A DNA stretch of 64,000 bases from Niastella koreensis GR20-10. Its GTDB lineage: Bacteria > Bacteroidota > Bacteroidia > Chitinophagales > Chitinophagaceae. The notes under the pieces were generated by a model, which saw only the letters and a list, made by a program, of their open reading frames with translations, made no database searches and was not told where the DNA came from. The DNA lies in NCBI RefSeq assembly GCF_000246855.1, contig NC_016609.1, forward strand, positions 5,902,744 through 5,966,743. The letters are read 5' to 3'. Below, piece by piece: positions 1 through 64,000 of the stretch. Within the stretch, counting starts at the first letter, position 1; each line of letters begins with the position of its first letter. A program made the position numbers and the translations under genes.

Positions 1-318
1 TCTAGAGTATCGGAATTGATGTAAAAAAATAAATTGTAAAGCAGCTCGCTTTGTACAGAATAATATTAAACCTCAAAACTTAGGTTAGGAACATATTATA
101 TCCCATAGTGTGCACCAAACTTAAAACCCATTAAAAGGCAAAGAAGCAACCTCATATAACTATAAAAGCGGCAACACACTTGTTTTAACAATGAATTCTT
201 GCCGAGAATCCGGCATATAAAATATTGTCATGACAATACTCTACAAAGTGGTTTATACCTACTTACCCTTTGATGAGTTACTCCAAGTAGGTTTATAATT
301 AATATTAAATGTTTTATT
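1..318. other. Left-edge intergenic stretch
   Basis: AT-rich sequence upstream of the small secreted peptide gene. I see no coding stretch, RNA gene or clear TAnnTTTG box; a near match with a three-base spacer (TACCCTTTG, about 264-272) lies roughly 50 bases before the ATG and could be a weak promoter. Confidence 0.4.
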
Positions 319-579
319 ATGAAAAAGTTAAGAATGATTGTAACATCTGTGGTTGTTCTTGCTATTGTTAGCAGTGCACTTGCATTTACTTCAAACAAAA
401 CTTCAAAGTTTTGTAAGTCTACTACAAATACACAAAACCAGAGCTGCGCTGTAGTAAGTCGTTTGGTGATAGAAACTCCTGGCGATAATAATACTTTTTA
501 TAAGGCAGACTGGGATGGAACAACTGCAGGTTGCCCTAGTACTGATTGCCCCACTGCAATTAGACTAGTAACTAATTAA
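319..579 (+). CDS. Small secreted Cys-containing peptide, DUF6520-like
   Basis: An 86-residue protein with a clear signal peptide (residues 1-22, ending SSALA) and a short mature part with four cysteines (FCKS, SCAV, GCPS, DCPT). It is a paralogue of the two genes at 10975-11235 and 11346-11603: all share an MKK/MNK-x-RMIV start, the Cys spacing, a ..DWDG/NWDG.. block and a final CPT motif. The family resembles the multi-copy Bacteroidota peptides annotated DUF6520; that label is from memory and moderate. The function of the family is unknown. The gene stands alone and is followed by a strong hairpin. An exported peptide is the only role the sequence supports. Confidence 0.75.
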   Translation: MKKLRMIVTSVVVLAIVSSALAFTSNKTSKFCKSTTNTQNQSCAVVSRLVIETPGDNNTFYKADWDGTTAGCPSTDCPTAIRLVTN

Positions 580-598
580 ACTATCTTAGATTTTTAAG

Positions 599-636
599 CT
601 TACAACCACCATTCATTAATTGATGGTGGTTGTAAG
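599..636 (+). terminator. Hairpin after the small peptide gene
   Basis: A perfect 14-bp stem (599-612 with 623-636) and a 10-base loop starting 20 bases after the stop codon of the peptide gene. The following T-rich stretch (tcttctctt) is weak, so this may be a terminator or a transcript-protecting 3' hairpin. Confidence 0.7.
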
Positions 637-727
637 TCTTCTCTTATGGAAACTATAGAGCAAAACCAGTCATCAGTTATCATTTCCCAATAGTCATTGT
701 CATTTAGCAAATCAGTATGAAAAAGAT

Positions 728-1858
728 CTAATTTTTAATACAACGAACACTTGCCCCTACAGACAGATCATCACCATCAATCTGAACATCCGTATCAAAG
801 CTTTGAAATTGAGATGCTGTAGTATAAAAACCTGTTAAAATAGAAGAACTCCAGTATATTCCTGAAATTCCAGTACGATGGAATTGACCTGCACTTGATC
901 CATATCCTCTTCGACGACCGGAAGCAGTAAGCTTTAAAAAATTATAGGCAGTAATGTAATCAGTAATTCCCCCAATGCTAGCCGTTCCCCCAGTTGCAGC
1001 GCTTGATACTTCGGCCCCCCATTCGCTCCTAGTTGGAACATGCCAACCTGAGGGGCAAGGCCCTTGTGATACTGTGGCCCATCGGTTGCTATTATTGTCA
1101 TTACGCCAGTCATAGGGCGTGGCAGCGGGGGGGGTTATAAAATTACTATGCCCAGGAATGTCTGATGTAGCAATTACTGTAGTAACTCCATTTATAGCAG
1201 CCCCAATAGCTGATGAGGTCCAGTTAATTAACTGGTGACCGTCAGCAGGACGTCCCCATTGGAAGAGGTCGCCATAAGCCTGATAATCATCAAAAGATGT
1301 TGCTATACGTTTACCCCCTAGGTTTCTATCTAACCACTTTTTTCCTGTTGTGGGGCTAACAATAATACCATAAACTACCTCTTGCCCATTGTAAGTAAAA
1401 CGAACTTTTGTCGTGTCATTAGTTGTATTCAGCATCACCACATTGCCGTATCCTGTACCTACGATATTGGTGGCAAAAGCCCGAAGATAATAAACGGTAT
1501 TAAAATCAAGACCACCAAGATTAATAGTAAAGCTACCGCTGGAGGTAGTTCCTGCTATTACACTATCAGTAAGAGTAGGTGTTTTGTTTACTTTACTCCA
1601 TACAATACCACTTTGAGATATTTTCGCGTTACCATCACTAACTATAGTCCCACCACTTGTGGCGCTGCTGGTGGTAATATTTGTCAGCGCTGTAGTGGTC
1701 ACAGTAGGGACTGTAGGTGGTGGCGTATCATTTTTTTTGTTACAGCTAGAAATGACAATTAAGATTAGACCGCCGATTGAAAAACACTTTAAAAGAATAG
1801 AAAAAGCTAATCTATCTTGCCTATTGCTAAGACCAAAACAAAATGAAAAGAAATTCAT
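728..1858 (-). CDS. FISUMP-domain outer-surface lipoprotein
   Basis: A 376-residue lipoprotein: a hydrophobic stretch ends in a lipobox (VISSC, about residue 39), followed by a low-complexity linker, a fibronectin-like repeat (about 50-145, with the typical GIVWS and FNTVYYLRAFA blocks) and a C-terminal FISUMP domain (Fib_succ_major; WLDRNLGG, FQWGRPADGHQ, CPSGWHVPTRSEW, VRCIKN). FISUMP proteins are surface proteins of uncertain function, some thought to bind polysaccharide or protein. It is the last gene of the leftward SusC-SusD unit, 29 bases after susD, so it probably is a surface partner of that uptake system. The start is the only ATG ahead of the signal peptide; the N-terminal extension before the hydrophobic core is longer than usual. 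Confidence 0.85.
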   Translation of the reverse strand: MNFFSFCFGLSNRQDRLAFSILLKCFSIGGLILIVISSCNKKNDTPPPTVPTVTTTALTNITTSSATSGGTIVSDGNAKISQSGIVWSKVNKTPTLTDSVIAGTTSSGSFTINLGGLDFNTVYYLRAFATNIVGTGYGNVVMLNTTNDTTKVRFTYNGQEVVYGIIVSPTTGKKWLDRNLGGKRIATSFDDYQAYGDLFQWGRPADGHQLINWTSSAIGAAINGVTTVIATSDIPGHSNFITPPAATPYDWRNDNNSNRWATVSQGPCPSGWHVPTRSEWGAEVSSAATGGTASIGGITDYITAYNFLKLTASGRRRGYGSSAGQFHRTGISGIYWSSSILTGFYTTASQFQSFDTDVQIDGDDLSVGASVRCIKN

Positions 1859-1887
1859 AATTTATATTTTTATAATTAACTAAAAGT

Positions 1888-3354
1888 TCACGGAACAGCA
1901 TATCCACTATTTTGACTTAAATTGGGATCCATCAAAATATCATTATAATAAATAGGATAATACGCTTGATAACTTTGCCATTTCCCGCCGTTGGCTTTTA
2001 ATGGTGTTACAACACCCATTATGAAGTCAAGATTTCCCGATCGTTTTAAATCTAGCCAGCGATGTCCCCATTCTACAAATAATTCAACCTGCCGTTCTTT
2101 TAAAATCGCCGCCAATAATGTGACCTTATCGTTTGCCGATGTATTTTGCAACCCCGCTCTTCTTCGTATCATGTTCAGGTCATCTTCTGCTTCACCAAGT
2201 TTATTTAACTGTACTCTGGCTTCTGCTCTTATCAGCAACTGTTCGGCTAATCGAAAAACCATCAGATATTCACTAGTAGCGCCAGCTGAAATAGTAGCTT
2301 TGTATTTGCTGGGAAAATAATAGATATTTCCTGAAACTATTACGCTATCAATCCAATTCTTCCCCTTTCTTCGCAGATCGCCCAACTCGAATGAATTTAA
2401 TAGTTGCGGGCTCAAGGAAACTGGATTTACGCTTACATTTGGTCCGGTCGGAGGAAGGATAAAGGTAAACGCATCTTCCGTATTTCTGCCATTTTGTACG
2501 GGCTGTAATTGCCAGATGGCTTCGCTGCTATTCTTTAAAAAAACGCTGTTAATTACAGTAGGAAGCGAAAACAGTGCTGTATTAGTAATAACTCTGTTAG
2601 CCTCAACTTCCGCATTGGTATAATCAGTCATGTATAAATAAGTTCTTGCTAGTAAAGCACTAGCTGCCCATTTAGTAGGACGTACCCTCTCCGGCACTCC
2701 AGTATAGTTTTGCAAATCTTTATTCAGGTAATTCTCACTAAGTAAATCCTTGGCGTCCTTTAAATCAGCTATGACCTGTTGATAAACCTGTTTTACAGGT
2801 GATCGGGGTAATGCGGCATTTATAGCAGGATTCGTCGTTAAAACCAAGGGAACATCAGAATAAAAACTTGCCAAATAGAAATAAAAAAACGCCCGCATAA
2901 ATTTAGCTTCTCCAAGTAATTGCTTTTTTACATAACTAGATAACGAACCGGAATTATTTAACCCTTCAATAGCCGCATTGCAAATAAAAATATAATAAAA
3001 TGTACCTTCCCATAATTCAGTACCAAAACTTTCATTTGGGCTTGTGCGTAATTGATTCCGGTAATAAGCAATAAGTCTGTTATCAGTTACAACTCCAGCA
3101 AGTGATAATTCATCAGCAGATAACCCAGGCAGCAATGAAATACCGGCGCGACCAGTAAATAGCCCTTCATTTACCATCTTTGAATAGACAGCTGTTAATA
3201 CTGCAATAGCTGTTGCATCGGTTTTATAAACATTTTCTTCATTTACGCTTACTTGTGGAGTTTCAACCACAATGCTTTTCTTGCAACTAATTGCAAAGAC
3301 GCAAAAAATGGTTATGCTTATTATTAAATTTTTAGAATTATAAAATGAAAGCAT
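1888..3354 (-). CDS. SusD/RagB-family nutrient-binding lipoprotein
   Basis: A 488-residue SusD-like protein. The signal peptide ends in a lipobox (FAISC, Cys about residue 24). The N-terminal part holds helices of the SusD_like_3 type (LLGEAKFMRAFFYFYLAS), and the C-terminal part has the usual end: RLAEQLLIRAEARVQLN, then EDLNMIRRRAGL, ERQVELFVEWGHRWLDLKR. SusD proteins cap the SusC barrel and capture the ligand at the cell surface. It follows susC by 22 bases and is surely co-transcribed. The ligand cannot be told from the sequence: no glycoside hydrolase or protease is encoded next to it. Confidence 0.95.
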   Translation of the reverse strand: MLSFYNSKNLIISITIFCVFAISCKKSIVVETPQVSVNEENVYKTDATAIAVLTAVYSKMVNEGLFTGRAGISLLPGLSADELSLAGVVTDNRLIAYYRNQLRTSPNESFGTELWEGTFYYIFICNAAIEGLNNSGSLSSYVKKQLLGEAKFMRAFFYFYLASFYSDVPLVLTTNPAINAALPRSPVKQVYQQVIADLKDAKDLLSENYLNKDLQNYTGVPERVRPTKWAASALLARTYLYMTDYTNAEVEANRVITNTALFSLPTVINSVFLKNSSEAIWQLQPVQNGRNTEDAFTFILPPTGPNVSVNPVSLSPQLLNSFELGDLRRKGKNWIDSVIVSGNIYYFPSKYKATISAGATSEYLMVFRLAEQLLIRAEARVQLNKLGEAEDDLNMIRRRAGLQNTSANDKVTLLAAILKERQVELFVEWGHRWLDLKRSGNLDFIMGVVTPLKANGGKWQSYQAYYPIYYNDILMDPNLSQNSGYAVP

Positions 3355-3376
3355 AGAACAGTTCTATTATTATTAT

Positions 3377-6300
3377 TTACAATCCTGCTTGAAAACCTAT
3401 AGTCCAAATTCGTAGCGGAGGTAAGGAGGTCATACTTTGGGTCTCGGGATCTAATCCTTTATAATTTGTGATCGTCAATAAATTCTGTCCGTGTAAATAG
3501 ATTCGGAAACTCCTAAAATGTACTTTATCAACCCATTTTTGAGGCAAGCTCCAATAAAAGGCCAAATTTTTCAACCTAATAAAAGAAGCGTTAGTATATC
3601 GATGATCGCTATCAAGTACAGTCGCAACCTCACCTGTACTGAATTTTGCAACAGAAGCCTTGTCGCCTACTTTTTGCCAGCGACCTAATACAGTCACAGG
3701 CTGATTACTATTGCCCCTTGTAAACATCCCCGGGTACCGGCTTCCGTTCCAAAAAGAGACATCGTTATAGCCAACCTGCGATACAAATTGAAAAAGGAAA
3801 TCAAGTTGGATGCTTTTGTAAGTAAGGTTATTTTGAAAGCCTCCGTAAAGCTTTTGAAATGTTGAAATTAAACTTGTTCGATCAGTGGCAGTATTAGGTT
3901 CCAATACAGGATGACCATTTCTATCGGAAAATAAATAATCTCCGGAACCAGGTGCTACTCCTAAATAATGATAATTACTTAAGACATCAATCGGTTCACC
4001 AACAATTAATCTGCTAGCGTACGTTGAAGTAGATAAATTGGGAAAACTTACCAATTTATTCTTAGGCAAAGTTAAATTCACATTACATGTCCAGTTGAAG
4101 TCCTTTCCTTGTGAGATTTTCCCAGTTACGGCAAATTCCCAATTTCTGTTCTGGATAATAGCAGGAAAATTTACATAATAACTGGTAAAACCTGCTGTAT
4201 TTGGAAGACTGTACCGTAGCAATTGATTGGATGAGCGATTCCGCACCCATGTCACATTTACAATAACCCTGTCTTGCAAAAAACCCAGATCTATTCCCGC
4301 TTGTAATTTCCAAGTTTCTTCCCATTGCAAATTAGGGTTTGGTAATCCTGCTGGGATAAGTCCAGCAATCCCCTGATAAGGAACAGGCGCATTGCTATAA
4401 AGATTATACAAACTCATATATTGGTAATCACCAATTTGGTCACTACCAGTAGAGCCATAGCTGCTTCTTAATTTGCCAAAACTTATAATACCAGCTTTAG
4501 ACCGTATAATTTTTTCGTTGGAAAAAATCCATGCGCCCCCTAATGAGCCGAAATCATGAAACCGATTATTGGCGCCGAAACGCGTACTACCATCCCGTCG
4601 AGCGTTAATGTTTACAATATATTTATCGCTCCAATTATAATTGATCCTTCCAAAAAATGCATTATACTTATAATTAGAGCTCAAAGAGTTATTCTTATAT
4701 ATATTTGCTGCTGCATATAAATTATTCAATAATTCATCACTTAGCTGTCCGTTTCCATAGATATAGCCTGAGTTTACATTTTTATTCTGTAACGTAACGC
4801 CTACTAATAGCTCTATTTTTCCTTTACTGATTTTCGACGAATAACTTGCCTGAGGCTCCATTATCCATGATTGAATATTTCTATCGCCAAAGTTCGCCCC
4901 CCTAACTGTTGTAGTTCTTAGTTCGGGCGCGACCGCGATAAGCGGCCCTGGAGAATAATCATTTGTCTGCATATAATTATAACCAAAACTGCTCCTTAAT
5001 TCAAAGCGGGGAAAAATAGTATATCCCAAATTAAGACTACTTACCAGGTTATAAGTCTTGTTAACATATTTTTTATATCTCTGAATCATCACATTAGCAT
5101 CACTAAGAGTAGTATTACCATTTGCGTCAGGCGCCCAATTGATACTGCCATCGGCATTTAGCAACGGCGGCGCGTCAGGCTCTAACAACAATGCGGTTTG
5201 AGTAATATCATTTTGAGGCAATTGATTATTATCAGCCATAAAATTTCCTGAAAGTTGCAGTTTGAACTTACTATTCATAGAATTGGCATCCATATTAAAA
5301 TGGAGTGTCCCTTTTCTGTCGGCGAAGTCTTCCGAAAGCGGAAAAACACTTGTTTCTTTATGATAAGTGCCACTGATAAAATACCTAGCGGTAGCCGCTC
5401 CGCCAGAAACTGAAGTATTGAAATTGGTAAATTTTGCAGTCCCCCCTAGAAGTTGATCCTGCCAGTTTGTATATCGGGTTGTATCCCATACTTTCAGATC
5501 GTCCGCTGAAATTGATGGGCTAGTCCAGTCAATACCATCATTTGCATAGGCTTCATATCGCATTTCCAAGTATTGTTTTGTATTCAGCATATCCAACCGG
5601 CGTATCATTTTGCCGAAGCCAACCTGCGAATTCAGATCGAACTTCATTACCCCGGCTTTCCCCTTTTTTGTGGTAATCATAATAGCCCCGTTGGCAGCTC
5701 GAGAGCCATAAATAGCTGTAGCATCAGCATCTTTTAAAATATCAATGCTTTCAATATCCGAAGGATTGATATAATTCAGGGGATTGCCCCAGCCACTAAA
5801 AATTGCTCCACTAGAACCGAGAACATAGTCATTTCCGGTCCTAGGCAATTGTGGGTCTATTGGCACCCCATCAACTACATAAAGAGGTTCGCTGCCATTA
5901 GCAATACTGTTTTGACCCTGTATTCGAATTCTTACACTACTTCCAGCTAGGCCGGAAGGTTGAATAACAACTAAACCTGGCACCCTACCCTGCAGCGTTA
6001 ACAAGGGATTTTGTACAGGCTGTTTTTCAATATCGCTTGCTTTTATTGTGGTAACATTACCTGTATTTAACCGTTTGGTAGTAGTCCCATAAGCTACAAA
6101 CTGAATTTCATCTAAAGTACCAATAGCAACCTTTAATTGAATGCGTAGATCAGATTTGCCATTAACTGTAATTTCTTGTCTGCTATAACCAACAGAAGAA
6201 ACAACCAGCACGGTGGTTGCCTGAACGTCTTTGATCTGAAATTCCCCCCGGTTATTGGTGCTGGTAATTTTATCGGTCCCTTTTACCATTATGTTTACGC

Positions 6301-6736
6301 TCTGCATGGGTGCATTGTTTTCATCCAGCACCACCCCATGCACATCAAAACCAGTATTTGCAGCAAATACATTCAGCTGAACAGGCTTAGGTTTTAGTAC
6401 GATCGTAGTTCCGGTTATAGTAAAGGTTAATGGTTGGTCCTTTAAGCAAAGATTGAGCGCATCAGTAAGTGGAATATTACTGACATTTATATTTACGGGC
6501 TTCGCCTTTTCCAGCCAGGTGAGTTCATAAAAAAAATCATAGCCGGTTTGTTGCCTTATATCTTTAAAGACATCTGTAAGCGGTGCATTTTTTTTGTGCA
6601 GGGTCACCACCTGGTTGTACCCATCTGCACTTACGTGGAAGGCTATCAGGAACAATATGACGGTCAACTTCATTGCCAGTAAGGTTTGGCGTGGTAAAAA
6701 CAGGCAATGTTTTTTACCACAACTACAATAAATCAT
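3377..6736 (-). CDS. SusC/RagA-family TonB-dependent outer-membrane transporter with STN domain
   Basis: A 1119-residue outer-membrane barrel. Order: a long signal peptide (core MKLTVILFLIAFHVSA at residues 22-37, with a preceding extension common in this family), an STN signalling domain (about 42-115), a carboxypeptidase-D-like beta-sandwich (about 130-205, FDVHGVVLDENNAPM), the plug (LTLQGRVPGL, SVRIRIQGQNS, EPLYVVDGVPID), then the barrel to a C-terminal GFQAGL. An STN domain normally contacts a FecR-type anti-sigma factor in the periplasm, and the fecR-like and sigma genes lie directly upstream. So ligand import through this SusC/SusD pair probably induces its own locus. Ligand unknown. 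Confidence 0.95.
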   Translation of the reverse strand: MIYCSCGKKHCLFLPRQTLLAMKLTVILFLIAFHVSADGYNQVVTLHKKNAPLTDVFKDIRQQTGYDFFYELTWLEKAKPVNINVSNIPLTDALNLCLKDQPLTFTITGTTIVLKPKPVQLNVFAANTGFDVHGVVLDENNAPMQSVNIMVKGTDKITSTNNRGEFQIKDVQATTVLVVSSVGYSRQEITVNGKSDLRIQLKVAIGTLDEIQFVAYGTTTKRLNTGNVTTIKASDIEKQPVQNPLLTLQGRVPGLVVIQPSGLAGSSVRIRIQGQNSIANGSEPLYVVDGVPIDPQLPRTGNDYVLGSSGAIFSGWGNPLNYINPSDIESIDILKDADATAIYGSRAANGAIMITTKKGKAGVMKFDLNSQVGFGKMIRRLDMLNTKQYLEMRYEAYANDGIDWTSPSISADDLKVWDTTRYTNWQDQLLGGTAKFTNFNTSVSGGAATARYFISGTYHKETSVFPLSEDFADRKGTLHFNMDANSMNSKFKLQLSGNFMADNNQLPQNDITQTALLLEPDAPPLLNADGSINWAPDANGNTTLSDANVMIQRYKKYVNKTYNLVSSLNLGYTIFPRFELRSSFGYNYMQTNDYSPGPLIAVAPELRTTTVRGANFGDRNIQSWIMEPQASYSSKISKGKIELLVGVTLQNKNVNSGYIYGNGQLSDELLNNLYAAANIYKNNSLSSNYKYNAFFGRINYNWSDKYIVNINARRDGSTRFGANNRFHDFGSLGGAWIFSNEKIIRSKAGIISFGKLRSSYGSTGSDQIGDYQYMSLYNLYSNAPVPYQGIAGLIPAGLPNPNLQWEETWKLQAGIDLGFLQDRVIVNVTWVRNRSSNQLLRYSLPNTAGFTSYYVNFPAIIQNRNWEFAVTGKISQGKDFNWTCNVNLTLPKNKLVSFPNLSTSTYASRLIVGEPIDVLSNYHYLGVAPGSGDYLFSDRNGHPVLEPNTATDRTSLISTFQKLYGGFQNNLTYKSIQLDFLFQFVSQVGYNDVSFWNGSRYPGMFTRGNSNQPVTVLGRWQKVGDKASVAKFSTGEVATVLDSDHRYTNASFIRLKNLAFYWSLPQKWVDKVHFRSFRIYLHGQNLLTITNYKGLDPETQSMTSLPPLRIWTIGFQAGL

Positions 6737-6796
6737 ATCTTAGCAGTTGTTAGGTTAATGTTGGAAGAATCGTATTTTATCGTTAACCTCGCTTCA

Positions 6797-6826
6797 CCGG
6801 CAGTGTCTTCAGCACTGTCGGTTTTT
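6797..6826 (+). terminator. Plus-strand terminator-like hairpin between fecR and susC
   Basis: CCGGCAGTG (6797-6805) pairs with CACTGTCGG (6813-6821) and is followed by T5 on the plus strand. Its orientation is opposite to the flanking genes, which are read on the minus strand, so it is not a simple end of fecR. It would stop antisense transcription into the fecR gene. Confidence 0.5.
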
Positions 6827-6958
6827 ATTTAGTTTAATGGCAATGGGGTTAGATTAGTGTAGCCTCATCTATATTGAATGGAGAACGATCAAAAGGCTTT
6901 ATCTTTTTATATTGAATTACACTTAAAAGGTATTGTTGAAATTTTCATGGTAATACCG

Positions 6959-8191
6959 TTATTCTAACACGATGATTTTGGGGCCTTCTATCCTGAAATG
7001 CACCCCGCTCAATTCGAGCACGCTTAATACTTCACCCAGGTTTTTATTTCGGCTGATCATCCCCCCAAACTTTTTACCGGGCGGATTTCCTTCATATTCT
7101 ATGTCAACATTATAATAGCGGGCCAGTTGCTTCATAATAGCCTCCAGGGATTCCCCATTGAAATAGAAGGTGCCATTCTTCCAGGCCATTGCCAGATCGA
7201 GGTCAGCTGTCTGAACTGGGATTGTTTGGGATAATTGGGATGTATGTGATACAGATGTTTGTTCTCCTGGTTTGAGAATTACTGAGTGCTCTTTATTCTT
7301 TGTACTAACTTTCACACTTCCTTCCAGCAAGGTCACCTTTGTCGTGCTTTCATCTGGGTAGTTACTCACATTATAATGCGTACCTAGCACCTCAACAGTA
7401 ACATCATTGGCAGTAACGAAGAAGGGTCTCTTTTTACCACTTTTAATGAAAGAAGGGGCTACCTCAAAATAGGCTTCGCCTATTAACTCTACGTGCCGTT
7501 CATTGCCGTTGAAGACTACGGGATATCGCAAAGTGCTTTCGCTGTTCAGCCAGATCCTTGTCCCATCGCTCAGGTTAATACTGACTATTTTACTGCCGCG
7601 TGGGTTTGTAAGGGTGTTGTAAGCCACTTCGCCTGATCCGCCATTTCCCCCGGCACCTTTATAGGAAATTTCTCCATCACTGGTTTTTACTACATTTACT
7701 CTTCCCTGCAGAGCGAATACACCATTTGACATAGTATCCAGAGCTACCACCTGCCCGTTTGCCAGCGTGATCCTGGCTTTAGTGGTATCAGGGGGCCTGA
7801 TATCCTGAATCAGCTTTCTATTTGTGTTGGTCAGTTTCGGCTCAGATGTTTTATTTTCTAAAAACAGATATGTAACAAATACACCTATCATGATGGCTAC
7901 AGCTGCAGCAATCCACAAACGAACAAGCCTACCATTACTTAGATGTTTTACCTCCAGGCCTTCAGGCTTCAACTCCGGGTGTTTTTCCAGAATATCCAGC
8001 CAGTCCTCCTGCCTCGCTTTAGTTAATAGCTGGACTGTTCTTTTAACATATTCCTCATTCTGTAAACGTTCAATCATTTCCCGGTTATGTTCAGACTGTC
8101 CGATCCATTCATTCCACTCTATGGCTTCGGATTCTGATAAAAGGCCGTCTCGGCTTTTATCAAAAAGCTCAATGAATCTTTCGTTTGTCAT
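6959..8191 (-). CDS. FecR-family anti-sigma factor
   Basis: A 410-residue single-span inner-membrane protein. A cytosolic N-terminal part (about 1-88) precedes one membrane segment (WIAAAVAIMIGVFVTYLFL, about residues 92-110). The periplasmic part has the FecR domain (LTNPRGSKIVSINLSDGTRIWLNSES split over about 195-220; FEVAPS; VEVLGTHYNV; VTLLEGSVKV; LKPGEQ) and a C-terminal DUF4974/STN-like segment (FNGESLEAIMKQLARYYNVDIEYEG). It is encoded 126 bases after the ECF sigma gene and before the STN-bearing susC. Together these form the Fec-type cell-surface signalling chain known in Bacteroidota. Confidence 0.95.
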   Translation of the reverse strand: MTNERFIELFDKSRDGLLSESEAIEWNEWIGQSEHNREMIERLQNEEYVKRTVQLLTKARQEDWLDILEKHPELKPEGLEVKHLSNGRLVRLWIAAAVAIMIGVFVTYLFLENKTSEPKLTNTNRKLIQDIRPPDTTKARITLANGQVVALDTMSNGVFALQGRVNVVKTSDGEISYKGAGGNGGSGEVAYNTLTNPRGSKIVSINLSDGTRIWLNSESTLRYPVVFNGNERHVELIGEAYFEVAPSFIKSGKKRPFFVTANDVTVEVLGTHYNVSNYPDESTTKVTLLEGSVKVSTKNKEHSVILKPGEQTSVSHTSQLSQTIPVQTADLDLAMAWKNGTFYFNGESLEAIMKQLARYYNVDIEYEGNPPGKKFGGMISRNKNLGEVLSVLELSGVHFRIEGPKIIVLE

Positions 8192-8317
8192 GCGGGAGAG
8201 TATTTAATGGCTTGATAGGATCAGGAGGATGATAATTGATTTGTTTTGCAATTATTAAACGTCCAGAGGAATAAAAAAGGGAACGATTTTTTAACAAAAA
8301 CGTAAAACAGCGGAAAT

Positions 8318-8920
8318 TTAGTTATTATAGATATCCCAGAACAAGAAGATAAAAAGAATGACCAGTTCTGAATCGGGGATATTTCTTTTCAACAATACTA
8401 CGGCCCGTGAGTACCGTTTTTTAATTGTACTGACATCGATTTCCAATTCTTCAGCGATCTCTCTAAATTTTAAATCATGCAACCAGCGCATTTTAAATAC
8501 CTCTTTGAACTTTGGAGGCAACTGGTCAATCTCTTTTAATAATCTTTCTATAATAATAGCTTCTTTATCACTTGCCTCGAATAGGTCCGTCTCATTATCC
8601 TGCCAGTAACGTTTCACGATTTCCGGGCGTTTTGATTCCCTGATGGAGATACTTCTTAAATAATCAATACAACTGTTGGTAATAGAGGCGCGGAGCCAGG
8701 AGAAAAGAGCGCCCATTGAATCGAATTCCAGTTTTTCATGCAATTCCCACAGTTTGCAAAAACATTTGGAACGTATATCTTTTGCATCTTCTTCAGAGCG
8801 GATGTACCGGTGCGCCACCAGGAATATATTGGTATGGAACCGTTTGTAAATATGCTCGAACGCTAAAGGATTTCCTTGTGAAAATGCTACTAAGATTTCT
8901 TTATCAGTTTGTTCTTTCAT
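8318..8920 (-). CDS. ECF RNA polymerase sigma-70 factor (FecI/SigW-like)
   Basis: About 200 residues from the preferred start at 8920 (MKEQTDKEILV); an in-frame start at 8968 would add 16 hydrophobic residues with no counterpart in the family. Region 2 (FEHIYKRFHTNIFLVAHRYI, EDAKDIRSKCFCKLWE) and region 4 (LPPKFKEVFKMRWLHDLKFREIAEEL, then STIKKRYSRAV) are complete. It is expected to direct polymerase to the susC promoter when released by the FecR-like protein encoded next. The last residues (VILFIFLFWDIYN) are hydrophobic, a variant seen in some Bacteroidota ECF sigmas. Confidence 0.93.
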   Translation of the reverse strand: MKEQTDKEILVAFSQGNPLAFEHIYKRFHTNIFLVAHRYIRSEEDAKDIRSKCFCKLWELHEKLEFDSMGALFSWLRASITNSCIDYLRSISIRESKRPEIVKRYWQDNETDLFEASDKEAIIIERLLKEIDQLPPKFKEVFKMRWLHDLKFREIAEELEIDVSTIKKRYSRAVVLLKRNIPDSELVILFIFLFWDIYNN

Positions 8921-9298
8921 TCCTGGTATAATTATAATCCCCCATAAATAAATATGTAGTACTGCCAACTAACATATAGAATATTGGCTAAAGGACGCTG
9001 ATCAGGCGTAAGATGTAGAAGAATGAGGTGTAATGACTATTACTATTGATTAGGCATTTATGAAGTAAGCGCAGGAGAAGGTGATAGATAGGGTTTAAAA
9101 TCGTTTTACTAAAGTTAAACACAAAGTACGAAAACCGCAATCGAATAGAACTGAAATATTTAGACATACCCATTTAACTGTAAAAAAATGATCTGGATCA
9201 GGAAATTTTACTCGGGCATATATTATAATTGAGAACCTCAAGGTTAATTTTCCCCTTTCACGGCCCATAAACGTTTCTATGAAAATATAAATAAGCAT

Positions 9299-10678
9299 AT
9301 GAAAGCCATATTGGTATTGATTTTGTGTGCCCCCATATTTCTTCAAGCGCAGGATGCTAAGCTATATGTGCAATCTGAAAATGCCCCAATACCCCGCCAT
9401 GCTAAAAAAGCAGGATCTGGTATTATATGGGCTGATAATCTAAACTGGCAGCAAGTAAAGAAAAAAGCGCAAAAAGAAAATAAGTACATCTTCGTAGATT
9501 GCTTTACCACCTGGTGCGGGCCCTGTAAAAAAATGGATAAAGAGGTATATGTAAATGACTCAGTAGGCCTTCTATTAAACACAAAATTCATCTCCGTGAA
9601 AGTTCAGATGGACTCAGCCAAAGGAGATAATGAGTTTACCCGAAGCTGGTATAAAACAGCCAGAGAAATGAGCTCGTCATACCATGTAGCCGAATACCCT
9701 ACCTTCCTTTTTTTCTCGCCTGATGGGGAGGTTGTCTATAAAGACCTGGGGTATAAAATACCAGCTACATTCATGCAAATTGCCCGGGACGCATTAAATC
9801 CTTCAAAACAGTATTACGCACTTGTACGATCGTATAAAAAGGGGAAAAGGGACTACGAGAATTTGCCCAGCCTCATCAAGATGTCAAAACAACTAGGAGA
9901 CTCAGGCAATTATCTGCTACTTCTAACGGATTATTATGCGTACTTACAATCACTGGGGAAAGACAAGCTATACACAAAGGAGAATATAGAATTTATTGCC
10001 TCTACAATAAGTAAATCAAGCCAACTCCCTTTTAATATGTTCTATCCTAATGGTACAGCAGTGGACTATGTGATGAAAAAAGAGGGTTACGCCAAAAATG
10101 TGGTCGACCATGTAATAACTAAAGAAAAAGTTAACCCATTTTTAAGGGCAGCTGAAGGAAAACCAGAACCGGATTGGAGTACCTTATACAATATCATAGA
10201 TAACAATTATAAGGGTGATTATGCAGATCGTAATGTAATGGAGGCCAAAATGAGGTGGTATCAATTTTATGGAAATGCGCTTAAATACACTACTATCCTA
10301 AATGATAAAATGGAAAAATATGGATCAGACACAACCAATATGGGTGAAGATTTTAAATTGAACACGAAGGCCTTTTTAATTTGGCAGAAAATCAAAGATG
10401 CCACAGAACTAAAAAGGATAATAAGCTGGATGGCAGGTGTTGTAAAAAGAAGCGAAAAAGCGTCAGGTGACTATGTTAAATACAGGCCTTATTATATAGA
10501 CACGTATGCTAACCTGCTTTATAAAGTCGGCGAAACGGCTGAAGCTCTCAAATGGCAAGAACTAGCAGTAACTCAAGGAAGAGAACTTGATATAGATAAA
10601 GATGACTTTGAATCAATTCAGGAAAATTTTGTAAAGATGAAGAAAGGAGAACCAACATGGCCAACTGACAAGAAATAA
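9299..10678 (+). CDS. Secreted thioredoxin-fold protein
   Basis: A 459-residue exported protein with a signal peptide (residues 1-17, ending LQAQ) and an N-terminal thioredoxin fold (about 45-165) carrying the redox motif WCGPCKK and a cis-Pro region (VAEYPTFLFF). The remaining 290 residues are mostly helical and lack a domain I can name; the spacing of residues near the end (YYIDTYANLLYKVGETAEALKWQELAV) suggests a TPR-like tail. Proteins of this make-up are common in Bacteroidota and probably act in periplasmic disulfide or redox handling. It faces away from the sigma gene and ends in its own terminator, so it is a single-gene unit. Confidence 0.88.
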   Translation: MKAILVLILCAPIFLQAQDAKLYVQSENAPIPRHAKKAGSGIIWADNLNWQQVKKKAQKENKYIFVDCFTTWCGPCKKMDKEVYVNDSVGLLLNTKFISVKVQMDSAKGDNEFTRSWYKTAREMSSSYHVAEYPTFLFFSPDGEVVYKDLGYKIPATFMQIARDALNPSKQYYALVRSYKKGKRDYENLPSLIKMSKQLGDSGNYLLLLTDYYAYLQSLGKDKLYTKENIEFIASTISKSSQLPFNMFYPNGTAVDYVMKKEGYAKNVVDHVITKEKVNPFLRAAEGKPEPDWSTLYNIIDNNYKGDYADRNVMEAKMRWYQFYGNALKYTTILNDKMEKYGSDTTNMGEDFKLNTKAFLIWQKIKDATELKRIISWMAGVVKRSEKASGDYVKYRPYYIDTYANLLYKVGETAEALKWQELAVTQGRELDIDKDDFESIQENFVKMKKGEPTWPTDKK

Positions 10679-10706
10679 TTTTTGTCATTATATAGGACCA
10701 TTGCCT

Positions 10707-10749
10707 GCAAATGCATTTCCCCAAACTGGAAAAAGCATTTGCTTTTTTT
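10707..10749 (+). terminator. Terminator of the thioredoxin-like gene
   Basis: GCAAATGC (10707-10714) pairs with GCATTTGC (10735-10742), directly followed by T7 (10743-10749). It sits 29 bases after the stop codon of the thioredoxin-like gene. The next 225 bases up to the small peptide gene show no other feature. Confidence 0.85.
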
Positions 10750-10974
10750 AGTATTATTCACCAATTAAACCGTCGGTTTATTCAGCTCCTGCTCATGCAA
10801 GAAGCTAAATAAATAATCGCTTTAATTAAACAGTATTTTATTTGTTGCCTTACTTAAGATTTGGGAATGAAACATAAAATAATAGTCATAATGTAAATAA
10901 AATTACTTTCAGAAAACAATACAGCACAACAAAACGATGTAACATTTATATGACCTAACCTACGTCATATTCCC

Positions 10975-11235
10975 TTAATCTGGCAACAAATGCACGGGCG
11001 TTGGACAATTATTACTTCCTACGCAGGTTGCAGTTTGTCCATCCCAATTTACCTGATACCAATAATTAGGCGGTGGGCTTGGTTCTATTATCATATTCTG
11101 AATGACAAAACAATTTTGATTGGGCCCAGTGTTTGATACGCAAAATGCTTGATTTTTTTTAGATATAAATGCATATGCACTGCCAGCTATGCCTAAAACA
11201 ATTATACATAGCACGATCATTCTCGACTTGTTCAT
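10975..11235 (-). CDS. Small secreted Cys-containing peptide, DUF6520-like (paralogue 2)
   Basis: An 86-residue protein with a signal peptide (residues 1-22, ending GSAYA) and four cysteines in the mature part (FCVS, NCFV, TCVG, NCPT). It is very close to the neighbour at 11346-11603: both share FCVS.TGPNQ, CFVIQNM, YWYQVNWDG and CVGSNNCPTPVHL. The pair is a recent tandem duplication with 110 bases between the genes, each with its own upstream region. The copy at 319-579 is more divergent. The function is unknown; a processed, exported peptide is a reasonable inference. Confidence 0.75.
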   Translation of the reverse strand: MNKSRMIVLCIIVLGIAGSAYAFISKKNQAFCVSNTGPNQNCFVIQNMIIEPSPPPNYWYQVNWDGQTATCVGSNNCPTPVHLLPD

Positions 11236-11345
11236 AATATTTATTTTTAACTTTTAATCGGAAGTATAACTGTGAACAATTATTAATTCGCATGCTATTT
11301 AATAGTGAATTAGGTTACTATTTTCGGATTTAAATACTTACCTCA

Positions 11346-11603
11346 TTAACCTTGTATTAAGTGAACAGGAGTTGGGCAATTATTACTGCCTACGCAGCTA
11401 GCATTATTACCGTCCCAATTTACCTGATACCAATAATCAGTTGGGCCAGGCCATATAAGCATATTTTGAATTACAAAACAACCTTGATTAGGCCCCGTTT
11501 TTGACACACAAAACGAGCCACCTTTTTTTGATGTAATTGCATAAGCGGTGCCAACAATACATAGGACAACGATACATGTAACGATCATTCTTACCTTGTT
11601 CAT
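11346..11603 (-). CDS. Small secreted Cys-containing peptide, DUF6520-like (paralogue 3)
   Basis: An 85-residue protein, first of the tandem pair in reading direction. The signal peptide (residues 1-22, VGTAYA) and the four-Cys mature part match the neighbouring copy nearly residue for residue in the second half (YWYQVNWDG, CVGSNNCPTPVHL), while the middle (IWPGPTD versus IEPSPPPN) differs, showing where variation is tolerated. No enzyme motif is present. Function unknown. Confidence 0.75.
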   Translation of the reverse strand: MNKVRMIVTCIVVLCIVGTAYAITSKKGGSFCVSKTGPNQGCFVIQNMLIWPGPTDYWYQVNWDGNNASCVGSNNCPTPVHLIQG

Positions 11604-11826
11604 ATAATTTATTTAATGCAATTTAACCAAACGATACGCTACTATTGTCGCATTTCTGGAATTATATATAATGCGCCTTCAAAAAGATTTTTAAGAAATT
11701 GATGTCAGATTGCCTGGAGACAGTCACATAACCGTTACAGCAACACCCAATCAGCAATGATACCTCACTGCTTTATAAATCGTCAGCAAGCAATTCTCCC
11801 TACATGGCCTAAAATGACTTACCACA

Positions 11827-12069
11827 CTAATTTACAAAGCGCGCTTTTTTGAGATTCAAAATTCCAGCAGCATCTTTTCCTTTTTCAGCCCTCCTTTCCC
11901 TATACTTGGTTAACAACAGGTCGATTTTTTTATCAACCTTTTTAGAAAGACTCCTATATATGGTATCGTGGTAGAGCAGGGCGATACGAATTTTAAAGAA
12001 CCCTACTTTTATATAGGCGCCGCAAAAAAAGACCTCGGGATCCGGATGACATAGCAGCAATCCCGCCCG
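11827..12069 (-). pseudogene. Fragment of a Schlafen/AlbA_2-type ATP-binding protein
   Basis: Codons from about 12069 down read RAGLLLCHPDPEVFF, GAYIKVGFFK, LLYHDTI and VDKKIDLLLTKY. They match an internal segment of the intact protein at 27873-29237 (RAALLLFHPDPEAFF, GAYIKVGFFK, LLYHDTI, VDKTMDLLFTKY), and the DNA is also strongly similar. Everything before and after this segment of about 65 residues is gone. The reading frame runs into a stop just upstream (12072-12070), where the IS66-like remnant begins, and the last 24 residues (from RERRAEKG) do not match the parent. It is a non-functional remnant of a duplicated gene. Confidence 0.85.
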
Positions 12070-12071
12070 TT

Positions 12072-12275
12072 AATTTCCTGTTTGTCGGCTCACACGATGC
12101 ATCACAGAATGCTGCAATAATTTATTCACTGTGGGCCACCTGCAAGCTGCACGAGGTGAATAGATATGACTACCTGAAGAAAGTACTTAACGTAATGCCT
12201 ACCTTCCCAACTAGTAGAATACAAGAGCTTCTTGCTCAAAGCTGGAAGGCTTCCATCACTGAATCCAATTACTAA
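12072..12275 (+). pseudogene. IS66-family transposase, C-terminal remnant
   Basis: Plus-strand codons from 12072 read NFLFVGSHDASQNAAIIYSL, then WATCKLHEVNRYDYLKKVLN, and end in a stop at 12273-12275. This is the typical C-terminus of IS66 TnpC transposases (WLFAGSHEGA..AAVIYSL..TCKL.G..P..YL..VL..). Only the last 67 codons remain, with no start codon, and the left end abuts the ATP-binding-protein fragment within about 2 bases. It has no transposase function. Confidence 0.8.
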
Positions 12276-12348
12276 TTGTAAAATATTGGCTTCTTGGCTA
12301 GCCATGGATGGCAATGCTTGGCTAATACCTGTAGTAACTCGCGTTTAC
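12072..12348 (+). mobile_element. IS66-like element, right-end remnant
   Basis: Covers the transposase tail and the following 73 bases up to GCGTTTAC (12341-12348), which looks like an IS66 terminal repeat end (these elements begin GTAA and end TTAC). The left half of the element is missing. The right boundary is inference; the other terminal repeat is not present for comparison. Confidence 0.45.
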
Positions 12349-12404
12349 TTAAAAAGAGCCCCGGCATTACAGCCAGGGACTCCCTCATAAACGCCACCTA
12401 ATTA

Positions 12405-12620
12405 TTACTCATTTTCCTCCAGCACCGCCGTTTGGCTTACGGCACCCATTACACTACCGGCTACCGCAACGTAACCTGCAATATCTGTAATGATCTTTGG
12501 CAATTCCACATTGGATGCAAACACGGCTCCGCTGACCGCTGCCAATGATAAGCCGATGGCGCGAAGTATTTTAAAAAACTTCGGGGTGGTACTTTGCACC
12601 CGATTGATAATGTTGTTCAT
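12405..12620 (-). CDS. Small holin-like membrane protein
   Basis: Read from the ATG at 12620 the product has 71 residues (MNNIINRVQSTTPKFF...). A longer reading from 12731 adds a Cys/Gly-rich stretch unlike a protein N-terminus, so the shorter start is preferred. A basic amphipathic start is followed by two hydrophobic segments (ILRAIGLSLAAVSGAVFA; ITDIAGYVAVAGSVMGAVS) and an acidic tail (VLEENE). I recall similar 70-residue proteins in other Bacteroidota, without a function. The size and two-helix pattern are holin-like, but no lysis gene is nearby. It lies 374 bases downstream of the fibronectin-like gene, in the same direction. Confidence 0.6.
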   Translation of the reverse strand: MNNIINRVQSTTPKFFKILRAIGLSLAAVSGAVFASNVELPKIITDIAGYVAVAGSVMGAVSQTAVLEENE

Positions 12621-12994
12621 ATGTAAAAATTGGTAAGTTAATAATAAATGGCACTTTCTACTAACCTGTCGCCCTAACCGTATAGAGCTACTTACGGGCC
12701 AGTGCCCTTGCGCACAGGGCATCCCGGCCAATAAGATTTGCCTTCGATAGGCATGGAAGCTTCTGAATATGCATGCCTGTCTAGGGCAAAAAACGCTCAG
12801 GATAAGGAGGAATAGAATAGAATTTCATAGGATATGGTGGGCAGGCTGGCAACAGATGATTTAGGCTTCTTTTGTATGGCTGCTATAATAACAGTCAGCC
12901 GTATTCCTTACAGGATGTAAGCTGTTCATGATCGCCTGCACTCCCTCGCCACGCTTCGGCGATCAAGTCGGGACTACCTATTGTACATTGCTCT
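12621..12994. other. Intergenic stretch between the fibronectin-like and holin-like genes
   Basis: No gene is supported here. A GC-rich imperfect hairpin (gatcgcc...ggcgatc, about 12930-12964) lies just after the fibronectin-like gene and may end its transcript, although no T-run follows it on the minus strand. Confidence 0.35.
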
Positions 12995-13609
12995 TTACTG
13001 GATTACCTTCGACATTAGCGTAGAGCCTTTCATTTGTTTGTCCTTACCTACGACAAACACCTGAAACCAATACCTGGAAACCGACTTCAGGTTAGTGAAA
13101 GTATTTTCCCGGTCCGTAGTGGTGTCCGTTATCCACACACTATCAGGTGTCATGGGATCAGGCGTGCATTTGTGGATGTACGCTTTGGCCCCTGTTACCT
13201 TTTTAACACGGGTGATAGCAATTCCAGGTCCCCCAAGCTCTACTGTGAACTTCTCTACTTCCGCAAGGTTTTGGTCAATTGCCTTTATTCCACTGATATC
13301 GAATCCGCTGCTCAACAGCTTCGCAGGATCACCATTACTGACTGCGGTTACATGGTCCGCCAATTCATCCAGTATTCCGATCATCTCAGCCTTCTTGCCA
13401 TTTTTTACTGCAGCCAGGGTCCGGTCATTTCTGCCTGCCTTGTTAATTGTTCCGGTATACTCTCCGCAAACTTTTTCCAGCCGTGTCTGGATTGGACCTG
13501 CATCAGGAAATGAGGGATTCCCTTTTGTGCTGTCTGCAACGCGATTAGCTATTTTAAGAGATTCCATATCGCTTGCATACCTGTACGATTTTTTAATTTT
13601 AACTTTCAT
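12995..13609 (-). CDS. Fibronectin type III-like protein
   Basis: A 204-residue protein without a signal peptide or membrane segment. The first 110 residues are helical and basic (MKVKIKKSYRYAS, LEKVCGEYTG, EMIGILDELADHVTAVSNGDP). The last 90 residues read as a single fibronectin-III sandwich (GGPGIAITRVKKVTGAKAY, YIHKCTPDPMTPDSVW, then FTNLKSVSRYWFQVFVVGKD). This arrangement is typical of small Bacteroidota proteins annotated only as fibronectin type III domain-containing. With the holin-like gene downstream it may form a two-gene unit; a role in a phage-like or surface structure is a guess. Confidence 0.7.
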   Translation of the reverse strand: MKVKIKKSYRYASDMESLKIANRVADSTKGNPSFPDAGPIQTRLEKVCGEYTGTINKAGRNDRTLAAVKNGKKAEMIGILDELADHVTAVSNGDPAKLLSSGFDISGIKAIDQNLAEVEKFTVELGGPGIAITRVKKVTGAKAYIHKCTPDPMTPDSVWITDTTTDRENTFTNLKSVSRYWFQVFVVGKDKQMKGSTLMSKVIQ

Positions 13610-13860
13610 ACAAAATGTTTTAAATAAATTAATAAATAAAAATTCCGGTTACGCTATTCATTCAGGTCTTAAAAATTCTATCAATCGATTGACAATGCAA
13701 ATAAACATCACAAAACAGCTTGCAAAACCTAGTAAACCTAGTACTAGGTCGGTTAACTAAGTGATTATCATGAAGAAGAATTTTTAAAAAAGTTTAGAGA
13801 GTGGGCTGTTGTCCTAGTTGATAGAATCAGAAAGCGGTATATGTCTATGTACCAAAAAGA

Positions 13861-13886
13861 AAAAGCCTCCAGATTGAGAGGCTTTT
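13861..13886 (-). terminator. Second terminator after the kinase gene
   Basis: AAAAGCCTC (13861-13869) pairs with GAGGCTTTT (13878-13886). On the minus strand the stem is followed by a T-rich run (TTTTTCTTTTT). It serves as a back-up to the hairpin at 13937-13959 for transcripts from the two-component operon, and its A/T flanks could let it work in both directions. Confidence 0.7.
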
Positions 13887-13936
13887 CAATTTATATTATC
13901 AAACACTACAGGATCGTTCGTTAGGGATTCACCATG

Positions 13937-13959
13937 AAAAAAGCCTCCCAAGGGAGGCT
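13937..13959 (-). terminator. First terminator after the kinase gene
   Basis: AGCCTCCC (13942-13949) pairs with GGGAGGCT (13952-13959) with a two-base apical gap, and T6 follows on the minus strand. It lies about 210 bases past the stop codon of the histidine kinase gene. Confidence 0.75.
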
Positions 13960-14169
13960 GCTATGCTAATCAAATACCTTTTAACCATTCAAAACCTTTA
14001 TGATAGAGTAATTTAAAATATTTTTTATAGGTATAAGCTTATTCCCATCAAAATGATCAAATAAATTGATTTCGGTTAATTATATTGTTTATCTAGTTAA
14101 AATAAGCAAGAAGTTTAAAAGGAAGTTTTCTTTCAAGGTAATTAAGGAGATTAAAATATTTGCAAAGGC

Positions 14170-16038
14170 TCAGATGCTTATTGATAATTGATATGGAACA
14201 ATCAATTCCACACGAACCCCAGCCTGCCTACCTGTAGCTTTTTTATCAATGATCTTTACTTGCGCAGGTGTCTTGGTTTGCCAGCTTAATATTTCTAATC
14301 GCTCTTTGTTAATGATGGTAGATAAAGACTGCTTTTGAGAATCATTATCGACAGTTTGCAAACCACGGCCATTGTCTTCTATAACGCAATGCAGCACTTT
14401 ATGTTTCTTTTGGATTTGGATGTTGATTTGCCCTTTTTCTTCTTTGCCGTCAAACCCGTGCAAAATAGCGTTTTCAGTAAAAGGCTGTAACAGCATGGGC
14501 GGAATTAGTATGACTTCCTGGTCATTTATACCGTTAACTTCAATGTGATAATCAAATTTATGTGTCAATAAAGCCCGCTGCAGTGTTAAATAACTAGCCA
14601 GGGCATCAAGTTCGTTTTCGAGCGGCACAAAAGGCTGTCGGGCATTTTGAAGACTCAAATTAAAGAGTTGGCCTAATTGCTGAACAAATTCAGTGGCGCT
14701 TTGGATATTTCCCTCTCGTATTACCTTCTTTAACTCACTTACGCAACTTAATAAAAAATGATGGTTGATCTGGCCTCTGAGTAACTGTTGTCGAAGGCTT
14801 TCTTCCCTTGCTTTCATTTTAAATTGCTTCCGCTTCCACACCCAATAGAGATATATGCTAAGGAGGACGACGCCGCTAATAATCTGAAAGATCGCATTTT
14901 TTTGTTGCTGCCTGATTCTTTCGCTCTCCTGGTTGCTTAGCGCCAGCGATTTGATCTGAAGGTCTTTTTCCAGCAGGCTGTATTTTGCTTCCAACTCCCT
15001 GGCACGGCCGATAACGGAGGAGTCTACTTCCTTTTGAAAATAACTGAAAGCAGAATCCTGGGCTGAATAAGCCAATTCATGCTTTTTTTGAAGCGCCAAG
15101 TTGGCCGCTTTGGCCAGCCATATTTGCTTTTGGAGCGCCCAGTTCTTTTCATGCGAAGCAAGGCGCAGCGCCGTATCCAGCAAATGTTCATCCTTGAGGT
15201 ATTCACCCAGCTTTAGATAGGTGGCTGCTATATTGTAGTAAGATTGAGCACTCAGTTCATCTAATTTACGGCTGATCTGCATGCCCTTCAACTGATAGGC
15301 AAGGCCCTCTTTCAGATATCCTTTTTTTGAAAGAAGCGTTCCCAGGTTTTCAAACCGCACTGCGTTATAATAGGGATTGCTGAAACTGGTATCCAGCATC
15401 AATGCCTGGAAAAAGATAAGCGCGGAATCTATCTCGTTCATTTTCCCGTAGTATTCGGAAATGTTCGCCGCGAAAACTGTTTTATGCTTGGGGCTTGTGC
15501 TGCGCTTAAAGCCCTCGAACAGGTATTTTTTTTGCATGGGCAGGTCCCCGATCTTCTCATAGATATTATACAGTTTCAGGCAAATCAGCGGCAGTCCCGG
15601 CGTATCAATTTTTTGAGCCATGAAATAAGCTTCGCGGCCGTAGATCAGTGCGCTGTCAAGGGAATGTTGGTCGCCCATGATGTCTGCCGTTTGAATTTTA
15701 CCGGCCAGGAGCTGCCGTTGGGTGGTATCTTTCTCCAGCGCCAGCTGTAGGGACCGATCCGCATACAGGCGGGCGCTATCGAGCTTGTTTTCGAGTTGAT
15801 ATACCACTGCCATACAGCGAAGCCAGGAACACATATCTATATAGTTGTCCTTTTCTTTAATGTACGGCAGCAGGCTGTCCAGTATTTTTTTGGCGGCTGC
15901 AGTTTCCAGATTTTGTAATAAGGGATTAACCCGCTGTTTAAAAAAGGGCAGCAAGGGAGCTTTGGCAGGTTGCTGACGATGGTTACCATTGGTATTACAG
16001 GCCATACAAATGATGGCCAGGACGAAGATCCTATACAT
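14170..16038 (-). CDS. TPR-containing LytS-type sensor histidine kinase
   Basis: A 622-residue kinase. A lipoprotein-like signal (IICMAC, Cys about residue 14) leads into TPR repeats (about 50-345, for example ALIYGREAYFMAQK and YYNIAATYLKLGEYL), a coiled stretch, one membrane helix (IFQIISGVVLLSIYLYWVW, about 383-401), the His_kinase domain (QINHHFLLSCVSELKK, about 420-435) and an ATPase domain (N box LLQPFTENAILHGF; G box VIEDNGRGL). The phospho-acceptor motif departs from the usual QINPHFLFN, but the second His is kept. It is 5 bases downstream of its LytTR partner gene. The TPR part is expected in the periplasm as sensor; the signal is unknown. Confidence 0.9.
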   Translation of the reverse strand: MYRIFVLAIICMACNTNGNHRQQPAKAPLLPFFKQRVNPLLQNLETAAAKKILDSLLPYIKEKDNYIDMCSWLRCMAVVYQLENKLDSARLYADRSLQLALEKDTTQRQLLAGKIQTADIMGDQHSLDSALIYGREAYFMAQKIDTPGLPLICLKLYNIYEKIGDLPMQKKYLFEGFKRSTSPKHKTVFAANISEYYGKMNEIDSALIFFQALMLDTSFSNPYYNAVRFENLGTLLSKKGYLKEGLAYQLKGMQISRKLDELSAQSYYNIAATYLKLGEYLKDEHLLDTALRLASHEKNWALQKQIWLAKAANLALQKKHELAYSAQDSAFSYFQKEVDSSVIGRARELEAKYSLLEKDLQIKSLALSNQESERIRQQQKNAIFQIISGVVLLSIYLYWVWKRKQFKMKAREESLRQQLLRGQINHHFLLSCVSELKKVIREGNIQSATEFVQQLGQLFNLSLQNARQPFVPLENELDALASYLTLQRALLTHKFDYHIEVNGINDQEVILIPPMLLQPFTENAILHGFDGKEEKGQINIQIQKKHKVLHCVIEDNGRGLQTVDNDSQKQSLSTIINKERLEILSWQTKTPAQVKIIDKKATGRQAGVRVELIVPYQLSISI

Positions 16039-16043
16039 AGCGG

Positions 16044-16802
16044 TTAAAGGGTTTTAAAATGCAGGTTGATCATTTCCTTTTTCCGGAGCGACACCGGGAT
16101 TTCTGTACCATCCTTTAAAGAGAGTATGTCCTTTTTCCGATGTTTGCGTTGGATATAAAATTTATTGACAAGATAGGAGTAGTGGGTACGCAGGAATAAC
16201 TCGGCGGGTAATAATTCCTCGTAGTATTTGAGGCACTTGGGAGTGACCACCTTCTTTCCTCCATTTAAGAAAACGACAGTGCTGCCATGTTCACCCTGAA
16301 TATAGCAGATATCTTTTACCTCTGTTATCTCTTCAAATTGCCCGGACTGCAATACGATGCAATCCGGCTTCTTTCTTTTCCTGAAACTATCCTGGGCGAT
16401 GTCAATTTGTTCCCGTAACAGGGGGTGAGCTTTGATAACTTTTTGTAAGGCCTCCCTTAATTCGTTTTCGTTTATGGGTTTTAGTAAATAATCAATGGCG
16501 CTGTAACGTAACGCCAGACTGGCATTATCGTTGTATGCCGTCATGAATATGACCTTCGCCTGTGTTGGTTTATAATCGAGGATATCGAAACCCGTTCCAT
16601 CCGGAAGTCCGATATCGAGTAACAACAGGTCCGGTTTTGTGGCATTGATCAATTCTTTGGCTTCATGAACAGTGCCACAGGCGCCTACCACTATAAAGTC
16701 AGATTGTTGTTGGAAAAAATATTCTAAGTCCTGCTGGATGGCAAGGTGGTCGTCAACTATCAACACCTTTAAGCGAGATTTCTGAGGAGCGGTCAGGTTC
16801 AT
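16044..16802 (-). CDS. LytTR-family response regulator
   Basis: A 252-residue regulator: an N-terminal receiver (LKVLIVDDH, acceptor Asp in LLLLDIGLPDG, Lys in YLLKPI) and a C-terminal LytTR DNA-binding domain (about 150-250; ITEVKDICYIQGEHGST, FLRTHYSYLVNKFYI, LSLKDGTEIPVSLRKK). It is the first gene of a two-gene operon with the kinase, a standard LytS/LytTR pair. Targets cannot be read from the sequence; the direct repeats just upstream (16952-17119) are a candidate binding region. Confidence 0.93.
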   Translation of the reverse strand: MNLTAPQKSRLKVLIVDDHLAIQQDLEYFFQQQSDFIVVGACGTVHEAKELINATKPDLLLLDIGLPDGTGFDILDYKPTQAKVIFMTAYNDNASLALRYSAIDYLLKPINENELREALQKVIKAHPLLREQIDIAQDSFRKRKKPDCIVLQSGQFEEITEVKDICYIQGEHGSTVVFLNGGKKVVTPKCLKYYEELLPAELFLRTHYSYLVNKFYIQRKHRKKDILSLKDGTEIPVSLRKKEMINLHFKTL

Positions 16803-16951
16803 GGTTTAGTATGAGTTAGGTATTCAGTATTAAATTTAAATATTATTTAAGGTTAATCCATAACGTGAGTAGCTCTGTTGCTACTTATTGATTTGAGTCA
16901 ATGTTATTTTAGAACGTGTAAAATCGACGAAAAGGATTTGCCTAACTGTTG

Positions 16952-17119
16952 CTTTGCGAATTTTCCAAAAACCCATGCGAAAATTTGAAATTACCCGGCA
17001 GTTTTCCGGAAAATTCAATTCCTGGTTGCAAGCTCCTTTGCGAATTTTCGCAAAACCCATGCGAAAATTTGAAATTACCCGACAGTTTTCCGGAAAGTTC
17101 AATACCTGATTGCATTCTC
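16952..17119. repeat. Two tandem copies of an 84-bp unit with internal palindromes
   Basis: Copy 1 is 16952-17035 and copy 2 is 17036-17119, with only about a dozen differences. Each copy carries a near or perfect inverted repeat (in copy 2, AATTTTCGCA and TGCGAAAATT separated by 7 bases) and a second palindrome around TTTCCGGAAA. The array is flanked by an 11-bp direct repeat (TATTTTAGAAC near 16909 and 17141). It fills the gap between the divergent response-regulator gene and the gene at 17171, so it may be a regulatory region or a small repeat element. Confidence 0.85.
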
Positions 17120-17170
17120 ATTTATTTTTGAGCAGGATTTATTTTAGAACTGTTAATTTTTTGATCTGTT

Positions 17171-18325
17171 ATGGATAAACATCCGATTGAAACCTGGGAT
17201 GAATTGGTGCGTTCAATGCTTCACCCGGCTATATTATTACCATCAGCGCCAGCCGCTCTACATGAGTACCTGGTTACAGCGAAAGATCTAAAGGAAGCTG
17301 TCAGAAGGCAATTGCTGCGTGATACGATCAATAATAAAACAGAAACAGCAATTAAGTTATTGGTAGAACGCTATCAGGCAGAATCAGCTAACCTGCTCGA
17401 CCTGCTCTTTTATTACCAGCATTATGAATCCATTACCAGGGAATTAATTCAATTTTACCAGGCCGTTAGCGCACAATTGGAAGCGATCATTAATTTGCTC
17501 CGCAACAACTATGGCCGCTATTTTAACGCAGATCTGAACCTTCCTCTCCATTTTCACCATCGGGAAGGTGTTGAATTGAAACGTTACTGGAAGATCATTG
17601 CCCAAACGCTGAGCCAATGCCCGGAAAACCTTCCAATAGTGAAGTTGCTGAATCAATGCATTAATGGGGTTCTTCATCACAATGATGAAACGGTAATGAC
17701 CTATCAACAGGCCTCTTATTTTAAATACTTACTGAAGGAATTTTCCAGGTGTCTTTCTTCTTCTGCATCTACACCGGGATATGTGGCGCTGACCGAATTG
17801 CTGATTCGTTGTAACTTCAACGAGTTTTCGTTTATACAGGAAGTCTGTACAGGTATAAAAACGGAAGTCGATAATAGAGAATCAGACGAATTAAAACTTG
17901 AATTTTTAAAAAGTACGCAGAAACAGGTGATTCAGATCCTGGAAAAAAGTAATGCAGCCTATCATCCGGCACAACCTGCAGCGAAACAAACGATCCTCGA
18001 ATGGATCGCGCAGGAAATAGCCTGGCTGGAAGGTACAGACTTTGTTCCGGAAAAGGCAGCGCTCAAAGAAGGGTTTAAAATTCATACATCGATCTCAGTC
18101 CCCGTACTCGCATTAATTATCCGTTTATTTAAAGAATCGGGAATTGTTACTAATATCAATCAAACAGAGATCTTAAAGTTAGTTGCCGGCAACTTTACCA
18201 CACTACGTAAATCTGAGCTTTCGCACGGTCACCTTCAAAGTAAATACTACGAAATAGACGAAGGCACAAAAAGAAAGGTCTGTGATTATTTTATGTCTAT
18301 GGTTCAGCTATCCAAAAAATTATAG
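17171..18325 (+). CDS. Hypothetical protein with weak RteC-like C-terminus
   Basis: A 384-residue soluble, mostly helical protein with no signal peptide and no membrane segment. I do not recognise it as a whole. The last 75 residues (SVPVLALIIRLFKESGIV, then EILKLVAGNF, ending EGTKRKVCDYFMSMVQL) have the layout of the C-terminal domain of RteC proteins, where a helical segment precedes a final basic helix; this is a weak, pattern-level similarity. The gene is divergent from the two-component operon, with the 84-bp repeat between them. Confidence 0.65.
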   Translation: MDKHPIETWDELVRSMLHPAILLPSAPAALHEYLVTAKDLKEAVRRQLLRDTINNKTETAIKLLVERYQAESANLLDLLFYYQHYESITRELIQFYQAVSAQLEAIINLLRNNYGRYFNADLNLPLHFHHREGVELKRYWKIIAQTLSQCPENLPIVKLLNQCINGVLHHNDETVMTYQQASYFKYLLKEFSRCLSSSASTPGYVALTELLIRCNFNEFSFIQEVCTGIKTEVDNRESDELKLEFLKSTQKQVIQILEKSNAAYHPAQPAAKQTILEWIAQEIAWLEGTDFVPEKAALKEGFKIHTSISVPVLALIIRLFKESGIVTNINQTEILKLVAGNFTTLRKSELSHGHLQSKYYEIDEGTKRKVCDYFMSMVQLSKKL

Positions 18326-18434
18326 TACTAGGTGTTCGTGGTACATATTTGAGTTCGTGCATTAATACAGATTCCAGCGAAATGCTACGTTCTCTTTACT
18401 GCAGAAACAGATCCTGCAGTATTTCAAAATCCAT

Positions 18435-18701
18435 TCATTTATCTAAAAGATGATCGATTTGAAAATCAACAACATTTTTATATTTAATAAGAGTATGCCA
18501 GGAAAAATTGCTGCTTGTGTCCTGGTTATGCATTCCAAGGAGATTAGCTCTAAAACCGTTTTGGTAAAGAATTTCACAGATTGAAATATACACTTCTATG
18601 TCGGCGTTTCGCTCAATTAGCCGCTCCTTGAACATTCTTAACATTAATTCAGCCTGATCTTTTGCAACATTTTCATTAATAGTGTATTGCTTTTTACTCA
18701 T
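18435..18701 (-). CDS. Small hypothetical protein
   Basis: An 88-residue soluble protein (MSKKQYTINENVAKDQAELM...) with a mixed charged composition, a plausible helical N-terminal half (QAELMLRMFKERLIERNADI) and no signal or membrane segment. It converges on the gene at 17171. I do not recognise it. The regular codon content and clean N-terminus favour a real gene over chance. Confidence 0.5.
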   Translation of the reverse strand: MSKKQYTINENVAKDQAELMLRMFKERLIERNADIEVYISICEILYQNGFRANLLGMHNQDTSSNFSWHTLIKYKNVVDFQIDHLLDK

Positions 18702-19795
18702 ATAAATCTTTTATCGGTTCTCTTCAGACAATTTTAGGCTTCCGCTACTAAAGTTACAAAAACTGAACTTAAAAAACGGAAATAAACTTTACAGTCAACC
18801 TAGCCTTGACTTACATCAATAAACAACCGGATGTATACCGGTTATAAACAAATGTTGTAAATTAGTTTTATTCATTTACCCCGCACTTATTTAAAAATTT
18901 CATTCAGATAACTAAGGGAAGGTATTTTGATTAGTTAGCCAACAGTACTATTTAGCGTGGCGGCCTTCATTTGTTTGTCCTGGCCGGAAAAATCAGTTTC
19001 TTTATTGTATCATTCAAATTGAAAAGTCAACTTTTAGAATTGATTGGGGCTATAATTGAGTTTGAGCAATGATAGTTTTAAAATGCAGGTTAACTATTTC
19101 GGAATGCAAACCCATGAATCAAACTGATCGCCTGGCAAATCAATTCTCCTCCTCCATATTCAAATTATAAACTTCACCACATTGATTAACTCCAGCCATA
19201 GACGGATGACAATCTTCCCCGACTCGAAGAAAGTTACCAAATTTCAGTTTGGACTTACTAACTCATATTACCGCCTTCATAATTTTAATTGAATTCTGGA
19301 CAATTTAATGAATAGGCCATGCAATCCTCATTTTTTAGCATGCATGCTCTTAATGTCATAACAAGAGTTAGGTTATGGTTAAACAAAATAAGTTGGAGGG
19401 TATAAAATGTTTGTTGATGGCCACAAAAAATAATTGATAGCTTTCAATAATCGATGGAAAGCCCCCAACAATCGAAAGAAGGCTGCCGAAAATAAAATCC
19501 ACACTTCCTAGATTTATTTTGGTGGCGGGTCCAATAATTTGAGACTACGCCCAATCTATTTCCAATCAGGCATGAAGCATTCTTGATTCTGCATAATGCA
19601 TAGATGAGATCGAACAAACAATTTAGACCTTCCAATATGCAATTTGTCACATTTGACAAAGCAAAGATGTGACTCCAAAAGCTATTTATGTCATTCAATA
19701 ATTGAAAGTTGCCACATAAAAAGCAGAAGTTGTGAAATAAAATCCATTCTAGTAATCCATGGAAAATATTATTATTTTAAAAACCAGTTAATCCT
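18702..19795. other. 1.1-kb gap without a supported gene
   Basis: Long AT-rich stretch between the small hypothetical gene and the broken RteC gene. Short open frames occur on both strands but none has a credible protein sequence. Several short palindrome-like words recur at 19430-19720 (for example around caataatcgatgg, caacaatcgaaag and caataattgaaag). It is probably decayed accessory DNA linked to the RteC remnant. Confidence 0.4.
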
Positions 19796-19879
19796 TCACG
19801 TTACCCCGAATGCATTTATCATGAAGGCCATAGACTCGCTGATAGAAGCGTTACCATTGTTGAACTTTTCCCGGGTATA
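19796..19879 (-). pseudogene. rteC: Read-through tail of the broken rteC gene
   Basis: Past the stop codon at 19882-19880 the same frame continues for 27 codons as YTREKFNNGNASIS, then ESMAFMINAFGVT, before a TGA at 19798-19796. This continues the conserved RteC C-terminal domain (YAL...FNNG.A....I...F...FGV). The stop sits where the family has Leu, so a TTG or CTG codon probably became TAG. The rest of the domain is lost. Confidence 0.75.
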
Positions 19880-20536
19880 CTAGGCGTAGCCCAATTCCAC
19901 TACATCGGTGCTGGTAGCTGTGCAACGCAGCGAACTATGATGGGCACGTAAGGCAGTATTGTCTGGAGAAGGACCAACCAGCTTTGGCTTGGGATTCAGC
20001 ATGCCATCTATGTATTTTATCAGCAGCTCATAGGCCATCAGTTCCGCCAGCATTCCATCGAAGCTGGTAGAAAAAACGCTGTCAAAATGGTTGATATCAG
20101 GGCAGATTTTCCAATCATAATTGCCCCGGATAAAAAACAATTCATCATGATGGGTATAGCCCTTCCGGTAGTAAGTATAGTATTCCCGGTTATCGGCAAA
20201 AAAGCGATTGATGTCACGCAGTTCTGTTTCCAGCCGTTCTTTTTCCAGCAATCCGCTTCCGTTATAATACCCGGTATGCAGTCGATATACTTTTTTATAA
20301 AAAATACACCTGGACATGACCTCCGGTTTTACCCGCTTAAAAAAGTAGATCTCGCAATCCCGGTCGGGAAAAGCATTGGTTGTAACCCATTGCCGGAGCT
20401 GCAACAGGCTGTCCTCACAGATGCGGATACATGTTTCCTGCCTGGCAGGCAGACCGGTGTCCCGGGCTTCGGCTTCCTGCAGCCGGAATCGAAGGGATTG
20501 AATCAATTCCTCAAACGTTGATTGAAAAGGCAACAT
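19880..20536 (-). CDS. rteC: RteC-domain protein, truncated by an in-frame stop
   Basis: A 218-residue product of an RteC-family gene. The core of the family is clear: EIYFFKRVKPEVMSRCIFYKK (split over about 63-83), ELRDINRFFADNREYYTYYRK, HDELFFIRG. RteC regulates excision and transfer of Bacteroides conjugative transposons such as CTnDOT, although chromosomal relatives outside such elements are frequent in Chitinophagaceae. The product lacks most of the C-terminal domain because a TAG interrupts it (see 19796-19879), so it is likely non-functional. No mobilisation or integrase genes are present nearby, so no element can be assigned. Confidence 0.8.
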   Translation of the reverse strand: MLPFQSTFEELIQSLRFRLQEAEARDTGLPARQETCIRICEDSLLQLRQWVTTNAFPDRDCEIYFFKRVKPEVMSRCIFYKKVYRLHTGYYNGSGLLEKERLETELRDINRFFADNREYYTYYRKGYTHHDELFFIRGNYDWKICPDINHFDSVFSTSFDGMLAELMAYELLIKYIDGMLNPKPKLVGPSPDNTALRAHHSSLRCTATSTDVVELGYA

Positions 20537-20838
20537 AGTTTGTTTCTTTAGGTGGGGTAATTAGAAATAAAAACTGTTACTAATCAATAGCAGTAAACGA
20601 TTGCTGGTGGAACAGCAAACCGTCAGAAATGGGTGCATGCGAGAGACTTAACCTGTGGTCGTATGTATGGCGACGACGCCTTGAAATTTTTAAGGGTGAA
20701 AATCAACAATGGGTATGACTCAATAACCGATCAGAATAACTCAGTGCGCTATGCGCTGATGCCTGTAACAAATATATTGTTTATTATTTTGATTTCAAAA
20801 GGGGTAAAGGCCTCATATGCCTGTACTAAGTAGAAAAA
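20537..20838. other. Intergenic stretch upstream of the broken rteC gene
   Basis: Contains the rteC promoter region and ends at the terminator of the next lipoprotein gene. The open frame at 20633-20833 has no credible protein features. Nothing else supported. Confidence 0.4.
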
Positions 20839-20865
20839 GGGTGTTTTTCACGGTTAGTAACACCC
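20839..20865 (-). terminator. Terminator of the thioredoxin-like lipoprotein gene
   Basis: GGGTGTT (20839-20845) pairs with AACACCC (20859-20865), and T5 follows on the minus strand. It lies 19 bases past the stop codon of the leftward gene at 20884-21654. Confidence 0.8.
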
Positions 20866-20883
20866 TCAGTTGCAACATCGGTT

Positions 20884-21654
20884 TTATTTCACCACCTGCT
20901 CAATCGACTGTACCGTAAAATAATCCTTCAACAACACCTTCTTATCCTTATCCAGCAGATACATAGTGGGAATGGCGCTCAGATCATATATTTTTCGTTT
21001 ATGCAGCGTACCATCCGTGATACCGGAAAGCCATTGCCTGGGGTATTCGCCCAGATGAGCCCGCCAGGTTGTTTCAGCGGTATCTGCATAAATAGAAAGC
21101 ACCTTTAATTCACCGGCTTTTACTTTTTGATCGATGATCGCTGACTGCAACAATGCCGCCCTCATTTCCTTACAGGCCTCGCATTCGGGGTTGTTAAAAT
21201 ACAGCAGGAGAAAGTTGGCTTTGATGTCATACATCCTTTTCATAGCTCCACCAGGAGTAGTATAAGGGAAATCATTGGCCACACTGCCCAGGTTGTTCTG
21301 GCGGGATAAGATAAGCTTTCCCTTCGCGATTTCCTTTTCGGGGGCGATGTACCAATGGGAGTTGATCTCCGCCTCCAGGATTGTTGCATACATTTTTTGA
21401 TTTCGATAGCTGGAGTTGGGGCTGCCAAACGGCTCGGTTAAAAACACAATCGTTTTACGAAACACCGCACTGTCTTTTGCCGCTTTAACCAGGATGCCGG
21501 CCAGGCTGTCTAAAGCCTTGTTTTCATTCATAGCCGGTGTGCCCAACACAAAGGCCCTCAATGATGCTTCATCATATAGTGTAGGCTTCACTTCCTCTTT
21601 GCCGGTGTTCATACAGGATGTAAAAAAGATGGCGATAAGCAGGCTGTATTTCAT
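20884..21654 (-). CDS. Thioredoxin-like lipoprotein (DUF5106 type)
   Basis: A 256-residue lipoprotein: a short signal with a lipobox (FFTSC, Cys 14), a helical region (about 25-130) like the DUF5106 domain found ahead of thioredoxin folds in Bacteroidota, and a C-terminal thioredoxin fold (about 145-256) with the motif NPECEACKEM and a cis-Pro region (LSAIPTMYLLDKDKKVLLKD). The redox motif is CEAC rather than CGPC, close to the types found in ResA/TlpA-like proteins. It probably acts in periplasmic redox or peroxide handling. Single-gene unit. Confidence 0.85.
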   Translation of the reverse strand: MKYSLLIAIFFTSCMNTGKEEVKPTLYDEASLRAFVLGTPAMNENKALDSLAGILVKAAKDSAVFRKTIVFLTEPFGSPNSSYRNQKMYATILEAEINSHWYIAPEKEIAKGKLILSRQNNLGSVANDFPYTTPGGAMKRMYDIKANFLLLYFNNPECEACKEMRAALLQSAIIDQKVKAGELKVLSIYADTAETTWRAHLGEYPRQWLSGITDGTLHKRKIYDLSAIPTMYLLDKDKKVLLKDYFTVQSIEQVVK

Positions 21655-21812
21655 GTGTTATTCCCCCAAGGTTGAAAATATAAAAGTAATTCGAAAAACG
21701 GGGAATCGCTATGAAGCTGTTTGGTTTGAGTAAATATCAGTAGTGACGTCGAAGCGTTAAAAGTCATCCTTGATGTCGACTTGATAACGCCAGCAATATC
21801 ACATTATATGCA

Positions 21813-22661
21813 TCAGTTTTCTTTATTCAGGTTGATAAGTCTGGTTAACACCCGTATTAATTCATGCTTCAAAGCAACGTTATCAAGCTTTGTGGTATCG
21901 ACATTCCGAATATCCTTTACAGTATTTATTTTTTGGGACTTTAAAAAATTGAAAAGGTGAACGCTCAACTCCAAATCTTCGATGGGCCTATCACCCATTT
22001 CCCCGAACTCAATATTGCTATCCGATTTGAAATTCAGATACCTTGGTTTCACGCTATCGGAAATCTTTTGCTCTGTATCTTCTACCTTGCGTAATCTCTT
22101 ATCAATAGCTCTTACAGAGTATAATATTTCGTTTAGTAAATCCTCCTTTGGCCTTTCTTCTTTTATTTCCTCTTCAGGAGTATTACTTAATATTTCCTTA
22201 AACCCTTTTTCAAACTGAGGCCAATATGTCTCATAAACATTGGCGATGATATTTTCTCTCAATGCCTTTTCACCAAGTCCATTATTAATGCTTCTTATTA
22301 ATTGGAAAACGCCTTCACGGCTTGGCATTGTATGATTAAATTGAGCCAGGGGATCTTTAACATCATTCGGTTTTAGATCAACTAAAAATATGTAAACCCT
22401 GTTAGAAGTTAATCCTTTAGCTAATGCACCAGATTCAAAAAGGATCCATGGATTACTAAGATTGGCCTTAGTTAAGCAAACAATACCATTTTGTGTGCTT
22501 GAAAGCTGATTCGTGATTTCTGAAAACCACAGTGATCCTTTATCAATATCCTTCGTTGATAACCACGGATCTACTGCCTGAAGAACACATTGTATCCAAA
22601 CGTTTAGCAATTCCGCTACCTGTCTGCTTCTTTCTCCTGACCAGCTAATAAATACTTTCAT
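21813..22661 (-). CDS. TIR-domain protein with RNA-polymerase alpha-CTD-like C-terminus
   Basis: A 282-residue soluble protein. Residues 1-150 form a TIR-type domain (MKVFISWSGERSRQVAELL; VCLTKANLSNPWILFESGAL), with Glu76 in the WILFE motif at the place of the catalytic Glu of NAD-cleaving TIR domains. A charged, coiled linker follows (about 160-205). Residues 225-280 (RPIEDLELSVHLFNFLKSQK, then INTVKDI) match the start of the alpha-CTD of RNA polymerase (RPIEELDLSVR..NCLK...I.TV.DL). Of the residues that contact UP-element DNA in E. coli alpha, Asn268 and probably Lys298 are kept, while Arg265, Gly296 and Ser299 are His, Ala and His. TIR proteins near OLD-type nucleases are often anti-phage; that role here is inference. 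Confidence 0.85.
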   Translation of the reverse strand: MKVFISWSGERSRQVAELLNVWIQCVLQAVDPWLSTKDIDKGSLWFSEITNQLSSTQNGIVCLTKANLSNPWILFESGALAKGLTSNRVYIFLVDLKPNDVKDPLAQFNHTMPSREGVFQLIRSINNGLGEKALRENIIANVYETYWPQFEKGFKEILSNTPEEEIKEERPKEDLLNEILYSVRAIDKRLRKVEDTEQKISDSVKPRYLNFKSDSNIEFGEMGDRPIEDLELSVHLFNFLKSQKINTVKDIRNVDTTKLDNVALKHELIRVLTRLINLNKEN

Positions 22662-22772
22662 GACTATAAATATTTGTTGCGTCTAACTCTTCAAAATACG
22701 TAATTTTTTGTTCCAATTTCTACTGACAATCAGTATATTTTTCGGCAAGGCCGCTATGGACCGCATTTTCAC

Positions 22773-23468
22773 TTACCGTACATACACCCTATTGGACTGA
22801 AAAAGCGCTATTAATTTATCATGCGCATCCATGTAATCCGCTATGTCCTTAATACCTGTTCTTTCATAATAGGCGATTGCCTCATGATGCCTTATCAACT
22901 TATACTTAGACCTGGAAGCCAATTCAAGACTGGTGGTGGTGCCATCCAGGAAGCCAATACTGTCGGGAATACTCAACGCACTTTGTGTTTTTAAATTCCA
23001 AAGGCTTCTCAGATCTATACTATCTGCAATTTTCTTCGGAAAGGTTTTGGACACCGCGACGAAACTGTCAATTTTGGCATCTGTAAAAGCATTCCAGGTG
23101 CGAAAATTTTCATCGTTATTCTGCGTACAATAAACCCGGTAAAAAGTTAAATTAACAGTGGAGTCTATCAACCTTAACGAGTAGATCTCTTCATCAGTAG
23201 CCATTCCAAATACAGAAAACTGTCGCCAGGCCCTCACTTCAAAGCTGTCGACGCCGTCATACAATCGGTTCAACCCAATACCCTTACAGATGCTATTGTA
23301 ATGCTCTACTTGCATCAAATCAGTTTGAGCCCGGCGATTATTAGTAGTATCCTGTAAAATTCTTTCAAATGCCGGCCCGGTTGGTTTGGGGCTAGACGGT
23401 TTACAGGAAAAAAGGACAGCAATAAACAGGCATGCTATTGCCAACGTTCTTATCAATGGTGCATTCAT
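22773..23468 (-). CDS. Lipoprotein of unknown function
   Basis: A 231-residue lipoprotein (lipobox LFSC, Cys 22) with a largely helical mature part and two blocks of interest (AYYERTGIKDIADYMDAHDK, LIALFQSNRVYV). I do not recognise the family. It begins 4 bases after the VWA gene and so is the last gene of a leftward operon YjbQ - lipoprotein - VWA protein - lipoprotein; a part in the same envelope complex is likely. Confidence 0.75.
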   Translation of the reverse strand: MNAPLIRTLAIACLFIAVLFSCKPSSPKPTGPAFERILQDTTNNRRAQTDLMQVEHYNSICKGIGLNRLYDGVDSFEVRAWRQFSVFGMATDEEIYSLRLIDSTVNLTFYRVYCTQNNDENFRTWNAFTDAKIDSFVAVSKTFPKKIADSIDLRSLWNLKTQSALSIPDSIGFLDGTTTSLELASRSKYKLIRHHEAIAYYERTGIKDIADYMDAHDKLIALFQSNRVYVR

Positions 23469-23472
23469 ATGA

Positions 23473-24619
23473 TCAGGCCTTTACAGGATTTGCATTTCTT
23501 TTCTGATACCGGTACAACAGCGTTCCGGACGCCACCAAAACAATCAGGGCTATACCACCATACAGGGGATATTGCTTTTGTTTTTCCTTCTTCGCCATTA
23601 CTGTAACCACTTCGGCCGGGAAGTTTTTTGTGGCAGCATTCGTAACCAGGTAAATGCTGTCAACGTTAAACGACAATTCTATTTGCCTGGTGCTGTCGGC
23701 AGCCGATAAGTTAGGCGAATTATACACCAGTTCGTAAAAGGCCTGCACCTGTTTGCTGATCTCCTGGTAAACAACATTCAACGACGAAGCCGAACTGGTA
23801 TAGTAATACTGTCCCCTGGTGGATTTGGCAATCAATGAAAGCGTGTCTCTGTTTACATTTCCCAACCCCACGATATAGATAGGAATTTCTGCTTTATTAG
23901 CCAGCTCCACCACCTGGCTCCATTTAAACGCAGACCGGTTATCGAGCCCATCAGTAAGCGCCACCAACACCTTTACGCCATCCGCCTTTTTAACTTCCTC
24001 GATCCCCCTGATAAGGGCATCATAAAAAGCCGTAGTTCCGGTAGCATGGATAGAGTCTACCATGGTGTTGATCTTCGACACATCCTGGGTGGCTGGTAAT
24101 ACCTGGTCAACGGTTTCAGAGAACCCGATTATGCTGATGAAATCTTTTTTTACATTGAAGGAGCTGACAAACTTTTTCACCGCCGATTTTGCATTTTCAA
24201 TAGGCGCCACATAACCCTTTGGAAAAACAAGCTGAAAATTATCGTCATAATACACCAGTGAATTCCCGGCTTTATCTACCATTTGGGCATTATCCTCCTG
24301 CATAGAACCGGAGTGGTCGATCACAATGCCAATGTTAATGGGTTTGAACCGGGAGATAGGCGCCAGGGAGATCACCTTACAATTTTGGATATTCTCCTTT
24401 ACCATCATTTTCTCTTTCGTCAGATTCCAAACCGGCTCACCTTTTCTTGTTTCGGCTTTGAACACTACCGAAACATCAGGAAAAGAATCGGGATAGATAT
24501 TTAAAATGGTGAGGTCGGCCGTATCGGTGGTGGCTAATTTTCCGGTTACTTTATTCGTCTGTCCGAAAACAGCAGCCGAAAAAGCAAGCGCTATAACTAA
24601 GAGTAAGGGGGTGTTTCAT
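23473..24619 (-). CDS. VWA-domain membrane protein, apparent frameshift in the signal peptide
   Basis: The frame open from GTG 24465 encodes 330 residues: a VWA domain (about 45-250) with an intact MIDAS (DHSGSM; TDGLDN) and a C-terminal membrane helix (YGGIALIVLVASGTLLYRYQ). The same frame continues upstream without a stop and reads NKVTGKLATTDTADLTILNI, YPDSFPDVSV, preceded by a signal-peptide core (LLLLVIALAFSAAVFGQ), but has no start codon. The ATG at 24619-24617 is one base out of frame: removing one C from the C5 run (plus-strand G5 at 24607-24611) gives MKHPLLLLVIALAFSA and a full-length protein of about 381 residues. Either a mutation, a sequencing error or a slippage site. It lies in an operon with two lipoproteins. 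Confidence 0.85.
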
Positions 24620-24668
24620 ATCGATTACTATAATACGGCAGATTCAGCAGGAATCAAAATTTACCCGC

Positions 24669-25169
24669 CTATCTTTTCTCAACCGTTATCGGGCGTGCTT
24701 TCAGGGTATAATAGCTGAAGATTTCCGCCACTTCTTTATCACTCAGGAACTTCAGACCCGTTTCGGCTTTTGCATCGGCTTCATTTTCCATGGAGCGCAT
24801 CAGTATAAGGTTATAAGCTTCTTCCTTTTTGTTCCTGTCAAGCCCCTTATGATTTACCGTAAATTTTTCATACGCATTGGCCATCGCCAACCAGATGGCA
24901 ATCTCCTTATCCGGGTTCTGTTCACTTTTAAAGTCGTCTATGGTTTCTTCCAATGTGCTTGGGTTTACTTCCGCCAGGACCCTTTGGATCCGCATGATCT
25001 TCTCCAACTGCGCTTCACTTAAGTTTTCATGAACAACCGGGCCTGCGCTTAGCTCCTTTACGTTAATTTTTTCAACAGGTGCAGGTTCCGGTTTGGCCTT
25101 TTCTTTACAGGAAAAAACTGTCAATCCGAAAACTAAAGGAAGCACTACTATCAGGGATCTTTTTAACAT
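24669..25169 (-). CDS. Lipoprotein of unknown function
   Basis: A 166-residue lipoprotein (signal RSLIVVLPLVFGLTVFSC, Cys 21) with a Pro-rich linker (KAKPEPAPVEK) and a helical, charged domain (QLEKIMRIQRVLAEVNPS, PDKEIAIWLAMANAYEKF). I recognise no family. It ends 49 bases before the start of the VWA gene and begins 51 bases after the YjbQ gene, so it belongs to the same operon. Confidence 0.75.
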   Translation of the reverse strand: MLKRSLIVVLPLVFGLTVFSCKEKAKPEPAPVEKINVKELSAGPVVHENLSEAQLEKIMRIQRVLAEVNPSTLEETIDDFKSEQNPDKEIAIWLAMANAYEKFTVNHKGLDRNKKEEAYNLILMRSMENEADAKAETGLKFLSDKEVAEIFSYYTLKARPITVEKR

Positions 25170-25220
25170 CGATGTCTTATTTATTAATTTATATGCTTAC
25201 TTTTTAATTATCCTCCCCTA

Positions 25221-25643
25221 TCACTGGCCCCAGGCCGTGATCACAATGCTTCTCGATCCACCATGATTGCGGTGCTCACATAAATAGATCCCCTGCCAGG
25301 TGCCCAATGCCAGTTGGCCATTATGGATAGGTATCAACACTGAACTGCCCAACAGGGCCGCTTTCAGGTGCGCCGGCATATCATCGGAGCCTTCATAATC
25401 GTGCCGGTAATCCGGATCGTTTTCCTTTACGGTTTTATTGAAGAACATTTCAAAATCATCCCGAACGGTGGGATCGGCATTTTCGTTGATGGTGAGGGAG
25501 GCGGACGTATGCTGAATAAATACCTGGCACATACCCGTTCTGATTGTTCCTATTTCCGGCAAGGCGCGGAGGACTTCTCTTGTTATGATGTGGAAACCCC
25601 GTGGTTTTTCAGGTAAGGAGATGATTTGTTGGTAGAAGTTCAT
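25221..25643 (-). CDS. YjbQ-family protein (UPF0047, secondary thiamine-phosphate synthase)
   Basis: 140 residues from the ATG at 25643 (MNFYQQIISLPEK); a start seven residues earlier has no family support. All YjbQ marks are there: MCQVFIQHTSASLTINENADP, DYEGSDDMPAHLKAALLGSS, GTWQGIYLCEHRNHGGSRSI (each a family block). Family members show weak thiamine-phosphate synthase activity in E. coli, and the true cellular role is unsettled. It is the first gene of the leftward lipoprotein/VWA group, with 51 bases to the next gene. Confidence 0.92.
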   Translation of the reverse strand: MNFYQQIISLPEKPRGFHIITREVLRALPEIGTIRTGMCQVFIQHTSASLTINENADPTVRDDFEMFFNKTVKENDPDYRHDYEGSDDMPAHLKAALLGSSVLIPIHNGQLALGTWQGIYLCEHRNHGGSRSIVITAWGQ

Positions 25644-25727
25644 GGTGCAAATTAACGAAAACAAGCAGTTTCGCCGAGGCGGAACTGGCTGTTAATTTTT
25701 CCGCACACCCTTCCGACAACTATGAGC

Positions 25728-25754
25728 AAAAAGGCCTCCAAGCAAAGCCTTTTT
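25728..25754 (-). terminator. Terminator of the OLD-nuclease gene
   Basis: AAAAAGGC (25728-25735) pairs with GCCTTTTT (25747-25754). On the minus strand the stem ends in T5. It lies about 30 bases past the stop codon of the leftward gene at 25786; its A/T symmetry means it may act in both directions. Confidence 0.75.
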
Positions 25755-25785
25755 TACTCAAGTATCTAAAGCTTCGGGTAATAAA

Positions 25786-27588
25786 TTATTCTGCTGCTAT
25801 CAGTAAGGCTTCGTTTTCTGCAAGAATATTCAAAGTAACATCAAATAAGGATTCAAATGTTTCTTTCCATGATTGAGGAATATCCGAAACCGCTGACCAG
25901 TTATAGGTATAAATAAATGCCTGGAACGGTTTGTCTGACGATGGAACCGGATAACCTAACACATCTTCAACACACTCATGGTTTTCTCTTGCTCTTTTGG
26001 GATCATTCACTTCGTTTATTATTGGCTGATTAAACTTTTCAGCTCCTTTTACGCCTTTATCTCGATCAAATAACACGAATGGTTTTATACCTAAATCTTG
26101 CAAGTATTTAACAAGAGAAATAATTGATGCTTTTCCCCGTGCACGAACTATTTGTGTAGTTGATAATATTTTCTTTTCAATATCTTCTGGCAAAAGCTTA
26201 ATTGTATTTTTTATTGCAAGTAATTCAGTGTCACCCTCTACTACGACAACTCTCTCGGCAAAAAATACTCTTGAAACTTCATCATCAAACATTTGCAGCA
26301 TTTTGACACGGCATCTATCATCCTCTGGGAGACTGGCAAAAGCGCTGGTTAAACCGTAGTTCACACACGAAATTGTCGTGTCATTTAAGAGCTCCATTTT
26401 TGTTAAACTTAATGGATCCTTGGTTAAATCTATCATCCACGGCGAATGTGTCGTACACACAATTTGATCCGTTTGACCTAAAGAATATATCGTATCCCTT
26501 AATAAATTCGCAGCACTAGGGTGTAGATAAATTTCAGGTTCCTCAAAGCCAACGATTACTGGACGGGTTTCAATTTGCCTTTCTAATTTTAAGTTTGAAT
26601 GGTATCTAAGCATTGCAAAAGCAACAGTTCTGACTAATCCAGTTCCTTGTTTATCAGCTTTGGTTTTCACATTAGAAAATAGTTGAACATCATATTTGGG
26701 CTTGATTATATCAGTTAAATTTTGAAGATTGGGAGTAATTTCAATTCCACAAGCGGGGAATACAGAGCTAATTATGGCGTTAACGGCTGTCGTTAGCTTT
26801 TTTATTAAAGACCCTTCCGAAGCCGGGTTCATTTGCTCTTCTAATGAGTTGAGCTTTTCCTGTATTTCTTTGGCAAGTTCTGTTGAACTTAGTAAGTCTT
26901 CAAATAACAAACTTAAACATTCACTTAATACGCTTGCCCCTTTTTCCTTGCCTTCCAGATCGGAAAGATTTACCAAGGAAGGAATTTTTATCACTCGTGG
27001 TAATTTAGAAATTACATTTGAAGGAAACCCTCCGGGGTTTTCTTCATATTTCGGGGCAGCAGTAAGGTCGTAATCAACAACTTCAATAAATTCGGCCTCC
27101 CATCCTTTAAGCAATTTTTCGTTAGGCTCAGACTTTGCTAATCTTTTATTGCAAGTATCTGCAGGTATACCTAAATCAATTAGATCCTGAACTTTTTTTG
27201 CGATTTTAAAATCATCTTTTAGGGTATAAGGATAAGACAAACTTTCAAACTTCGGTTTACCTACATTTTTAAGGTTATATGTCTTTTTGTATATGAATTT
27301 CCCGTCAATTATTCTGCCTTTAAAGCCTCTGCTTAAAGAAGTTTCCTCATCTATTTCAGAAAAAACACCGGTGAGTTCAATTGTATCACAACGCTCTCCG
27401 TTTTCTTGTTGCCTAAAATCAGCTTCAACCACTACGTCGGTTTTGAGAGATAGTAATGCATTTATTGCATCGATGACAGAGCTTTTGCCGCAATTGTTCG
27501 TCCCAATGATAAAAGAAGCAGGAGATAAATAGATTTCAGCACAACTAATACGTCTAAAATTTTTAATGGTAATTTTTTCCAGTTTCAT
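25786..27588 (-). CDS. OLD-family ATP-dependent nuclease (ABC ATPase + TOPRIM)
   Basis: A 600-residue protein. An N-terminal ABC-type ATPase has Walker A GTNNCGKSS (residues 29-37) and, after a long helical insertion, the signature/Walker B region VIVGFEEPEIYLHPSA (about 340-355) and a His switch (CTTHSPWM). The C-terminal TOPRIM domain has VVVVEGDTELLAIK (about 440-455) and FVLFDRDKG (about 503-511), giving the metal-binding Glu and DxD residues. OLD proteins are nucleases, many in anti-phage defence (P2 Old, Gabija GajA, retron-linked forms). No UvrD helicase or reverse transcriptase is next to it, so it is a stand-alone (class 1-type) OLD. It lies next to another defence-type gene (27873-29237). 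Confidence 0.9.
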   Translation of the reverse strand: MKLEKITIKNFRRISCAEIYLSPASFIIGTNNCGKSSVIDAINALLSLKTDVVVEADFRQQENGERCDTIELTGVFSEIDEETSLSRGFKGRIIDGKFIYKKTYNLKNVGKPKFESLSYPYTLKDDFKIAKKVQDLIDLGIPADTCNKRLAKSEPNEKLLKGWEAEFIEVVDYDLTAAPKYEENPGGFPSNVISKLPRVIKIPSLVNLSDLEGKEKGASVLSECLSLLFEDLLSSTELAKEIQEKLNSLEEQMNPASEGSLIKKLTTAVNAIISSVFPACGIEITPNLQNLTDIIKPKYDVQLFSNVKTKADKQGTGLVRTVAFAMLRYHSNLKLERQIETRPVIVGFEEPEIYLHPSAANLLRDTIYSLGQTDQIVCTTHSPWMIDLTKDPLSLTKMELLNDTTISCVNYGLTSAFASLPEDDRCRVKMLQMFDDEVSRVFFAERVVVVEGDTELLAIKNTIKLLPEDIEKKILSTTQIVRARGKASIISLVKYLQDLGIKPFVLFDRDKGVKGAEKFNQPIINEVNDPKRARENHECVEDVLGYPVPSSDKPFQAFIYTYNWSAVSDIPQSWKETFESLFDVTLNILAENEALLIAAE

Positions 27589-27872
27589 ACCGAATTTTTA
27601 TTGAGTAAAGCGAGAGCTACTCAATGACGTTTAGTTGGGGTATATCTAACTATACAAAGGATATATTAATCAAAGGTATAAAATTTATCACTCATATTAC
27701 ACCATTTAAATATATCAAGTATTGGCGAATATATTAACCCAGAGAAGCATATTGAATTTTCAATCGTACATAGCATAACGTAGTCGATACGGGACATTAC
27801 AAAAATTATAGGGTTTGACTGGGTAACGGGTAAGGATGCAAGAAATTGATCAGGATCAAACACCGAAGTTTA

Positions 27873-29237
27873 TCATTCTTTAACCTCCCAACTTCCGCCG
27901 TTAGCAGCCCCTACTCTTTCTAAGAAGTTTTCTTGGTGAAGTTTCTGAATATTTCTTTCGATCGACCTCTCCGTAACACCAATAATGGCAGCTATTTCAG
28001 GTATGGTAATTCCCGGGTTAGTTTTCATCAATTCTAAAATTTTCCCCGACGTTTTCCCGACATTTCCCCGACGTTTTCCCGACGTTTCACCGACATTTTC
28101 AGAGCTTTCTTCCGGCGTTTTCTCCGACGAGGCAACCGGCTTACCCTTAAACTCAACCATCAGCCCATTGGCATCATAGTCGAATGCAGGCTCAGGCAGT
28201 CCGGCATTGGTACATTCATCTAGTATCTTTTTCATACCGCGGCCCCAGGATTCAATATACCCGGCCCTGAAAAAGGTATGGGCAATATCAGGGTTATTAG
28301 GAAGAGAGGGATGTTTATCAAGCAATTTCTCCACCGTCCAGTCATCAGGCAACTGGCCATGGTTCCAGATATAAAACTGGTCGTCATATACACTGATCTG
28401 GATAGGGATGCCACATCCATAATCTTTATGAATAACGGCATTTATTACGGCTTCTCGTATGGCTTCTTCCGGAAATGGGTATGTTTCAACCCTGTATATG
28501 CCATCATAACTAATCATGGCTTTCATATACTTGGTAAATAGCAGGTCCATTGTCTTATCAACCTGCTCAAAAAGGTTCCCATGGATGGTATCGTGATAAA
28601 GCAGATCAGTATGCGTTTTAAAGAAACCTACTTTTATATAGGCGCCGGTAAAAAAAGCTTCGGGATCCGGATGAAATAACAACAATGCCGCCCGCTTTAA
28701 ATAAGTGCCTTCTATTAACCGAAGCTTTTCCAGTAACAGGTTATTACTTACAGATACCTCCTCTTTAGGTAAACGTTTGCTGCTAACAGCTTTTTTTCTG
28801 AAATGCGAAAAAGCCCTGTCACTCAAATCGGCCGGCGTCACCCGTGGCACCGGAACACCGTCCCACCGCTTTCCCTGCTTTCTTAACAGAAACCTGTCCA
28901 ACGCAGCCCCTTTGAGTTCCTGTTTGGTGCTGCCACTTCTATAATGATACTGTCCTTTATAGCTAATTGGATTTGGATACGGATCTACTTTAATTTCCAG
29001 GTATTCTTTGCCATCTTCATCCTGCACATTTACATCAACCATTATTCCCAAAATATCTTTTGCTTTATTGGGAATATCTTCCAGCAGCCTGGCAGCATCA
29101 GGCAAACCGGCTACCTCCCCATTATCGTGCACACCGATAATTAACTCACCGCCCTGGGCATTAGCAAATCCGCACAGCCATTTTAAATACTCATCGCGCC
29201 AGGTAACTTTATATTCGATGTTTTGCTTTTCAGTCAT
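27873..29237 (-). CDS. Schlafen AlbA_2-domain ATP-binding protein with wHTH
   Basis: 454 residues from the ATG at 29237 (MTEKQNIEYKVTWRDEYLKW); the longer frame to 29387 adds an unlikely Cys-rich start. An AlbA_2 domain (about 5-125; FANAQGGELIIGVHDNGEV) is followed by a divergent GHKL ATPase region (AIREAVINAVIHKDYG, HTFFRAGYIESWGRGMKKIL), a short repeated Gly/Ser/Lys linker (about 385-405, coded by near-identical cgacgttttcc units at 28046-28100) and a winged helix (ITIPEIAAIIGVTERSIERN). Proteins of this class are annotated as ATP-binding or transcriptional regulators and several are found near defence genes; the actual function is not settled. A fragment of a paralogue lies at 11827-12069. 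Confidence 0.88.
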   Translation of the reverse strand: MTEKQNIEYKVTWRDEYLKWLCGFANAQGGELIIGVHDNGEVAGLPDAARLLEDIPNKAKDILGIMVDVNVQDEDGKEYLEIKVDPYPNPISYKGQYHYRSGSTKQELKGAALDRFLLRKQGKRWDGVPVPRVTPADLSDRAFSHFRKKAVSSKRLPKEEVSVSNNLLLEKLRLIEGTYLKRAALLLFHPDPEAFFTGAYIKVGFFKTHTDLLYHDTIHGNLFEQVDKTMDLLFTKYMKAMISYDGIYRVETYPFPEEAIREAVINAVIHKDYGCGIPIQISVYDDQFYIWNHGQLPDDWTVEKLLDKHPSLPNNPDIAHTFFRAGYIESWGRGMKKILDECTNAGLPEPAFDYDANGLMVEFKGKPVASSEKTPEESSENVGETSGKRRGNVGKTSGKILELMKTNPGITIPEIAAIIGVTERSIERNIQKLHQENFLERVGAANGGSWEVKE

Positions 29238-29498
29238 AGGTCGTTGTTTACTATGTAAACAACTTTTGTAACTTATAGTACTAACCGGAAGGAGTTGATA
29301 ATTATCAAAAAATAAAGCGCATACAGGTATAAGTTCAAATCTGAACCGGCTGCAGTACAGAATTGCAAATTGAGCTAAATATGGCAATCAATTGATCCGA
29401 ATCAAAAAAGTTATTTTCGTAAGGTTAAAATATAATTTTCTGTTGTGCAATTCGGTTATTCTAGCAATATTTAACCTGGCACTTCTAAATACTTTAAT

Positions 29499-29822
29499 AT
29501 GAAAATCGTAGTAAAAGGCTTATTACTGGTTTTATTTATAGGTTGCTTATTTCATATGCCATATGGCTTCTATCAATTTTTCAGAATAGCAGCGTTTGTA
29601 CTATTTGGATGGCTGGCATATAATGCATTTGAAAGAGATAAAAAGGTAAGCATTGACTGTATAATCTATATTCTTTGCGCACTGCTTTTTAATCCATTTA
29701 TTAAAATCCACTTTTCAAGAGGTTATTGGCAAAAAATTGATCTGGCATTTATAATTGCATTAGGTGTATGGATTATAATAGAAACAATTATAAGCATGAA
29801 AAAAGTAGCAAAACGAGCATAA
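29499..29822 (+). CDS. Small integral membrane protein (DUF6804-like)
   Basis: A 107-residue protein with four hydrophobic segments (residues 4-20, 26-42, 54-68, 82-98) and the block CALLFNPFIKIHFSR, which recalls DUF6804 proteins; that family name is from memory and tentative. No catalytic motif. It is divergent from the AlbA_2 gene (261 bases apart) and probably an independent unit. Confidence 0.65.
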   Translation: MKIVVKGLLLVLFIGCLFHMPYGFYQFFRIAAFVLFGWLAYNAFERDKKVSIDCIIYILCALLFNPFIKIHFSRGYWQKIDLAFIIALGVWIIIETIISMKKVAKRA

Positions 29823-30147
29823 TGTTGCGTACTTTAAAGATAAAATCGCTCACATTTCCCGAAAAGTTGCTAAGTTCCTGGATTATATTAAGCAAAATTG
29901 TTGAAATACACGTGAATTGCTCGCCTTGACGCATTTTGAGTAACAATGAGCTATTGGTAACTAACTTTATGATGGATATAACTAACTCCGGAGTATTTGT
30001 TGCGAACTCTGCAGCATAAGTGGCTAACATCGGGCGGCTTGTTCGAAACAGGATGACAAGTTCGAAACATTGAGCGAAAAGTTGACTCGAAATGACTCAT
30101 AATCACCGATAATTTAGCATTTTTACATTCGGGGATATGGCTCATTT
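29823..30147. other. Intergenic stretch
   Basis: Convergent gap between the small membrane protein gene and the secreted protein gene at 30148-30609. It holds a few imperfect direct repeats (words like gttcgaaaca at about 30040-30070). The short open frames here have odd Cys/His/Pro-rich translations and are not supported as genes. Confidence 0.4.
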
Positions 30148-30609
30148 TTACTTACTGCGGTATTCAATTTCCTCAGCAATGGCCTCAAAATTTTTTATAA
30201 ATGCCCCGGTATCGTTCCTGGATCTAAGATATGCAAGGATGCCAGCTACAGTTTGCCTGGCGTCGTCAAATGTTCTGTTGGTATAATATATGGTCTTTCC
30301 TTTTTGCTCAACAGATGCCATAAATACACCCCAATACTCCTCGTCTGAAATTATTACATGCTTATCATTTGATAGCTTTTCAATTAAAGCAGCAAATAAT
30401 CCATTATCAATTTTATAAAAGAAAACAACAGTTTTATATTTTAGAAATGGATGCTTCTTTACGGCCTTAAGATCTTTATTAGAAAAAATTACGGTCGTAA
30501 ATCCTTTTTCCATTTCGCCGGTATGATCAAATGCTATGAATTTTGCATCAGCCTGGGAATAAGCAAAAGCGCTTACTAAGGAAAACAGGATAGATAAGAT
30601 TATTTTCAT
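30148..30609 (-). CDS. Secreted hypothetical protein
   Basis: 153 residues from the ATG at 30609 (MKIILSILFSLVSAFAYSQ, a clear signal peptide cut after SQ). A longer frame from 30672 would bury that signal. The mature part is a mixed alpha/beta domain (DLKAVKKHPFLKYKTVVFFY, NRTFDDARQTVAGILAYLRS, then IEYRSK). I recognise no family. It lies directly downstream, in the same direction, of the repeated RNA units at 30719-32164 and could be affected by them, but a terminator stands between. Confidence 0.7.
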   Translation of the reverse strand: MKIILSILFSLVSAFAYSQADAKFIAFDHTGEMEKGFTTVIFSNKDLKAVKKHPFLKYKTVVFFYKIDNGLFAALIEKLSNDKHVIISDEEYWGVFMASVEQKGKTIYYTNRTFDDARQTVAGILAYLRSRNDTGAFIKNFEAIAEEIEYRSK

Positions 30610-30718
30610 GTTGCGAAATGATATATAACAGATCATTGCTGTTTGAAGGGCATAGCGCGTGATGAAATGCATTCCCCCTTTAGTGTCAATCCCGACTTGT
30701 CGGGAGGGTTAGGGGGTA

Positions 30719-30861
30719 AAAAAAAGACCCGCTGTAGAAACAGCCGGCCTCTAACGATTGCTTGCCATATGAAAAAAACGTACAAATCTAAGTTTAGGGT
30801 TGAGGGGTTACCTCTGGTAGCTTTTCTTTTTGTTCTCTCTTACCATACTGCTACCGTTGAT
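30719..30861 (-). ncRNA. Candidate structured small RNA, unit 1
   Basis: Read on the minus strand: a -7-like box (TACTTTTA at 30873-30866), then a 5' stem GGTAGC...GCTACC, a small hairpin GAGG-TAACC-CCTC, the invariant block GGCAAGCAATCGTTAGAG (30766-30749), and a terminator hairpin GGCC-G-GCTG / CAGC-G-GGTC with loop TTTCTA followed by T8 (to 30718). The three other units at 31322, 31674 and 32019 share this layout. A plus-strand open frame (30769-30897) is not conserved, as units 2 and 4 stop it at codon 5. Not a family I know. Confidence 0.7.
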
Positions 30862-31020
30862 GATGTAAAAGTAATACGCGCCTCCCTTTCATCATAATGA
30901 GCTTTTCAACGATTTCATTATCTCTAACCTGTATGCCGAATCGCAAAAACAGCTACCAGCCTGCAATAGCCGTATGCTGGTTCATGATCTCCGGCAGCAA
31001 AAAAGAGGCTGAAAATTTCT

Positions 31021-31321
31021 TATAACCCTATGTTTTACAGCCAATTTTGTAACTTGGACTGACTACTACATAAAACAGTTGCATCCAGGATAAAAAATTA
31101 TTGAATCGAAAAAATTATGGCAGCAAATGAACAATTACCGGCCAATCTGCTCATCCGCACATAAAAAGTTGCGCACACTATGCAGGAGTTGATGCAACAA
31201 AAGATGTATACCATATTGGCATCGAATACCAGGAGTTCAAAGATGAGCGACATGAGCAATCTAAAAACAAAGCCTTTGGAAGCATTGATAAATTAGTAGC
31301 AGATCTTTGCGAGGGTATAAA
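31021..31321. other. Spacer between RNA units 1 and 2 with a decayed open frame
   Basis: Plus-strand codons at about 31172-31350 read AHYAGVDATKDVYHIGIEYQ, then EFKDERHEQSK, in an even, coding-like composition without a start codon. An ATG at 31117 opens another frame (MAANEQLPANLLIRT, stop). Together they look like a frameshifted gene remnant. I recognise no family. Confidence 0.3.
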
Positions 31322-31465
31322 AGAAAAAAGACCCACTGTAGAAACAGCCGGCCTCTAACGATTGCTTGCCATATGAAAAAAAGGTAAAAATCTGGGTTAG
31401 GTTGAGGGGTTACCTCTGGTAGTGTCTTCTATTCTTTCTTCACTTACCGTGCTGCTACCGTTGAT
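31322..31465 (-). ncRNA. Candidate structured small RNA, unit 2
   Basis: Same layout as unit 1, minus strand: -7-like TAGTTTTA upstream, 5' stem GGTAG/CTACC, hairpin GAGG/CCTC, invariant block at 31370-31353, terminator hairpin GGCC-G-GCTG / CAGT-G-GGTC with loop TTTCTA, then T6. The G-to-T change in the terminator stem keeps pairing (G-U). Units 1 and 2 are similar over about 300 bases, including 130 bases upstream of the start, so they arose by a duplication. Confidence 0.7.
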
Positions 31466-31673
31466 GATGTAAAACTAATACGTGCTTCTATTTCTTCATA
31501 ACGAGCTTTTCAATGATTTTATTATCGCTAACCTTACTATTGCTTTACAAAACAGGCTACCAGCCTGCAATACACGCATTATTGTTTATGATCTCCGGCA
31601 GTAAACAACAGGATGAAAATGCTTTTTAAACGTCTGTTTTACATCTATTATATAGATTGGTGCATGCCTAAAA

Positions 31674-31808
31674 AGAAAAAAGGTCTTTCCGTTGAAACGG
31701 AACGACCTCTAACGATTGCTTGCCATATGAAAAAAAGTAAAAATCTATTTAATGTGAAGCACCTGCTTCGTAGTAACTCGTCTTCTTCTTACTCACTTAC
31801 TGCACTTT
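31674..31808 (-). ncRNA. Candidate structured small RNA, unit 3 (most divergent)
   Basis: The terminator stem is GGTC-G-TTCCG / CGGAA-A-GACC with loop TTTCAA and then T6: sequence almost wholly different from the other units but with the same length class, loop type and mismatch position. The middle hairpin is GAAGC-AGGT-GCTTC, and the 5' stem is AGTAA/TTACT. The invariant block (31724-31707) is unchanged. The -7-like box is not evident here, so this unit may be silent. Confidence 0.65.
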
Positions 31809-32018
31809 CTTATAACGAGCTATTGCTTCTTTTTATTATACTTAACGCTGCGATAATTTTAAATGTCTTTTTCACACCTATATGCATTACCTAAGATGCC
31901 GCTTTTCTTTAGATGGTTGCATACCGTTGAAAAAGTTCACAGTTCTGAGTTGCCGCGACGAAGCCTTTGCCTTTTGCCCTTTGCCTCCACCTCATGGTAA
32001 ACCATGAGTCCCATGTTA

Positions 32019-32164
32019 AAAAAAAAGACCGGCTGTAGAAACAGCTGGCCTCTAACGATTGCTTGCCATATGAAAAAAAGGTAAAAATCTTTTGAAGTGG
32101 AGTGTTTGCTCCTGGTAGCTCTTCTCTCGTTGCCTTATTGCCTCGCTGCCGCTACCGTTGATTC
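32019..32164 (-). ncRNA. Candidate structured small RNA, unit 4
   Basis: Upstream it has a perfect Bacteroidota -7 box (TATATTTG at 32177-32170). Then, on the minus strand, 5' stem GGTAGC/GCTACC, hairpin GGAG-CAAACA-CTCC, invariant block (32067-32050) and terminator hairpin GGCC-A-GCTG / CAGC-C-GGTC with loop TTTCTA, followed by T9. It is the unit nearest to the divergent metal-efflux operon. Confidence 0.7.
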
Positions 32165-32491
32165 TGATGCAAATATAAAACGCCTTCCCACGCTGTCATA
32201 ATCACGTTTTTCACCCTTTCATTATGCCAAACCGGGCTAAACAGTAACAAAACCCTTACTCCTACTAGGTTTCACCATATTTCCGCCATGGTTTCCAACG
32301 ATAAAACGCCGTGACCAACCACCCCCTCCTTCACTTTTCCTTAACAAATATTAACAAGCTAAACCGGAAAACTACTGCAATAAGTGTTTGAATTACGGCT
32401 ATCGGGAACTACTCACTACTCACAACGCCTCTCACCTTGTAAAATGCTTGTTAAGAGATCAGTATATCCTTTAACAACTGACTTAAGTTTA

Positions 32492-32499
32492 TATTTTTG
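32492..32499 (+). promoter_or_regulatory. TAnnTTTG -7 box ahead of the efflux-leading gene
   Basis: TATTTTTG fits the Bacteroidota housekeeping -7 box (TAnnTTTG). It ends only 7 bases before the ATG at 32507, so the transcript would be leaderless or nearly so, or the box is coincidental. No clear -33 TTTG box is present. Confidence 0.4.
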
Positions 32500-32506
32500 C
32501 CTGGTC

Positions 32507-32890
32507 ATGCTAAAAAAGTTACTGGCATTCATATTATTGTTCGCTCACCTGAACACATCCATGTTCATTCCACAGATGGATGAAGAGGTGGACGTGTACG
32601 ATGGCGCCGGTAACCAGGTAGATGATATCAACACCCTGATAGAGTATATCGACCAGGATGTACTGGGCCATTCCGATAGCACGCCCGAAGATGAGGACGA
32701 TGATACCAGCCGTCCCCTGCATGTGATAAAGATCGTCGACTACAGCTATCATCCCTTCTTCGAAGAAGCACAAACAAAAGATTCAATCAAAAAAGAACCC
32801 GCCATAGTTTTCACCGGCTATATTGAACATAAACCCACAGCCGGTTTTACTAACATTTTGCTGCCACCACCGAAACAGGTAAAAGCTTAA
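32507..32890 (+). CDS. Small secreted acidic protein leading the metal-efflux operon
   Basis: 127 residues from the ATG at 32507 (MLKKLLAFILLFAHLNTSMF, a signal peptide). The mature part is strongly acidic (EEVDVYDGAGNQVDD, STPEDEDDDTS) and has His residues (HVIKIVDYSYHPFFEE) that could bind metal. I recall similar small proteins preceding CusCBA-type operons in Bacteroidota; the function is not known. A hairpin (32946-32982) separates it from the tolC-like gene 300 bases downstream. A periplasmic metal-handling role is inference. Confidence 0.7.
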   Translation: MLKKLLAFILLFAHLNTSMFIPQMDEEVDVYDGAGNQVDDINTLIEYIDQDVLGHSDSTPEDEDDDTSRPLHVIKIVDYSYHPFFEEAQTKDSIKKEPAIVFTGYIEHKPTAGFTNILLPPPKQVKA

Positions 32891-32945
32891 AGGCGAAAGG
32901 TAAAAGCATAAATGTAATTGCCTTTATCGTAAATCACTATTTAAC

Positions 32946-32982
32946 GCAAAGTAAAACTGCCATCAGGCAGTGTTTTGCTTTG
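32946..32982 (+). terminator. Terminator hairpin after the small acidic protein gene
   Basis: AAAACTGCC (32953-32961) pairs with GGCAGTGTTTT (32966-32976) around ATCA, and outer bases (GCAAAG / CTTTG) extend the stem. Transcripts of the leading gene probably stop or attenuate here before the efflux genes. Confidence 0.7.
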
Positions 32983-33038
32983 TGCTTTAACCTTTTTGGC
33001 TTTTGCCTTGGGCTTTAGGCTTTAGCCTTTGGCCTTGT
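32983..33038. repeat. Heptamer tract, GCYTTNN type
   Basis: About seven imperfect 7-base units (ggctttt, gccttgg, gctttag, gctttag, cctttgg) in the gap ahead of the outer-membrane efflux gene, with complementary words (aaaggcgaaaggtaaaagc) at 32888-32908. Same type as the tracts at 35590 and 57511. Confidence 0.65.
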
Positions 33039-33101
33039 ATTATACACCCGAAAATTTCGTAACAAATTCCCAAAGAGACCGCACCGCTTGATAAAGGCAG
33101 T

Positions 33102-33109
33102 TATATTTG
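33102..33109 (+). promoter_or_regulatory. TAnnTTTG -7 box of the efflux operon
   Basis: TATATTTG, a perfect match to the Bacteroidota -7 box, 80 bases before the start of the tolC-like gene. It is directly followed by an AT palindrome (taatatattacatatata) that could be an operator. No well-placed -33 box. Confidence 0.5.
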
Positions 33110-33189
33110 TAATATATTACATATATACCCGCCTTGGTTTAGCCTGTTCTGAAACCCTATAAGATCAGTTAATTCAAATAAACGCTACA

Positions 33190-34470
33190 ATGAAAATCGC
33201 CGACTTCAAACGATTCGTGATCGTTTTTGCCTGCGCGTTTTATTCTGTTCAGCAGAGTAAGGCCCAGGATACGGTACGGATCTCGTTACCCGATGCGGAA
33301 AAACAGTTCACTGCCAAAAACCTCCAATTGATGGCAGAAAAGTACAACATCGACATCGCCCGCGCCCAGGTATTGCAAGCCCGGGTTTACAACAATCCAA
33401 ACCTGCAGCTGGTAGGCAACATTTACAATCCCGACCAAAAGAAATGGTTCGATGTAAGCAATGCCACCGGTGAGTACATCGCCAACGTGCAACAATTGAT
33501 TATCCTTGCCGGAAAACGCAACAAGCAGATCAAGCTGGCCCAAACAAATGTGCTGATGGCCGAGAACCGGTTTTACGACCTGCTGCGCACCCTGCGTTTT
33601 ACCCTGCACAGCGATTTTTACCAGGCCGGTTTTCTGCAACAGGCCATCGCTGCGTACCAAACACCTATCGCCTCCCTGCAAAAGCTCACCGCCAATTACG
33701 GCGAGCTGCAACAAAAAGGCGTGATCACCCTCAAGGAAGTGGTGCGTGTTAAATCGCTTTTATACAACCTGCAAACAGAACAAACCTCCCTGCAAAATCA
33801 ACTGAACGATGTAGAGGCCGAATTGCAGTTGCTGTTGCAGAACAATAAAGCCTGGTTTGTACCCGACATTACCGTTTCGGCCCCCAACATGGGCTCTATT
33901 CGTCAGTACCAGTTGCCCACCCTTATCGACAGCGCGTATGCCAACCGGTACGATCTGCAACTGGCCAACAATTCATTGGTGTATAGCCAGCAGAATTTAA
34001 GTCTGCAAAAAGCCATCGCTGTACCCGACCTCATGAGCGGCGTACAGTTTGATAAACGGGGTAGCTTCGTAAACAACGCCACCTTCTTTTCCGTGGCTAT
34101 GGACCTTCCCTTTTTTAACCGCAACCAGGGCAATATAAAAGCCGCGAAGATCGCCGTTGATCAAAGCAATACCGCCCTTACCCAACAACGCCTATCGGTA
34201 GAGAATGAAGTGCAACAGGCCTATGGCAAAGCTTTGAACACCGAGAAAATGCTCAAGACCATCGACCCTAGTTTTCAAAGCGACTTCGACAAACTGCTGA
34301 AAAGCATCACCGATAATTTTGAAAAGAAAAACATCAGCTTACTCGAGTTCACCGATTTCTATCAATCCTATAAAGAAAATGTGCTGCAGTGGAATCAATT
34401 GCAGAACGATCGCATCCAGGCTGTAGAAACGTTGAACTTCTCTATAGGAAAACCCATCGTAAACCTCTAA
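33190..34470 (+). CDS. TolC-family outer-membrane efflux protein (CusC/CzcC-like)
   Basis: A 426-residue outer-membrane channel subunit with a signal peptide (cut after SKAQ, about residue 25) and the two OEP domains rich in long helices (LMAEKYNIDIARAQVLQARV, VRVKSLLYNLQTEQTSLQNQ, QQRLSVENEVQQAYGKALNT). It is the first gene of a three-gene RND operon with 11 bases to the adaptor gene. Substrate is taken from the pump (see 35704), a divalent or monovalent heavy metal. Confidence 0.92.
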   Translation: MKIADFKRFVIVFACAFYSVQQSKAQDTVRISLPDAEKQFTAKNLQLMAEKYNIDIARAQVLQARVYNNPNLQLVGNIYNPDQKKWFDVSNATGEYIANVQQLIILAGKRNKQIKLAQTNVLMAENRFYDLLRTLRFTLHSDFYQAGFLQQAIAAYQTPIASLQKLTANYGELQQKGVITLKEVVRVKSLLYNLQTEQTSLQNQLNDVEAELQLLLQNNKAWFVPDITVSAPNMGSIRQYQLPTLIDSAYANRYDLQLANNSLVYSQQNLSLQKAIAVPDLMSGVQFDKRGSFVNNATFFSVAMDLPFFNRNQGNIKAAKIAVDQSNTALTQQRLSVENEVQQAYGKALNTEKMLKTIDPSFQSDFDKLLKSITDNFEKKNISLLEFTDFYQSYKENVLQWNQLQNDRIQAVETLNFSIGKPIVNL

Positions 34471-34481
34471 ATAAAGAAATC

Positions 34482-35558
34482 ATGATCAGCTATAAATCAT
34501 TCATCATTCCCGCTTTCGTTTGTATTACCGCCGCCGTTGCCTGTGGCCGGCCCGAGGCCGCTACGCCAAAGGAGAATGGCACGCTGGACAGTGTTATCCG
34601 CAATGTAACTACTGCCCCGGTAACTGCTGAAGAAGAAACAGACTATACCAAACTGAATGGTAAAATTCAGGCCAATGAAGACCACCAGGCAAAAGTATAC
34701 GCCCTGGCCAGTGGTAAAATAAAAAGTGTGAACGTGGCCCTGGGCGATAAAGTGCAGAAGGGGCAAACCCTGGCCGTGTTGCAAAGTATGGAAGTGGCTG
34801 CCAACAGCAACGATGTGGCGCTGGCCGAAGCCAATGTAACCATCACCAAGAAAAACATGGAAAGCACCAAGGACCTGTACGATGGCAACCTGGCCACCGA
34901 ACGCGATTACCTGAGTGCCAAAGTGGAATATAATAAAGCATTGAGTGAACTGAATAAAGCCAAACAGGTACAGAGCATCACCGGCGGATCAAACTCGCTG
35001 TACGAATTGCATGCGCCGCTCACCGGTTATGTGATCGAGAAAAACATCACCGCCAACTCGGAAGTACGGCAGGATAACAACAACCAGCTGTTCACCGTGG
35101 CCGATCTTAGCAACGTATGGGTGATTGCCAATGTATACGAGAGTGATATCAGCAAAATTCACCTGGGTGATGAAGTAACGGTAACTACCCTCACCGATCC
35201 CAACAAGCCATATACCGGCAAAATAGACAAGATCTACAACGTGCTGGACCCTGCTACCCGCACCATGAAAGTGCGCATCAGCATGCCTAACCCCAACAAT
35301 GAGCTGATGCCCGAAATGTTTGTGACCGTGAAAGTGAACGGCAAACCAACCGGCAACATGCTGAGCATTCCTTCGCAGGCGATCGTACTCGACGACAGCA
35401 AAAACTTTGTGATCGTTAAAGACACCGGTGGCTTACACATAAAAGAAGTGCAACTGATAAAAAGGGTGGATGCCAAAGCCTATGTTACCGGGTTGAAGCA
35501 AGGAGATCAGGTGGTAACAAATTCACAAGTATTCATCTATCAAGCGCTTTCTGAATAA
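34482..35558 (+). CDS. RND efflux periplasmic adaptor (CusB/CzcB-like)
   Basis: 358 residues from the ATG at 34482 (MISYKSFIIPAFVCITAAVAC, lipobox Cys 21); the longer frame from 34389 overlaps tolC and is not used. Membrane fusion protein layout: barrel-sandwich half (KVYALASGKIKSVNVALGDK), helical hairpin (about 110-170; ALAEANVTITKKNMESTKDL), second half (LHAPLTGYVIEKNI), beta-barrel (VWVIANVYESDISKIHLGDE) and membrane-proximal domain. It links the pump to the outer-membrane channel. Confidence 0.92.
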   Translation: MISYKSFIIPAFVCITAAVACGRPEAATPKENGTLDSVIRNVTTAPVTAEEETDYTKLNGKIQANEDHQAKVYALASGKIKSVNVALGDKVQKGQTLAVLQSMEVAANSNDVALAEANVTITKKNMESTKDLYDGNLATERDYLSAKVEYNKALSELNKAKQVQSITGGSNSLYELHAPLTGYVIEKNITANSEVRQDNNNQLFTVADLSNVWVIANVYESDISKIHLGDEVTVTTLTDPNKPYTGKIDKIYNVLDPATRTMKVRISMPNPNNELMPEMFVTVKVNGKPTGNMLSIPSQAIVLDDSKNFVIVKDTGGLHIKEVQLIKRVDAKAYVTGLKQGDQVVTNSQVFIYQALSE

Positions 35559-35589
35559 CAAATATCAATGTTGAAGAAAGAAACAAGGT

Positions 35590-35667
35590 CAAAGCCCAAA
35601 GGTTAAAGCCTAAAGGCAATACAGGAGATGTATTTGCTTTCGGCTTTTGGCTTTAAGCTTTAAGCCT
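35590..35667. repeat. Inverted GCYTT-type heptamer tract
   Basis: Units such as aaagccc, aaaggtt, aaagcct, aaaggca on the left arm and the complementary ttgcttt, cggcttt, tggcttt, aagcttt on the right arm, around a short loop. It lies between the adaptor and pump genes and would fold into a long imperfect hairpin in the operon transcript. Confidence 0.65.
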
Positions 35668-35703
35668 GAAACAGCACCTAAAGAACCAAAAGCAGAACTA
35701 TTA

Positions 35704-38700
35704 ATGAACAAATTCATAAAAAAGATAATCGCCTTTTCACTAAAGAACAGGCTATTCATATTCCTCACCACCCTCATATTAATTGTATGGGGCGGACTGG
35801 CATTTAAAAGTATTCCCATCGAGGCATTCCCCGATGTTACGAATACGCAGATAACTATTATTACCCAATGGGCCGGCCGTAGCGCCGAAGAGGTGGAGAA
35901 ATTTGTGACCATCCCTATTGAAGTGGCGATGAACCCGGTTCAGAAAAAATCCTCGGTTCGCTCTACAACGGTGTTTGGCCTGAGTGTGGTAAAAGTAATT
36001 TTCGATGACAATGTAGAGGACGCCTTTGCACGGCAACAGGTAAACAACATGCTGCGCGATGTGGAACTACCCGAAGGCGCCGATCCCGATATTCAGCCAC
36101 CAACCGGCCCTACCGGTGAGATCTTCCGTTATACCCTGCAAAGCACTACCAAACCCATCAAGGACCTGAAAACCCTGCAGGACTGGGTGATAGAACGCCA
36201 GCTGTTAGGGGTGCCAGGCGTGGGTGACGTGGTAAGTTTTGGCGGTGAGGTAAAAACCTACGAGATAAAAGTAAACCCGCAAAAGCTGGCTTCTTATAAT
36301 ATTACGCCGCTGGAAGTGTATACCGCAGCTTCAAAAAGCAACATCAACGTGGGTGGCGATGTGATCGTTGATAACTCGCAATCCTATGTGGTACGTGGTA
36401 TTGGGTTGATCAACAGCGTGGAAGAGATTGGTAACATCATCGTTGACAATATCAATGGTACGCCCATTTTGGTAAAGGATGTGGCCGATGTACAAATCAG
36501 CGCCCTGCCCCGCCTGGGCCAGGTGGGCCGCGATAAACAGAATGATGTGGTGGAAGGCATCATCGTAATGCGTAAGGGCGAGAACCCCGGTGAGGTGATA
36601 AAAAGGGTACAGGCAAAGATCAATTACCTGAACGAAAAAGTACTGCCTTCCGATGTTAAGATAAACACCTTTTACAACCGGGACGACCTCATTCATTTTG
36701 CCACGCACACCGTGCTGCACAATATGCTGGAAGGGATCATCTTCGTTACGGTGATCGTATTCCTGTTTATGGCCGACTGGCGCACTACGGTTATTGTGGC
36801 CATCGTAATTCCGCTGGCCCTGCTGTTTGCCTTTATTTGTTTAACCTTACGCGGCATGAGCGCCAACCTGCTTTCCATGGGCGCCATCGACTTCGGGATT
36901 ATCATAGACGGGGCCGTGGTAATGGTGGAAGGGATCTTTGTGCTGCTGGACCATAAGGCGCACCAGATTGGGATGGAACGGTTCAACCGCCTCAGCAAAC
37001 TGGGTATTATTAAAAATACCGGTGGCGAGCTGGGCAAGGCCATCTTCTTCTCCAAACTCATTATCATAGCCGGTTTACTGCCCATCTTCTCCTTTGAGAA
37101 AGTGGAAGGTAAAATGTTCTCTCCCCTGGCATGGACGCTCGGTTTTGCTTTATTGGGCGCCCTTATTTTAACGCTTACCCTGATACCACTTTTGAGTAGT
37201 ATCCTGCTTCGCAAGAACGTGCGTGAAAAGCACAATGTGTTTGTTGAGTGGCTTACCAAGGGGGTGATGTGGCAGTTTAACTGGACCTATGCGCGCAAAC
37301 GCCTCAGCATTTTAGCGGCGATTGCCATGGTTGCCGTGGGTTTGTTCTGTTTCAAATTCCTGGGTACCGAGTTCTTACCCGAACTGGATGAAGGCGCGAT
37401 CTATATTCGTGCTACCTGTCCGCTCAGCGTATCGCTGAACGAGAGCCGCGATATTGCCAACAAGATGCGGAAAATGATCCTGACCTTCCCTGAAGTAAAA
37501 CAGGTAATGTCGCAAACGGGCCGGCCAAACGATGGTACCGATGCCACCGGTTTTTATAACGTGGAATTCCATGTTGATATTTATCCCAAGGCAGAATGGA
37601 AAAGCGGTATCACCAAAGAGCAGCTGGTTGATAAAATGCAGCACATGCTGTCCGTATTCCCGGGCATTGACCTGAACTTCTCGCAGCCGATCATGGATAA
37701 CGTGGAAGAAGCGGTGTCGGGCGTAAAGGGTTCGCTGTGCGTAAAAATATATGGAGATACCCTGGCCTATACCGAGAAGAAAGCCTTTGAGGTATTTAAT
37801 GTAATGAAGAACGTGAAAGGCGTGGAAGACCTGGGTATCATTCGCAATATCGGGCAGCCCGAACTGCGGATAGATCTTGACCAAAGCAAGATGGCGTTGT
37901 ATGGCGTTACCACGGCCGATGCCAATGCCACCATTGAAATGGCCATTGGCGGTAAAGCCGTATCGCAGATCTATGAGGGCGAGAAGAAATTCCAGCTTCG
38001 CCTGCGGTACCAGGAAAATTACCGGAACAATGCCGAAGCCATCAGCAACCTGCTGATACCCACCATCCGCGGCTCGCAGGTGCCGGTGAAGAACATCGCC
38101 ACCCTGCAACGGTTAACAGGGCCCAGCATCATTTTCCGCGATGATAACCGCCGTTACAGCGCCATCAAGTTCAGCATACGTGGCCGCGACATGGGCAGCA
38201 CCATTGCCGAAGCGCAAAGCAAGGTGGATAAAGCCGTTAAGCTGAATAAAGGTTATGAAATGATATGGGCGGGTGATTTTGAGAACCAGCAACGCGCTAC
38301 CAAACGGTTAACGGAGGTGGTGCCGGTTAGTTTGCTCATCATTTTCCTGATCCTGTTTGTAATGTTTGGCAATGTAAAAGACGCGGGTTTAGTATTAATA
38401 AACGTACCGTTTGCCATTATTGGCGGTATTGCCGCCCTGCTGATCTCGGGTACCAACTTCAGTATTTCAGCCGGTATCGGGTTTATTGCCCTGTTCGGCA
38501 TCTGTATCCAGAACGGCGTTATCCTGATCTCGGTGTTCAAGAACAACCTGCAAAAGATAAAGAAGCATGAGTTTGACAGTCATTCGCTGGAAATGGCCAT
38601 TAAAGAGGGGGTGAAGAGCCGCGTACGGCCCGTTATTATGACTGCCCTGATGGCGGCCATCGGGTTATTACCTGCTGCCGTATCGCACGGTATTGGTTCA

Positions 38701-38826
38701 GAAACCTCGAAACCTTTGGCCATCGTGGTAATTGGGGGGTTGATAACCGCTACCGGGTTAACGTTACTCATCTTCCCGCTGTTTTTCTATGCAGGTTATA
38801 GAAAATTGGGACAAAAGATGGATTAG
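35704..38826 (+). CDS. Heavy-metal RND efflux pump (CusA/CzcA family)
   Basis: 1040 residues from the ATG at 35704 (MNKFIKKIIAFSLKNRLFIF); the frame opens earlier but the added residues come from repeat DNA. It has the twelve-helix RND layout. HME-type marks are seen: IPIEAFPDVTNTQITIITQW at the N-terminus, the TM4 motif AIDFGIIIDGAVVMVEG with its two Asp, and LGTEFLPELDEGAIYIRATC after the mid-protein junction. HME pumps export Cu/Ag (CusA) or Co/Zn/Cd (CzcA); which metal cannot be told. Third and last gene of the operon, followed by a terminator. Confidence 0.95.
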   Translation: MNKFIKKIIAFSLKNRLFIFLTTLILIVWGGLAFKSIPIEAFPDVTNTQITIITQWAGRSAEEVEKFVTIPIEVAMNPVQKKSSVRSTTVFGLSVVKVIFDDNVEDAFARQQVNNMLRDVELPEGADPDIQPPTGPTGEIFRYTLQSTTKPIKDLKTLQDWVIERQLLGVPGVGDVVSFGGEVKTYEIKVNPQKLASYNITPLEVYTAASKSNINVGGDVIVDNSQSYVVRGIGLINSVEEIGNIIVDNINGTPILVKDVADVQISALPRLGQVGRDKQNDVVEGIIVMRKGENPGEVIKRVQAKINYLNEKVLPSDVKINTFYNRDDLIHFATHTVLHNMLEGIIFVTVIVFLFMADWRTTVIVAIVIPLALLFAFICLTLRGMSANLLSMGAIDFGIIIDGAVVMVEGIFVLLDHKAHQIGMERFNRLSKLGIIKNTGGELGKAIFFSKLIIIAGLLPIFSFEKVEGKMFSPLAWTLGFALLGALILTLTLIPLLSSILLRKNVREKHNVFVEWLTKGVMWQFNWTYARKRLSILAAIAMVAVGLFCFKFLGTEFLPELDEGAIYIRATCPLSVSLNESRDIANKMRKMILTFPEVKQVMSQTGRPNDGTDATGFYNVEFHVDIYPKAEWKSGITKEQLVDKMQHMLSVFPGIDLNFSQPIMDNVEEAVSGVKGSLCVKIYGDTLAYTEKKAFEVFNVMKNVKGVEDLGIIRNIGQPELRIDLDQSKMALYGVTTADANATIEMAIGGKAVSQIYEGEKKFQLRLRYQENYRNNAEAISNLLIPTIRGSQVPVKNIATLQRLTGPSIIFRDDNRRYSAIKFSIRGRDMGSTIAEAQSKVDKAVKLNKGYEMIWAGDFENQQRATKRLTEVVPVSLLIIFLILFVMFGNVKDAGLVLINVPFAIIGGIAALLISGTNFSISAGIGFIALFGICIQNGVILISVFKNNLQKIKKHEFDSHSLEMAIKEGVKSRVRPVIMTALMAAIGLLPAAVSHGIGSETSKPLAIVVIGGLITATGLTLLIFPLFFYAGYRKLGQKMD

Positions 38827-38835
38827 AAGGCCAAT

Positions 38836-38884
38836 GTGCAAATATGCTAATCTGCTAATATGCTAATGTGCAAATGTGCTAATG
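38836..38884. repeat. Octamer tandem tract
   Basis: Six imperfect 8-base units (tgcaaata, tgctaatc, tgctaata, tgctaatg, tgcaaatg, tgctaatg) right after the pump gene. Confidence 0.8.
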
Positions 38885-38945
38885 GAATACAAAGGCAGGT
38901 GAAAATCAGTTTGAGGTTGAAATAAGGAATATTTGACAATTTAAG

Positions 38946-38977
38946 CGGCTCGATATCTTAAGGTATCGGGCCGTTTT
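38946..38977 (+). terminator. Terminator of the metal-efflux operon
   Basis: CGGCTCGATA (38946-38955) pairs with TATCGGGCCG (38964-38973), then T4 and a T-rich stretch. It lies about 120 bases after the pump gene. Confidence 0.85.
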
Positions 38978-39582
38978 GTTGTTTCTATTTTATAATACAT
39001 GCATCTATTGTTAAATTTGAGGCGTCTATATATCAGGACTGCGGAAAATACGATGCGTCCAACATTAAACCTTAGCCCCTGACCAGTTCTTACACATCAA
39101 GCCATTGTGTTATACCACATTACTTTCCGAAAGCGGGAGTTTTTATCAAAAAAGGAATCTCAAAACAAGCATTATTTTACCAACGCTGAGGAAATTAATT
39201 CACATTGGCGTAAATTATATATACAAAAACTAGTTTATTATACGATTGGCGTATAATTTGAATTATGTTACATTAGTTTTTCAAAGAGTATTTTTGGATT
39301 AAAACGGGGGCGGATGTCCATCCAGCCCCTCTTTTAACCCACTTGTTCAAACGATGTACCATCGTTGTTTCTTCCACAGATGTATTATAGTACATTTCCT
39401 ACACAATGCTTCATTACAGCGATGATCTCCATCACCGGTTTATATGCTCAAAGTAAGTCTTCCACCGATCTAACGTCATTATTTAAAAGTTAAGGGTGTT
39501 TGAATATAACAGTCGCAATAATTACTTAAACTTACAGGTAGTTCAATTGCGCGTACTTCGCTTTTTTTAAACCTTTAACTAT

Positions 39583-40947
39583 ATGACACAACCAAACTAT
39601 CCTCCACTGCGGTTGCTCGCCGCCGTGTTTTCCATTTCTCTTTTGTTTGCAGCCTGTAAAAAAGACCTGCAACCCACTAACACCAACGACACAGCTTCCC
39701 TCATTTCTCCCGTTACAGAAGCTACCACCCTTACCGAAGGTTTTGAATCGGGTTCCAAAACTGCGTATGCCGCTGCCGATGTTACCTTATCATCAGGCTC
39801 GTGGAATTTAAATGACGCCCTGATCGGAAACCTTTCTACCGATGTAAAAAGCGGCGCCCAAAGCGCCCGCGTACGCAACAGTGGCAGCCTTACCATGAAC
39901 TTTGATGTTACCGGTGGCGTAAGCAGCGTAACCGTAAAACACGCGGTGTATGGCAGCGATGCCGGCAGCACCTGGGAACTGCGCGCCAGTACTAACGGCG
40001 GCAGCACGTTTACCAGGGTAGGCAGCACCATCACTACCAGCAGCACTACCTTGCAAACTGCTACATTTACCGTTAGCTACACCGGTAATGTTCGCTTTGC
40101 GATCGTAAAAACTGATGGCAGCACCAACCGCATCAACATCGACGACATTACCATCAGCTCGTCATCTACCGGTGGTGGAACCGGCGGCGGTACTGCTACC
40201 GACGACGACAACATGATGCTGGGTAACCCAAGCGGCGCTACTGCCAGCACGGCTAATTTCACCAACTATTTAATGGTGAGAACCTATTACACGCTCAGCT
40301 ATCACCGCGACCGCGGCACGCCCAACTGGGTGAGCTGGCACATTAAGTCGGGCGACCTCGGCAGTACGGATCGCCAGGATGATTTCCGGGCCGATGTCAC
40401 CCTTCCCAGCGGATGGTACGAGGTGGGCGCCACCAGTTACAGCGGCAGTGGTTTCGATCGCGGTCATAACTGTCCTTCAGCCGACAGGACCTCCAGCGTT
40501 GACGCCAACCAGGCTACCTTCTTAATGACGAACATGATTCCCCAGGCGCCTAACAACAACGAACAAACCTGGGCCAACATGGAGAATTACATCCGTACCC
40601 TGGTTACCGCAGGTAATGAGGTGTATGTAGTGATGGGTTCGTATGGAACCGGCGGCACCGGCAGCAGCGGTACCGTTAACACCATCGATGGCGGTCATGT
40701 TACCGTCCCTAACCACATCTGGAAAGTGGTAGTGGTACTGCCCAATGGCAATGGCGACCTGGCCCGGATCACTTCTTCTACCCGCGTAATTGCGGTAAAT
40801 ACGCCTAACATCAATACCGTTAACAGCGACTGGAAAACCTACCGTACTTCGGTGGATGCAATTGAGTCAGCTACCGGTTATGATTTACTTTCGAATGTAT
40901 CTACTGCTATACAAAGTACGATTGAGGCTAAGGTAGATAATCAATAA
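39583..40947 (+). CDS. Secreted DNA/RNA non-specific endonuclease (NUC1 family) lipoprotein
   Basis: A 454-residue exported nuclease. The signal peptide ends in a lipobox (LLFAAC, Cys about 25). A jelly-roll/beta-sandwich domain (about 50-195; FESGSKTAYAAADV, WELRASTNGGSTFTRVGSTI) is joined by a Gly/Thr linker to a NUC1 nuclease domain (about 215-435) with the catalytic motif DRGHNCPSADRT (about 293) and the metal-binding Asn region (MTNMIPQAPNNNEQTWANME). NUC1 enzymes degrade DNA and RNA with Mg, so this likely scavenges nucleic acid at the cell surface. Single-gene unit followed by a heptamer tract. Confidence 0.93.
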   Translation: MTQPNYPPLRLLAAVFSISLLFAACKKDLQPTNTNDTASLISPVTEATTLTEGFESGSKTAYAAADVTLSSGSWNLNDALIGNLSTDVKSGAQSARVRNSGSLTMNFDVTGGVSSVTVKHAVYGSDAGSTWELRASTNGGSTFTRVGSTITTSSTTLQTATFTVSYTGNVRFAIVKTDGSTNRINIDDITISSSSTGGGTGGGTATDDDNMMLGNPSGATASTANFTNYLMVRTYYTLSYHRDRGTPNWVSWHIKSGDLGSTDRQDDFRADVTLPSGWYEVGATSYSGSGFDRGHNCPSADRTSSVDANQATFLMTNMIPQAPNNNEQTWANMENYIRTLVTAGNEVYVVMGSYGTGGTGSSGTVNTIDGGHVTVPNHIWKVVVVLPNGNGDLARITSSTRVIAVNTPNINTVNSDWKTYRTSVDAIESATGYDLLSNVSTAIQSTIEAKVDNQ

Positions 40948-40951
40948 TACT

Positions 40952-41047
40952 TAGTTCCGGGTTCAGAGTTCAGAGTTCAGAGTTCAGAGTTCAGAGTTCC
41001 GGGTTCCGGGTTCAGGGTTTTATGACCTGGAACCTGGAACCTGGAAC
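40952..41047. repeat. GTTC heptamer tract with complementary arm (locus A)
   Basis: Ten imperfect 7-base units of the type RGTTCNG (agttccg, ggttcag, agttcag repeated) followed, after ttttatg, by three acctgga units on the opposite sense. Related to the tracts at 47515 and 51636. It separates the nuclease gene from the oxidoreductase gene. Confidence 0.85.
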
Positions 41048-41086
41048 TTTTTTTATAACTACATTTGCCCCACTCAAAACCATCAT

Positions 41087-42064
41087 ATGAATAAAGTACG
41101 TTGGGGTGTCTTAAGTACTGCTAAAATTGCCCGGGAAAAAGTAATTCCCGCCATGCAAACCGGCGCGTATTGTGATGTAGTGGCCATTGCATCGCGGAAT
41201 AAAGCGCAGGCGCAGGAAACGGCGGAGAAGCTGGGCATACCGGTAGTGTATGGTTCGTATGAGGAATTACTGAACGATAAAAATATAGACGCAGTATACA
41301 TTCCCCTGCCCAATCACCTGCATGTGGAGTGGACAATGAAGGCCATACAAGCGGGCAAACATGTATTGTGCGAAAAACCCATTGCATTGTCTGCTGAGCA
41401 GGCTAATCAGTTATTACAGGCTGCGCAACAACATCCTTCCATAAAAGTAATGGAAGCCTTTATGTACCGCTTCCATCCCCAATGGGTGCAGGCCAAAATG
41501 CTGGTAGATGATGGCCGCATCGGCGCGCTGAAAACCATTCATTCTTTCTTTTCTTATTATAATGCCGATCCCAAAAACATCCGCAACCAGAAAGACCTGG
41601 GCGGCGGCGGCATGATGGACATCGGCTGTTATTGCGTTTCGCTGGCCCGCTTCCTGTTCAACAGCGAACCGGTTCGGGTATTGGGTCATGTTACTACCGA
41701 TCCCGTACTGCAAACCGATACCCTCACTTCAGGCATCCTTGAATTTGCTGCCGGAACCGCCACCTTTACCTGCAGTACCCAGTTGATGCCCTATCAACGC
41801 GTGCAGATCATGGGCGCCGAAGGCCGCATTGAGATTGAAATTCCTTTCAATGCGCCACCCAACCAGGTTACCCGGTTGTGGCTGCATACAAAAGCCGGTT
41901 CGGAGGAAATGAAATTTGATCCGGCAGATCAATACACCCTGCAGGGCGACCTGTTCTCCCTGGCAGTATTGAACAACACGCCGGTTCCCACCCCATTACA
42001 GGATGCCGTAAATAATATGAAGGTTATAGAAACAATATTGAACGCCGGACTTAGCAGCCTTTAA
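41087..42064 (+). CDS. Gfo/Idh/MocA-family oxidoreductase
   Basis: A 325-residue NAD(P)-dependent dehydrogenase. The N-terminal Rossmann fold (VRWGVLSTAKIAREKVIPAM) is followed by the family motif CEKPIAL (about residues 92-98) and the C-terminal alpha/beta domain (MEAFMYRFHPQW; GGGGMMDIGCYCVSLARFLF). The layout is like dehydrogenases of sugars or of dihydrodiols; the substrate is not evident. Its 3' end overlaps the convergent response-regulator gene by 14 bases. Confidence 0.93.
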   Translation: MNKVRWGVLSTAKIAREKVIPAMQTGAYCDVVAIASRNKAQAQETAEKLGIPVVYGSYEELLNDKNIDAVYIPLPNHLHVEWTMKAIQAGKHVLCEKPIALSAEQANQLLQAAQQHPSIKVMEAFMYRFHPQWVQAKMLVDDGRIGALKTIHSFFSYYNADPKNIRNQKDLGGGGMMDIGCYCVSLARFLFNSEPVRVLGHVTTDPVLQTDTLTSGILEFAAGTATFTCSTQLMPYQRVQIMGAEGRIEIEIPFNAPPNQVTRLWLHTKAGSEEMKFDPADQYTLQGDLFSLAVLNNTPVPTPLQDAVNNMKVIETILNAGLSSL

Positions 42065-42479
42065 GGGTTTCCTGGCGCGTACAGGCTGACTCGTGTAAAT
42101 AACGGGCCGTAGAAATGGTTTGCTGAAACCTGGCCGGCTTTTTTATAAAATCGGCGGCGCCTATCTCCAGGCATCGTTCTTTTTCCACCTCATGCACCGA
42201 GGTAGTAAAAATAATTACCGGGATTGTTTTGTAAACCGTGTGCGCTTTCAACCGCGACAACGTTTCCATGCCATTGAGGATGGGCATGTTTAAATCAAGC
42301 ACTATGAGGGAAGGCATGCCTGATTGTTCAATGGAGGTCTCCAGGTATTTGAATACCTGCAGGCCATTTTCAACCAGGTATATATCGTTGGATCTACCAA
42401 TCTCTTCAAACGCTGTATGCAACAAATACCGATCTTCCTGGTCATCGTCCGCAATCAAAATAAAAGGTTTTTGACTCAT
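42051..42479 (-). CDS. Single-domain response regulator (receiver only)
   Basis: 142 residues from the ATG at 42479 (MSQKPFILIADDDQEDRYLL); the receiver has the acidic pair, the acceptor Asp (LIVLDLNMP), the Thr (VIIFTTS) and the Lys (DFIKKPA). There is no output domain, so it acts by protein contact, as in the RcpI/CheY-like proteins paired with hybrid or phytochrome-type kinases in Bacteroidota. No kinase gene is adjacent. It ends inside the tail of the oxidoreductase gene. Confidence 0.92.
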   Translation of the reverse strand: MSQKPFILIADDDQEDRYLLHTAFEEIGRSNDIYLVENGLQVFKYLETSIEQSGMPSLIVLDLNMPILNGMETLSRLKAHTVYKTIPVIIFTTSVHEVEKERCLEIGAADFIKKPARFQQTISTARYLHESACTRQETLKGC

Positions 42480-42503
42480 CTTTTTTGTAATAACAGTAAA
42501 CAA

Positions 42504-42980
42504 TACAAATCAGGTAAGTACACGAGGTATTTACACAAAAGGACTACTTATTTGGGTTTTTCATCCTTACCAAAAATGCTGCTAACAGTGTCTTAATCGG
42601 TACAGAATACTTACTAATAATCAGAGAGAGTAACCGTGATGCTAATGAAAGTGGTTTATGGGCTTTTTCTTAATCTCAATCAAGAGGTAAGTTAATGCAG
42701 GAATGTGAAAAATAAAAATGTTTCATAAAATTTAGATCAAATCCCGTCATTTTACGGTGAAGGTTAACATTCAAAGTTTAAACCTCTAAAATGTGTTTTT
42801 ACTGACCAATATCAGATAAAAAATAAAACCATTATTGCCTGTACTGATCGCCTGTTAAATGTAGTATATTTAATACCCTGCTATTTTTTATTTTCTTATC
42901 CCGATCATTACTTATCCCGCTTATTACTGATTCCGCACCAAGCTCTTTTCTTTCATTTATTCACCTCAAAAAAATTGATT
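42504..42980. other. Intergenic stretch
   Basis: AT-rich divergent region between the response-regulator gene and the NTF2-like gene. No gene or clear promoter box supported. Confidence 0.4.
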
Positions 42981-43385
42981 ATGGAAACGTTAGTTCACTA
43001 TGGTCAAAAAGTCGCGAACCTGTATGACGCCTTCAAACGGGGCGACATCAACATGATCGTTAACAGTCTGAGCCGTGATTGCATTTGGGAAGTAATGGGC
43101 CAACCTGATATTCCTTTTGCCGGCATATATCATGGCCGCGATGATGTGAAAGAATTCTTTATGAAATTGAATGATACCCTTGACATGTCGGACTTTGTAG
43201 TAGAACACATTCTGGAGAACGATCACTTAGTAATGGCCTGTGGCCACATGAATGCGATGGCCCGTACTACCAACAAACGGTTCTCTACTTTCTGGTGCAT
43301 GCAATTTGAGTTCAACGACCAGGAGGAGATTGTGCACTTTAGGGATTGCGGGGATACTTTAGCATGCGCAAGGGCTTTAAAGTAA
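42981..43385 (+). CDS. NTF2-like (SnoaL-type) protein
   Basis: 134 residues from the ATG at 42981 (METLVHYGQKVANLYDAFKR); a TTG two codons earlier is less likely. Cone-shaped NTF2 fold pattern: a helical start, DCIWEVMGQPDIPFAGIYHG, DDVKEFFMKLNDTL, then strands (HLVMACGHMNAMARTTNKRF; FWCMQFEFNDQEEIVHFRD). Family members are enzymes or binding proteins with varied substrates; none can be named here. Own terminator downstream. Confidence 0.85.
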   Translation: METLVHYGQKVANLYDAFKRGDINMIVNSLSRDCIWEVMGQPDIPFAGIYHGRDDVKEFFMKLNDTLDMSDFVVEHILENDHLVMACGHMNAMARTTNKRFSTFWCMQFEFNDQEEIVHFRDCGDTLACARALK

Positions 43386-43454
43386 TTTTTTTTAAGTGAA
43401 GCTTATGTTACCTCAGGTTATTGGGTTCGTAAGTTATTAGGTTATTAAGTTGAA

Positions 43455-43514
43455 GTTTGTTAGTCAGTTTGTTAGTCAGTTTGTTAGTTAGTTTGTTAGT
43501 TAGTTTGTTACTTC
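43455..43514. repeat. Dodecamer tandem tract
   Basis: Five 12-base units (gtttgttagtca twice, gtttgttagtta twice, gtttgttacttc) directly after the NTF2-like gene. Confidence 0.85.
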
Positions 43515-43532
43515 TTTAGTTAGTTTATATTG

Positions 43533-43560
43533 GCCGCATAGGGATTCTATGCGGCTTTTT
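43533..43560 (+). terminator. Terminator of the NTF2-like gene
   Basis: GCCGCATAG (43533-43541) pairs with CTATGCGGC (43547-43555), loop GGATT, then T5. Confidence 0.9.
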
Positions 43561-43593
43561 GTTGCCCATAACATACCAGGAGTTATTGCAGCA

Positions 43594-44433
43594 TCAGTTT
43601 GATTCGAGCATCAATTTGAATACGACATCCTGCTTTTTATAAGATTTCACCTTTCTCCCATTTTGTTCCGCTGGTATCCATGCGCCGCTTTTCCGGATAA
43701 CGCGAATGGCCTCTTCACGCAAACCACCCTCCTCCGGGCCGCTGACGGCCTGTACATCACTCACATTTCCTTCTTTATCGACAATGAACAGTACCGTAAC
43801 AACTCCTTGTATCTCATTGCTTAAGCCATCTTCGGGATAGTGAAAGTTTTTATTGAGATAGCGCTTCCAGGCAGCGGGCCCGCCGGGATACTGCGACTCG
43901 ATCTCCACTTTGAGAAAAGTCTTTTCATAGTCCTCGGTGACTTTTGCCTTTGGTGCTTCTATGATTCCTCTTGCATCATCAGATGCAGGGGGAGCCACGA
44001 TCCCTTCATCTTTCACTCCTTCCTGGTTCATCGTACCAATCCTGGTATCCTGCAGCTTTTCCTGTTCTGGTGGCTTATCCTCCTCTTTTATTTCTTCATC
44101 TTTCACAATCCGGGGAGGTGTGAACCTGGTCATCTCTATTTTTGGAACTTCTGCTTTTGGAGGTAATGGGGGTTCCATTTTCTTCTCTTCTTTTTCTTTT
44201 ACTTCTTCCAGCTGCACGTCTTTTATCAGTAGAACCTGGTTTTTCTCATTGCTGTTCTGATTGGGCAGGAAATTAACTACCGATAACACCACAACGATGA
44301 TACCCACTGCAAGAAGGGCCTCAATCAGGCGCTTATTATATTTCTTCCTCAATTCATATGCACCATATTCCTTATTTCTGCCATCAAATAAAACATCTAA
44401 GGGGTCGGCGTATAATATTTTTTGGGCTTCCAT
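43594..44433 (-). CDS. tonB: Energy transducer TonB
   Basis: A 279-residue TonB. A cytosolic N-terminus of the Bacteroidota type (LDVLFDGRNKEYGAYELRKKY) precedes one membrane helix (LLAVGIIVVVLSVVNFL, about 39-55), a Pro/Glu/Lys-rich periplasmic arm (about 80-150) and a C-terminal TonB domain (FHYPEDGLSNEIQGVVTVLF, VDKEGNVSDVQAV, AWIPAEQNGRKVK). It carries proton-motive energy to TonB-dependent barrels such as the SusC at 3377-6736. No exbB/exbD neighbours; many Bacteroidota carry several tonB genes. Confidence 0.92.
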   Translation of the reverse strand: MEAQKILYADPLDVLFDGRNKEYGAYELRKKYNKRLIEALLAVGIIVVVLSVVNFLPNQNSNEKNQVLLIKDVQLEEVKEKEEKKMEPPLPPKAEVPKIEMTRFTPPRIVKDEEIKEEDKPPEQEKLQDTRIGTMNQEGVKDEGIVAPPASDDARGIIEAPKAKVTEDYEKTFLKVEIESQYPGGPAAWKRYLNKNFHYPEDGLSNEIQGVVTVLFIVDKEGNVSDVQAVSGPEEGGLREEAIRVIRKSGAWIPAEQNGRKVKSYKKQDVVFKLMLESN

Positions 44434-44865
44434 GGTAAATAATTTTTTCTTTGATAAACAATTGAACTAATCTGTGGGAGTCAATTGCCCCTTGTTTACA
44501 AAGCAAGCTACACTTAGCAGCCGACCCGGCTTATGACAGGAGTAATCTCTATAGTTGATTTTTGTCAGTTGTCGTCCCCGTTAGTAATATTCCAGCCATC
44601 ATTAAACGCCCGGCTCAATAGTCTTCAAGTAGATAATCTGCGTAATTAATACGCGATCAGGGCGAGTAATTGATTTAACATTTGTAGTAATCAACTAAAA
44701 AACAGTTCATTAGATCGTTCATTATACTTAGCATGTTAGTAACCGTTTAACAGCTTATTGTCTTAGATCAACATTTTTACGATTTCCCCTTATTGAAACA
44801 ATTTTTATGTGAAAATCACGATTTCTTTTTGGCATTTTTCTCACCTAAACCAAAACTAACAGACA
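44434..44865. other. Divergent intergenic region, tonB / DUF4236 gene
   Basis: AT-rich; should hold promoters in both directions. No perfect TAnnTTTG box found (a near match with an extra base, TAACATTTG, at about 44687-44695). Nothing else supported. Confidence 0.4.
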
Positions 44866-45987
44866 ATGGCCTGGAGCTACAGAAAAAGGATCAAGGTTAT
44901 CCCTGGTGTTCATTTAAACTTTAGTAATAGTGGAATTAGTACCTCCATTGGCGTAAGAGGTGCAAGCGTAAACTTCGGAAAAAACGGCACTTACCTAAAT
45001 ACAAGTATACCGGGGTTAGGGCATAACAGGCAGAAACTTTCTGATGGCTCCAAACCCATTCCCGCCACTTATTTCGACCAACCCACACCTTATACCGATA
45101 ACATCTTTAGTGCCGACATTCAGGAGATTACAAGTCAGGACATGCAAGGCATTAAAGAAGCGATTATTGCAGCACATGAACAAAGGTTGGATTTGAGAAA
45201 AGATCTGGCCAGCATAAAAGCGTCATTGGGTAGTTCCAAATTTAAATTGTTTGCAAGTTACATGCTGCTATATGGCGTAATTAAGAAATCAATTGCCAAC
45301 AATATAAAAACGGAAATAAACGCCAAGAAGGACGCTATAAAAGAATTGGAGAAACAGATTGAAAACTGCTATGTAGCGCTTGATATAGAATTTGACCAAA
45401 ATATAAAAGAAAGGTACGACCGGATGGTTGAAAGTTTTAAAAAGCTGTCAACCTCAATGAAAATCTGGGATGTAACCAGTGAAAACTATCAAAACAGGGT
45501 TGCAACAAGGTCAGCAGCATCAACTGTTGTCAACAAACGAGCCGTAAAGTTTGGAATTAAGTCGCTTCCTGATTTAAAGTCGGCGTTTGAAACGTTATGG
45601 CTAAAGAATGCCAATGGAGCTGATTTATACTTTTATCCAAATTTCATTGTTATGTACTCCAATCAAAAGCAATTTGCTTTAATTGGCCTTCACGAAATTA
45701 ACTTTTATCACAATGCTGTCAGGTTTATTGAAACCGGATCAGTTCCCGGTGACAGTAAAATCATCGACAGAACATGGGCCAAAGTGAACAAGAATGGTAC
45801 ACCAGATAAAAGGTTTAAGGACAACTACCAAATTCCGGTTGTGAGGTATGGTGAAATAACTTTAAATACAGCTACAGGATTAAACGAGCAGTATGAATTC
45901 AGCAATTTTGAATATTCAGAGGAGTTTGCTACCGCCTTCAATAACTATCAACAAACAATAAAATATATAACACAGATAACTGCGTAA
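44866..45987 (+). CDS. DUF4236-domain protein
   Basis: A 373-residue protein. The first 60 residues are a clear DUF4236 domain (MAWSYRKRIKVIPGVHLNFS, then SGISTSIGVRGASVNFGKNG, ending LGHNRQ). The rest holds a coiled-coil stretch (about 105-205; KKDAIKELEKQIENCYVALD) and an alpha/beta domain I cannot name. DUF4236 is a short module of unknown function. It precedes the exonuclease gene by 122 bases in the same direction. Confidence 0.85.
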   Translation: MAWSYRKRIKVIPGVHLNFSNSGISTSIGVRGASVNFGKNGTYLNTSIPGLGHNRQKLSDGSKPIPATYFDQPTPYTDNIFSADIQEITSQDMQGIKEAIIAAHEQRLDLRKDLASIKASLGSSKFKLFASYMLLYGVIKKSIANNIKTEINAKKDAIKELEKQIENCYVALDIEFDQNIKERYDRMVESFKKLSTSMKIWDVTSENYQNRVATRSAASTVVNKRAVKFGIKSLPDLKSAFETLWLKNANGADLYFYPNFIVMYSNQKQFALIGLHEINFYHNAVRFIETGSVPGDSKIIDRTWAKVNKNGTPDKRFKDNYQIPVVRYGEITLNTATGLNEQYEFSNFEYSEEFATAFNNYQQTIKYITQITA

Positions 45988-46109
45988 TAATTTATTTTTC
46001 TATAAAAACTTACACTTAATTCCGGCATCCGAATCATGGATTGCTATGAGATATAAAACCTGGTTTATATTTTTAGCCGGCTATTTAAAAATACCAAAAC
46101 TGCCATGTA

Positions 46110-46601
46110 ATGAAAACAACTACTTTTACTGCTATTGATTTTGAAACTGCCACCCCAAAAAGATGGAGTATTTGCCAGGTGGGAATTGTTAGAGTTACTA
46201 ACGGGAAAATTACTGAAAAAATAGATTTGCTGGTTCAGCCTCCAAAGAACGAATATTCCAATTTCAACATTGCCATTCATGGCATTACACCTGATATGAC
46301 TGCTACTGCATTAACTTTTGATAAAGCATGGAGTAGAATAAAGTCCCTTATAAGCAAACAAAATGTGGTTGCACATAATGGCCATAGGTTTGACTTTAAT
46401 TGCTTAAAGCAAACATTAGAGTTTTATGACCTTGCTGAGCCGAAATATAATAAGCATTGCACATATCAGATCTTTGACGCCAAATTGGATCTCTTATGTA
46501 AAAAATATAAGATAAAATTAGAGAAGCACCACAATGCCCTTGCCGATGCTACTGCCTGTGCAGAGCTTTTTTTACTGCATTTAAAAAACGGACTAAACTA
46601 A
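46110..46601 (+). CDS. DnaQ-like 3'-5' exonuclease
   Basis: A 163-residue DEDD exonuclease: ExoI FTAIDFETATP (Asp and Glu), ExoII VVAHNGHRFDFNCL (Asp), ExoIII HHNALADATACAE (His and Asp). It is a stand-alone domain of the DNA polymerase III epsilon type, without BRCT or polymerase parts. Such proteins proofread or trim DNA or RNA. It converges on the FHA gene with 7 bases between them. Confidence 0.92.
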   Translation: MKTTTFTAIDFETATPKRWSICQVGIVRVTNGKITEKIDLLVQPPKNEYSNFNIAIHGITPDMTATALTFDKAWSRIKSLISKQNVVAHNGHRFDFNCLKQTLEFYDLAEPKYNKHCTYQIFDAKLDLLCKKYKIKLEKHHNALADATACAELFLLHLKNGLN

Positions 46602-46608
46602 AGGCTAC

Positions 46609-47481
46609 TCATTTCATAAACACCAAAACCGCCGCGCCCCCCAACTCAATCTGATCTCCATGCTGCAACTCATGCGATACTCCCGGCACATTCAGCGACT
46701 TCACTTTATCATCGGCCGTATAAATTCGGATCTTGTTGCCATTCTCCGGCAGGCCGCCTTTGTCGGGGAACAGGAAGAATTTATCGAGCTGGGGGTTGTA
46801 TAAGATATACGCATGGTTACGGCTTACGTGTAAATTGGCCATGCCGGTGGTGGCATTGAATGCTGCGTCGTCCTGTGCCCAGAACACGATATCGTTGGTG
46901 TGTATTTTACCGGTGGAGAGTTTGGGATGTTGTGTTCGGCCAATGCTGAACTTTAATTGTTGTTTGGGGTTCAACTCATATTCGGGAAATTGGGTTTGTC
47001 CTACCAGCACCTGCAGGCGGGCAACGGAATATTGCTGAAACAGGTCCTGACCACGGCGAATCACCTCCAGGCCCATCATGCCATGGGTAATGCAATAGTC
47101 GGGCAGTTTATCTGTTACCAGATGATGTTCAAAAAACCAGCCGCCTGCGAGCTGAATGAAATTATTCACCAGCTTGCGTTCGAGGTGATCTTTCTGGAAC
47201 ATACCGGGCGTATCGTCGCACAGGGCTACCTTCAGCGTTTCTTCCGCCTCTTTATTATTACACAGGATGTATAAACGCAAACCGGCAATGGTGTGGCCCT
47301 TTTCATCTATATAAGGTTTTAACCCATTTATGATGAATTTGATGATCTCCTCCCGCTTGGCCTTCGTAGCTGGAATAGACAATGCTGGTTGCGCCTGGCT
47401 GCTCACGGGTGCTGCATCACTTTGTTCCGGCGCCACCGGGGTGGGGTTATTAAGAAGCTTCCTCAAAAAGTTTTTCATCAC
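46609..47481 (-). CDS. FHA-domain protein
   Basis: A 290-residue soluble protein. After a short basic start and a Pro/Ala/Gln linker, residues 40-160 form an uncharacterised N-terminal domain (KAKREEIIKFIINGLKPYID, GLRLYILCNN). The C-terminal part is an FHA domain (about 185-290) with the expected blocks (FSIGRTQHPK, HVSRNHAYILYN, GDQIELGGAAVLVF), so it should bind phosphothreonine. It is the last gene of the leftward kinase/phosphatase/cell-wall cluster, an obvious target for the kinase at 51829-53604. N-terminal domain plus C-terminal FHA recalls actinobacterial FhaA, by layout only. Confidence 0.87.
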   Translation of the reverse strand: MMKNFLRKLLNNPTPVAPEQSDAAPVSSQAQPALSIPATKAKREEIIKFIINGLKPYIDEKGHTIAGLRLYILCNNKEAEETLKVALCDDTPGMFQKDHLERKLVNNFIQLAGGWFFEHHLVTDKLPDYCITHGMMGLEVIRRGQDLFQQYSVARLQVLVGQTQFPEYELNPKQQLKFSIGRTQHPKLSTGKIHTNDIVFWAQDDAAFNATTGMANLHVSRNHAYILYNPQLDKFFLFPDKGGLPENGNKIRIYTADDKVKSLNVPGVSHELQHGDQIELGGAAVLVFMK

Positions 47482-47514
47482 GGTTATAAATTATTTATTT
47501 AATTAATGAAATCC

Positions 47515-47596
47515 GTTCCAGGTTCCAGAAACCCGGAACTCGGAACTCTGAACTCGGAACTCTGAACTCTGAACTCGGAACTTGGAACCTGGAACT
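47515..47596. repeat. GTTC heptamer tract with complementary arms (locus B)
   Basis: Reverse sense of locus A: gttccag arms at the left, then cggaact, cggaact, ctgaact, cggaact, ctgaact units, and ttggaac/ctggaac at the right. The left arm (ttccaggttccag) is complementary to the right arm. It overlaps the last codon of the FtsW-transpeptidase gene. Confidence 0.8.
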
Positions 47597-50500
47597 AAAA
47601 TGACACGATATACCCTCTCTTCTCCAATACTTTTGCTATTGAATTAGCTACCAATACAGCATTGGAGCTACCCTTTCCCCGCTCAATCCTGATACAGGTT
47701 ACGGTGCGGGAGCGGTGATCGGGCGTGGGCGCAAAAAACACATACCATCCATCGGATTCTATTTCGCCATTGATCACGCGTTCGGGTGTTCCGGATTTTC
47801 CGGCTACTACGATGTTCCTGATCTTCTGTTTGCCGGGCTGGTTACTCTGGTCGATCATATAGCGGGTAAGCGTTCCTGCATAGGCGGTATCTTCGGCAAT
47901 CTCAACTCCACTGGCTATTGGCTGATTAACGCCTGCCTCCTTCAACATGTACCGCGTGGGCATCATGACGCCATTATTGGCAATAGCGCCCGCCATCCGC
48001 GCCATAGACGCGGGCGTGGCCGTAAGCGAACTTTGTCCCCACGCCAGGCCCGAGAACGGACTGCGATACCGGTTCTTGGTTCCCATTAACCTGGGATTGT
48101 TATACGCCCGGCGATCGTGGTTCATCACCTGCTTCTGCCAGTCGGCCAGGTCTTCGGCTTGCTTTACTTTATTGGTAGTGGGCGCAAAATCATAGCCACC
48201 CCGCTGATCGATGTTCATCCCCGTTGCCTGGTACAGGGCAGCCATCTGTTCTTCTAAATTATTTTCATTGGCCATGCGAATGAAGAAGATGTTACTCGAG
48301 TTCACGATGGCCTCGTGCATATCCACATAATTCACTTTAGGAATAAACGGTTCCTGCTCGGTTGGGTTATCGCGGAAGATCTCGGAACGATAGATATCGG
48401 TATATTTTACTTTGGCGGCATCCAGCCCCATTTTATTAAAGGCTGCCATGCCCGTCAATATTTTTGCGGTTGAACCGGGCGCGGTGGCATACGTTAAACC
48501 GAGGTCGCGATCGGTAACCGGTTTGGGCAGTTTATTGCGTTCACGATCGGGCAACAACATCAGATCGGGCATTTGCAAATTGGGTAACGGGTTTAAGGCA
48601 GAAGCCAGCAGATCGCCACTGCCGGCATCCATCACCACCACGGCGATGCGATCATTTTTAAAATTGCTTTTGCGCAGGGAATCCTGGATCTCTTTTTGCA
48701 GCGCCGCATCGATGGTTAAATGGATATCGCGGTCTTTGTGTTTTATTTTCCGGATCGCTTCATTGGTGGTATCGATGCCCGACTGCAGACTTTCTACCAA
48801 TGGCGAATAATCGTAACTCACCAGCTTGATGGTTTTTTGTACCGGCCGCGTAAATTTATCGGGACGGTATTCTGTACTTACATAATCGCGTTTTTCCGGA
48901 CTGGTAGCATACCCGCGTAATGAAGTTAAATGGCGCGCTTCGGCAAAATAGCCATTGCCTTGCCCCCAGAACAGGCGGGTATTGTAATCGCCCGTCCAGA
49001 AGAAGAGGTCTTCTTCAAACGGATAAAAACGCACTACCCTTTTCTGCAAGGTGTTTTCGAGTTGTGTGGTATCGATGCCTGCACTGAGATAGGCATCCAT
49101 ATTTTTTTTGATAACGCCGGGTTCGCTGGTAGCGATCACCAGTCCATTACGATCGTAAATAGAACCGGCTGCCAGCACGCGCGTGAGTTTATCGATGCGC
49201 GGGTTGTAACTATAAATAGGTAAGCCATTGCGATTGATCACACGCGCCGGCCGAACCAGGATCTCTTTACGCTGCACTACCTGCACCTGGTACAACTTCA
49301 CCATCAACGCAGCCAACCCGGTTAAGAAGAACAGGATGCCGGTGCCCAGCACAAAGTCGTAGTACTTGCGCAGGTGTTCGGTTTGAATGGCCTGTCCGGG
49401 CCGCGACGAAATACCCGCTACAATCCCCATGGCCGCGAGGTTTACGATCAGTGAGATCTTTCCATAACTCAAAAATGGAACGGTGACCCCCGTGAGCGGT
49501 ATCAGCCCAATGGAGCCACCGGCAATCAGCAGAAATTGTATGCCGGTGGCAATGGCTATGCCGGCACACAAATAAAAACTAAACGGCTGTCCTGCCCGGC
49601 GGGCATGTAAAAACGACCGGTGTATTAACATGCCGAACACCAGGAACACGGCCACCAAACCCAACCAGCCCAATTCTTCCCCGATGCTGGGTAGAATCAT
49701 ATCGGTATGCGCAGCAGGCATGGTATTGGGAAAACCGCGGCCGGGGCCTTGCCCCGTTAACCCGCCCGACGCCAACGTCCAGTAACTGTGCGCGAGGTGG
49801 TCGCCGCCAAAAACATCATTATCCCACTGGCTTAACCACATGGCTTTGCGATCGGCGAGGCGGTCGCCAATACCTGGCAACTGATCGCCAAATGCAAAGG
49901 CGGCGATTACGAGTAACACAATCACCGGGGCATCGGCCAGGGCGGCAAAAACGCCATACCATTTCACGGTTTTTACCTGGCGTTGGAGGATCATGGTTAA
50001 GATCACCGCCACAAAACTGATGGCCGTCGCCAGCCAGCCGGGTACATAATTCAGCAACACACAATACACCACACCCGCCAAAACCGTCAGCAATAAATTG
50101 CCACGTGCAATGCTATAAAAGAATAAGAAGGTAAAACACATTACCATAGCGGGCCCCATATCGCCCATTAACAGGTACAGCGCCAGGATAACACCCACGC
50201 CTGCAAACACCCCCAAACTAACCAGGAAGCGCCAGCGGATATCCGACAAATTGCGGATGTTCTCTTCATTGGCGGCAAAGAACCCGGCCAGGAATAATAA
50301 CAGCAAATACTTGGTGATCTCACTGGGTTGAAAAGTAAAACCGCCCAGTTGAATGTTTACTTTCACGCCACTGCCTTCGGGACCTGTTCCTATCAGCAGG
50401 GTCAATAAGGCCATGCCGATGGCCAGTACGAGCCAGGTCCAGCCACGAAGGCCATATACATTCTTTTGTTTGAAATTGAACAGGGCATCGAACCACCAGC

Positions 50501-51614
50501 GGGTATATAATTTACGGATGTCGATCAACGCAAAAACAACAAAACCCGCCAGGCCAATGATCACTCCCTGCAAGGCTTGTGCGGCATGGAGCGTATCGGT
50601 CAGCGGGTTTTGGATACTAAATAATAGCAGGATAGAGATGCTGCATAACAACAGCAGCAAGGGTAAAATAAATACATCGGGCTCTTTTTTTCGCAGCCAC
50701 AAAATAACATGCGCCAGGAAAAAGGCCAGCATACAACCGCCAACGATCAGCCAGTAGGAAGTGGTGAACGCTGACGGCGTTCTTACCAACAGGATCCCGT
50801 CTTCTTTCATTTGTGCATACGCGATGGGACCGATCAACCTTACTTTATGCGGTTTGCCAGTGAAAGTATAGAACTTATCTTTTTCCAGGCGGGCGCTCCC
50901 CTGGCGGGCGCCAAATTCAAAACCGGGTTTCAGCGGCAGCACACTATAGCCTGAATCCGTTACCAGGCCGGTAAAATGAAATTCGCCATTATTATCGGTG
51001 CGGGCGTACAGCACATGATCGTACAGGGAATCTTCGTCGGGCGTGGCAATGTGTTCGCGCAATTGCACCAGCGTGCCGGCCATCGGTTGCTCCTGGTACA
51101 CCAAACGCCCACCCATTTCATGCGTTCCCGTTGCAACATTCACCGTTGCCGGATACGCAGTAGGGTTTTTCAATTCTTTATTGTACAGCACCGAATCAAA
51201 ACCCAGGCGTTGGCGCGAGGCTTCCAATCTTCCCTGAAAATCCAGACCACCATGGGGCGCTTTCCATTCAACGGGCGCTATCAAACCAAAGCCGCCTTTA
51301 TTGATGGCGCCGAGGTTGTCTACATTGCCAACGGTGATCAGCCGCATCGACAACGAATCAACCAGCATGTCTGCATCGCGCTCATCGGCAAAAAAGTTGC
51401 CATTGGTAATGATCTTTCTTAAAGAATCTTTATTTAGTCCGGCTTCCAGTTTAATGGCCCGGCCGGTTTTCAATGCGGTATCGGCGCGATTCAATGCGGG
51501 TGACAACGTAAAGAACAACTTTACAAAGAGTACGAGCATCAATACGGCGGAACCAGTTAAAAGGATCCAACCTTCTACTTTACTACTATGAATATTTTTC
51601 GGGTTAACTTCCAT
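47595..51614 (-). CDS. Fused FtsW/RodA (SEDS) glycosyltransferase - penicillin-binding transpeptidase
   Basis: A 1339-residue fusion. One membrane helix (about 15-35) and a periplasmic part with a Cna/carboxypeptidase-like sandwich (about 40-270) precede a SEDS polymerase region (about 285-760; LGWTWLVLAI-type helices, LPSIGEELGWLGLVAVFLVF at about 645-664, TGVTVPFLSYGKISLIVNL at about 708-726). From about 775 a class B PBP begins (VKLYQVQVVQRKEILVRPAR) with the transpeptidase Ser motif STAK (about 1048), SSN (in NSSNIFFIRM) and KSGT (about 1271). The polymerase and cross-linking enzymes are normally separate partners. Here one chain holds both. It lies in a kinase, phosphatase and FHA gene group. 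Confidence 0.93.
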   Translation of the reverse strand: MEVNPKNIHSSKVEGWILLTGSAVLMLVLFVKLFFTLSPALNRADTALKTGRAIKLEAGLNKDSLRKIITNGNFFADERDADMLVDSLSMRLITVGNVDNLGAINKGGFGLIAPVEWKAPHGGLDFQGRLEASRQRLGFDSVLYNKELKNPTAYPATVNVATGTHEMGGRLVYQEQPMAGTLVQLREHIATPDEDSLYDHVLYARTDNNGEFHFTGLVTDSGYSVLPLKPGFEFGARQGSARLEKDKFYTFTGKPHKVRLIGPIAYAQMKEDGILLVRTPSAFTTSYWLIVGGCMLAFFLAHVILWLRKKEPDVFILPLLLLLCSISILLLFSIQNPLTDTLHAAQALQGVIIGLAGFVVFALIDIRKLYTRWWFDALFNFKQKNVYGLRGWTWLVLAIGMALLTLLIGTGPEGSGVKVNIQLGGFTFQPSEITKYLLLLFLAGFFAANEENIRNLSDIRWRFLVSLGVFAGVGVILALYLLMGDMGPAMVMCFTFLFFYSIARGNLLLTVLAGVVYCVLLNYVPGWLATAISFVAVILTMILQRQVKTVKWYGVFAALADAPVIVLLVIAAFAFGDQLPGIGDRLADRKAMWLSQWDNDVFGGDHLAHSYWTLASGGLTGQGPGRGFPNTMPAAHTDMILPSIGEELGWLGLVAVFLVFGMLIHRSFLHARRAGQPFSFYLCAGIAIATGIQFLLIAGGSIGLIPLTGVTVPFLSYGKISLIVNLAAMGIVAGISSRPGQAIQTEHLRKYYDFVLGTGILFFLTGLAALMVKLYQVQVVQRKEILVRPARVINRNGLPIYSYNPRIDKLTRVLAAGSIYDRNGLVIATSEPGVIKKNMDAYLSAGIDTTQLENTLQKRVVRFYPFEEDLFFWTGDYNTRLFWGQGNGYFAEARHLTSLRGYATSPEKRDYVSTEYRPDKFTRPVQKTIKLVSYDYSPLVESLQSGIDTTNEAIRKIKHKDRDIHLTIDAALQKEIQDSLRKSNFKNDRIAVVVMDAGSGDLLASALNPLPNLQMPDLMLLPDRERNKLPKPVTDRDLGLTYATAPGSTAKILTGMAAFNKMGLDAAKVKYTDIYRSEIFRDNPTEQEPFIPKVNYVDMHEAIVNSSNIFFIRMANENNLEEQMAALYQATGMNIDQRGGYDFAPTTNKVKQAEDLADWQKQVMNHDRRAYNNPRLMGTKNRYRSPFSGLAWGQSSLTATPASMARMAGAIANNGVMMPTRYMLKEAGVNQPIASGVEIAEDTAYAGTLTRYMIDQSNQPGKQKIRNIVVAGKSGTPERVINGEIESDGWYVFFAPTPDHRSRTVTCIRIERGKGSSNAVLVANSIAKVLEKRGYIVSF

Positions 51615-51635
51615 TTTCTTTTCTTTGGGCTAACT

Positions 51636-51800
51636 AGTTCCGGGTTCGGAGTTCCGAGTTCCAAGTTCAGAGTTCAGAGTTCAGAGTTTCGGGTTCGGAG
51701 TTCCGAGTTCAGAGTTCAGAGTTCCGAGTTCAGAGTTCAGAGTTTCGGGTTCAGAGTTCAGAGTTTCGGGTTCAGGAATCATAACCTGGAACCCGGAACT
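51636..51800. repeat. GTTC heptamer tract with complementary arm (locus C)
   Basis: The longest of the three GTTC tracts: about 20 7-base units (agttcag, agttccg, ggttcgg, agtttcg), with an acctgga/acccgga arm at the right end complementary to the left start. It separates the kinase gene from the FtsW-transpeptidase gene. Confidence 0.85.
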
Positions 51801-51828
51801 GAAACAATGTCTTAAAATCGATTATCTG

Positions 51829-53604
51829 CTACCTTGAACCCTTCACTATCAATTGATCAAATGCTACTGTTTGTGCTCCATCTACCCGCATGCCGAAACA
51901 ATTGCCATAGGCGCCGGTAAAGGGCAATACGTTTTCTACTTTGTCATTTATATAAAAGAAGATCGAATTGTTTCTCTTTTCAATGGACAGGGTATTCATT
52001 TCATTGTTGGAATGGATATTGCTGGTGCGCGTCCAGTTAATGATCGGCTGCCAGTCGCCGTTGGTCATGGAGCCTACCGCATAATAACCATTGGACGTGA
52101 TGTAATACACATAATAGGCATCGCTCTCGGTGTTGCCGCAAAAGTTGATGCCATACGCATCGTCAGGGTCTTTGCCCCATTGCGTGGCGCTGGCCGACAC
52201 ACTGAAGTTTCGATTTACATCCAGGTTGAATTTTACCGTAGCGTGATAGGTTAAACTATCCGTCAATCCTTTGATGATATATTTTCCATGGGAGAATTTG
52301 AACTCACTGTTCTCATCGCGGCCGGTTTCCCAAATGCTGTCTACATCATCGCTGAAATCGTCGTAATACATCCCGTTCTGTAAGGTTACGCCTGCATCGG
52401 TTTGTGCCGGCTGCGCAGCCTTCGCCACGGGCCGGCTCTCCGGTTCCGGCGTGATGTGCACAGCAGGGATGATGAGCGTTTTATTATTATGGGCAGGAAC
52501 CGGTTTACGATGCACACTGGCTACCGAAACCGAATCAACCGGTAATACGTTCGCATTGTCGTTATCCGGTTCTTTCCCTTCTTTATTGGGGAACACGGCC
52601 CACATGCCCATCATGAACGCGCTGAACAACAACACCCCAAGGATGGTGAACACCACCTCTTTCTTTTTACCAGCTACCACAGCAGGCGCCTTTGTTTTCT
52701 CCAATACCTGCGTTACCTTTTTTGTTTTGCCAACGCTCACCGGTTTTACATAGCGCGACTGGGCATTTTCCAACGCGGCCTTTGTGAGTAACTGCCGGAC
52801 GTGTTCCGTATCGTTCAGGCGGTGAACGGCCTGTTTGGCCAGCAATCCATGTAACAATTGCAACAGGCTGGGTGGCAGAAAGCGGTTATCGGGCAACACC
52901 AGTTCCGGAAACGGACATTCAATCACCCGGTTGATGTGCCACAACAGGTCTTCATCGTTATAGGCAAATGGTACCGAACCCGTTAAACATTCGTACAACA
53001 CAATACCGAGTGAATAATAGTCAGTAGGCGTTGACACCGTGCGGGCATGACTGAACTGCTCAGGCGATGCATACTCGTAAGTAAGCATGGAAGAACCGGT
53101 AACCGTATTGGTTTGCTCCCTTAGTTTGGCAATGCCAAAGTCTGTTAACAGAAAATGCAGCTCGCCATTGGGCAGGCGGCGGTACATGATGTTCTCGGGT
53201 TTGATGTCGCGATGCACGACGCCTTTGGCGTGAATGGCGTCGAGCGCGTCGGTCATGTGTTGCGCCAGCTGAATGACGGTGTCCACTTCCAGCGTGCCAC
53301 GGTCTTTTAACAGGCGGCGCACATCACCACCCTCTATCAGTTGCATTACTATATAAGGCAGCTCTGCATCGAGGTGAACGTCTACTATTTTTACGATGTG
53401 ATCATGCTGAATAGATTTCATGATCTCCGACTCGCGTTGAAAACGGCGCAGCGTATCGGCATCGGTATTAAAAGCAAAGTGCTTGATGGCAACCAGGCTA
53501 CCCGACTCCAGGTGCCTTGCTTTCAGCACGCGGGCATTGCCCCTGCCGATTTCACCCAGGATCTCGTATCCCTTGAAGTATTCTTTAAAAATTGAAGTTG
53601 CCAT
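51829..53604 (-). CDS. Membrane Ser/Thr protein kinase with extracellular sandwich domain
   Basis: A 591-residue Hanks-type kinase. Kinase domain about 12-275: P-loop GEIGRGNARV, Lys41 in VAIK, Glu60, catalytic HRDIKPEN (131-138), DFG (155-157) and APE-like ASPEQ; all key residues are present. One membrane helix follows (VVFTILGVLLFSAFMMGMWA, about 305-325), a Pro/Val-rich linker and an outer domain (about 425-590; YYDDFSDDVDSIWETG, GINFCGNTESDAYYVYYI) of the concanavalin/LamG sandwich type. Bacterial cell-wall kinases usually carry PASTA repeats outside; this has none. It ends 225 bases before the FtsW-transpeptidase gene and starts 3 bases after the phosphatase gene. Confidence 0.92.
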   Translation of the reverse strand: MATSIFKEYFKGYEILGEIGRGNARVLKARHLESGSLVAIKHFAFNTDADTLRRFQRESEIMKSIQHDHIVKIVDVHLDAELPYIVMQLIEGGDVRRLLKDRGTLEVDTVIQLAQHMTDALDAIHAKGVVHRDIKPENIMYRRLPNGELHFLLTDFGIAKLREQTNTVTGSSMLTYEYASPEQFSHARTVSTPTDYYSLGIVLYECLTGSVPFAYNDEDLLWHINRVIECPFPELVLPDNRFLPPSLLQLLHGLLAKQAVHRLNDTEHVRQLLTKAALENAQSRYVKPVSVGKTKKVTQVLEKTKAPAVVAGKKKEVVFTILGVLLFSAFMMGMWAVFPNKEGKEPDNDNANVLPVDSVSVASVHRKPVPAHNNKTLIIPAVHITPEPESRPVAKAAQPAQTDAGVTLQNGMYYDDFSDDVDSIWETGRDENSEFKFSHGKYIIKGLTDSLTYHATVKFNLDVNRNFSVSASATQWGKDPDDAYGINFCGNTESDAYYVYYITSNGYYAVGSMTNGDWQPIINWTRTSNIHSNNEMNTLSIEKRNNSIFFYINDKVENVLPFTGAYGNCFGMRVDGAQTVAFDQLIVKGSR

Positions 53605-53607
53605 ATT

Positions 53608-55083
53608 TTATTGCATCTCTGTGCTGACTACCTGTACAGAGAGACTTTTGTTTGTACTATCAGGTTTAACCTGGTTACTCACAGGATACTTAACGTTTTC
53701 AAAAAATGTATTCTCCAATTTCACCAAAACCGGAATACTCACCTTGATGCCAACTTCAAATCCTTTCATGCGCAGGTTTCTTATTACTAAGGTATCACCT
53801 GCTTTAGCAGAAGCCTTGTTAATTTCCAGCGCAGCAAAATGATTAACTTTTTCTTTAGCCGGCAACAACAGTACGGTGTTCCCAACACTATCGGCATACC
53901 GCTGAACCGTTACCAGGTTGGCAGTAGCCGATAACCGCAGGGTATCGGGAGTTTGCAAAGCACCAGGGCCCGCTGCTGCGGCATGTTGTCCGCTGAAAAT
54001 AGTAGCGGGCATTTTGTGTACCGTATCGTCAACCGATTTCACCTCGTGTATATTGGTTGGTTTATCAGGCGTAGTGGAGGCGGTTTCATTGTTACGCGAA
54101 AAAAAGAACCAACTGCTTGCCGCCAGCAGGATAATCACCGGGACGTTCCACTTTATCCATTTGTTACTGCTGCCCGGTTTTTTAACAGGCGGATTATCTT
54201 TCGGCTCCGGCTTATCTGCTTTATCTATCAATTTATTGGTAGACGGCGGTAGTGATACGGCTGTTGTATCGGGTTTTGTTTTAACAGTTTTTTTTGCTTT
54301 GGCGCCATTCACCGGCTGCGTGGTGGTTTTAGCGCGGTTGTTCTTTAACAACACCACGGTGATGTTATCGTGGCCGCCCATTTCATTAGCCAGCGCAATG
54401 ATGTTGTTCACCTTGGTATTCAACGCAGCGCTGGTAGCCAGCACTTCGGCTATCTGTTTGGCCGTTACCATATCGGTAAGGCCGTCGCTGCATAACAACA
54501 AGCCATCGCCCGGCAACAGTTCGTCCTTACCATACTGCATAAAATCTTCATCATCGATGCGGTGAATGGAAGAACCCACCTCGCGCAGGATCTGGTTGCG
54601 TTGCGGATGGTCCATGGCTTCGCGTTCAGTGATCTCACCGGCATCTTCGCGCAGCCCAACAAAGGAATGATCTTTTGTAAGCTTTTGCAGTGTACCCTTG
54701 CGGTAACGGTACAGGCGGGTATCGCCCACGTGCACAAAGTATACGAGTCCCGCAGCCGCATCGGCCACGGCGGCCGTTAGTACGCAACACATCTCGCTGT
54801 ACTTGGGATTTAATAACCGTTCTTCGGCAATGCGGTTGTTGGCAAAGATCACGGCTTCGCGCAACATCGTGAGGGTATCGCCCTTAGGCGTTAACATGTA
54901 CTGATCGATAGAGTCCCGGGCAATCGCTGCGGCGCGTTTCCCCCCGGCATAACCCCCTACTCCATCCACCACTACCAGCAGGGCCATATCGGGCGACCAT
55001 AACTGGCGGCAGGTGAATGTATCTTCGTTTTCTGTTCGCCGCATACCGGGATGCGTATTGCCACTAAGCAAAATAGTTTTCAT
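53608..55083 (-). CDS. PP2C-type Ser/Thr phosphatase, membrane anchored
   Basis: 491 residues from the ATG at 55083 (MKTILLSGNTHPGMRRTENE). The PP2C domain (about 1-245) has RRTENEDTF, VVVDGVGGYAGGK, HVGDTRLYRYRKG, DHSF, LLLCSDGLTDMV and GGHDNITVVLL, with the metal-binding Asp residues. A basic linker leads to one membrane helix (WIKWNVPVIILLAASSWFFF, about 325-345) and a periplasmic tail of about 140 residues I cannot name. Expected to reverse the kinase encoded 3 bases downstream, as PstP does for PknA/PknB in actinobacteria. Confidence 0.92.
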   Translation of the reverse strand: MKTILLSGNTHPGMRRTENEDTFTCRQLWSPDMALLVVVDGVGGYAGGKRAAAIARDSIDQYMLTPKGDTLTMLREAVIFANNRIAEERLLNPKYSEMCCVLTAAVADAAAGLVYFVHVGDTRLYRYRKGTLQKLTKDHSFVGLREDAGEITEREAMDHPQRNQILREVGSSIHRIDDEDFMQYGKDELLPGDGLLLCSDGLTDMVTAKQIAEVLATSAALNTKVNNIIALANEMGGHDNITVVLLKNNRAKTTTQPVNGAKAKKTVKTKPDTTAVSLPPSTNKLIDKADKPEPKDNPPVKKPGSSNKWIKWNVPVIILLAASSWFFFSRNNETASTTPDKPTNIHEVKSVDDTVHKMPATIFSGQHAAAAGPGALQTPDTLRLSATANLVTVQRYADSVGNTVLLLPAKEKVNHFAALEINKASAKAGDTLVIRNLRMKGFEVGIKVSIPVLVKLENTFFENVKYPVSNQVKPDSTNKSLSVQVVSTEMQ

Positions 55084-55175
55084 ATTATCGTGGCAGGTTT
55101 TTAAAATGCCGTAACAATAAAATAAGCACAAACACAAACAATGCTATGGATGAGATGGTATTAATCATATATGTT

Positions 55176-56219
55176 TTACAACTGTTTAAGGGTAAGCGTT
55201 ACCATGCCGTTCAACAGTACCTGGCTTTTATCATTCAGATCGAACCAGCGCGGATTGCCGGCTTCGCTTTTGGCGATCACCGTTTCATTTACCCGCGTTT
55301 CGTTGTTGCTGAAGGAAGCGATCTGGAACGACTGCTGCGCTTCATTCCATCGAATGCGGGCATGGGGATTGGAAACAAACCCCGATTCAATCAACAGGTA
55401 ATTGCTGTAGCCCAGGTTCTCCGGTTCTTTCCGTGCAATCACTATTTCCGTATCCTTCATGACATAGACTAATTCCTTACTCTTATCGGCCATGTAACAT
55501 TCAATGCGCGCCAGTCCGGCGTCGGCATTGCGGGCGGTTTTCTGCACCGTATTATTGGTAACGGCCACATTGGTTACATGCAGTTCGGGATTGAACTTCA
55601 CCGTAAACGTGCCATTCTCGGCAAAATGTAAATGCCTGAGCACATCGAGGTTGATATCCATTTTATCAAACACATTGGTAGCCTTCGACTTCATGGTGAC
55701 CTTAGCCGTATTGTGACGGTCGCCGGCACCGCTGCCCATGGGTTTCAACCCGGTTAACATGCCGATCACACGCACATCGTCTACCGCTATCTTTTCCTGG
55801 TTGAAATCGGTGCCGGGTGCAAACCGGAACTGCCAGTGAAACGACACCGGCGACAGTTCATCATAATTCTTTTTATAACGTTTGAGACTATTGTAAAAAG
55901 CTTTCAGCGCTTCTTTTACTATGATGGGGAGGGATGGCAACCGCTCTTCATATACCTCGGGATGCAGGATAATGAGGTAGTGCATGTTGAACAACAAACT
56001 CTTCCCTACCGATTCGCGTTTACACGAATTTTCAAAACAATCCAGCAATTCTTTTAAGATAACGTTATTCGTAACCGGACCATTGGCGGGGCGATGGTCA
56101 TTGCTTTCCGGTAGTATTATTGATTTAAGGGCCGCAAAAAAATCTCCAGATTTTTTCTTCATGGGTTTCCCTGTTTTTACACGGTTATTATGCGAATTAA
56201 AAGTAATGGATTTGGGCAT
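55176..56219 (-). CDS. FHA-domain protein with helical N-terminal domain
   Basis: A 347-residue soluble protein, first gene of the cluster. The N-terminal 170 residues are helical and unnamed (GDFFAALKSIILPESNDHRP, EALKAFYNSLKRYKKNYDEL). The last 90 residues are FHA-like (YLLIESGFVSNPHARIRWNE, FSNNETRVNETVI, LNGMVTLTLKQL), somewhat degenerate in the phosphothreonine pocket: the usual GR and SRxH are replaced by ESG and SNPH. It may still bind phosphoproteins or act as a scaffold. The start at 56219 (MPKSITFNSHNNRVKTGKPM) is the upstream-most; a Met at residue 20 is possible. Confidence 0.82.
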   Translation of the reverse strand: MPKSITFNSHNNRVKTGKPMKKKSGDFFAALKSIILPESNDHRPANGPVTNNVILKELLDCFENSCKRESVGKSLLFNMHYLIILHPEVYEERLPSLPIIVKEALKAFYNSLKRYKKNYDELSPVSFHWQFRFAPGTDFNQEKIAVDDVRVIGMLTGLKPMGSGAGDRHNTAKVTMKSKATNVFDKMDINLDVLRHLHFAENGTFTVKFNPELHVTNVAVTNNTVQKTARNADAGLARIECYMADKSKELVYVMKDTEIVIARKEPENLGYSNYLLIESGFVSNPHARIRWNEAQQSFQIASFSNNETRVNETVIAKSEAGNPRWFDLNDKSQVLLNGMVTLTLKQL

Positions 56220-56505
56220 GTACGGTTTCTAAAGAAAATATAATGTTTGGTATTGTCTTTGTTAGTAAGAAAAGCTTGCCAGATTTATTTAACATTTTCG
56301 TTTAGTGGGTTTAACGTTGTATTAGGAAAAGTTGACACGTTGACAAGTTAACAGGTTGACGCGTTACGGTGACAACCTGTTGGGATGTAGAGGCAGGTTG
56401 ATAAAGTTGACAGGGTTGATAGCGTTGATAAAGGCGAATACAAAAGACGGCAAACGGCAGACAACCTCGTCGCGGCCAGGAGGCAATCGTTATAAAATTG
56501 AAAAA
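56220..56505. repeat. Intergenic region with octamer and nonamer tracts
   Basis: Carries ttgacacg, ttgacaag, ttaacagg, ttgacgcg (8-base period, about 56333-56365) and, further right, gttgataaa, gttgacagg, gttgatagc, gttgataaa (9-base period, about 56397-56432). The region up to the FHA gene should hold the cluster promoter; no perfect TAnnTTTG seen on the minus strand. Confidence 0.65.
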
Positions 56506-56528
56506 GCCCTGAGGTTATTCCTCAAGGC
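56506..56528 (-). terminator. Terminator of the beta-propeller gene
   Basis: GCCCTGAGG (56506-56514) pairs with CCTCAAGGC (56520-56528), one mismatch, and T5 follows on the minus strand. Confidence 0.8.
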
Positions 56529-56557
56529 TTCACTATTTTGTATTCACTCACAACTCA

Positions 56558-57418
56558 CTATAGTTGTTGTATCACCAACTTCCCTTCTACCAACGCCGGG
56601 ATGTACAATTTCTTCTCTCCCACGTTCAGATAAAAATCGGCGGGACCGTTGATTACGGGCCAATCGAGTTTGGTGGCTTGCTTTGTTTTCAGATCAACTT
56701 TTTCAACAAAACCAGCGGGATGGTCCATAGCGCCCCAGTCAGATACGATGAGGGTATGATCGTCGAGCAGGGCCAGTCCGTCAAAAGCGCCATGAACGTC
56801 GCCTATTTTTTCGTAGCCGGGCACGAAGTTTTTCCAGGTGATAACACCGAGTTCCCCACCTTTCATATTCTGAAAATCGAAGCTGCACGTGTACAGGCGG
56901 TTGTTTGCTTTATCATAGGTGATGCCATTGGCGCCTTTTACATTGGCGACAATTTGTACATTACCGGTCCTGATATTTACTTCAGCTATCTTGCCCACAT
57001 CGGTACACGAAGCAAATAAAGTGAAATCATCCTTTGTAGTAAGGTCATTCACAAAACCGGAGCCCGTAGCAGGGTTCAGGTTGATCTCTGCCAATTGTTT
57101 ACCGGTTGCCATTTCAATCCCAATGATGCGGTCTACATCAGCCACGTACAACATGCCGCGGATAATGGCCGTTCCCTTGGGGGCATTCAATTTTGATGTA
57201 TTGAGTTTGGCTTCCAATACTTTTCCATCGAGCGATAATTTGCTGATAAAGCCATCGCCATCCTTTGCGCCCGGATCGAGGGCCTTACCAATATTGGTTA
57301 CATATAGGAATTTACCGTCGGAGATTACGCTTTCGGGGTGTGCCAAAACCGAGCTATCCTGCGCCATGGCGTTAATAACCAACACCATACCTGTCAAAAA
57401 CGAGATTAAAGGTTTCAT
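56558..57418 (-). CDS. Secreted SMP-30/gluconolactonase-like beta-propeller protein
   Basis: 286 residues from the ATG at 57418 (MKPLISFLTGMVLVINAMAQ, signal peptide); a frame open to 57484 is not needed. Six-blade pattern of repeated segments (PESVISDGKFLYVTNIG, KGTAIIRGMLYVADVD, ANGITYDKANNRLYTCSFD, FDGLALLDDHTLIVSDWG). Relatives include lactonases and strictosidine-synthase-like proteins; the metal ligands (Glu, Asn, Asp) of SMP-30 are not clearly in place, so enzymatic function is uncertain. Confidence 0.82.
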   Translation of the reverse strand: MKPLISFLTGMVLVINAMAQDSSVLAHPESVISDGKFLYVTNIGKALDPGAKDGDGFISKLSLDGKVLEAKLNTSKLNAPKGTAIIRGMLYVADVDRIIGIEMATGKQLAEINLNPATGSGFVNDLTTKDDFTLFASCTDVGKIAEVNIRTGNVQIVANVKGANGITYDKANNRLYTCSFDFQNMKGGELGVITWKNFVPGYEKIGDVHGAFDGLALLDDHTLIVSDWGAMDHPAGFVEKVDLKTKQATKLDWPVINGPADFYLNVGEKKLYIPALVEGKLVIQQL

Positions 57419-57510
57419 CTGATTTAATTTAAGACCGCTAAGGTATTTTATCCGGGACTGGTTATAATAACGGGAAAAGCTCATTTTATTGCGTTTTTGG
57501 AGAACAGCAT

Positions 57511-57616
57511 CAAGCTACAAGCCGCAAGCTACAAGCAAATACAGGCTGAAAGCAGAAAGGTTAAAGCTAAAAGCAAATACACTTTCGTCTTTGGCCTTTA
57601 ACCTTTAGGCTTTAAC
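57511..57616. repeat. Mixed heptamer tract with complementary arms
   Basis: caagcta, caagccg, caagcta, caagcaa units, then agcagaaaggttaaagctaa and, after a loop, the complementary gtctttggcctttaaccttt; AAAGGTTAAAG and CTTTAACCTTT are perfect inverted partners. Confidence 0.75.
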
Positions 57617-57643
57617 ACTTTTCCTTGCTTCAACATTCGATAT

Positions 57644-58528
57644 TCAACATTCAATATTCAATATTTTGTGATCACCCCGTAAGGTATTCGGCGTAATCCC
57701 AAACTTTTGCTTAAAGATCTTTATAAAATGCGGACTGTTTTCAAAGCCGCATTCCAGCGCTACTTCCGATACATTTTTACCGGAGTGCAATAATAACAGG
57801 CGGGCATGTTCCAGCCGTTGTTCGTTGATCCATTTTTTGGGTGCACTATTATATTGTTGCTGGAAATCGCGTTTAAAAGAAGCCAGGCTGCGGCCGGAGA
57901 GCTTCGCCAGTTCTTCCAGCGACAATGGTTGAAACAAATGCTTACGCACAATAAAATCAATGTCAAGCGGCTGTCCGTAGGCAATGCTTTGAAAGAAGGC
58001 GCGCACCTGCGGCCCCTGCGGACCAGCCAGCAACAGCAACATTAACTCCTGTAACTTCAATTGTAAGATGCTATCCAGTCCCGGCAGCTGTTTTCCGAAG
58101 TACCCCATGAACTGCGTTTTAAATCCATTGAGCAAGTCATTGGCGGGAATAACCAGGTGCGCCGCAGTTGGCGGCGATTGCGTCATTGTTAACTGATGGG
58201 TATGCAGGAATTTCTTTACAAAATCATCGGTAAAAAATAACAGCAGGGCTTCATAGTTCAGGCCATCCGGCACAAATTCAGACAGGGCATAAATACCGCG
58301 TTTTAACAAAACCAGGTGACCGGCTTCGGCCGTATGGGTTTGTTCTTCAATATGCAGGAACTTATGGCCATGCAACACAAAAATGAGCGTGTGTTCGGTG
58401 ATAAAACTGGTTCTTTTACCGGCAGCAGTTGCCTTTCTGTACCGGGCGAGCGGCGTATTCCCCAGCTGGAGTTGGAGTACGTCGAGGTGTTCTTTATCAG
58501 TTATTGAATCGGGAAACCGTACTAACAT
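57644..58528 (-). CDS. AraC-family transcriptional regulator
   Basis: About 294 residues from the ATG at 58528 (MLVRFPDSITDKEHLDV); starts further upstream (58567, 58597) are possible. A cupin-like sensory half (TLIFVLHGHKFLHIEEQTHT) and a C-terminal double helix-turn-helix (about 190-290; LSLEELAKLSGRSLASFKRD; NVSEVALECGFENSPHFIKI, FKQKFGITPNTLR). Probable local activator; the target is unknown. It faces away from the VOC gene, and the 261-base gap between them may hold its operator. Confidence 0.9.
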   Translation of the reverse strand: MLVRFPDSITDKEHLDVLQLQLGNTPLARYRKATAAGKRTSFITEHTLIFVLHGHKFLHIEEQTHTAEAGHLVLLKRGIYALSEFVPDGLNYEALLLFFTDDFVKKFLHTHQLTMTQSPPTAAHLVIPANDLLNGFKTQFMGYFGKQLPGLDSILQLKLQELMLLLLAGPQGPQVRAFFQSIAYGQPLDIDFIVRKHLFQPLSLEELAKLSGRSLASFKRDFQQQYNSAPKKWINEQRLEHARLLLLHSGKNVSEVALECGFENSPHFIKIFKQKFGITPNTLRGDHKILNIEC

Positions 58529-58789
58529 GCTGCAAAGTAAAGAAATCCTTAAATAAGGGTCATTCATAATGTTTACGTGCATAAATAATACCCTCATTCG
58601 CAGCCGGTTAAACCAAGCGGCTTTTTTAAAGTTAACATGACGTGAAATGTTTCGGGTGCATGGGGCACCAGCTATTGGCCAATAGCGTAAAATTCAGTAA
58701 ATTATAGTAGACATTTTTTCCATTATCCTTCGCAATAAACATCGATTGTCTTCCGCTGCAAGCGCAACTATAAAAAAAACTTACATAAT

Positions 58790-59146
58790 ATGACAGCTCT
58801 AACTAGCAACCCGGTTGTCTTTTTTGAGATCGGTTGTAAAGACCTATCCAAAACGGCTAATTTTTATTCAGATCTTTTTGGCTGGACGCCCACCGGAATT
58901 CCCATGGCCTCCCTCATCAATACCAATACGGAAGAAGGTATTCAGGGACAGATCACTTCATTAGGGCATGATCCGCACAATTATGTATTATTCTATATTC
59001 AGGTAGACGATATCAACGAAAGCCTCTCGAAGATCCTGGAAGCCGGTGGTAAAAAGGTGGTTGGACCGGTTATACTTCCCAATAACAAACAATTTGCGTG
59101 GTTCCAGGACCCTGAAGGAAACCTGGTAGGATTAGTAACACGCTGA
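58790..59146 (+). CDS. VOC-family (glyoxalase-like) protein
   Basis: A 118-residue protein with two beta-alpha-beta-beta-beta modules (VVFFEIGCKDLSKTANFYSD, LFGWTP; NYVLFYIQVDDINESLSKIL, AWFQDPEGNLVGL). Family members are glyoxalases, dioxygenases or antibiotic-binding proteins. The metal ligand positions are partly kept (Glu in FEIG and Glu in DPEGN), and the specific role is unknown. Single-gene unit. Confidence 0.9.
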   Translation: MTALTSNPVVFFEIGCKDLSKTANFYSDLFGWTPTGIPMASLINTNTEEGIQGQITSLGHDPHNYVLFYIQVDDINESLSKILEAGGKKVVGPVILPNNKQFAWFQDPEGNLVGLVTR

Positions 59147-59147
59147 A

Positions 59148-59274
59148 CGCTTAACGCTCAACGCTTAAGGCTTGGAGTTCTGCAATCCTGCCTTTAGCAT
59201 TCAGCCTTCTGCCTTTTGCGTTCCGCATTCAGCATTCGGCGTTTTGCGTTTTGCCTTCCGCATTCAGCGTTTTC
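59148..59274. repeat. GCNTTNN heptamer tract with complementary arm
   Basis: A left arm of cgcttaa, cgctcaa, cgcttaa units and a right run of twelve 7-base units beginning with GC (gcattca, gccttct, gcgttcc, gcattcg, gcgtttt, gccttcc). The arms are of opposite sense. Confidence 0.8.
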
Positions 59275-59362
59275 TTCCGATTTATACAATCCGGGGCTGC
59301 AGGCGGTTGGTAAATTCGTGTATCTTTAGAACCGGATGCCGGTTCTGTAAAGCCATACTACC

Positions 59363-60202
59363 ATGACCTATTTTGAAATTAAGCCGGGACAACAGTTACA
59401 GCAATATATAAAATGCTACTATGTATATGAATCATCGAGTGCCGTAGCATTTGAAGATACCGTGTTCCCCAGTGGTTGTATGGAGATCATTTTCAACCTG
59501 GGCACGGGTAACTGGCAAACCCAACCTGATTCTGCATTTATTACCAATCCTTCTATAGAATTATGGGGACAACTCAATCGCCCCCTGCCTGTACGGTCAA
59601 TAGGCCGCAATACCATGCTGGGCGTTCGTTTTTATCCGCATGCTGCAGCCAGCATCTTACCCGATAAAGCCAGCCTGTTTAACAACCAGGTAATCGACTA
59701 TCGCGACATTTCCGGCAAATCAATAACCACCTTACAGGAGCAATTGCAGGAAACCAGGACCTGGAATAAACGCATCGCCCTGTTGGAAACCTGGTTATTG
59801 CAACAAATAGAACAGGCGGGGAAAAGATTAGGTAAAGTAGCCATACTAAACAACCTGATGTACGAACTGCGTCACCAGGATGTATATGAAACCATGGAAA
59901 CCATTGCCACACGGTACGGCATTTCAGCGCGGTATATGCAACAGTTGTTTTTACAATACACCGGATTGACCCCAAAACTGTACAGCCAGATCAACCGGTT
60001 TCAACACAGTCTGCGACTGGTTACCAACAGGAACACCTCATTAACAGATATCGCCTACGAATGCGGTTATGCCGACCAGTCGCACTTTATAAAAGAGTTC
60101 AAAGCATTTACCGGTACTACCCCATCGGGCTATTCCATCAATAATTCACCGGTTACCCTGGCCACTGCACAACCAGCAGAAACTTCACCCGTGCTGGTTT
60201 AA
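59363..60202 (+). CDS. AraC-family regulator (DUF6597-type N-terminus)
   Basis: A 279-residue regulator. N-terminal ligand domain (about 1-130; QQLQQYIKCYYVYES, VFPSGCMEIIFNLG, GVRFYPHAAA) of the type annotated DUF6597 in Bacteroidota, and a C-terminal AraC HTH pair (about 175-265; METIATRYGISARYMQQLFL; SLTDIAYECGYADQSHFIKE, FKAFTGTTPSGY). It lies 95 bases ahead of a same-direction run of small-enzyme genes and may control them. Confidence 0.92.
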   Translation: MTYFEIKPGQQLQQYIKCYYVYESSSAVAFEDTVFPSGCMEIIFNLGTGNWQTQPDSAFITNPSIELWGQLNRPLPVRSIGRNTMLGVRFYPHAAASILPDKASLFNNQVIDYRDISGKSITTLQEQLQETRTWNKRIALLETWLLQQIEQAGKRLGKVAILNNLMYELRHQDVYETMETIATRYGISARYMQQLFLQYTGLTPKLYSQINRFQHSLRLVTNRNTSLTDIAYECGYADQSHFIKEFKAFTGTTPSGYSINNSPVTLATAQPAETSPVLV

Positions 60203-60297
60203 TTTTCTTTTCTTCCGTTTTATACAATTTCATCTTTTTAATGGCTGGTAACTTTGTTCTGTAAACGAAAAATACAGCACAATAAAAGATATCAGTT

Positions 60298-61059
60298 ATG
60301 ACAACACGATTCAAACAATTACACCAGTCGTTTTTTATTTTAGCCAATGCCTGGAACCCCAAAAGCGCGTTGCGTTTTCAGCAGGAGAATTTTCCTGCAA
60401 TAGCCACGTCCAGTGCAGCAGTTGCCAACAGCCTGGGGTATGAAGATGGAGAAGCCATGCCATTTGAAGATTATCTGTTCATCATTGGCCGGATATTGGC
60501 CACTGTACAGATTCCATTGACCGTAGACATAGAGATGGGGTATGGCAAAACCCGTGAGGCTATTTATGCCAATGTTCGCCAGTTGGCCCAATTAGGGGTC
60601 GCCGGCATCAACATCGAGGACTCCACCATTCCCGCAAATGAACGGACCTTACAAAACGCCAATCAGTTTGCCGAAACCATTGCCTTTATCAAAAACAAAC
60701 TGGCCGGTGACCACCTGGACCTGTTTATCAATGTGCGTTGCGATACCTACCTGCTGAATGTAGCCGACAAACAGGCCGAAACGCTGGTACGCATCCCCTT
60801 ATATGAAGCAGCAGGCGCCGATGGGATTTTTCTACCATGCATCAGCTCGGAAGCAGATATTGCCGAAGCCGTTAACAGCACTACCCTTCCTGTTAATGTA
60901 ATGTGCATTCCAGGATTACCAGGTTTTGAGACATTACAAAAGCTGGGGGTAAAACGGGCGAGTATGGGTCCGTTCCTGTTTAACAAATTGTATGACGGCA
61001 TCACTCCCCTGGCGCAGAACATTACAGCTGCCCATAATTTTTCGCCCTTGTTTGCATAA
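60298..61059 (+). CDS. Isocitrate lyase/PEP mutase-family protein
   Basis: A 253-residue TIM-barrel protein. Family marks: FFILANAWNPKSALRFQQ, TSSAAVANSLGYEDGEAMPF, VDIEMGYGKT (metal-binding Asp-x-Glu and the GYG turn), GINIEDS, FLPCISSEADIAEAV. It lacks the KKCGH active-site loop of isocitrate lyase, placing it in the broad group with PEP mutase, oxaloacetate decarboxylase and 2-methylisocitrate lyase. Substrate unknown. Gap of 28 bases to the next gene. Confidence 0.92.
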   Translation: MTTRFKQLHQSFFILANAWNPKSALRFQQENFPAIATSSAAVANSLGYEDGEAMPFEDYLFIIGRILATVQIPLTVDIEMGYGKTREAIYANVRQLAQLGVAGINIEDSTIPANERTLQNANQFAETIAFIKNKLAGDHLDLFINVRCDTYLLNVADKQAETLVRIPLYEAAGADGIFLPCISSEADIAEAVNSTTLPVNVMCIPGLPGFETLQKLGVKRASMGPFLFNKLYDGITPLAQNITAAHNFSPLFA

Positions 61060-61087
61060 TCATTTATCAACCATAAAAAATAACAAC

Positions 61088-61462
61088 ATGAATTTACCAA
61101 CCAGGGCGCAGGATGCCCATGCTACCTTAGCCGCCGCCTTCAATACCGGCGACCTCGCTACTGTATTAAGTATGTATGATTATAATGGCATCATTGTACC
61201 GGAACCCGGCAAACCCGTTTCGGGCAGGGAACAATTTGAGGAAGCGGTAAAAGCCATTCTATCTATCAAAGGCAAAATGGAGATCAAAACAGTGTATTGT
61301 TTGCAAACCGGTAACCTGGCCATTGGCAGATCGGAATGGAGCATTACTGATGGTGATGATGTGAAGATCAAATCAAAGGGGATTGAACTGATGCAGCAAC
61401 AACCAGACGGTACCTGGAAGATTGTGATTGACCATGCGTTTGGAGCGTTGGAAAATGTGTAA
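61088..61462 (+). CDS. SnoaL-like / DUF4440-type small protein
   Basis: 124 residues from the ATG at 61088 (MNLPTRAQDAHATLAAAFNT). NTF2-like pattern: FNTGDLATVLSMYDYNGIIV, PEPGKPVSGREQFEEAVKAI, then strands (VYCLQTGNLAIGRSEWSITD; GTWKIVIDH). The last pair is the usual family ending (W.I..DH). Catalytic residues cannot be assigned. Second gene of a run with the PEP-mutase-like gene. Confidence 0.88.
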   Translation: MNLPTRAQDAHATLAAAFNTGDLATVLSMYDYNGIIVPEPGKPVSGREQFEEAVKAILSIKGKMEIKTVYCLQTGNLAIGRSEWSITDGDDVKIKSKGIELMQQQPDGTWKIVIDHAFGALENV

Positions 61463-61487
61463 TAAAATTATAGCCATGAAGAACCGG

Positions 61488-61506
61488 GGCCACTCAATGA
61501 GTGGCC
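61488..61506 (+). terminator. Terminator hairpin after the SnoaL-like gene
   Basis: GGCCACTC (61488-61495) pairs with GAGTGGCC (61499-61506), loop AAT, followed by a T-rich stretch (tcttcccgttttt). Confidence 0.75.
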
Positions 61507-61563
61507 TCTTCCCGTTTTTCCCTCAGCAAGGAAACAACTAACTTCGGCGTAAATTCACAACAC

Positions 61564-62274
61564 ATGATCAAACGGCCACATGTTATCTGTTTAATGATGA
61601 CTTCTGTTGATGGTAAAATACTGGGTGAGAAATGGGGTAATAACAAACAGGTGAAAACCCTCACAGAAAGTTTTGAGAAAGTGCATGAACTTATTGGCAA
61701 CAAGAACTGGATCGTAGGCAGAACCACCATGGAAAAGGACTTTACCCATTATGCAAAGCCTGTATATAAAGAGGTGGGCCATGCTATAAGCCGGGAAGAT
61801 TTTGTGGCTAACCGGAATGCAGATTCCTTCGCGGTGGTAATAGACGGACAGGCCAAACTCGGCTGGAACAGCAGTGATATGCTGGGGCAACATGTGATCA
61901 CCGTACTAACGGAATCGGTAAAAGACAGCTACCTGGCGCACCTGCAGGAGATTGGGGTGTCCTATATTTTTTCCGGGAAAGACTCGGTTGACCTGAAGGT
62001 GGTCCTGGAAAAGCTAACCGCGTTATTCGGTATTGAAACGCTGATGCTGGAAGGTGGAGGCCACCTGAACGGCAGCTTCCTTAACGAAGGATTGATTGAT
62101 GAGTATCACCAATTATTATTACCACTTGCCGATGGCCGCATAGAAACCACGTCGGTTTTTGAGATTGAAGAAAAGGACAGGCAATTTGATGCCACCCTGC
62201 TGCAATTACAGGAAGTAAAGCAGATAGAGCATGACGTTGTTTGGCTGCGGTATAAAGTGTTCGGTCGGGTGTGA
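61564..62274 (+). CDS. RibD C-terminal / dihydrofolate-reductase-like reductase
   Basis: 236 residues from the ATG at 61564 (MIKRPHVICLMMTSVDGKIL); the frame opens earlier but that part overlaps the terminator. Fold of the RibD reductase domain: MTSVDGKILGEKWG, NKNWIVGRTTMEKDF, ETLMLEGGGHLNGSFLNEGL, IDEYHQLLLPL. These NADPH-dependent proteins act on riboflavin intermediates or other pterin-like compounds; this stand-alone form has no deaminase domain and is probably not the pathway enzyme. Confidence 0.9.
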   Translation: MIKRPHVICLMMTSVDGKILGEKWGNNKQVKTLTESFEKVHELIGNKNWIVGRTTMEKDFTHYAKPVYKEVGHAISREDFVANRNADSFAVVIDGQAKLGWNSSDMLGQHVITVLTESVKDSYLAHLQEIGVSYIFSGKDSVDLKVVLEKLTALFGIETLMLEGGGHLNGSFLNEGLIDEYHQLLLPLADGRIETTSVFEIEEKDRQFDATLLQLQEVKQIEHDVVWLRYKVFGRV

Positions 62275-62298
62275 GCGCTGACTTCGACTGAAAAGGTA

Positions 62299-62332
62299 AG
62301 GTCCCTCTGCCAATTGACAGATGGACCTTTTT
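62299..62332 (+). terminator. Terminator of the RibD-like gene
   Basis: AGGTCC (62299-62304) pairs with GGACCT (62323-62328), then T5. It lies 24 bases after the stop codon. Confidence 0.75.
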
Positions 62333-62388
62333 GTATACAACAGGTTAACCGCAGAAACCTGGCGGCGTAGGATTTCCATAGAAAATTT

Positions 62389-62433
62389 TGTACAAGTAAA
62401 TGCTTGTACATATATTTACAAGCAAATGCTTGT
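62389..62433. promoter_or_regulatory. Two tandem palindromic operators (TetR-type) ahead of the hydrolase gene
   Basis: Site 1: ACAAGT-AAAT-GCTTGT (62392-62407, extended to TGTACAAG...CTTGTACA). Site 2: ACAAGC-AAAT-GCTTGT (62418-62433). The centres are 26 bp apart and the second ends 30 bases before the ATG. The form is that of a TetR-family repressor site; no regulator gene lies next to it in the window. Confidence 0.65.
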
Positions 62434-62463
62434 ACAAATTAACGAACCTGACAATTTAAAAGC

Positions 62464-63330
62464 ATGAAAAAGTGTACGTATTTGTTATTATCATTTATGA
62501 TTGTATTCGCTTCAGTTAACACAACACAATCTCAATATATGCAAGATACAGCCGCGCTTAAAAAAGGTTATTCCGAAGTGAACGGGATACAAATGTATTA
62601 TGAGATCTATGGAAAGGGAAGTCCGCTGGTGCTGATCCATGGCGGTGGTTCCACGATCCAGACTTCATTTGGGAGAATACTTCCCCTGCTTTCAAAAAAC
62701 AGAAGCGTAATTGCCGTTGAATTGCAGGCCCATGGACGCACCAGCGACAGAAATGCACCCTTATCATTTGCACAGGATGCCAATGACGTGGTAACACTTT
62801 TAAAAAACCTGAATATTCCCAAAGCCGATTTTTTAGGTTTCAGCAACGGGGCACAAACTGCGATGCAGATTGCCATCAGCTATCCGGCAGTGGTGAATAA
62901 ACTGATCTTCGCATCGGGCTTTTATAATAGATCGGGAGTTCCTGATGGGTTCTGGAAAGGCATAAACAATGCACAATTCAGCGATATGCCACAGGCTTTA
63001 AAGGATGGATTCCTGAAAATAAACAATGACTCTGCGAAATTGCTGAACATGTTTCACCGGGATGTAGTTCGCATGCAGACCTTTAAAGACTGGAGTGACA
63101 ATGACCTTACATCAATTACTGCACCTGCTTTAATAATTATCGGGGACAGAGATGTACCAACACCTGAACATGCAGTAGCCATGCATCATTTAATTCCTCA
63201 TTCACAACTGGCAATTATTCCGGGCGTTCATGGACAATTTCTTGGAGAAATAACTACGTTGGATAATGGTAAATGGAAAGAGCAATATGTAGCTGATCTG
63301 TTTGAACAGTTTTTGACGGCTGCTTATTAG
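62464..63330 (+). CDS. Secreted alpha/beta hydrolase
   Basis: A 288-residue exported hydrolase with a signal peptide (cut near NTTQSQ, about residue 23). Alpha/beta fold: oxyanion block LVLIHGGGSTIQ, nucleophile elbow GFSNGAQTAM (Ser about 142), acid region IIGDRDVPTPEHA and His in GVHGQFLGE. Most like the proline-iminopeptidase/haloperoxidase group; substrate unknown. The two palindromic operators upstream suggest repression by a TetR-like protein. Its stop codon is 24 bases from that of the convergent gene. Confidence 0.9.
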   Translation: MKKCTYLLLSFMIVFASVNTTQSQYMQDTAALKKGYSEVNGIQMYYEIYGKGSPLVLIHGGGSTIQTSFGRILPLLSKNRSVIAVELQAHGRTSDRNAPLSFAQDANDVVTLLKNLNIPKADFLGFSNGAQTAMQIAISYPAVVNKLIFASGFYNRSGVPDGFWKGINNAQFSDMPQALKDGFLKINNDSAKLLNMFHRDVVRMQTFKDWSDNDLTSITAPALIIIGDRDVPTPEHAVAMHHLIPHSQLAIIPGVHGQFLGEITTLDNGKWKEQYVADLFEQFLTAAY

Positions 63331-63354
63331 ACCGGTATTGCTAAAGTTGTTTTG

Positions 63355-64000
63355 TTACGTTTGGGGTGCGGCTTTTTTATAACCGGAATTCCCGATAACG
63401 ATCTTTACCTTCTTCTTATCTGCCTGCAGGGAAGTTGTTTCGGGATATTGCGTTTTATCAGGAAGCGTATTATACTTTATATTGAAGATCACCTTATCTT
63501 CAGGATCGTCGATGTAGGTATTGACATCAATCGCCAGGATAATTTTTCTTACCTTATCAATTGTTACACTCAGTCCATCACCTTTCTGATTATAATCGAG
63601 AAAATCAAGTTTGATCTTTTTGTTTGGTTCCAACACATGCAGACTTGTTTTACCACCGGCGTATAGCTGTTGGATCTTTTCCGGATCAGGTGGCAGGTAG
63701 GTTTGAATTTTCTCCACAGATTTCTGGATGTAGTCCGCCATATCATCCTTTTTGTTTGCGGCTATTTTGCCTTTTAATCCGCCTTTCTTTTTCTGCGGCG
63801 TTGATCCTCCCGTTTCCACTTTAACCAGTTTTCCATCTACGCCATAATAACACTGGCTTTGTTTTTTGGACTTCTCCTCCCCTTTTACAAAAGTGGTGGT
63901 GGTTTCTATCCATTCATATTTCTTTATTTTTTCCTTACTCTCTACCAGGTTGTTTTTAATGATGGCAACAGTTTCTTTTACTTCAGCCTGCGCCTGAGCG
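63355..64000 (-). CDS. Partial gene: secreted/periplasmic hypothetical protein, start beyond the window
   Basis: The frame is open from the right edge (reading AQAQAEVKETVAIIKNNLVE) through GVDGKLVKVETGGSTPQKKK to the stop at 63355: about 214 codons. The first visible residues look like the end of a signal peptide or the start of a mature chain. The C-terminal half has a short strand-rich pattern (LVKVETGG...; VTIDKVRKIILAIDVNTYID). I recognise no family. An internal GTG at 63819 is not the real start, since the frame continues upstream without a stop. Confidence 0.7.
   Translation of the reverse strand, partial: AQAQAEVKETVAIIKNNLVESKEKIKKYEWIETTTTFVKGEEKSKKQSQCYYGVDGKLVKVETGGSTPQKKKGGLKGKIAANKKDDMADYIQKSVEKIQTYLPPDPEKIQQLYAGGKTSLHVLEPNKKIKLDFLDYNQKGDGLSVTIDKVRKIILAIDVNTYIDDPEDKVIFNIKYNTLPDKTQYPETTSLQADKKKVKIVIGNSGYKKAAPQT

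Follow-up and report, generated by a model that had tools for sequence, protein, structure and literature searches.

Trans-acting small RNA (sRNA) control in the Bacteroidota is, as far as the literature searched goes, documented mainly in Bacteroides. According to the parts of the source papers drawn on here, GibS (RF04182) is a single-copy sRNA with a second seed, R2 (PMC7366714, PMC11697453), whose 5' seed pairs in trans with start-codon regions (PMC7366714), and FopS (RF04319) is a multicopy family, with 14 paralogs in B. thetaiotaomicron, that also acts by pairing with start-codon regions, includes a 3'-UTR-derived member, has copies in phage contigs, belongs to an Hfq-free host and is bound by the RRM protein RbpB (PMC11697453).

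The window, which is the whole 64,000-nt stretch of Niastella koreensis DNA that was analysed, carries four minus-strand units that very probably represent a real and apparently undescribed Chitinophagaceae sRNA family, predicted from sequence. The sequence-only reading had proposed an undescribed family of structured sRNAs, and at the level of sequence this is supported by the absence of an Rfam match, by covariation, by -7 boxes and by block variants that make a peptide unlikely. The word 'undescribed' refers to searches of the open-access literature and of Rfam 15: no Rfam family reached its gathering score, and far sub-threshold matches were all that appeared up to an E-value of 10; among the open-access papers listed for Chitinophagaceae sRNAs and for paralogous Bacteroidota sRNAs, none dealt with the family to judge from title and displayed abstract text; and sequence terms retrieved from open-access papers one unrelated plant paper and nothing else.

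The closest known kind of sRNA is that of Bacteroides FopS and GibS, which the window family resembles in predicted anatomy. Like FopS it is multicopy (11 places in the host genome) and includes 3'-UTR members (46 of 193 distinct copies follow a lipoprotein-like ORF); both families also have copies in viral contigs and a host in which Hfq is lacking, and in both UUUUUCAUA lies in a conserved stretch ahead of a terminator. A hairpin of at least seven pairs stands behind this stretch, hereafter the block, in 191 of the 193 copies and a T-run in 171, and the block is predicted to be paired in many folds. In contrast to FopS, the letters after UUUUUCAUA are not alike, additional 5' stems and a different promoter region are present, and the conserved stretch lies ahead of the terminator in mostly longer RNAs, whereas the FopS seed is at the 5' end. 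The R1' seed TTTTTCATAGTATTAGAT near the 5' end was not found in the window family; only TTTTTCATA is shared, near the 3' end of the long units and near the 5' end of a minimal form. The FopS model (cut-off 56 bits) had no match up to E 10 in window positions 30600-32400 and none in the host, and not one of 198 phylum genomes had a match above the cut-off; R1, a covariance model built from 41 copies of the window family, and the FopS model did not recognise each other, and eight loci with the FopS motif had no R1 match. By the Rfam definition the window family falls outside FopS, and it would work like FopS if the antisense reading discussed below is right. As to GibS, its printed consensus begins GUGUUUUUCAUAG (starting as GUGUUUUUCAUAGUAUUAGAU), and its model (cut-off 115 bits) scored at best 21.4 bits (E 4.1) on the window units. 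The LhrC sRNAs of Listeria, which are tandem near-identical copies with repeated short binding motifs and C/U-rich loops that bind Shine-Dalgarno sites, were set beside the window family by description alone; they are analogous in their tandem copies and differ in their C/U-rich motifs and in phylum.

The four units and their promoters

The four units would be paralogous genes of one Chitinophagaceae sRNA family. An 18-base block reported as invariant among them is indeed common to all (minus strand, 30749-30766, 31353-31370, 31707-31724 and 32050-32067 in units 1 to 4), and the invariant stretch is longer than 18 bases, TTTTTTTCATATGGCAAGCAATCGTTAGAG being present in four of four. Together with a T-run it occupies 30749-30778 in unit 1 (R1 match at 30707-30796, 87.7 bits), 31353-31382 in unit 2 (31311-31400, 89.7 bits), 31707-31736 in unit 3 (31663-31754, 86 bits) and 32050-32079 in unit 4 (32008-32097, 88.5 bits), all on the minus strand. 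Each block is followed, as had been claimed, by a terminator hairpin and T-run, read off the minus-strand sequence at 30718-30749, 31322-31353, 31674-31707 and 32019-32050, respectively; the stems are of the types given earlier, TTCCG/CGGAA in unit 3 and CTG/CAG in the other three units, and a mismatch interrupts them at an equal position. The predicted 5' part of the unit 1 RNA (30779-30864, minus strand) contains a GGTAGC/GCTACC stem and a GAGG/CCTC hairpin. The array adjoins an ORF without a Pfam match and efflux genes of the OEP and HlyD types (window positions 32384-35558), and relatives of these efflux genes adjoin arrays of units at three further loci (L097, L098 and L099).

Minus-strand transcription of units 1, 2 and 4 from a shared, probably regulated promoter is strongly indicated by the sequence, and each of these transcripts would end at its own intrinsic terminator, which is present as sequence. 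The TAnnTTTG box noticed before in unit 4 is found as TATATTTG at 32177-32170, and the boxes of units 1 and 2 are TACTTTTA and TAGTTTTA. The -7 boxes with their conserved upstream promoter regions extend, on the minus strand, over 30865-30998 in unit 1 (TACTTTTAC, weight-matrix score 78.9), 31469-31602 in unit 2 (TAGTTTTAC, 92.1) and 32169-32302 in unit 4 (TATATTTGC, 95.0), all three being training members of the matrix. By the motif rule used for all copies, unit 3 has no -7 box upstream; about 25 nt that in its paralogs separate the -54 element from the 5' stem are absent from it by eye, and for this reason it may be without a promoter of its own.

The -7 box (TAnnTTTR-Y) is present 60-200 nt upstream in 104 of the 193 distinct copies, compared with 16 in shuffles. 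When promoters are aligned on this box, conservation extends to about -125: TT[TA][GA]nn[AG]TnAT[AG]A occurs precisely at position -54 in 37 of the 41 promoters of Niastella type and in 23 of 59 others (0.06 and 0.24 in shuffles), and AAGGGTTTT mostly at -80. Because they share this multi-element upstream region, the predicted sRNAs look co-regulated, and a shared promoter should make the inducing signal findable. A weight matrix made from 100 of these promoters was run over five unit loci and over 2.06 Mb of host DNA, which comprised the window and 100 stretches of 20 kb each; promoters with a downstream block, most of them training members, scored 45-112, two other positive matches scored 65 and 28, and the next scored -1.3. 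The match scoring 65 precedes a 138-aa secreted-looking protein, without a block; the match scoring 28 precedes a gene that we take to be leuA-like, and a block-like terminator with AATAGCAAGCAAC in its loop lies between. These two blockless promoter loci are within host positions 2530001-2550000 (L394, minus strand) and 100001-120000 (L372, plus strand).

Compensatory changes in three stems, inferred before from the four units, also hold in a larger set: in 34 long forms of the same genus, both partners have changed in 6 of 20 pairs, with at least one such pair per stem, compared with a shuffled mean of 2.3, and none of 500 shuffles was as high. Pairing cells amount to 93.3% in these 34 sequences and fall to 32-48% when the partner is slid by 1-3 columns; the number of pair types in them was not above that of shuffles (468 of 500). 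In the 5' stem, some rows of the alignment are shifted out of register. Of 40 long forms, 34 have GGTAGC/GCTACC or a near variant as their 5' stem. In the six that do not, the 5' stem is different yet paired in L001, L104 and both forms at L098, and doubtful in L002 and L041. The covariation suggests that the 5' stems are under selection, and they may stabilise the RNA. A self-masking switch, in which 5' AACGGTAGC would pair with GCAATCGTT of the block, was considered and rejected: eight of nine pairs can form in 32 of the 40 long forms and merely five or six in the six forms with a differing local 5' stem, so the masking is probably a by-product.

These features also bear on a reading in which the copies have no function as RNA and represent a DNA-level site or a mobile or selfish repeat. 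Their multicopy and partly tandem occurrence and their presence in a few viral contigs speak for it; promoter elements at fixed spacing, covarying stems, an array beside the same efflux genes at L097, L098 and L099 and an equal 3'-UTR position in many genera speak against it, and we regard this explanation as very improbable.

Copies in the host and in other taxa

The four copies in the window are part of a larger set in the host. In the host genome (9.03 Mb, one contig) the 18-mer has nine exact occurrences, one with one mismatch and one with two, i.e. 11 places, against none for the reversed 18-mer at up to two mismatches. A covariance-model search, which the sequence-only reading had suggested as a check, gave 10 strong R1 matches in the host (E < 1e-9), the weakest at 64 bits, after which the next match drops to 36 bits.

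Strong matches are nearly confined to Chitinophagaceae. A 20-mer, with up to two mismatches, is present in 45 of 99 genomes, the host being one of them (all 10 of the host genus, 34 of 50 from other genera of the family and 1 of 39 from other families of the order), and its reversed control in none of the 99. Among 198 genomes of the phylum, 25 had an R1 match at E <= 0.1; matches at E < 1e-6 were found in five of the eight genomes of the host family, and the best match elsewhere had an E-value of 7e-4. The weak matches with E-values between 7e-4 and 0.1 that 20 genomes from outside the family gave were discarded as members, the intact module not being kept at the 15 loci that were read (L081-L095). 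The exact 23-mer occurs in at least 120 stretches of a named sequence collection; the 80 matches listed are Niastella, Niabella, Segetibacter, Hydrotalea, Pinibacter and other Chitinophagaceae, together with metagenome-assembled genomes labelled more broadly or otherwise (for example Sphingobacteriales, one Flavobacterium and one Pedobacter). The invariance of the block is partly built in by the pattern searches that retrieved the copies; among 82 copies that came from neither the 23-mer scan nor the model search, the 20-mer is exact in 77 although two mismatches were allowed, and TTTTCAT, which lies ahead of it and outside the search pattern, is present in 79. A collection of phage records gave no match, and the six plasmid records with an 18-base match, which is located in a Synechococcus catalase gene, were dismissed.

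Settings of the 3' module

The conserved unit is a 3' module, consisting of the block and the terminator, that is more conserved than the stems. It is predicted to end sRNAs of about 140 nt, a minimal form of about 50 nt, the 3' UTRs of lipoprotein genes and a few phage transcripts. In the 46 copies mentioned above, an ORF of 52-76 aa of the type MKKLLFVLAIGAFAACN...VDTTAKK-stop lies 9-94 nt ahead of the module; it is lipoprotein-like by its signal and cysteine, rich in Ala, Thr and Asp, and often ends in lysines (e.g. L004, L113 and L115), and the one such protein submitted to Pfam had no match over the cut-off. This position behind the lipoprotein-like ORF recurs in many genera, and a looser count, admitting any ORF of at least 60 aa, finds one ahead of the module in 52 of the 193 copies. 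The minimal form is a TTTGAG variant, one copy of which is present in each of 10 genomes of the same genus; at both loci that were read (L010 and L112), TACATTTG is directly ahead of it, and since the -7 box thus directly precedes the block, the minimal RNA would be little more than block and terminator. Additional degenerate block copies were seen by eye inside the RNA in several genera. Viral contigs contain the 18-mer in six cases, five of them distinct, in which the block follows a small phage ORF in four of five and is followed by a hairpin in five of five by eye and in two of five by a strict terminator finder.

Two other readings of the block were rejected. As a peptide (ATG GCA AGC AAT CGT TAG) it is unlikely because block variants lose the start or the stop, with AGG, TTG or ATA in place of ATG or TTTG in place of TTAG. 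As a general terminator signal, TTTTTCATA precedes a terminator at 2 of 113 occurrences in the host and 1 of 71 in other species, a count that left out the known block copies and is like that of permuted words.

The module might still be a 3'-end stabiliser or special terminator for sRNAs, one lipoprotein mRNA and phage mRNAs, with no targets in trans. The hairpin that always stands behind the block (at least seven pairs in 191 of 193) would suit such a role, as would the sites in 3' UTRs (46 of 193), behind a tRNA-like gene and behind phage ORFs; against it, TTTTTCATA is not enriched ahead of terminators, the sRNA copies have a shared promoter of their own, and a genome of 9 Mb with about 10 strong copies argues that the module is not a general terminator. 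We consider this explanation quite unlikely.

The host tRNA-like gene (L062/L296, about 1195291-1195359, minus strand) is followed by TTTTTCATATGGCAAGCAATC, which runs into an ATTC microsatellite, as if this copy of the module had eroded or decayed.

Possible mode of action and relation to FopS

The best explanation offered here, to which we assign about an even chance as the family's way of working, is start-codon antisense. The block UUUUUCAUAUGGCAAGCAAUCGUUAGAG would be an antisense seed, in which UUUUUCAU would pair with AUGAAAAA at start codons and the remaining letters would bind the leader or the codons that come first, so that translation of mRNAs for exported proteins would be blocked; the targets would plausibly be glycan-uptake genes, as with FopS and GibS in Bacteroides. 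More speculatively, many copies may raise the dose, lipoprotein 3' UTRs may add copies, and phages may bring in the module so as to exploit or upset the circuit. If this is true, the presence in Chitinophagaceae of a second sRNA family with many copies would suggest that multicopy start-codon antisense is a wider habit of the phylum, members of which, like the host, can be without Hfq; the phage copies and the one recurrent lipoprotein 3' UTR offer entry points, and the minimal member of about 50 nt makes the seed directly testable.

The antisense reading is based on the FopS/GibS precedent and on a weak excess in start regions of the host that was not reproduced in other species. The 20-nt core was compared with start regions (-40 to +30) by an ungapped stacking score, gene starts being called crudely by taking the first ATG in each ORF that reached 110 aa. 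In set A (868 host genes) the mean of the top 1% was -20.06 compared with -17.41 for shuffled cores, and 9 of 300 shuffles were as strong (a second set of shuffles gave 11 of 300, and an initial run gave 0 of 100); in set B (533 further host genes) 23 of 300 and 33 of 300 were. Inner gene windows of the host gave no signal (141 of 300 and 187 of 300), and in set C, from other species, 86 of 300 shuffles were as strong without two genes that overlap the sRNA itself and 1 of 300 with them. When the sets were pooled, 12 of 300 shuffles were as strong in the top 1% and 51 of 300 in the top 5%, with no shift of the mean. The positional profile did not peak clearly at the start codon and rose higher in some upstream bins; the ratio of strong sites in start regions to those in inner windows of the host was 2.18 compared with 0.91 for shuffles (0 of 40 as high). 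GCCAT before ATG was seen five times in the host against 1.3 expected (rank 18 of 591) and was not raised in set C. Part of the complement is similar to the Leu and Ala codons of signal peptides, which could mimic it. In plain counts of Pfam assignments, proteins of glycan uptake or cleavage make up nine of the best 30 predicted targets (two SusC-like, SusE, GH92, GH88, GH76, GH67, pectinesterase and RhaT), against four of 30 control genes (SusD, SusC-like, GH28 and FGGY kinase), SusC-like proteins numbering two and one, respectively; for glycan-uptake targets these predicted pairings are suggestive. Pairing with rRNA was rejected, the best duplex with the host rRNA operon scoring -19.4 compared with a shuffled mean of -22.1.

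Further considerations count on both sides. The minimal form (L010 and L112), in which a 5' seed is followed by the terminator, and elements in Chitinophagaceae that may bridge to FopS speak for the antisense seed; invariance of at least 23 letters, which exceeds what a seed usually needs, minimum-energy folds in which the block or its U-run is paired in many of the 40 long forms, and the failure of the R1 and FopS models to recognise each other speak against it.

A serious rival to the seed is a protein-binding or 3'-stabilising module. The block may be the site of an RNA-binding protein, such as an RRM protein, that is either titrated by the RNAs or acts as a 3'-end chaperone in a host that lacks Hfq, with the variable 5' part doing the targeting. 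Near-invariance of the block, the degenerate additional copies inside RNAs of several genera, the 12 places with RRM_1 and no Hfq match in the host, and the binding of FopS by RbpB in the part of PMC11697453 cited above would all accord with this; on the other hand, the 5' part, although variable among long forms of the same genus, yielded no targets and is nearly absent from the minimal form, and no protein was tied to the block in the analysis. We rate this protein-site explanation as possible but doubtful. Seven of the 12 RRM_1 places are clustered at two host loci, 4024111-4026044 and 4337541-4340437 (L298 and L299).

An extension of the antisense reading is more tentative and in our estimate rather unlikely: the module would be a plug-in, a near-invariant seed with terminator placed on sRNAs, a lipoprotein mRNA and phage transcripts, that sums promoter, lipoprotein and phage inputs into one seed dose repressing glycan-uptake genes across Chitinophagaceae, as the sister of the FopS solution. 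The family and FopS may have a common origin, although the nine letters that they share, five of them U, are weak evidence for it. Candidate bridges within Chitinophagaceae are GTGTTTTTCATAGGTTA with a terminator, in the host and at L473, and TTTTTCATAGGATAAGGTTTAAGG with a terminator at L485, which scores 36.4 bits to FopS, below the cut-off. A broader search with GTGTTTTTCATAG, which hit 42 of the 198 phylum genomes, was set aside, as a clear element with terminator was seen only in L473 among the 12 loci read (L472-L483). Viral contigs contain 66 stretches with TTTTTCATAGTATTAGAT; of 46 distinct ones, 33 are followed by a terminator and 14 lie just after TAnnTTTG, and the four loci submitted to Rfam matched FopS at 68.8-77 bits (cut-off 56). 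At two viral loci, L302 (68.8 bits to FopS) and L354, TTTTTCATAGTATTAGAT is located just behind what by eye appears to be the 3' end of a tRNA.
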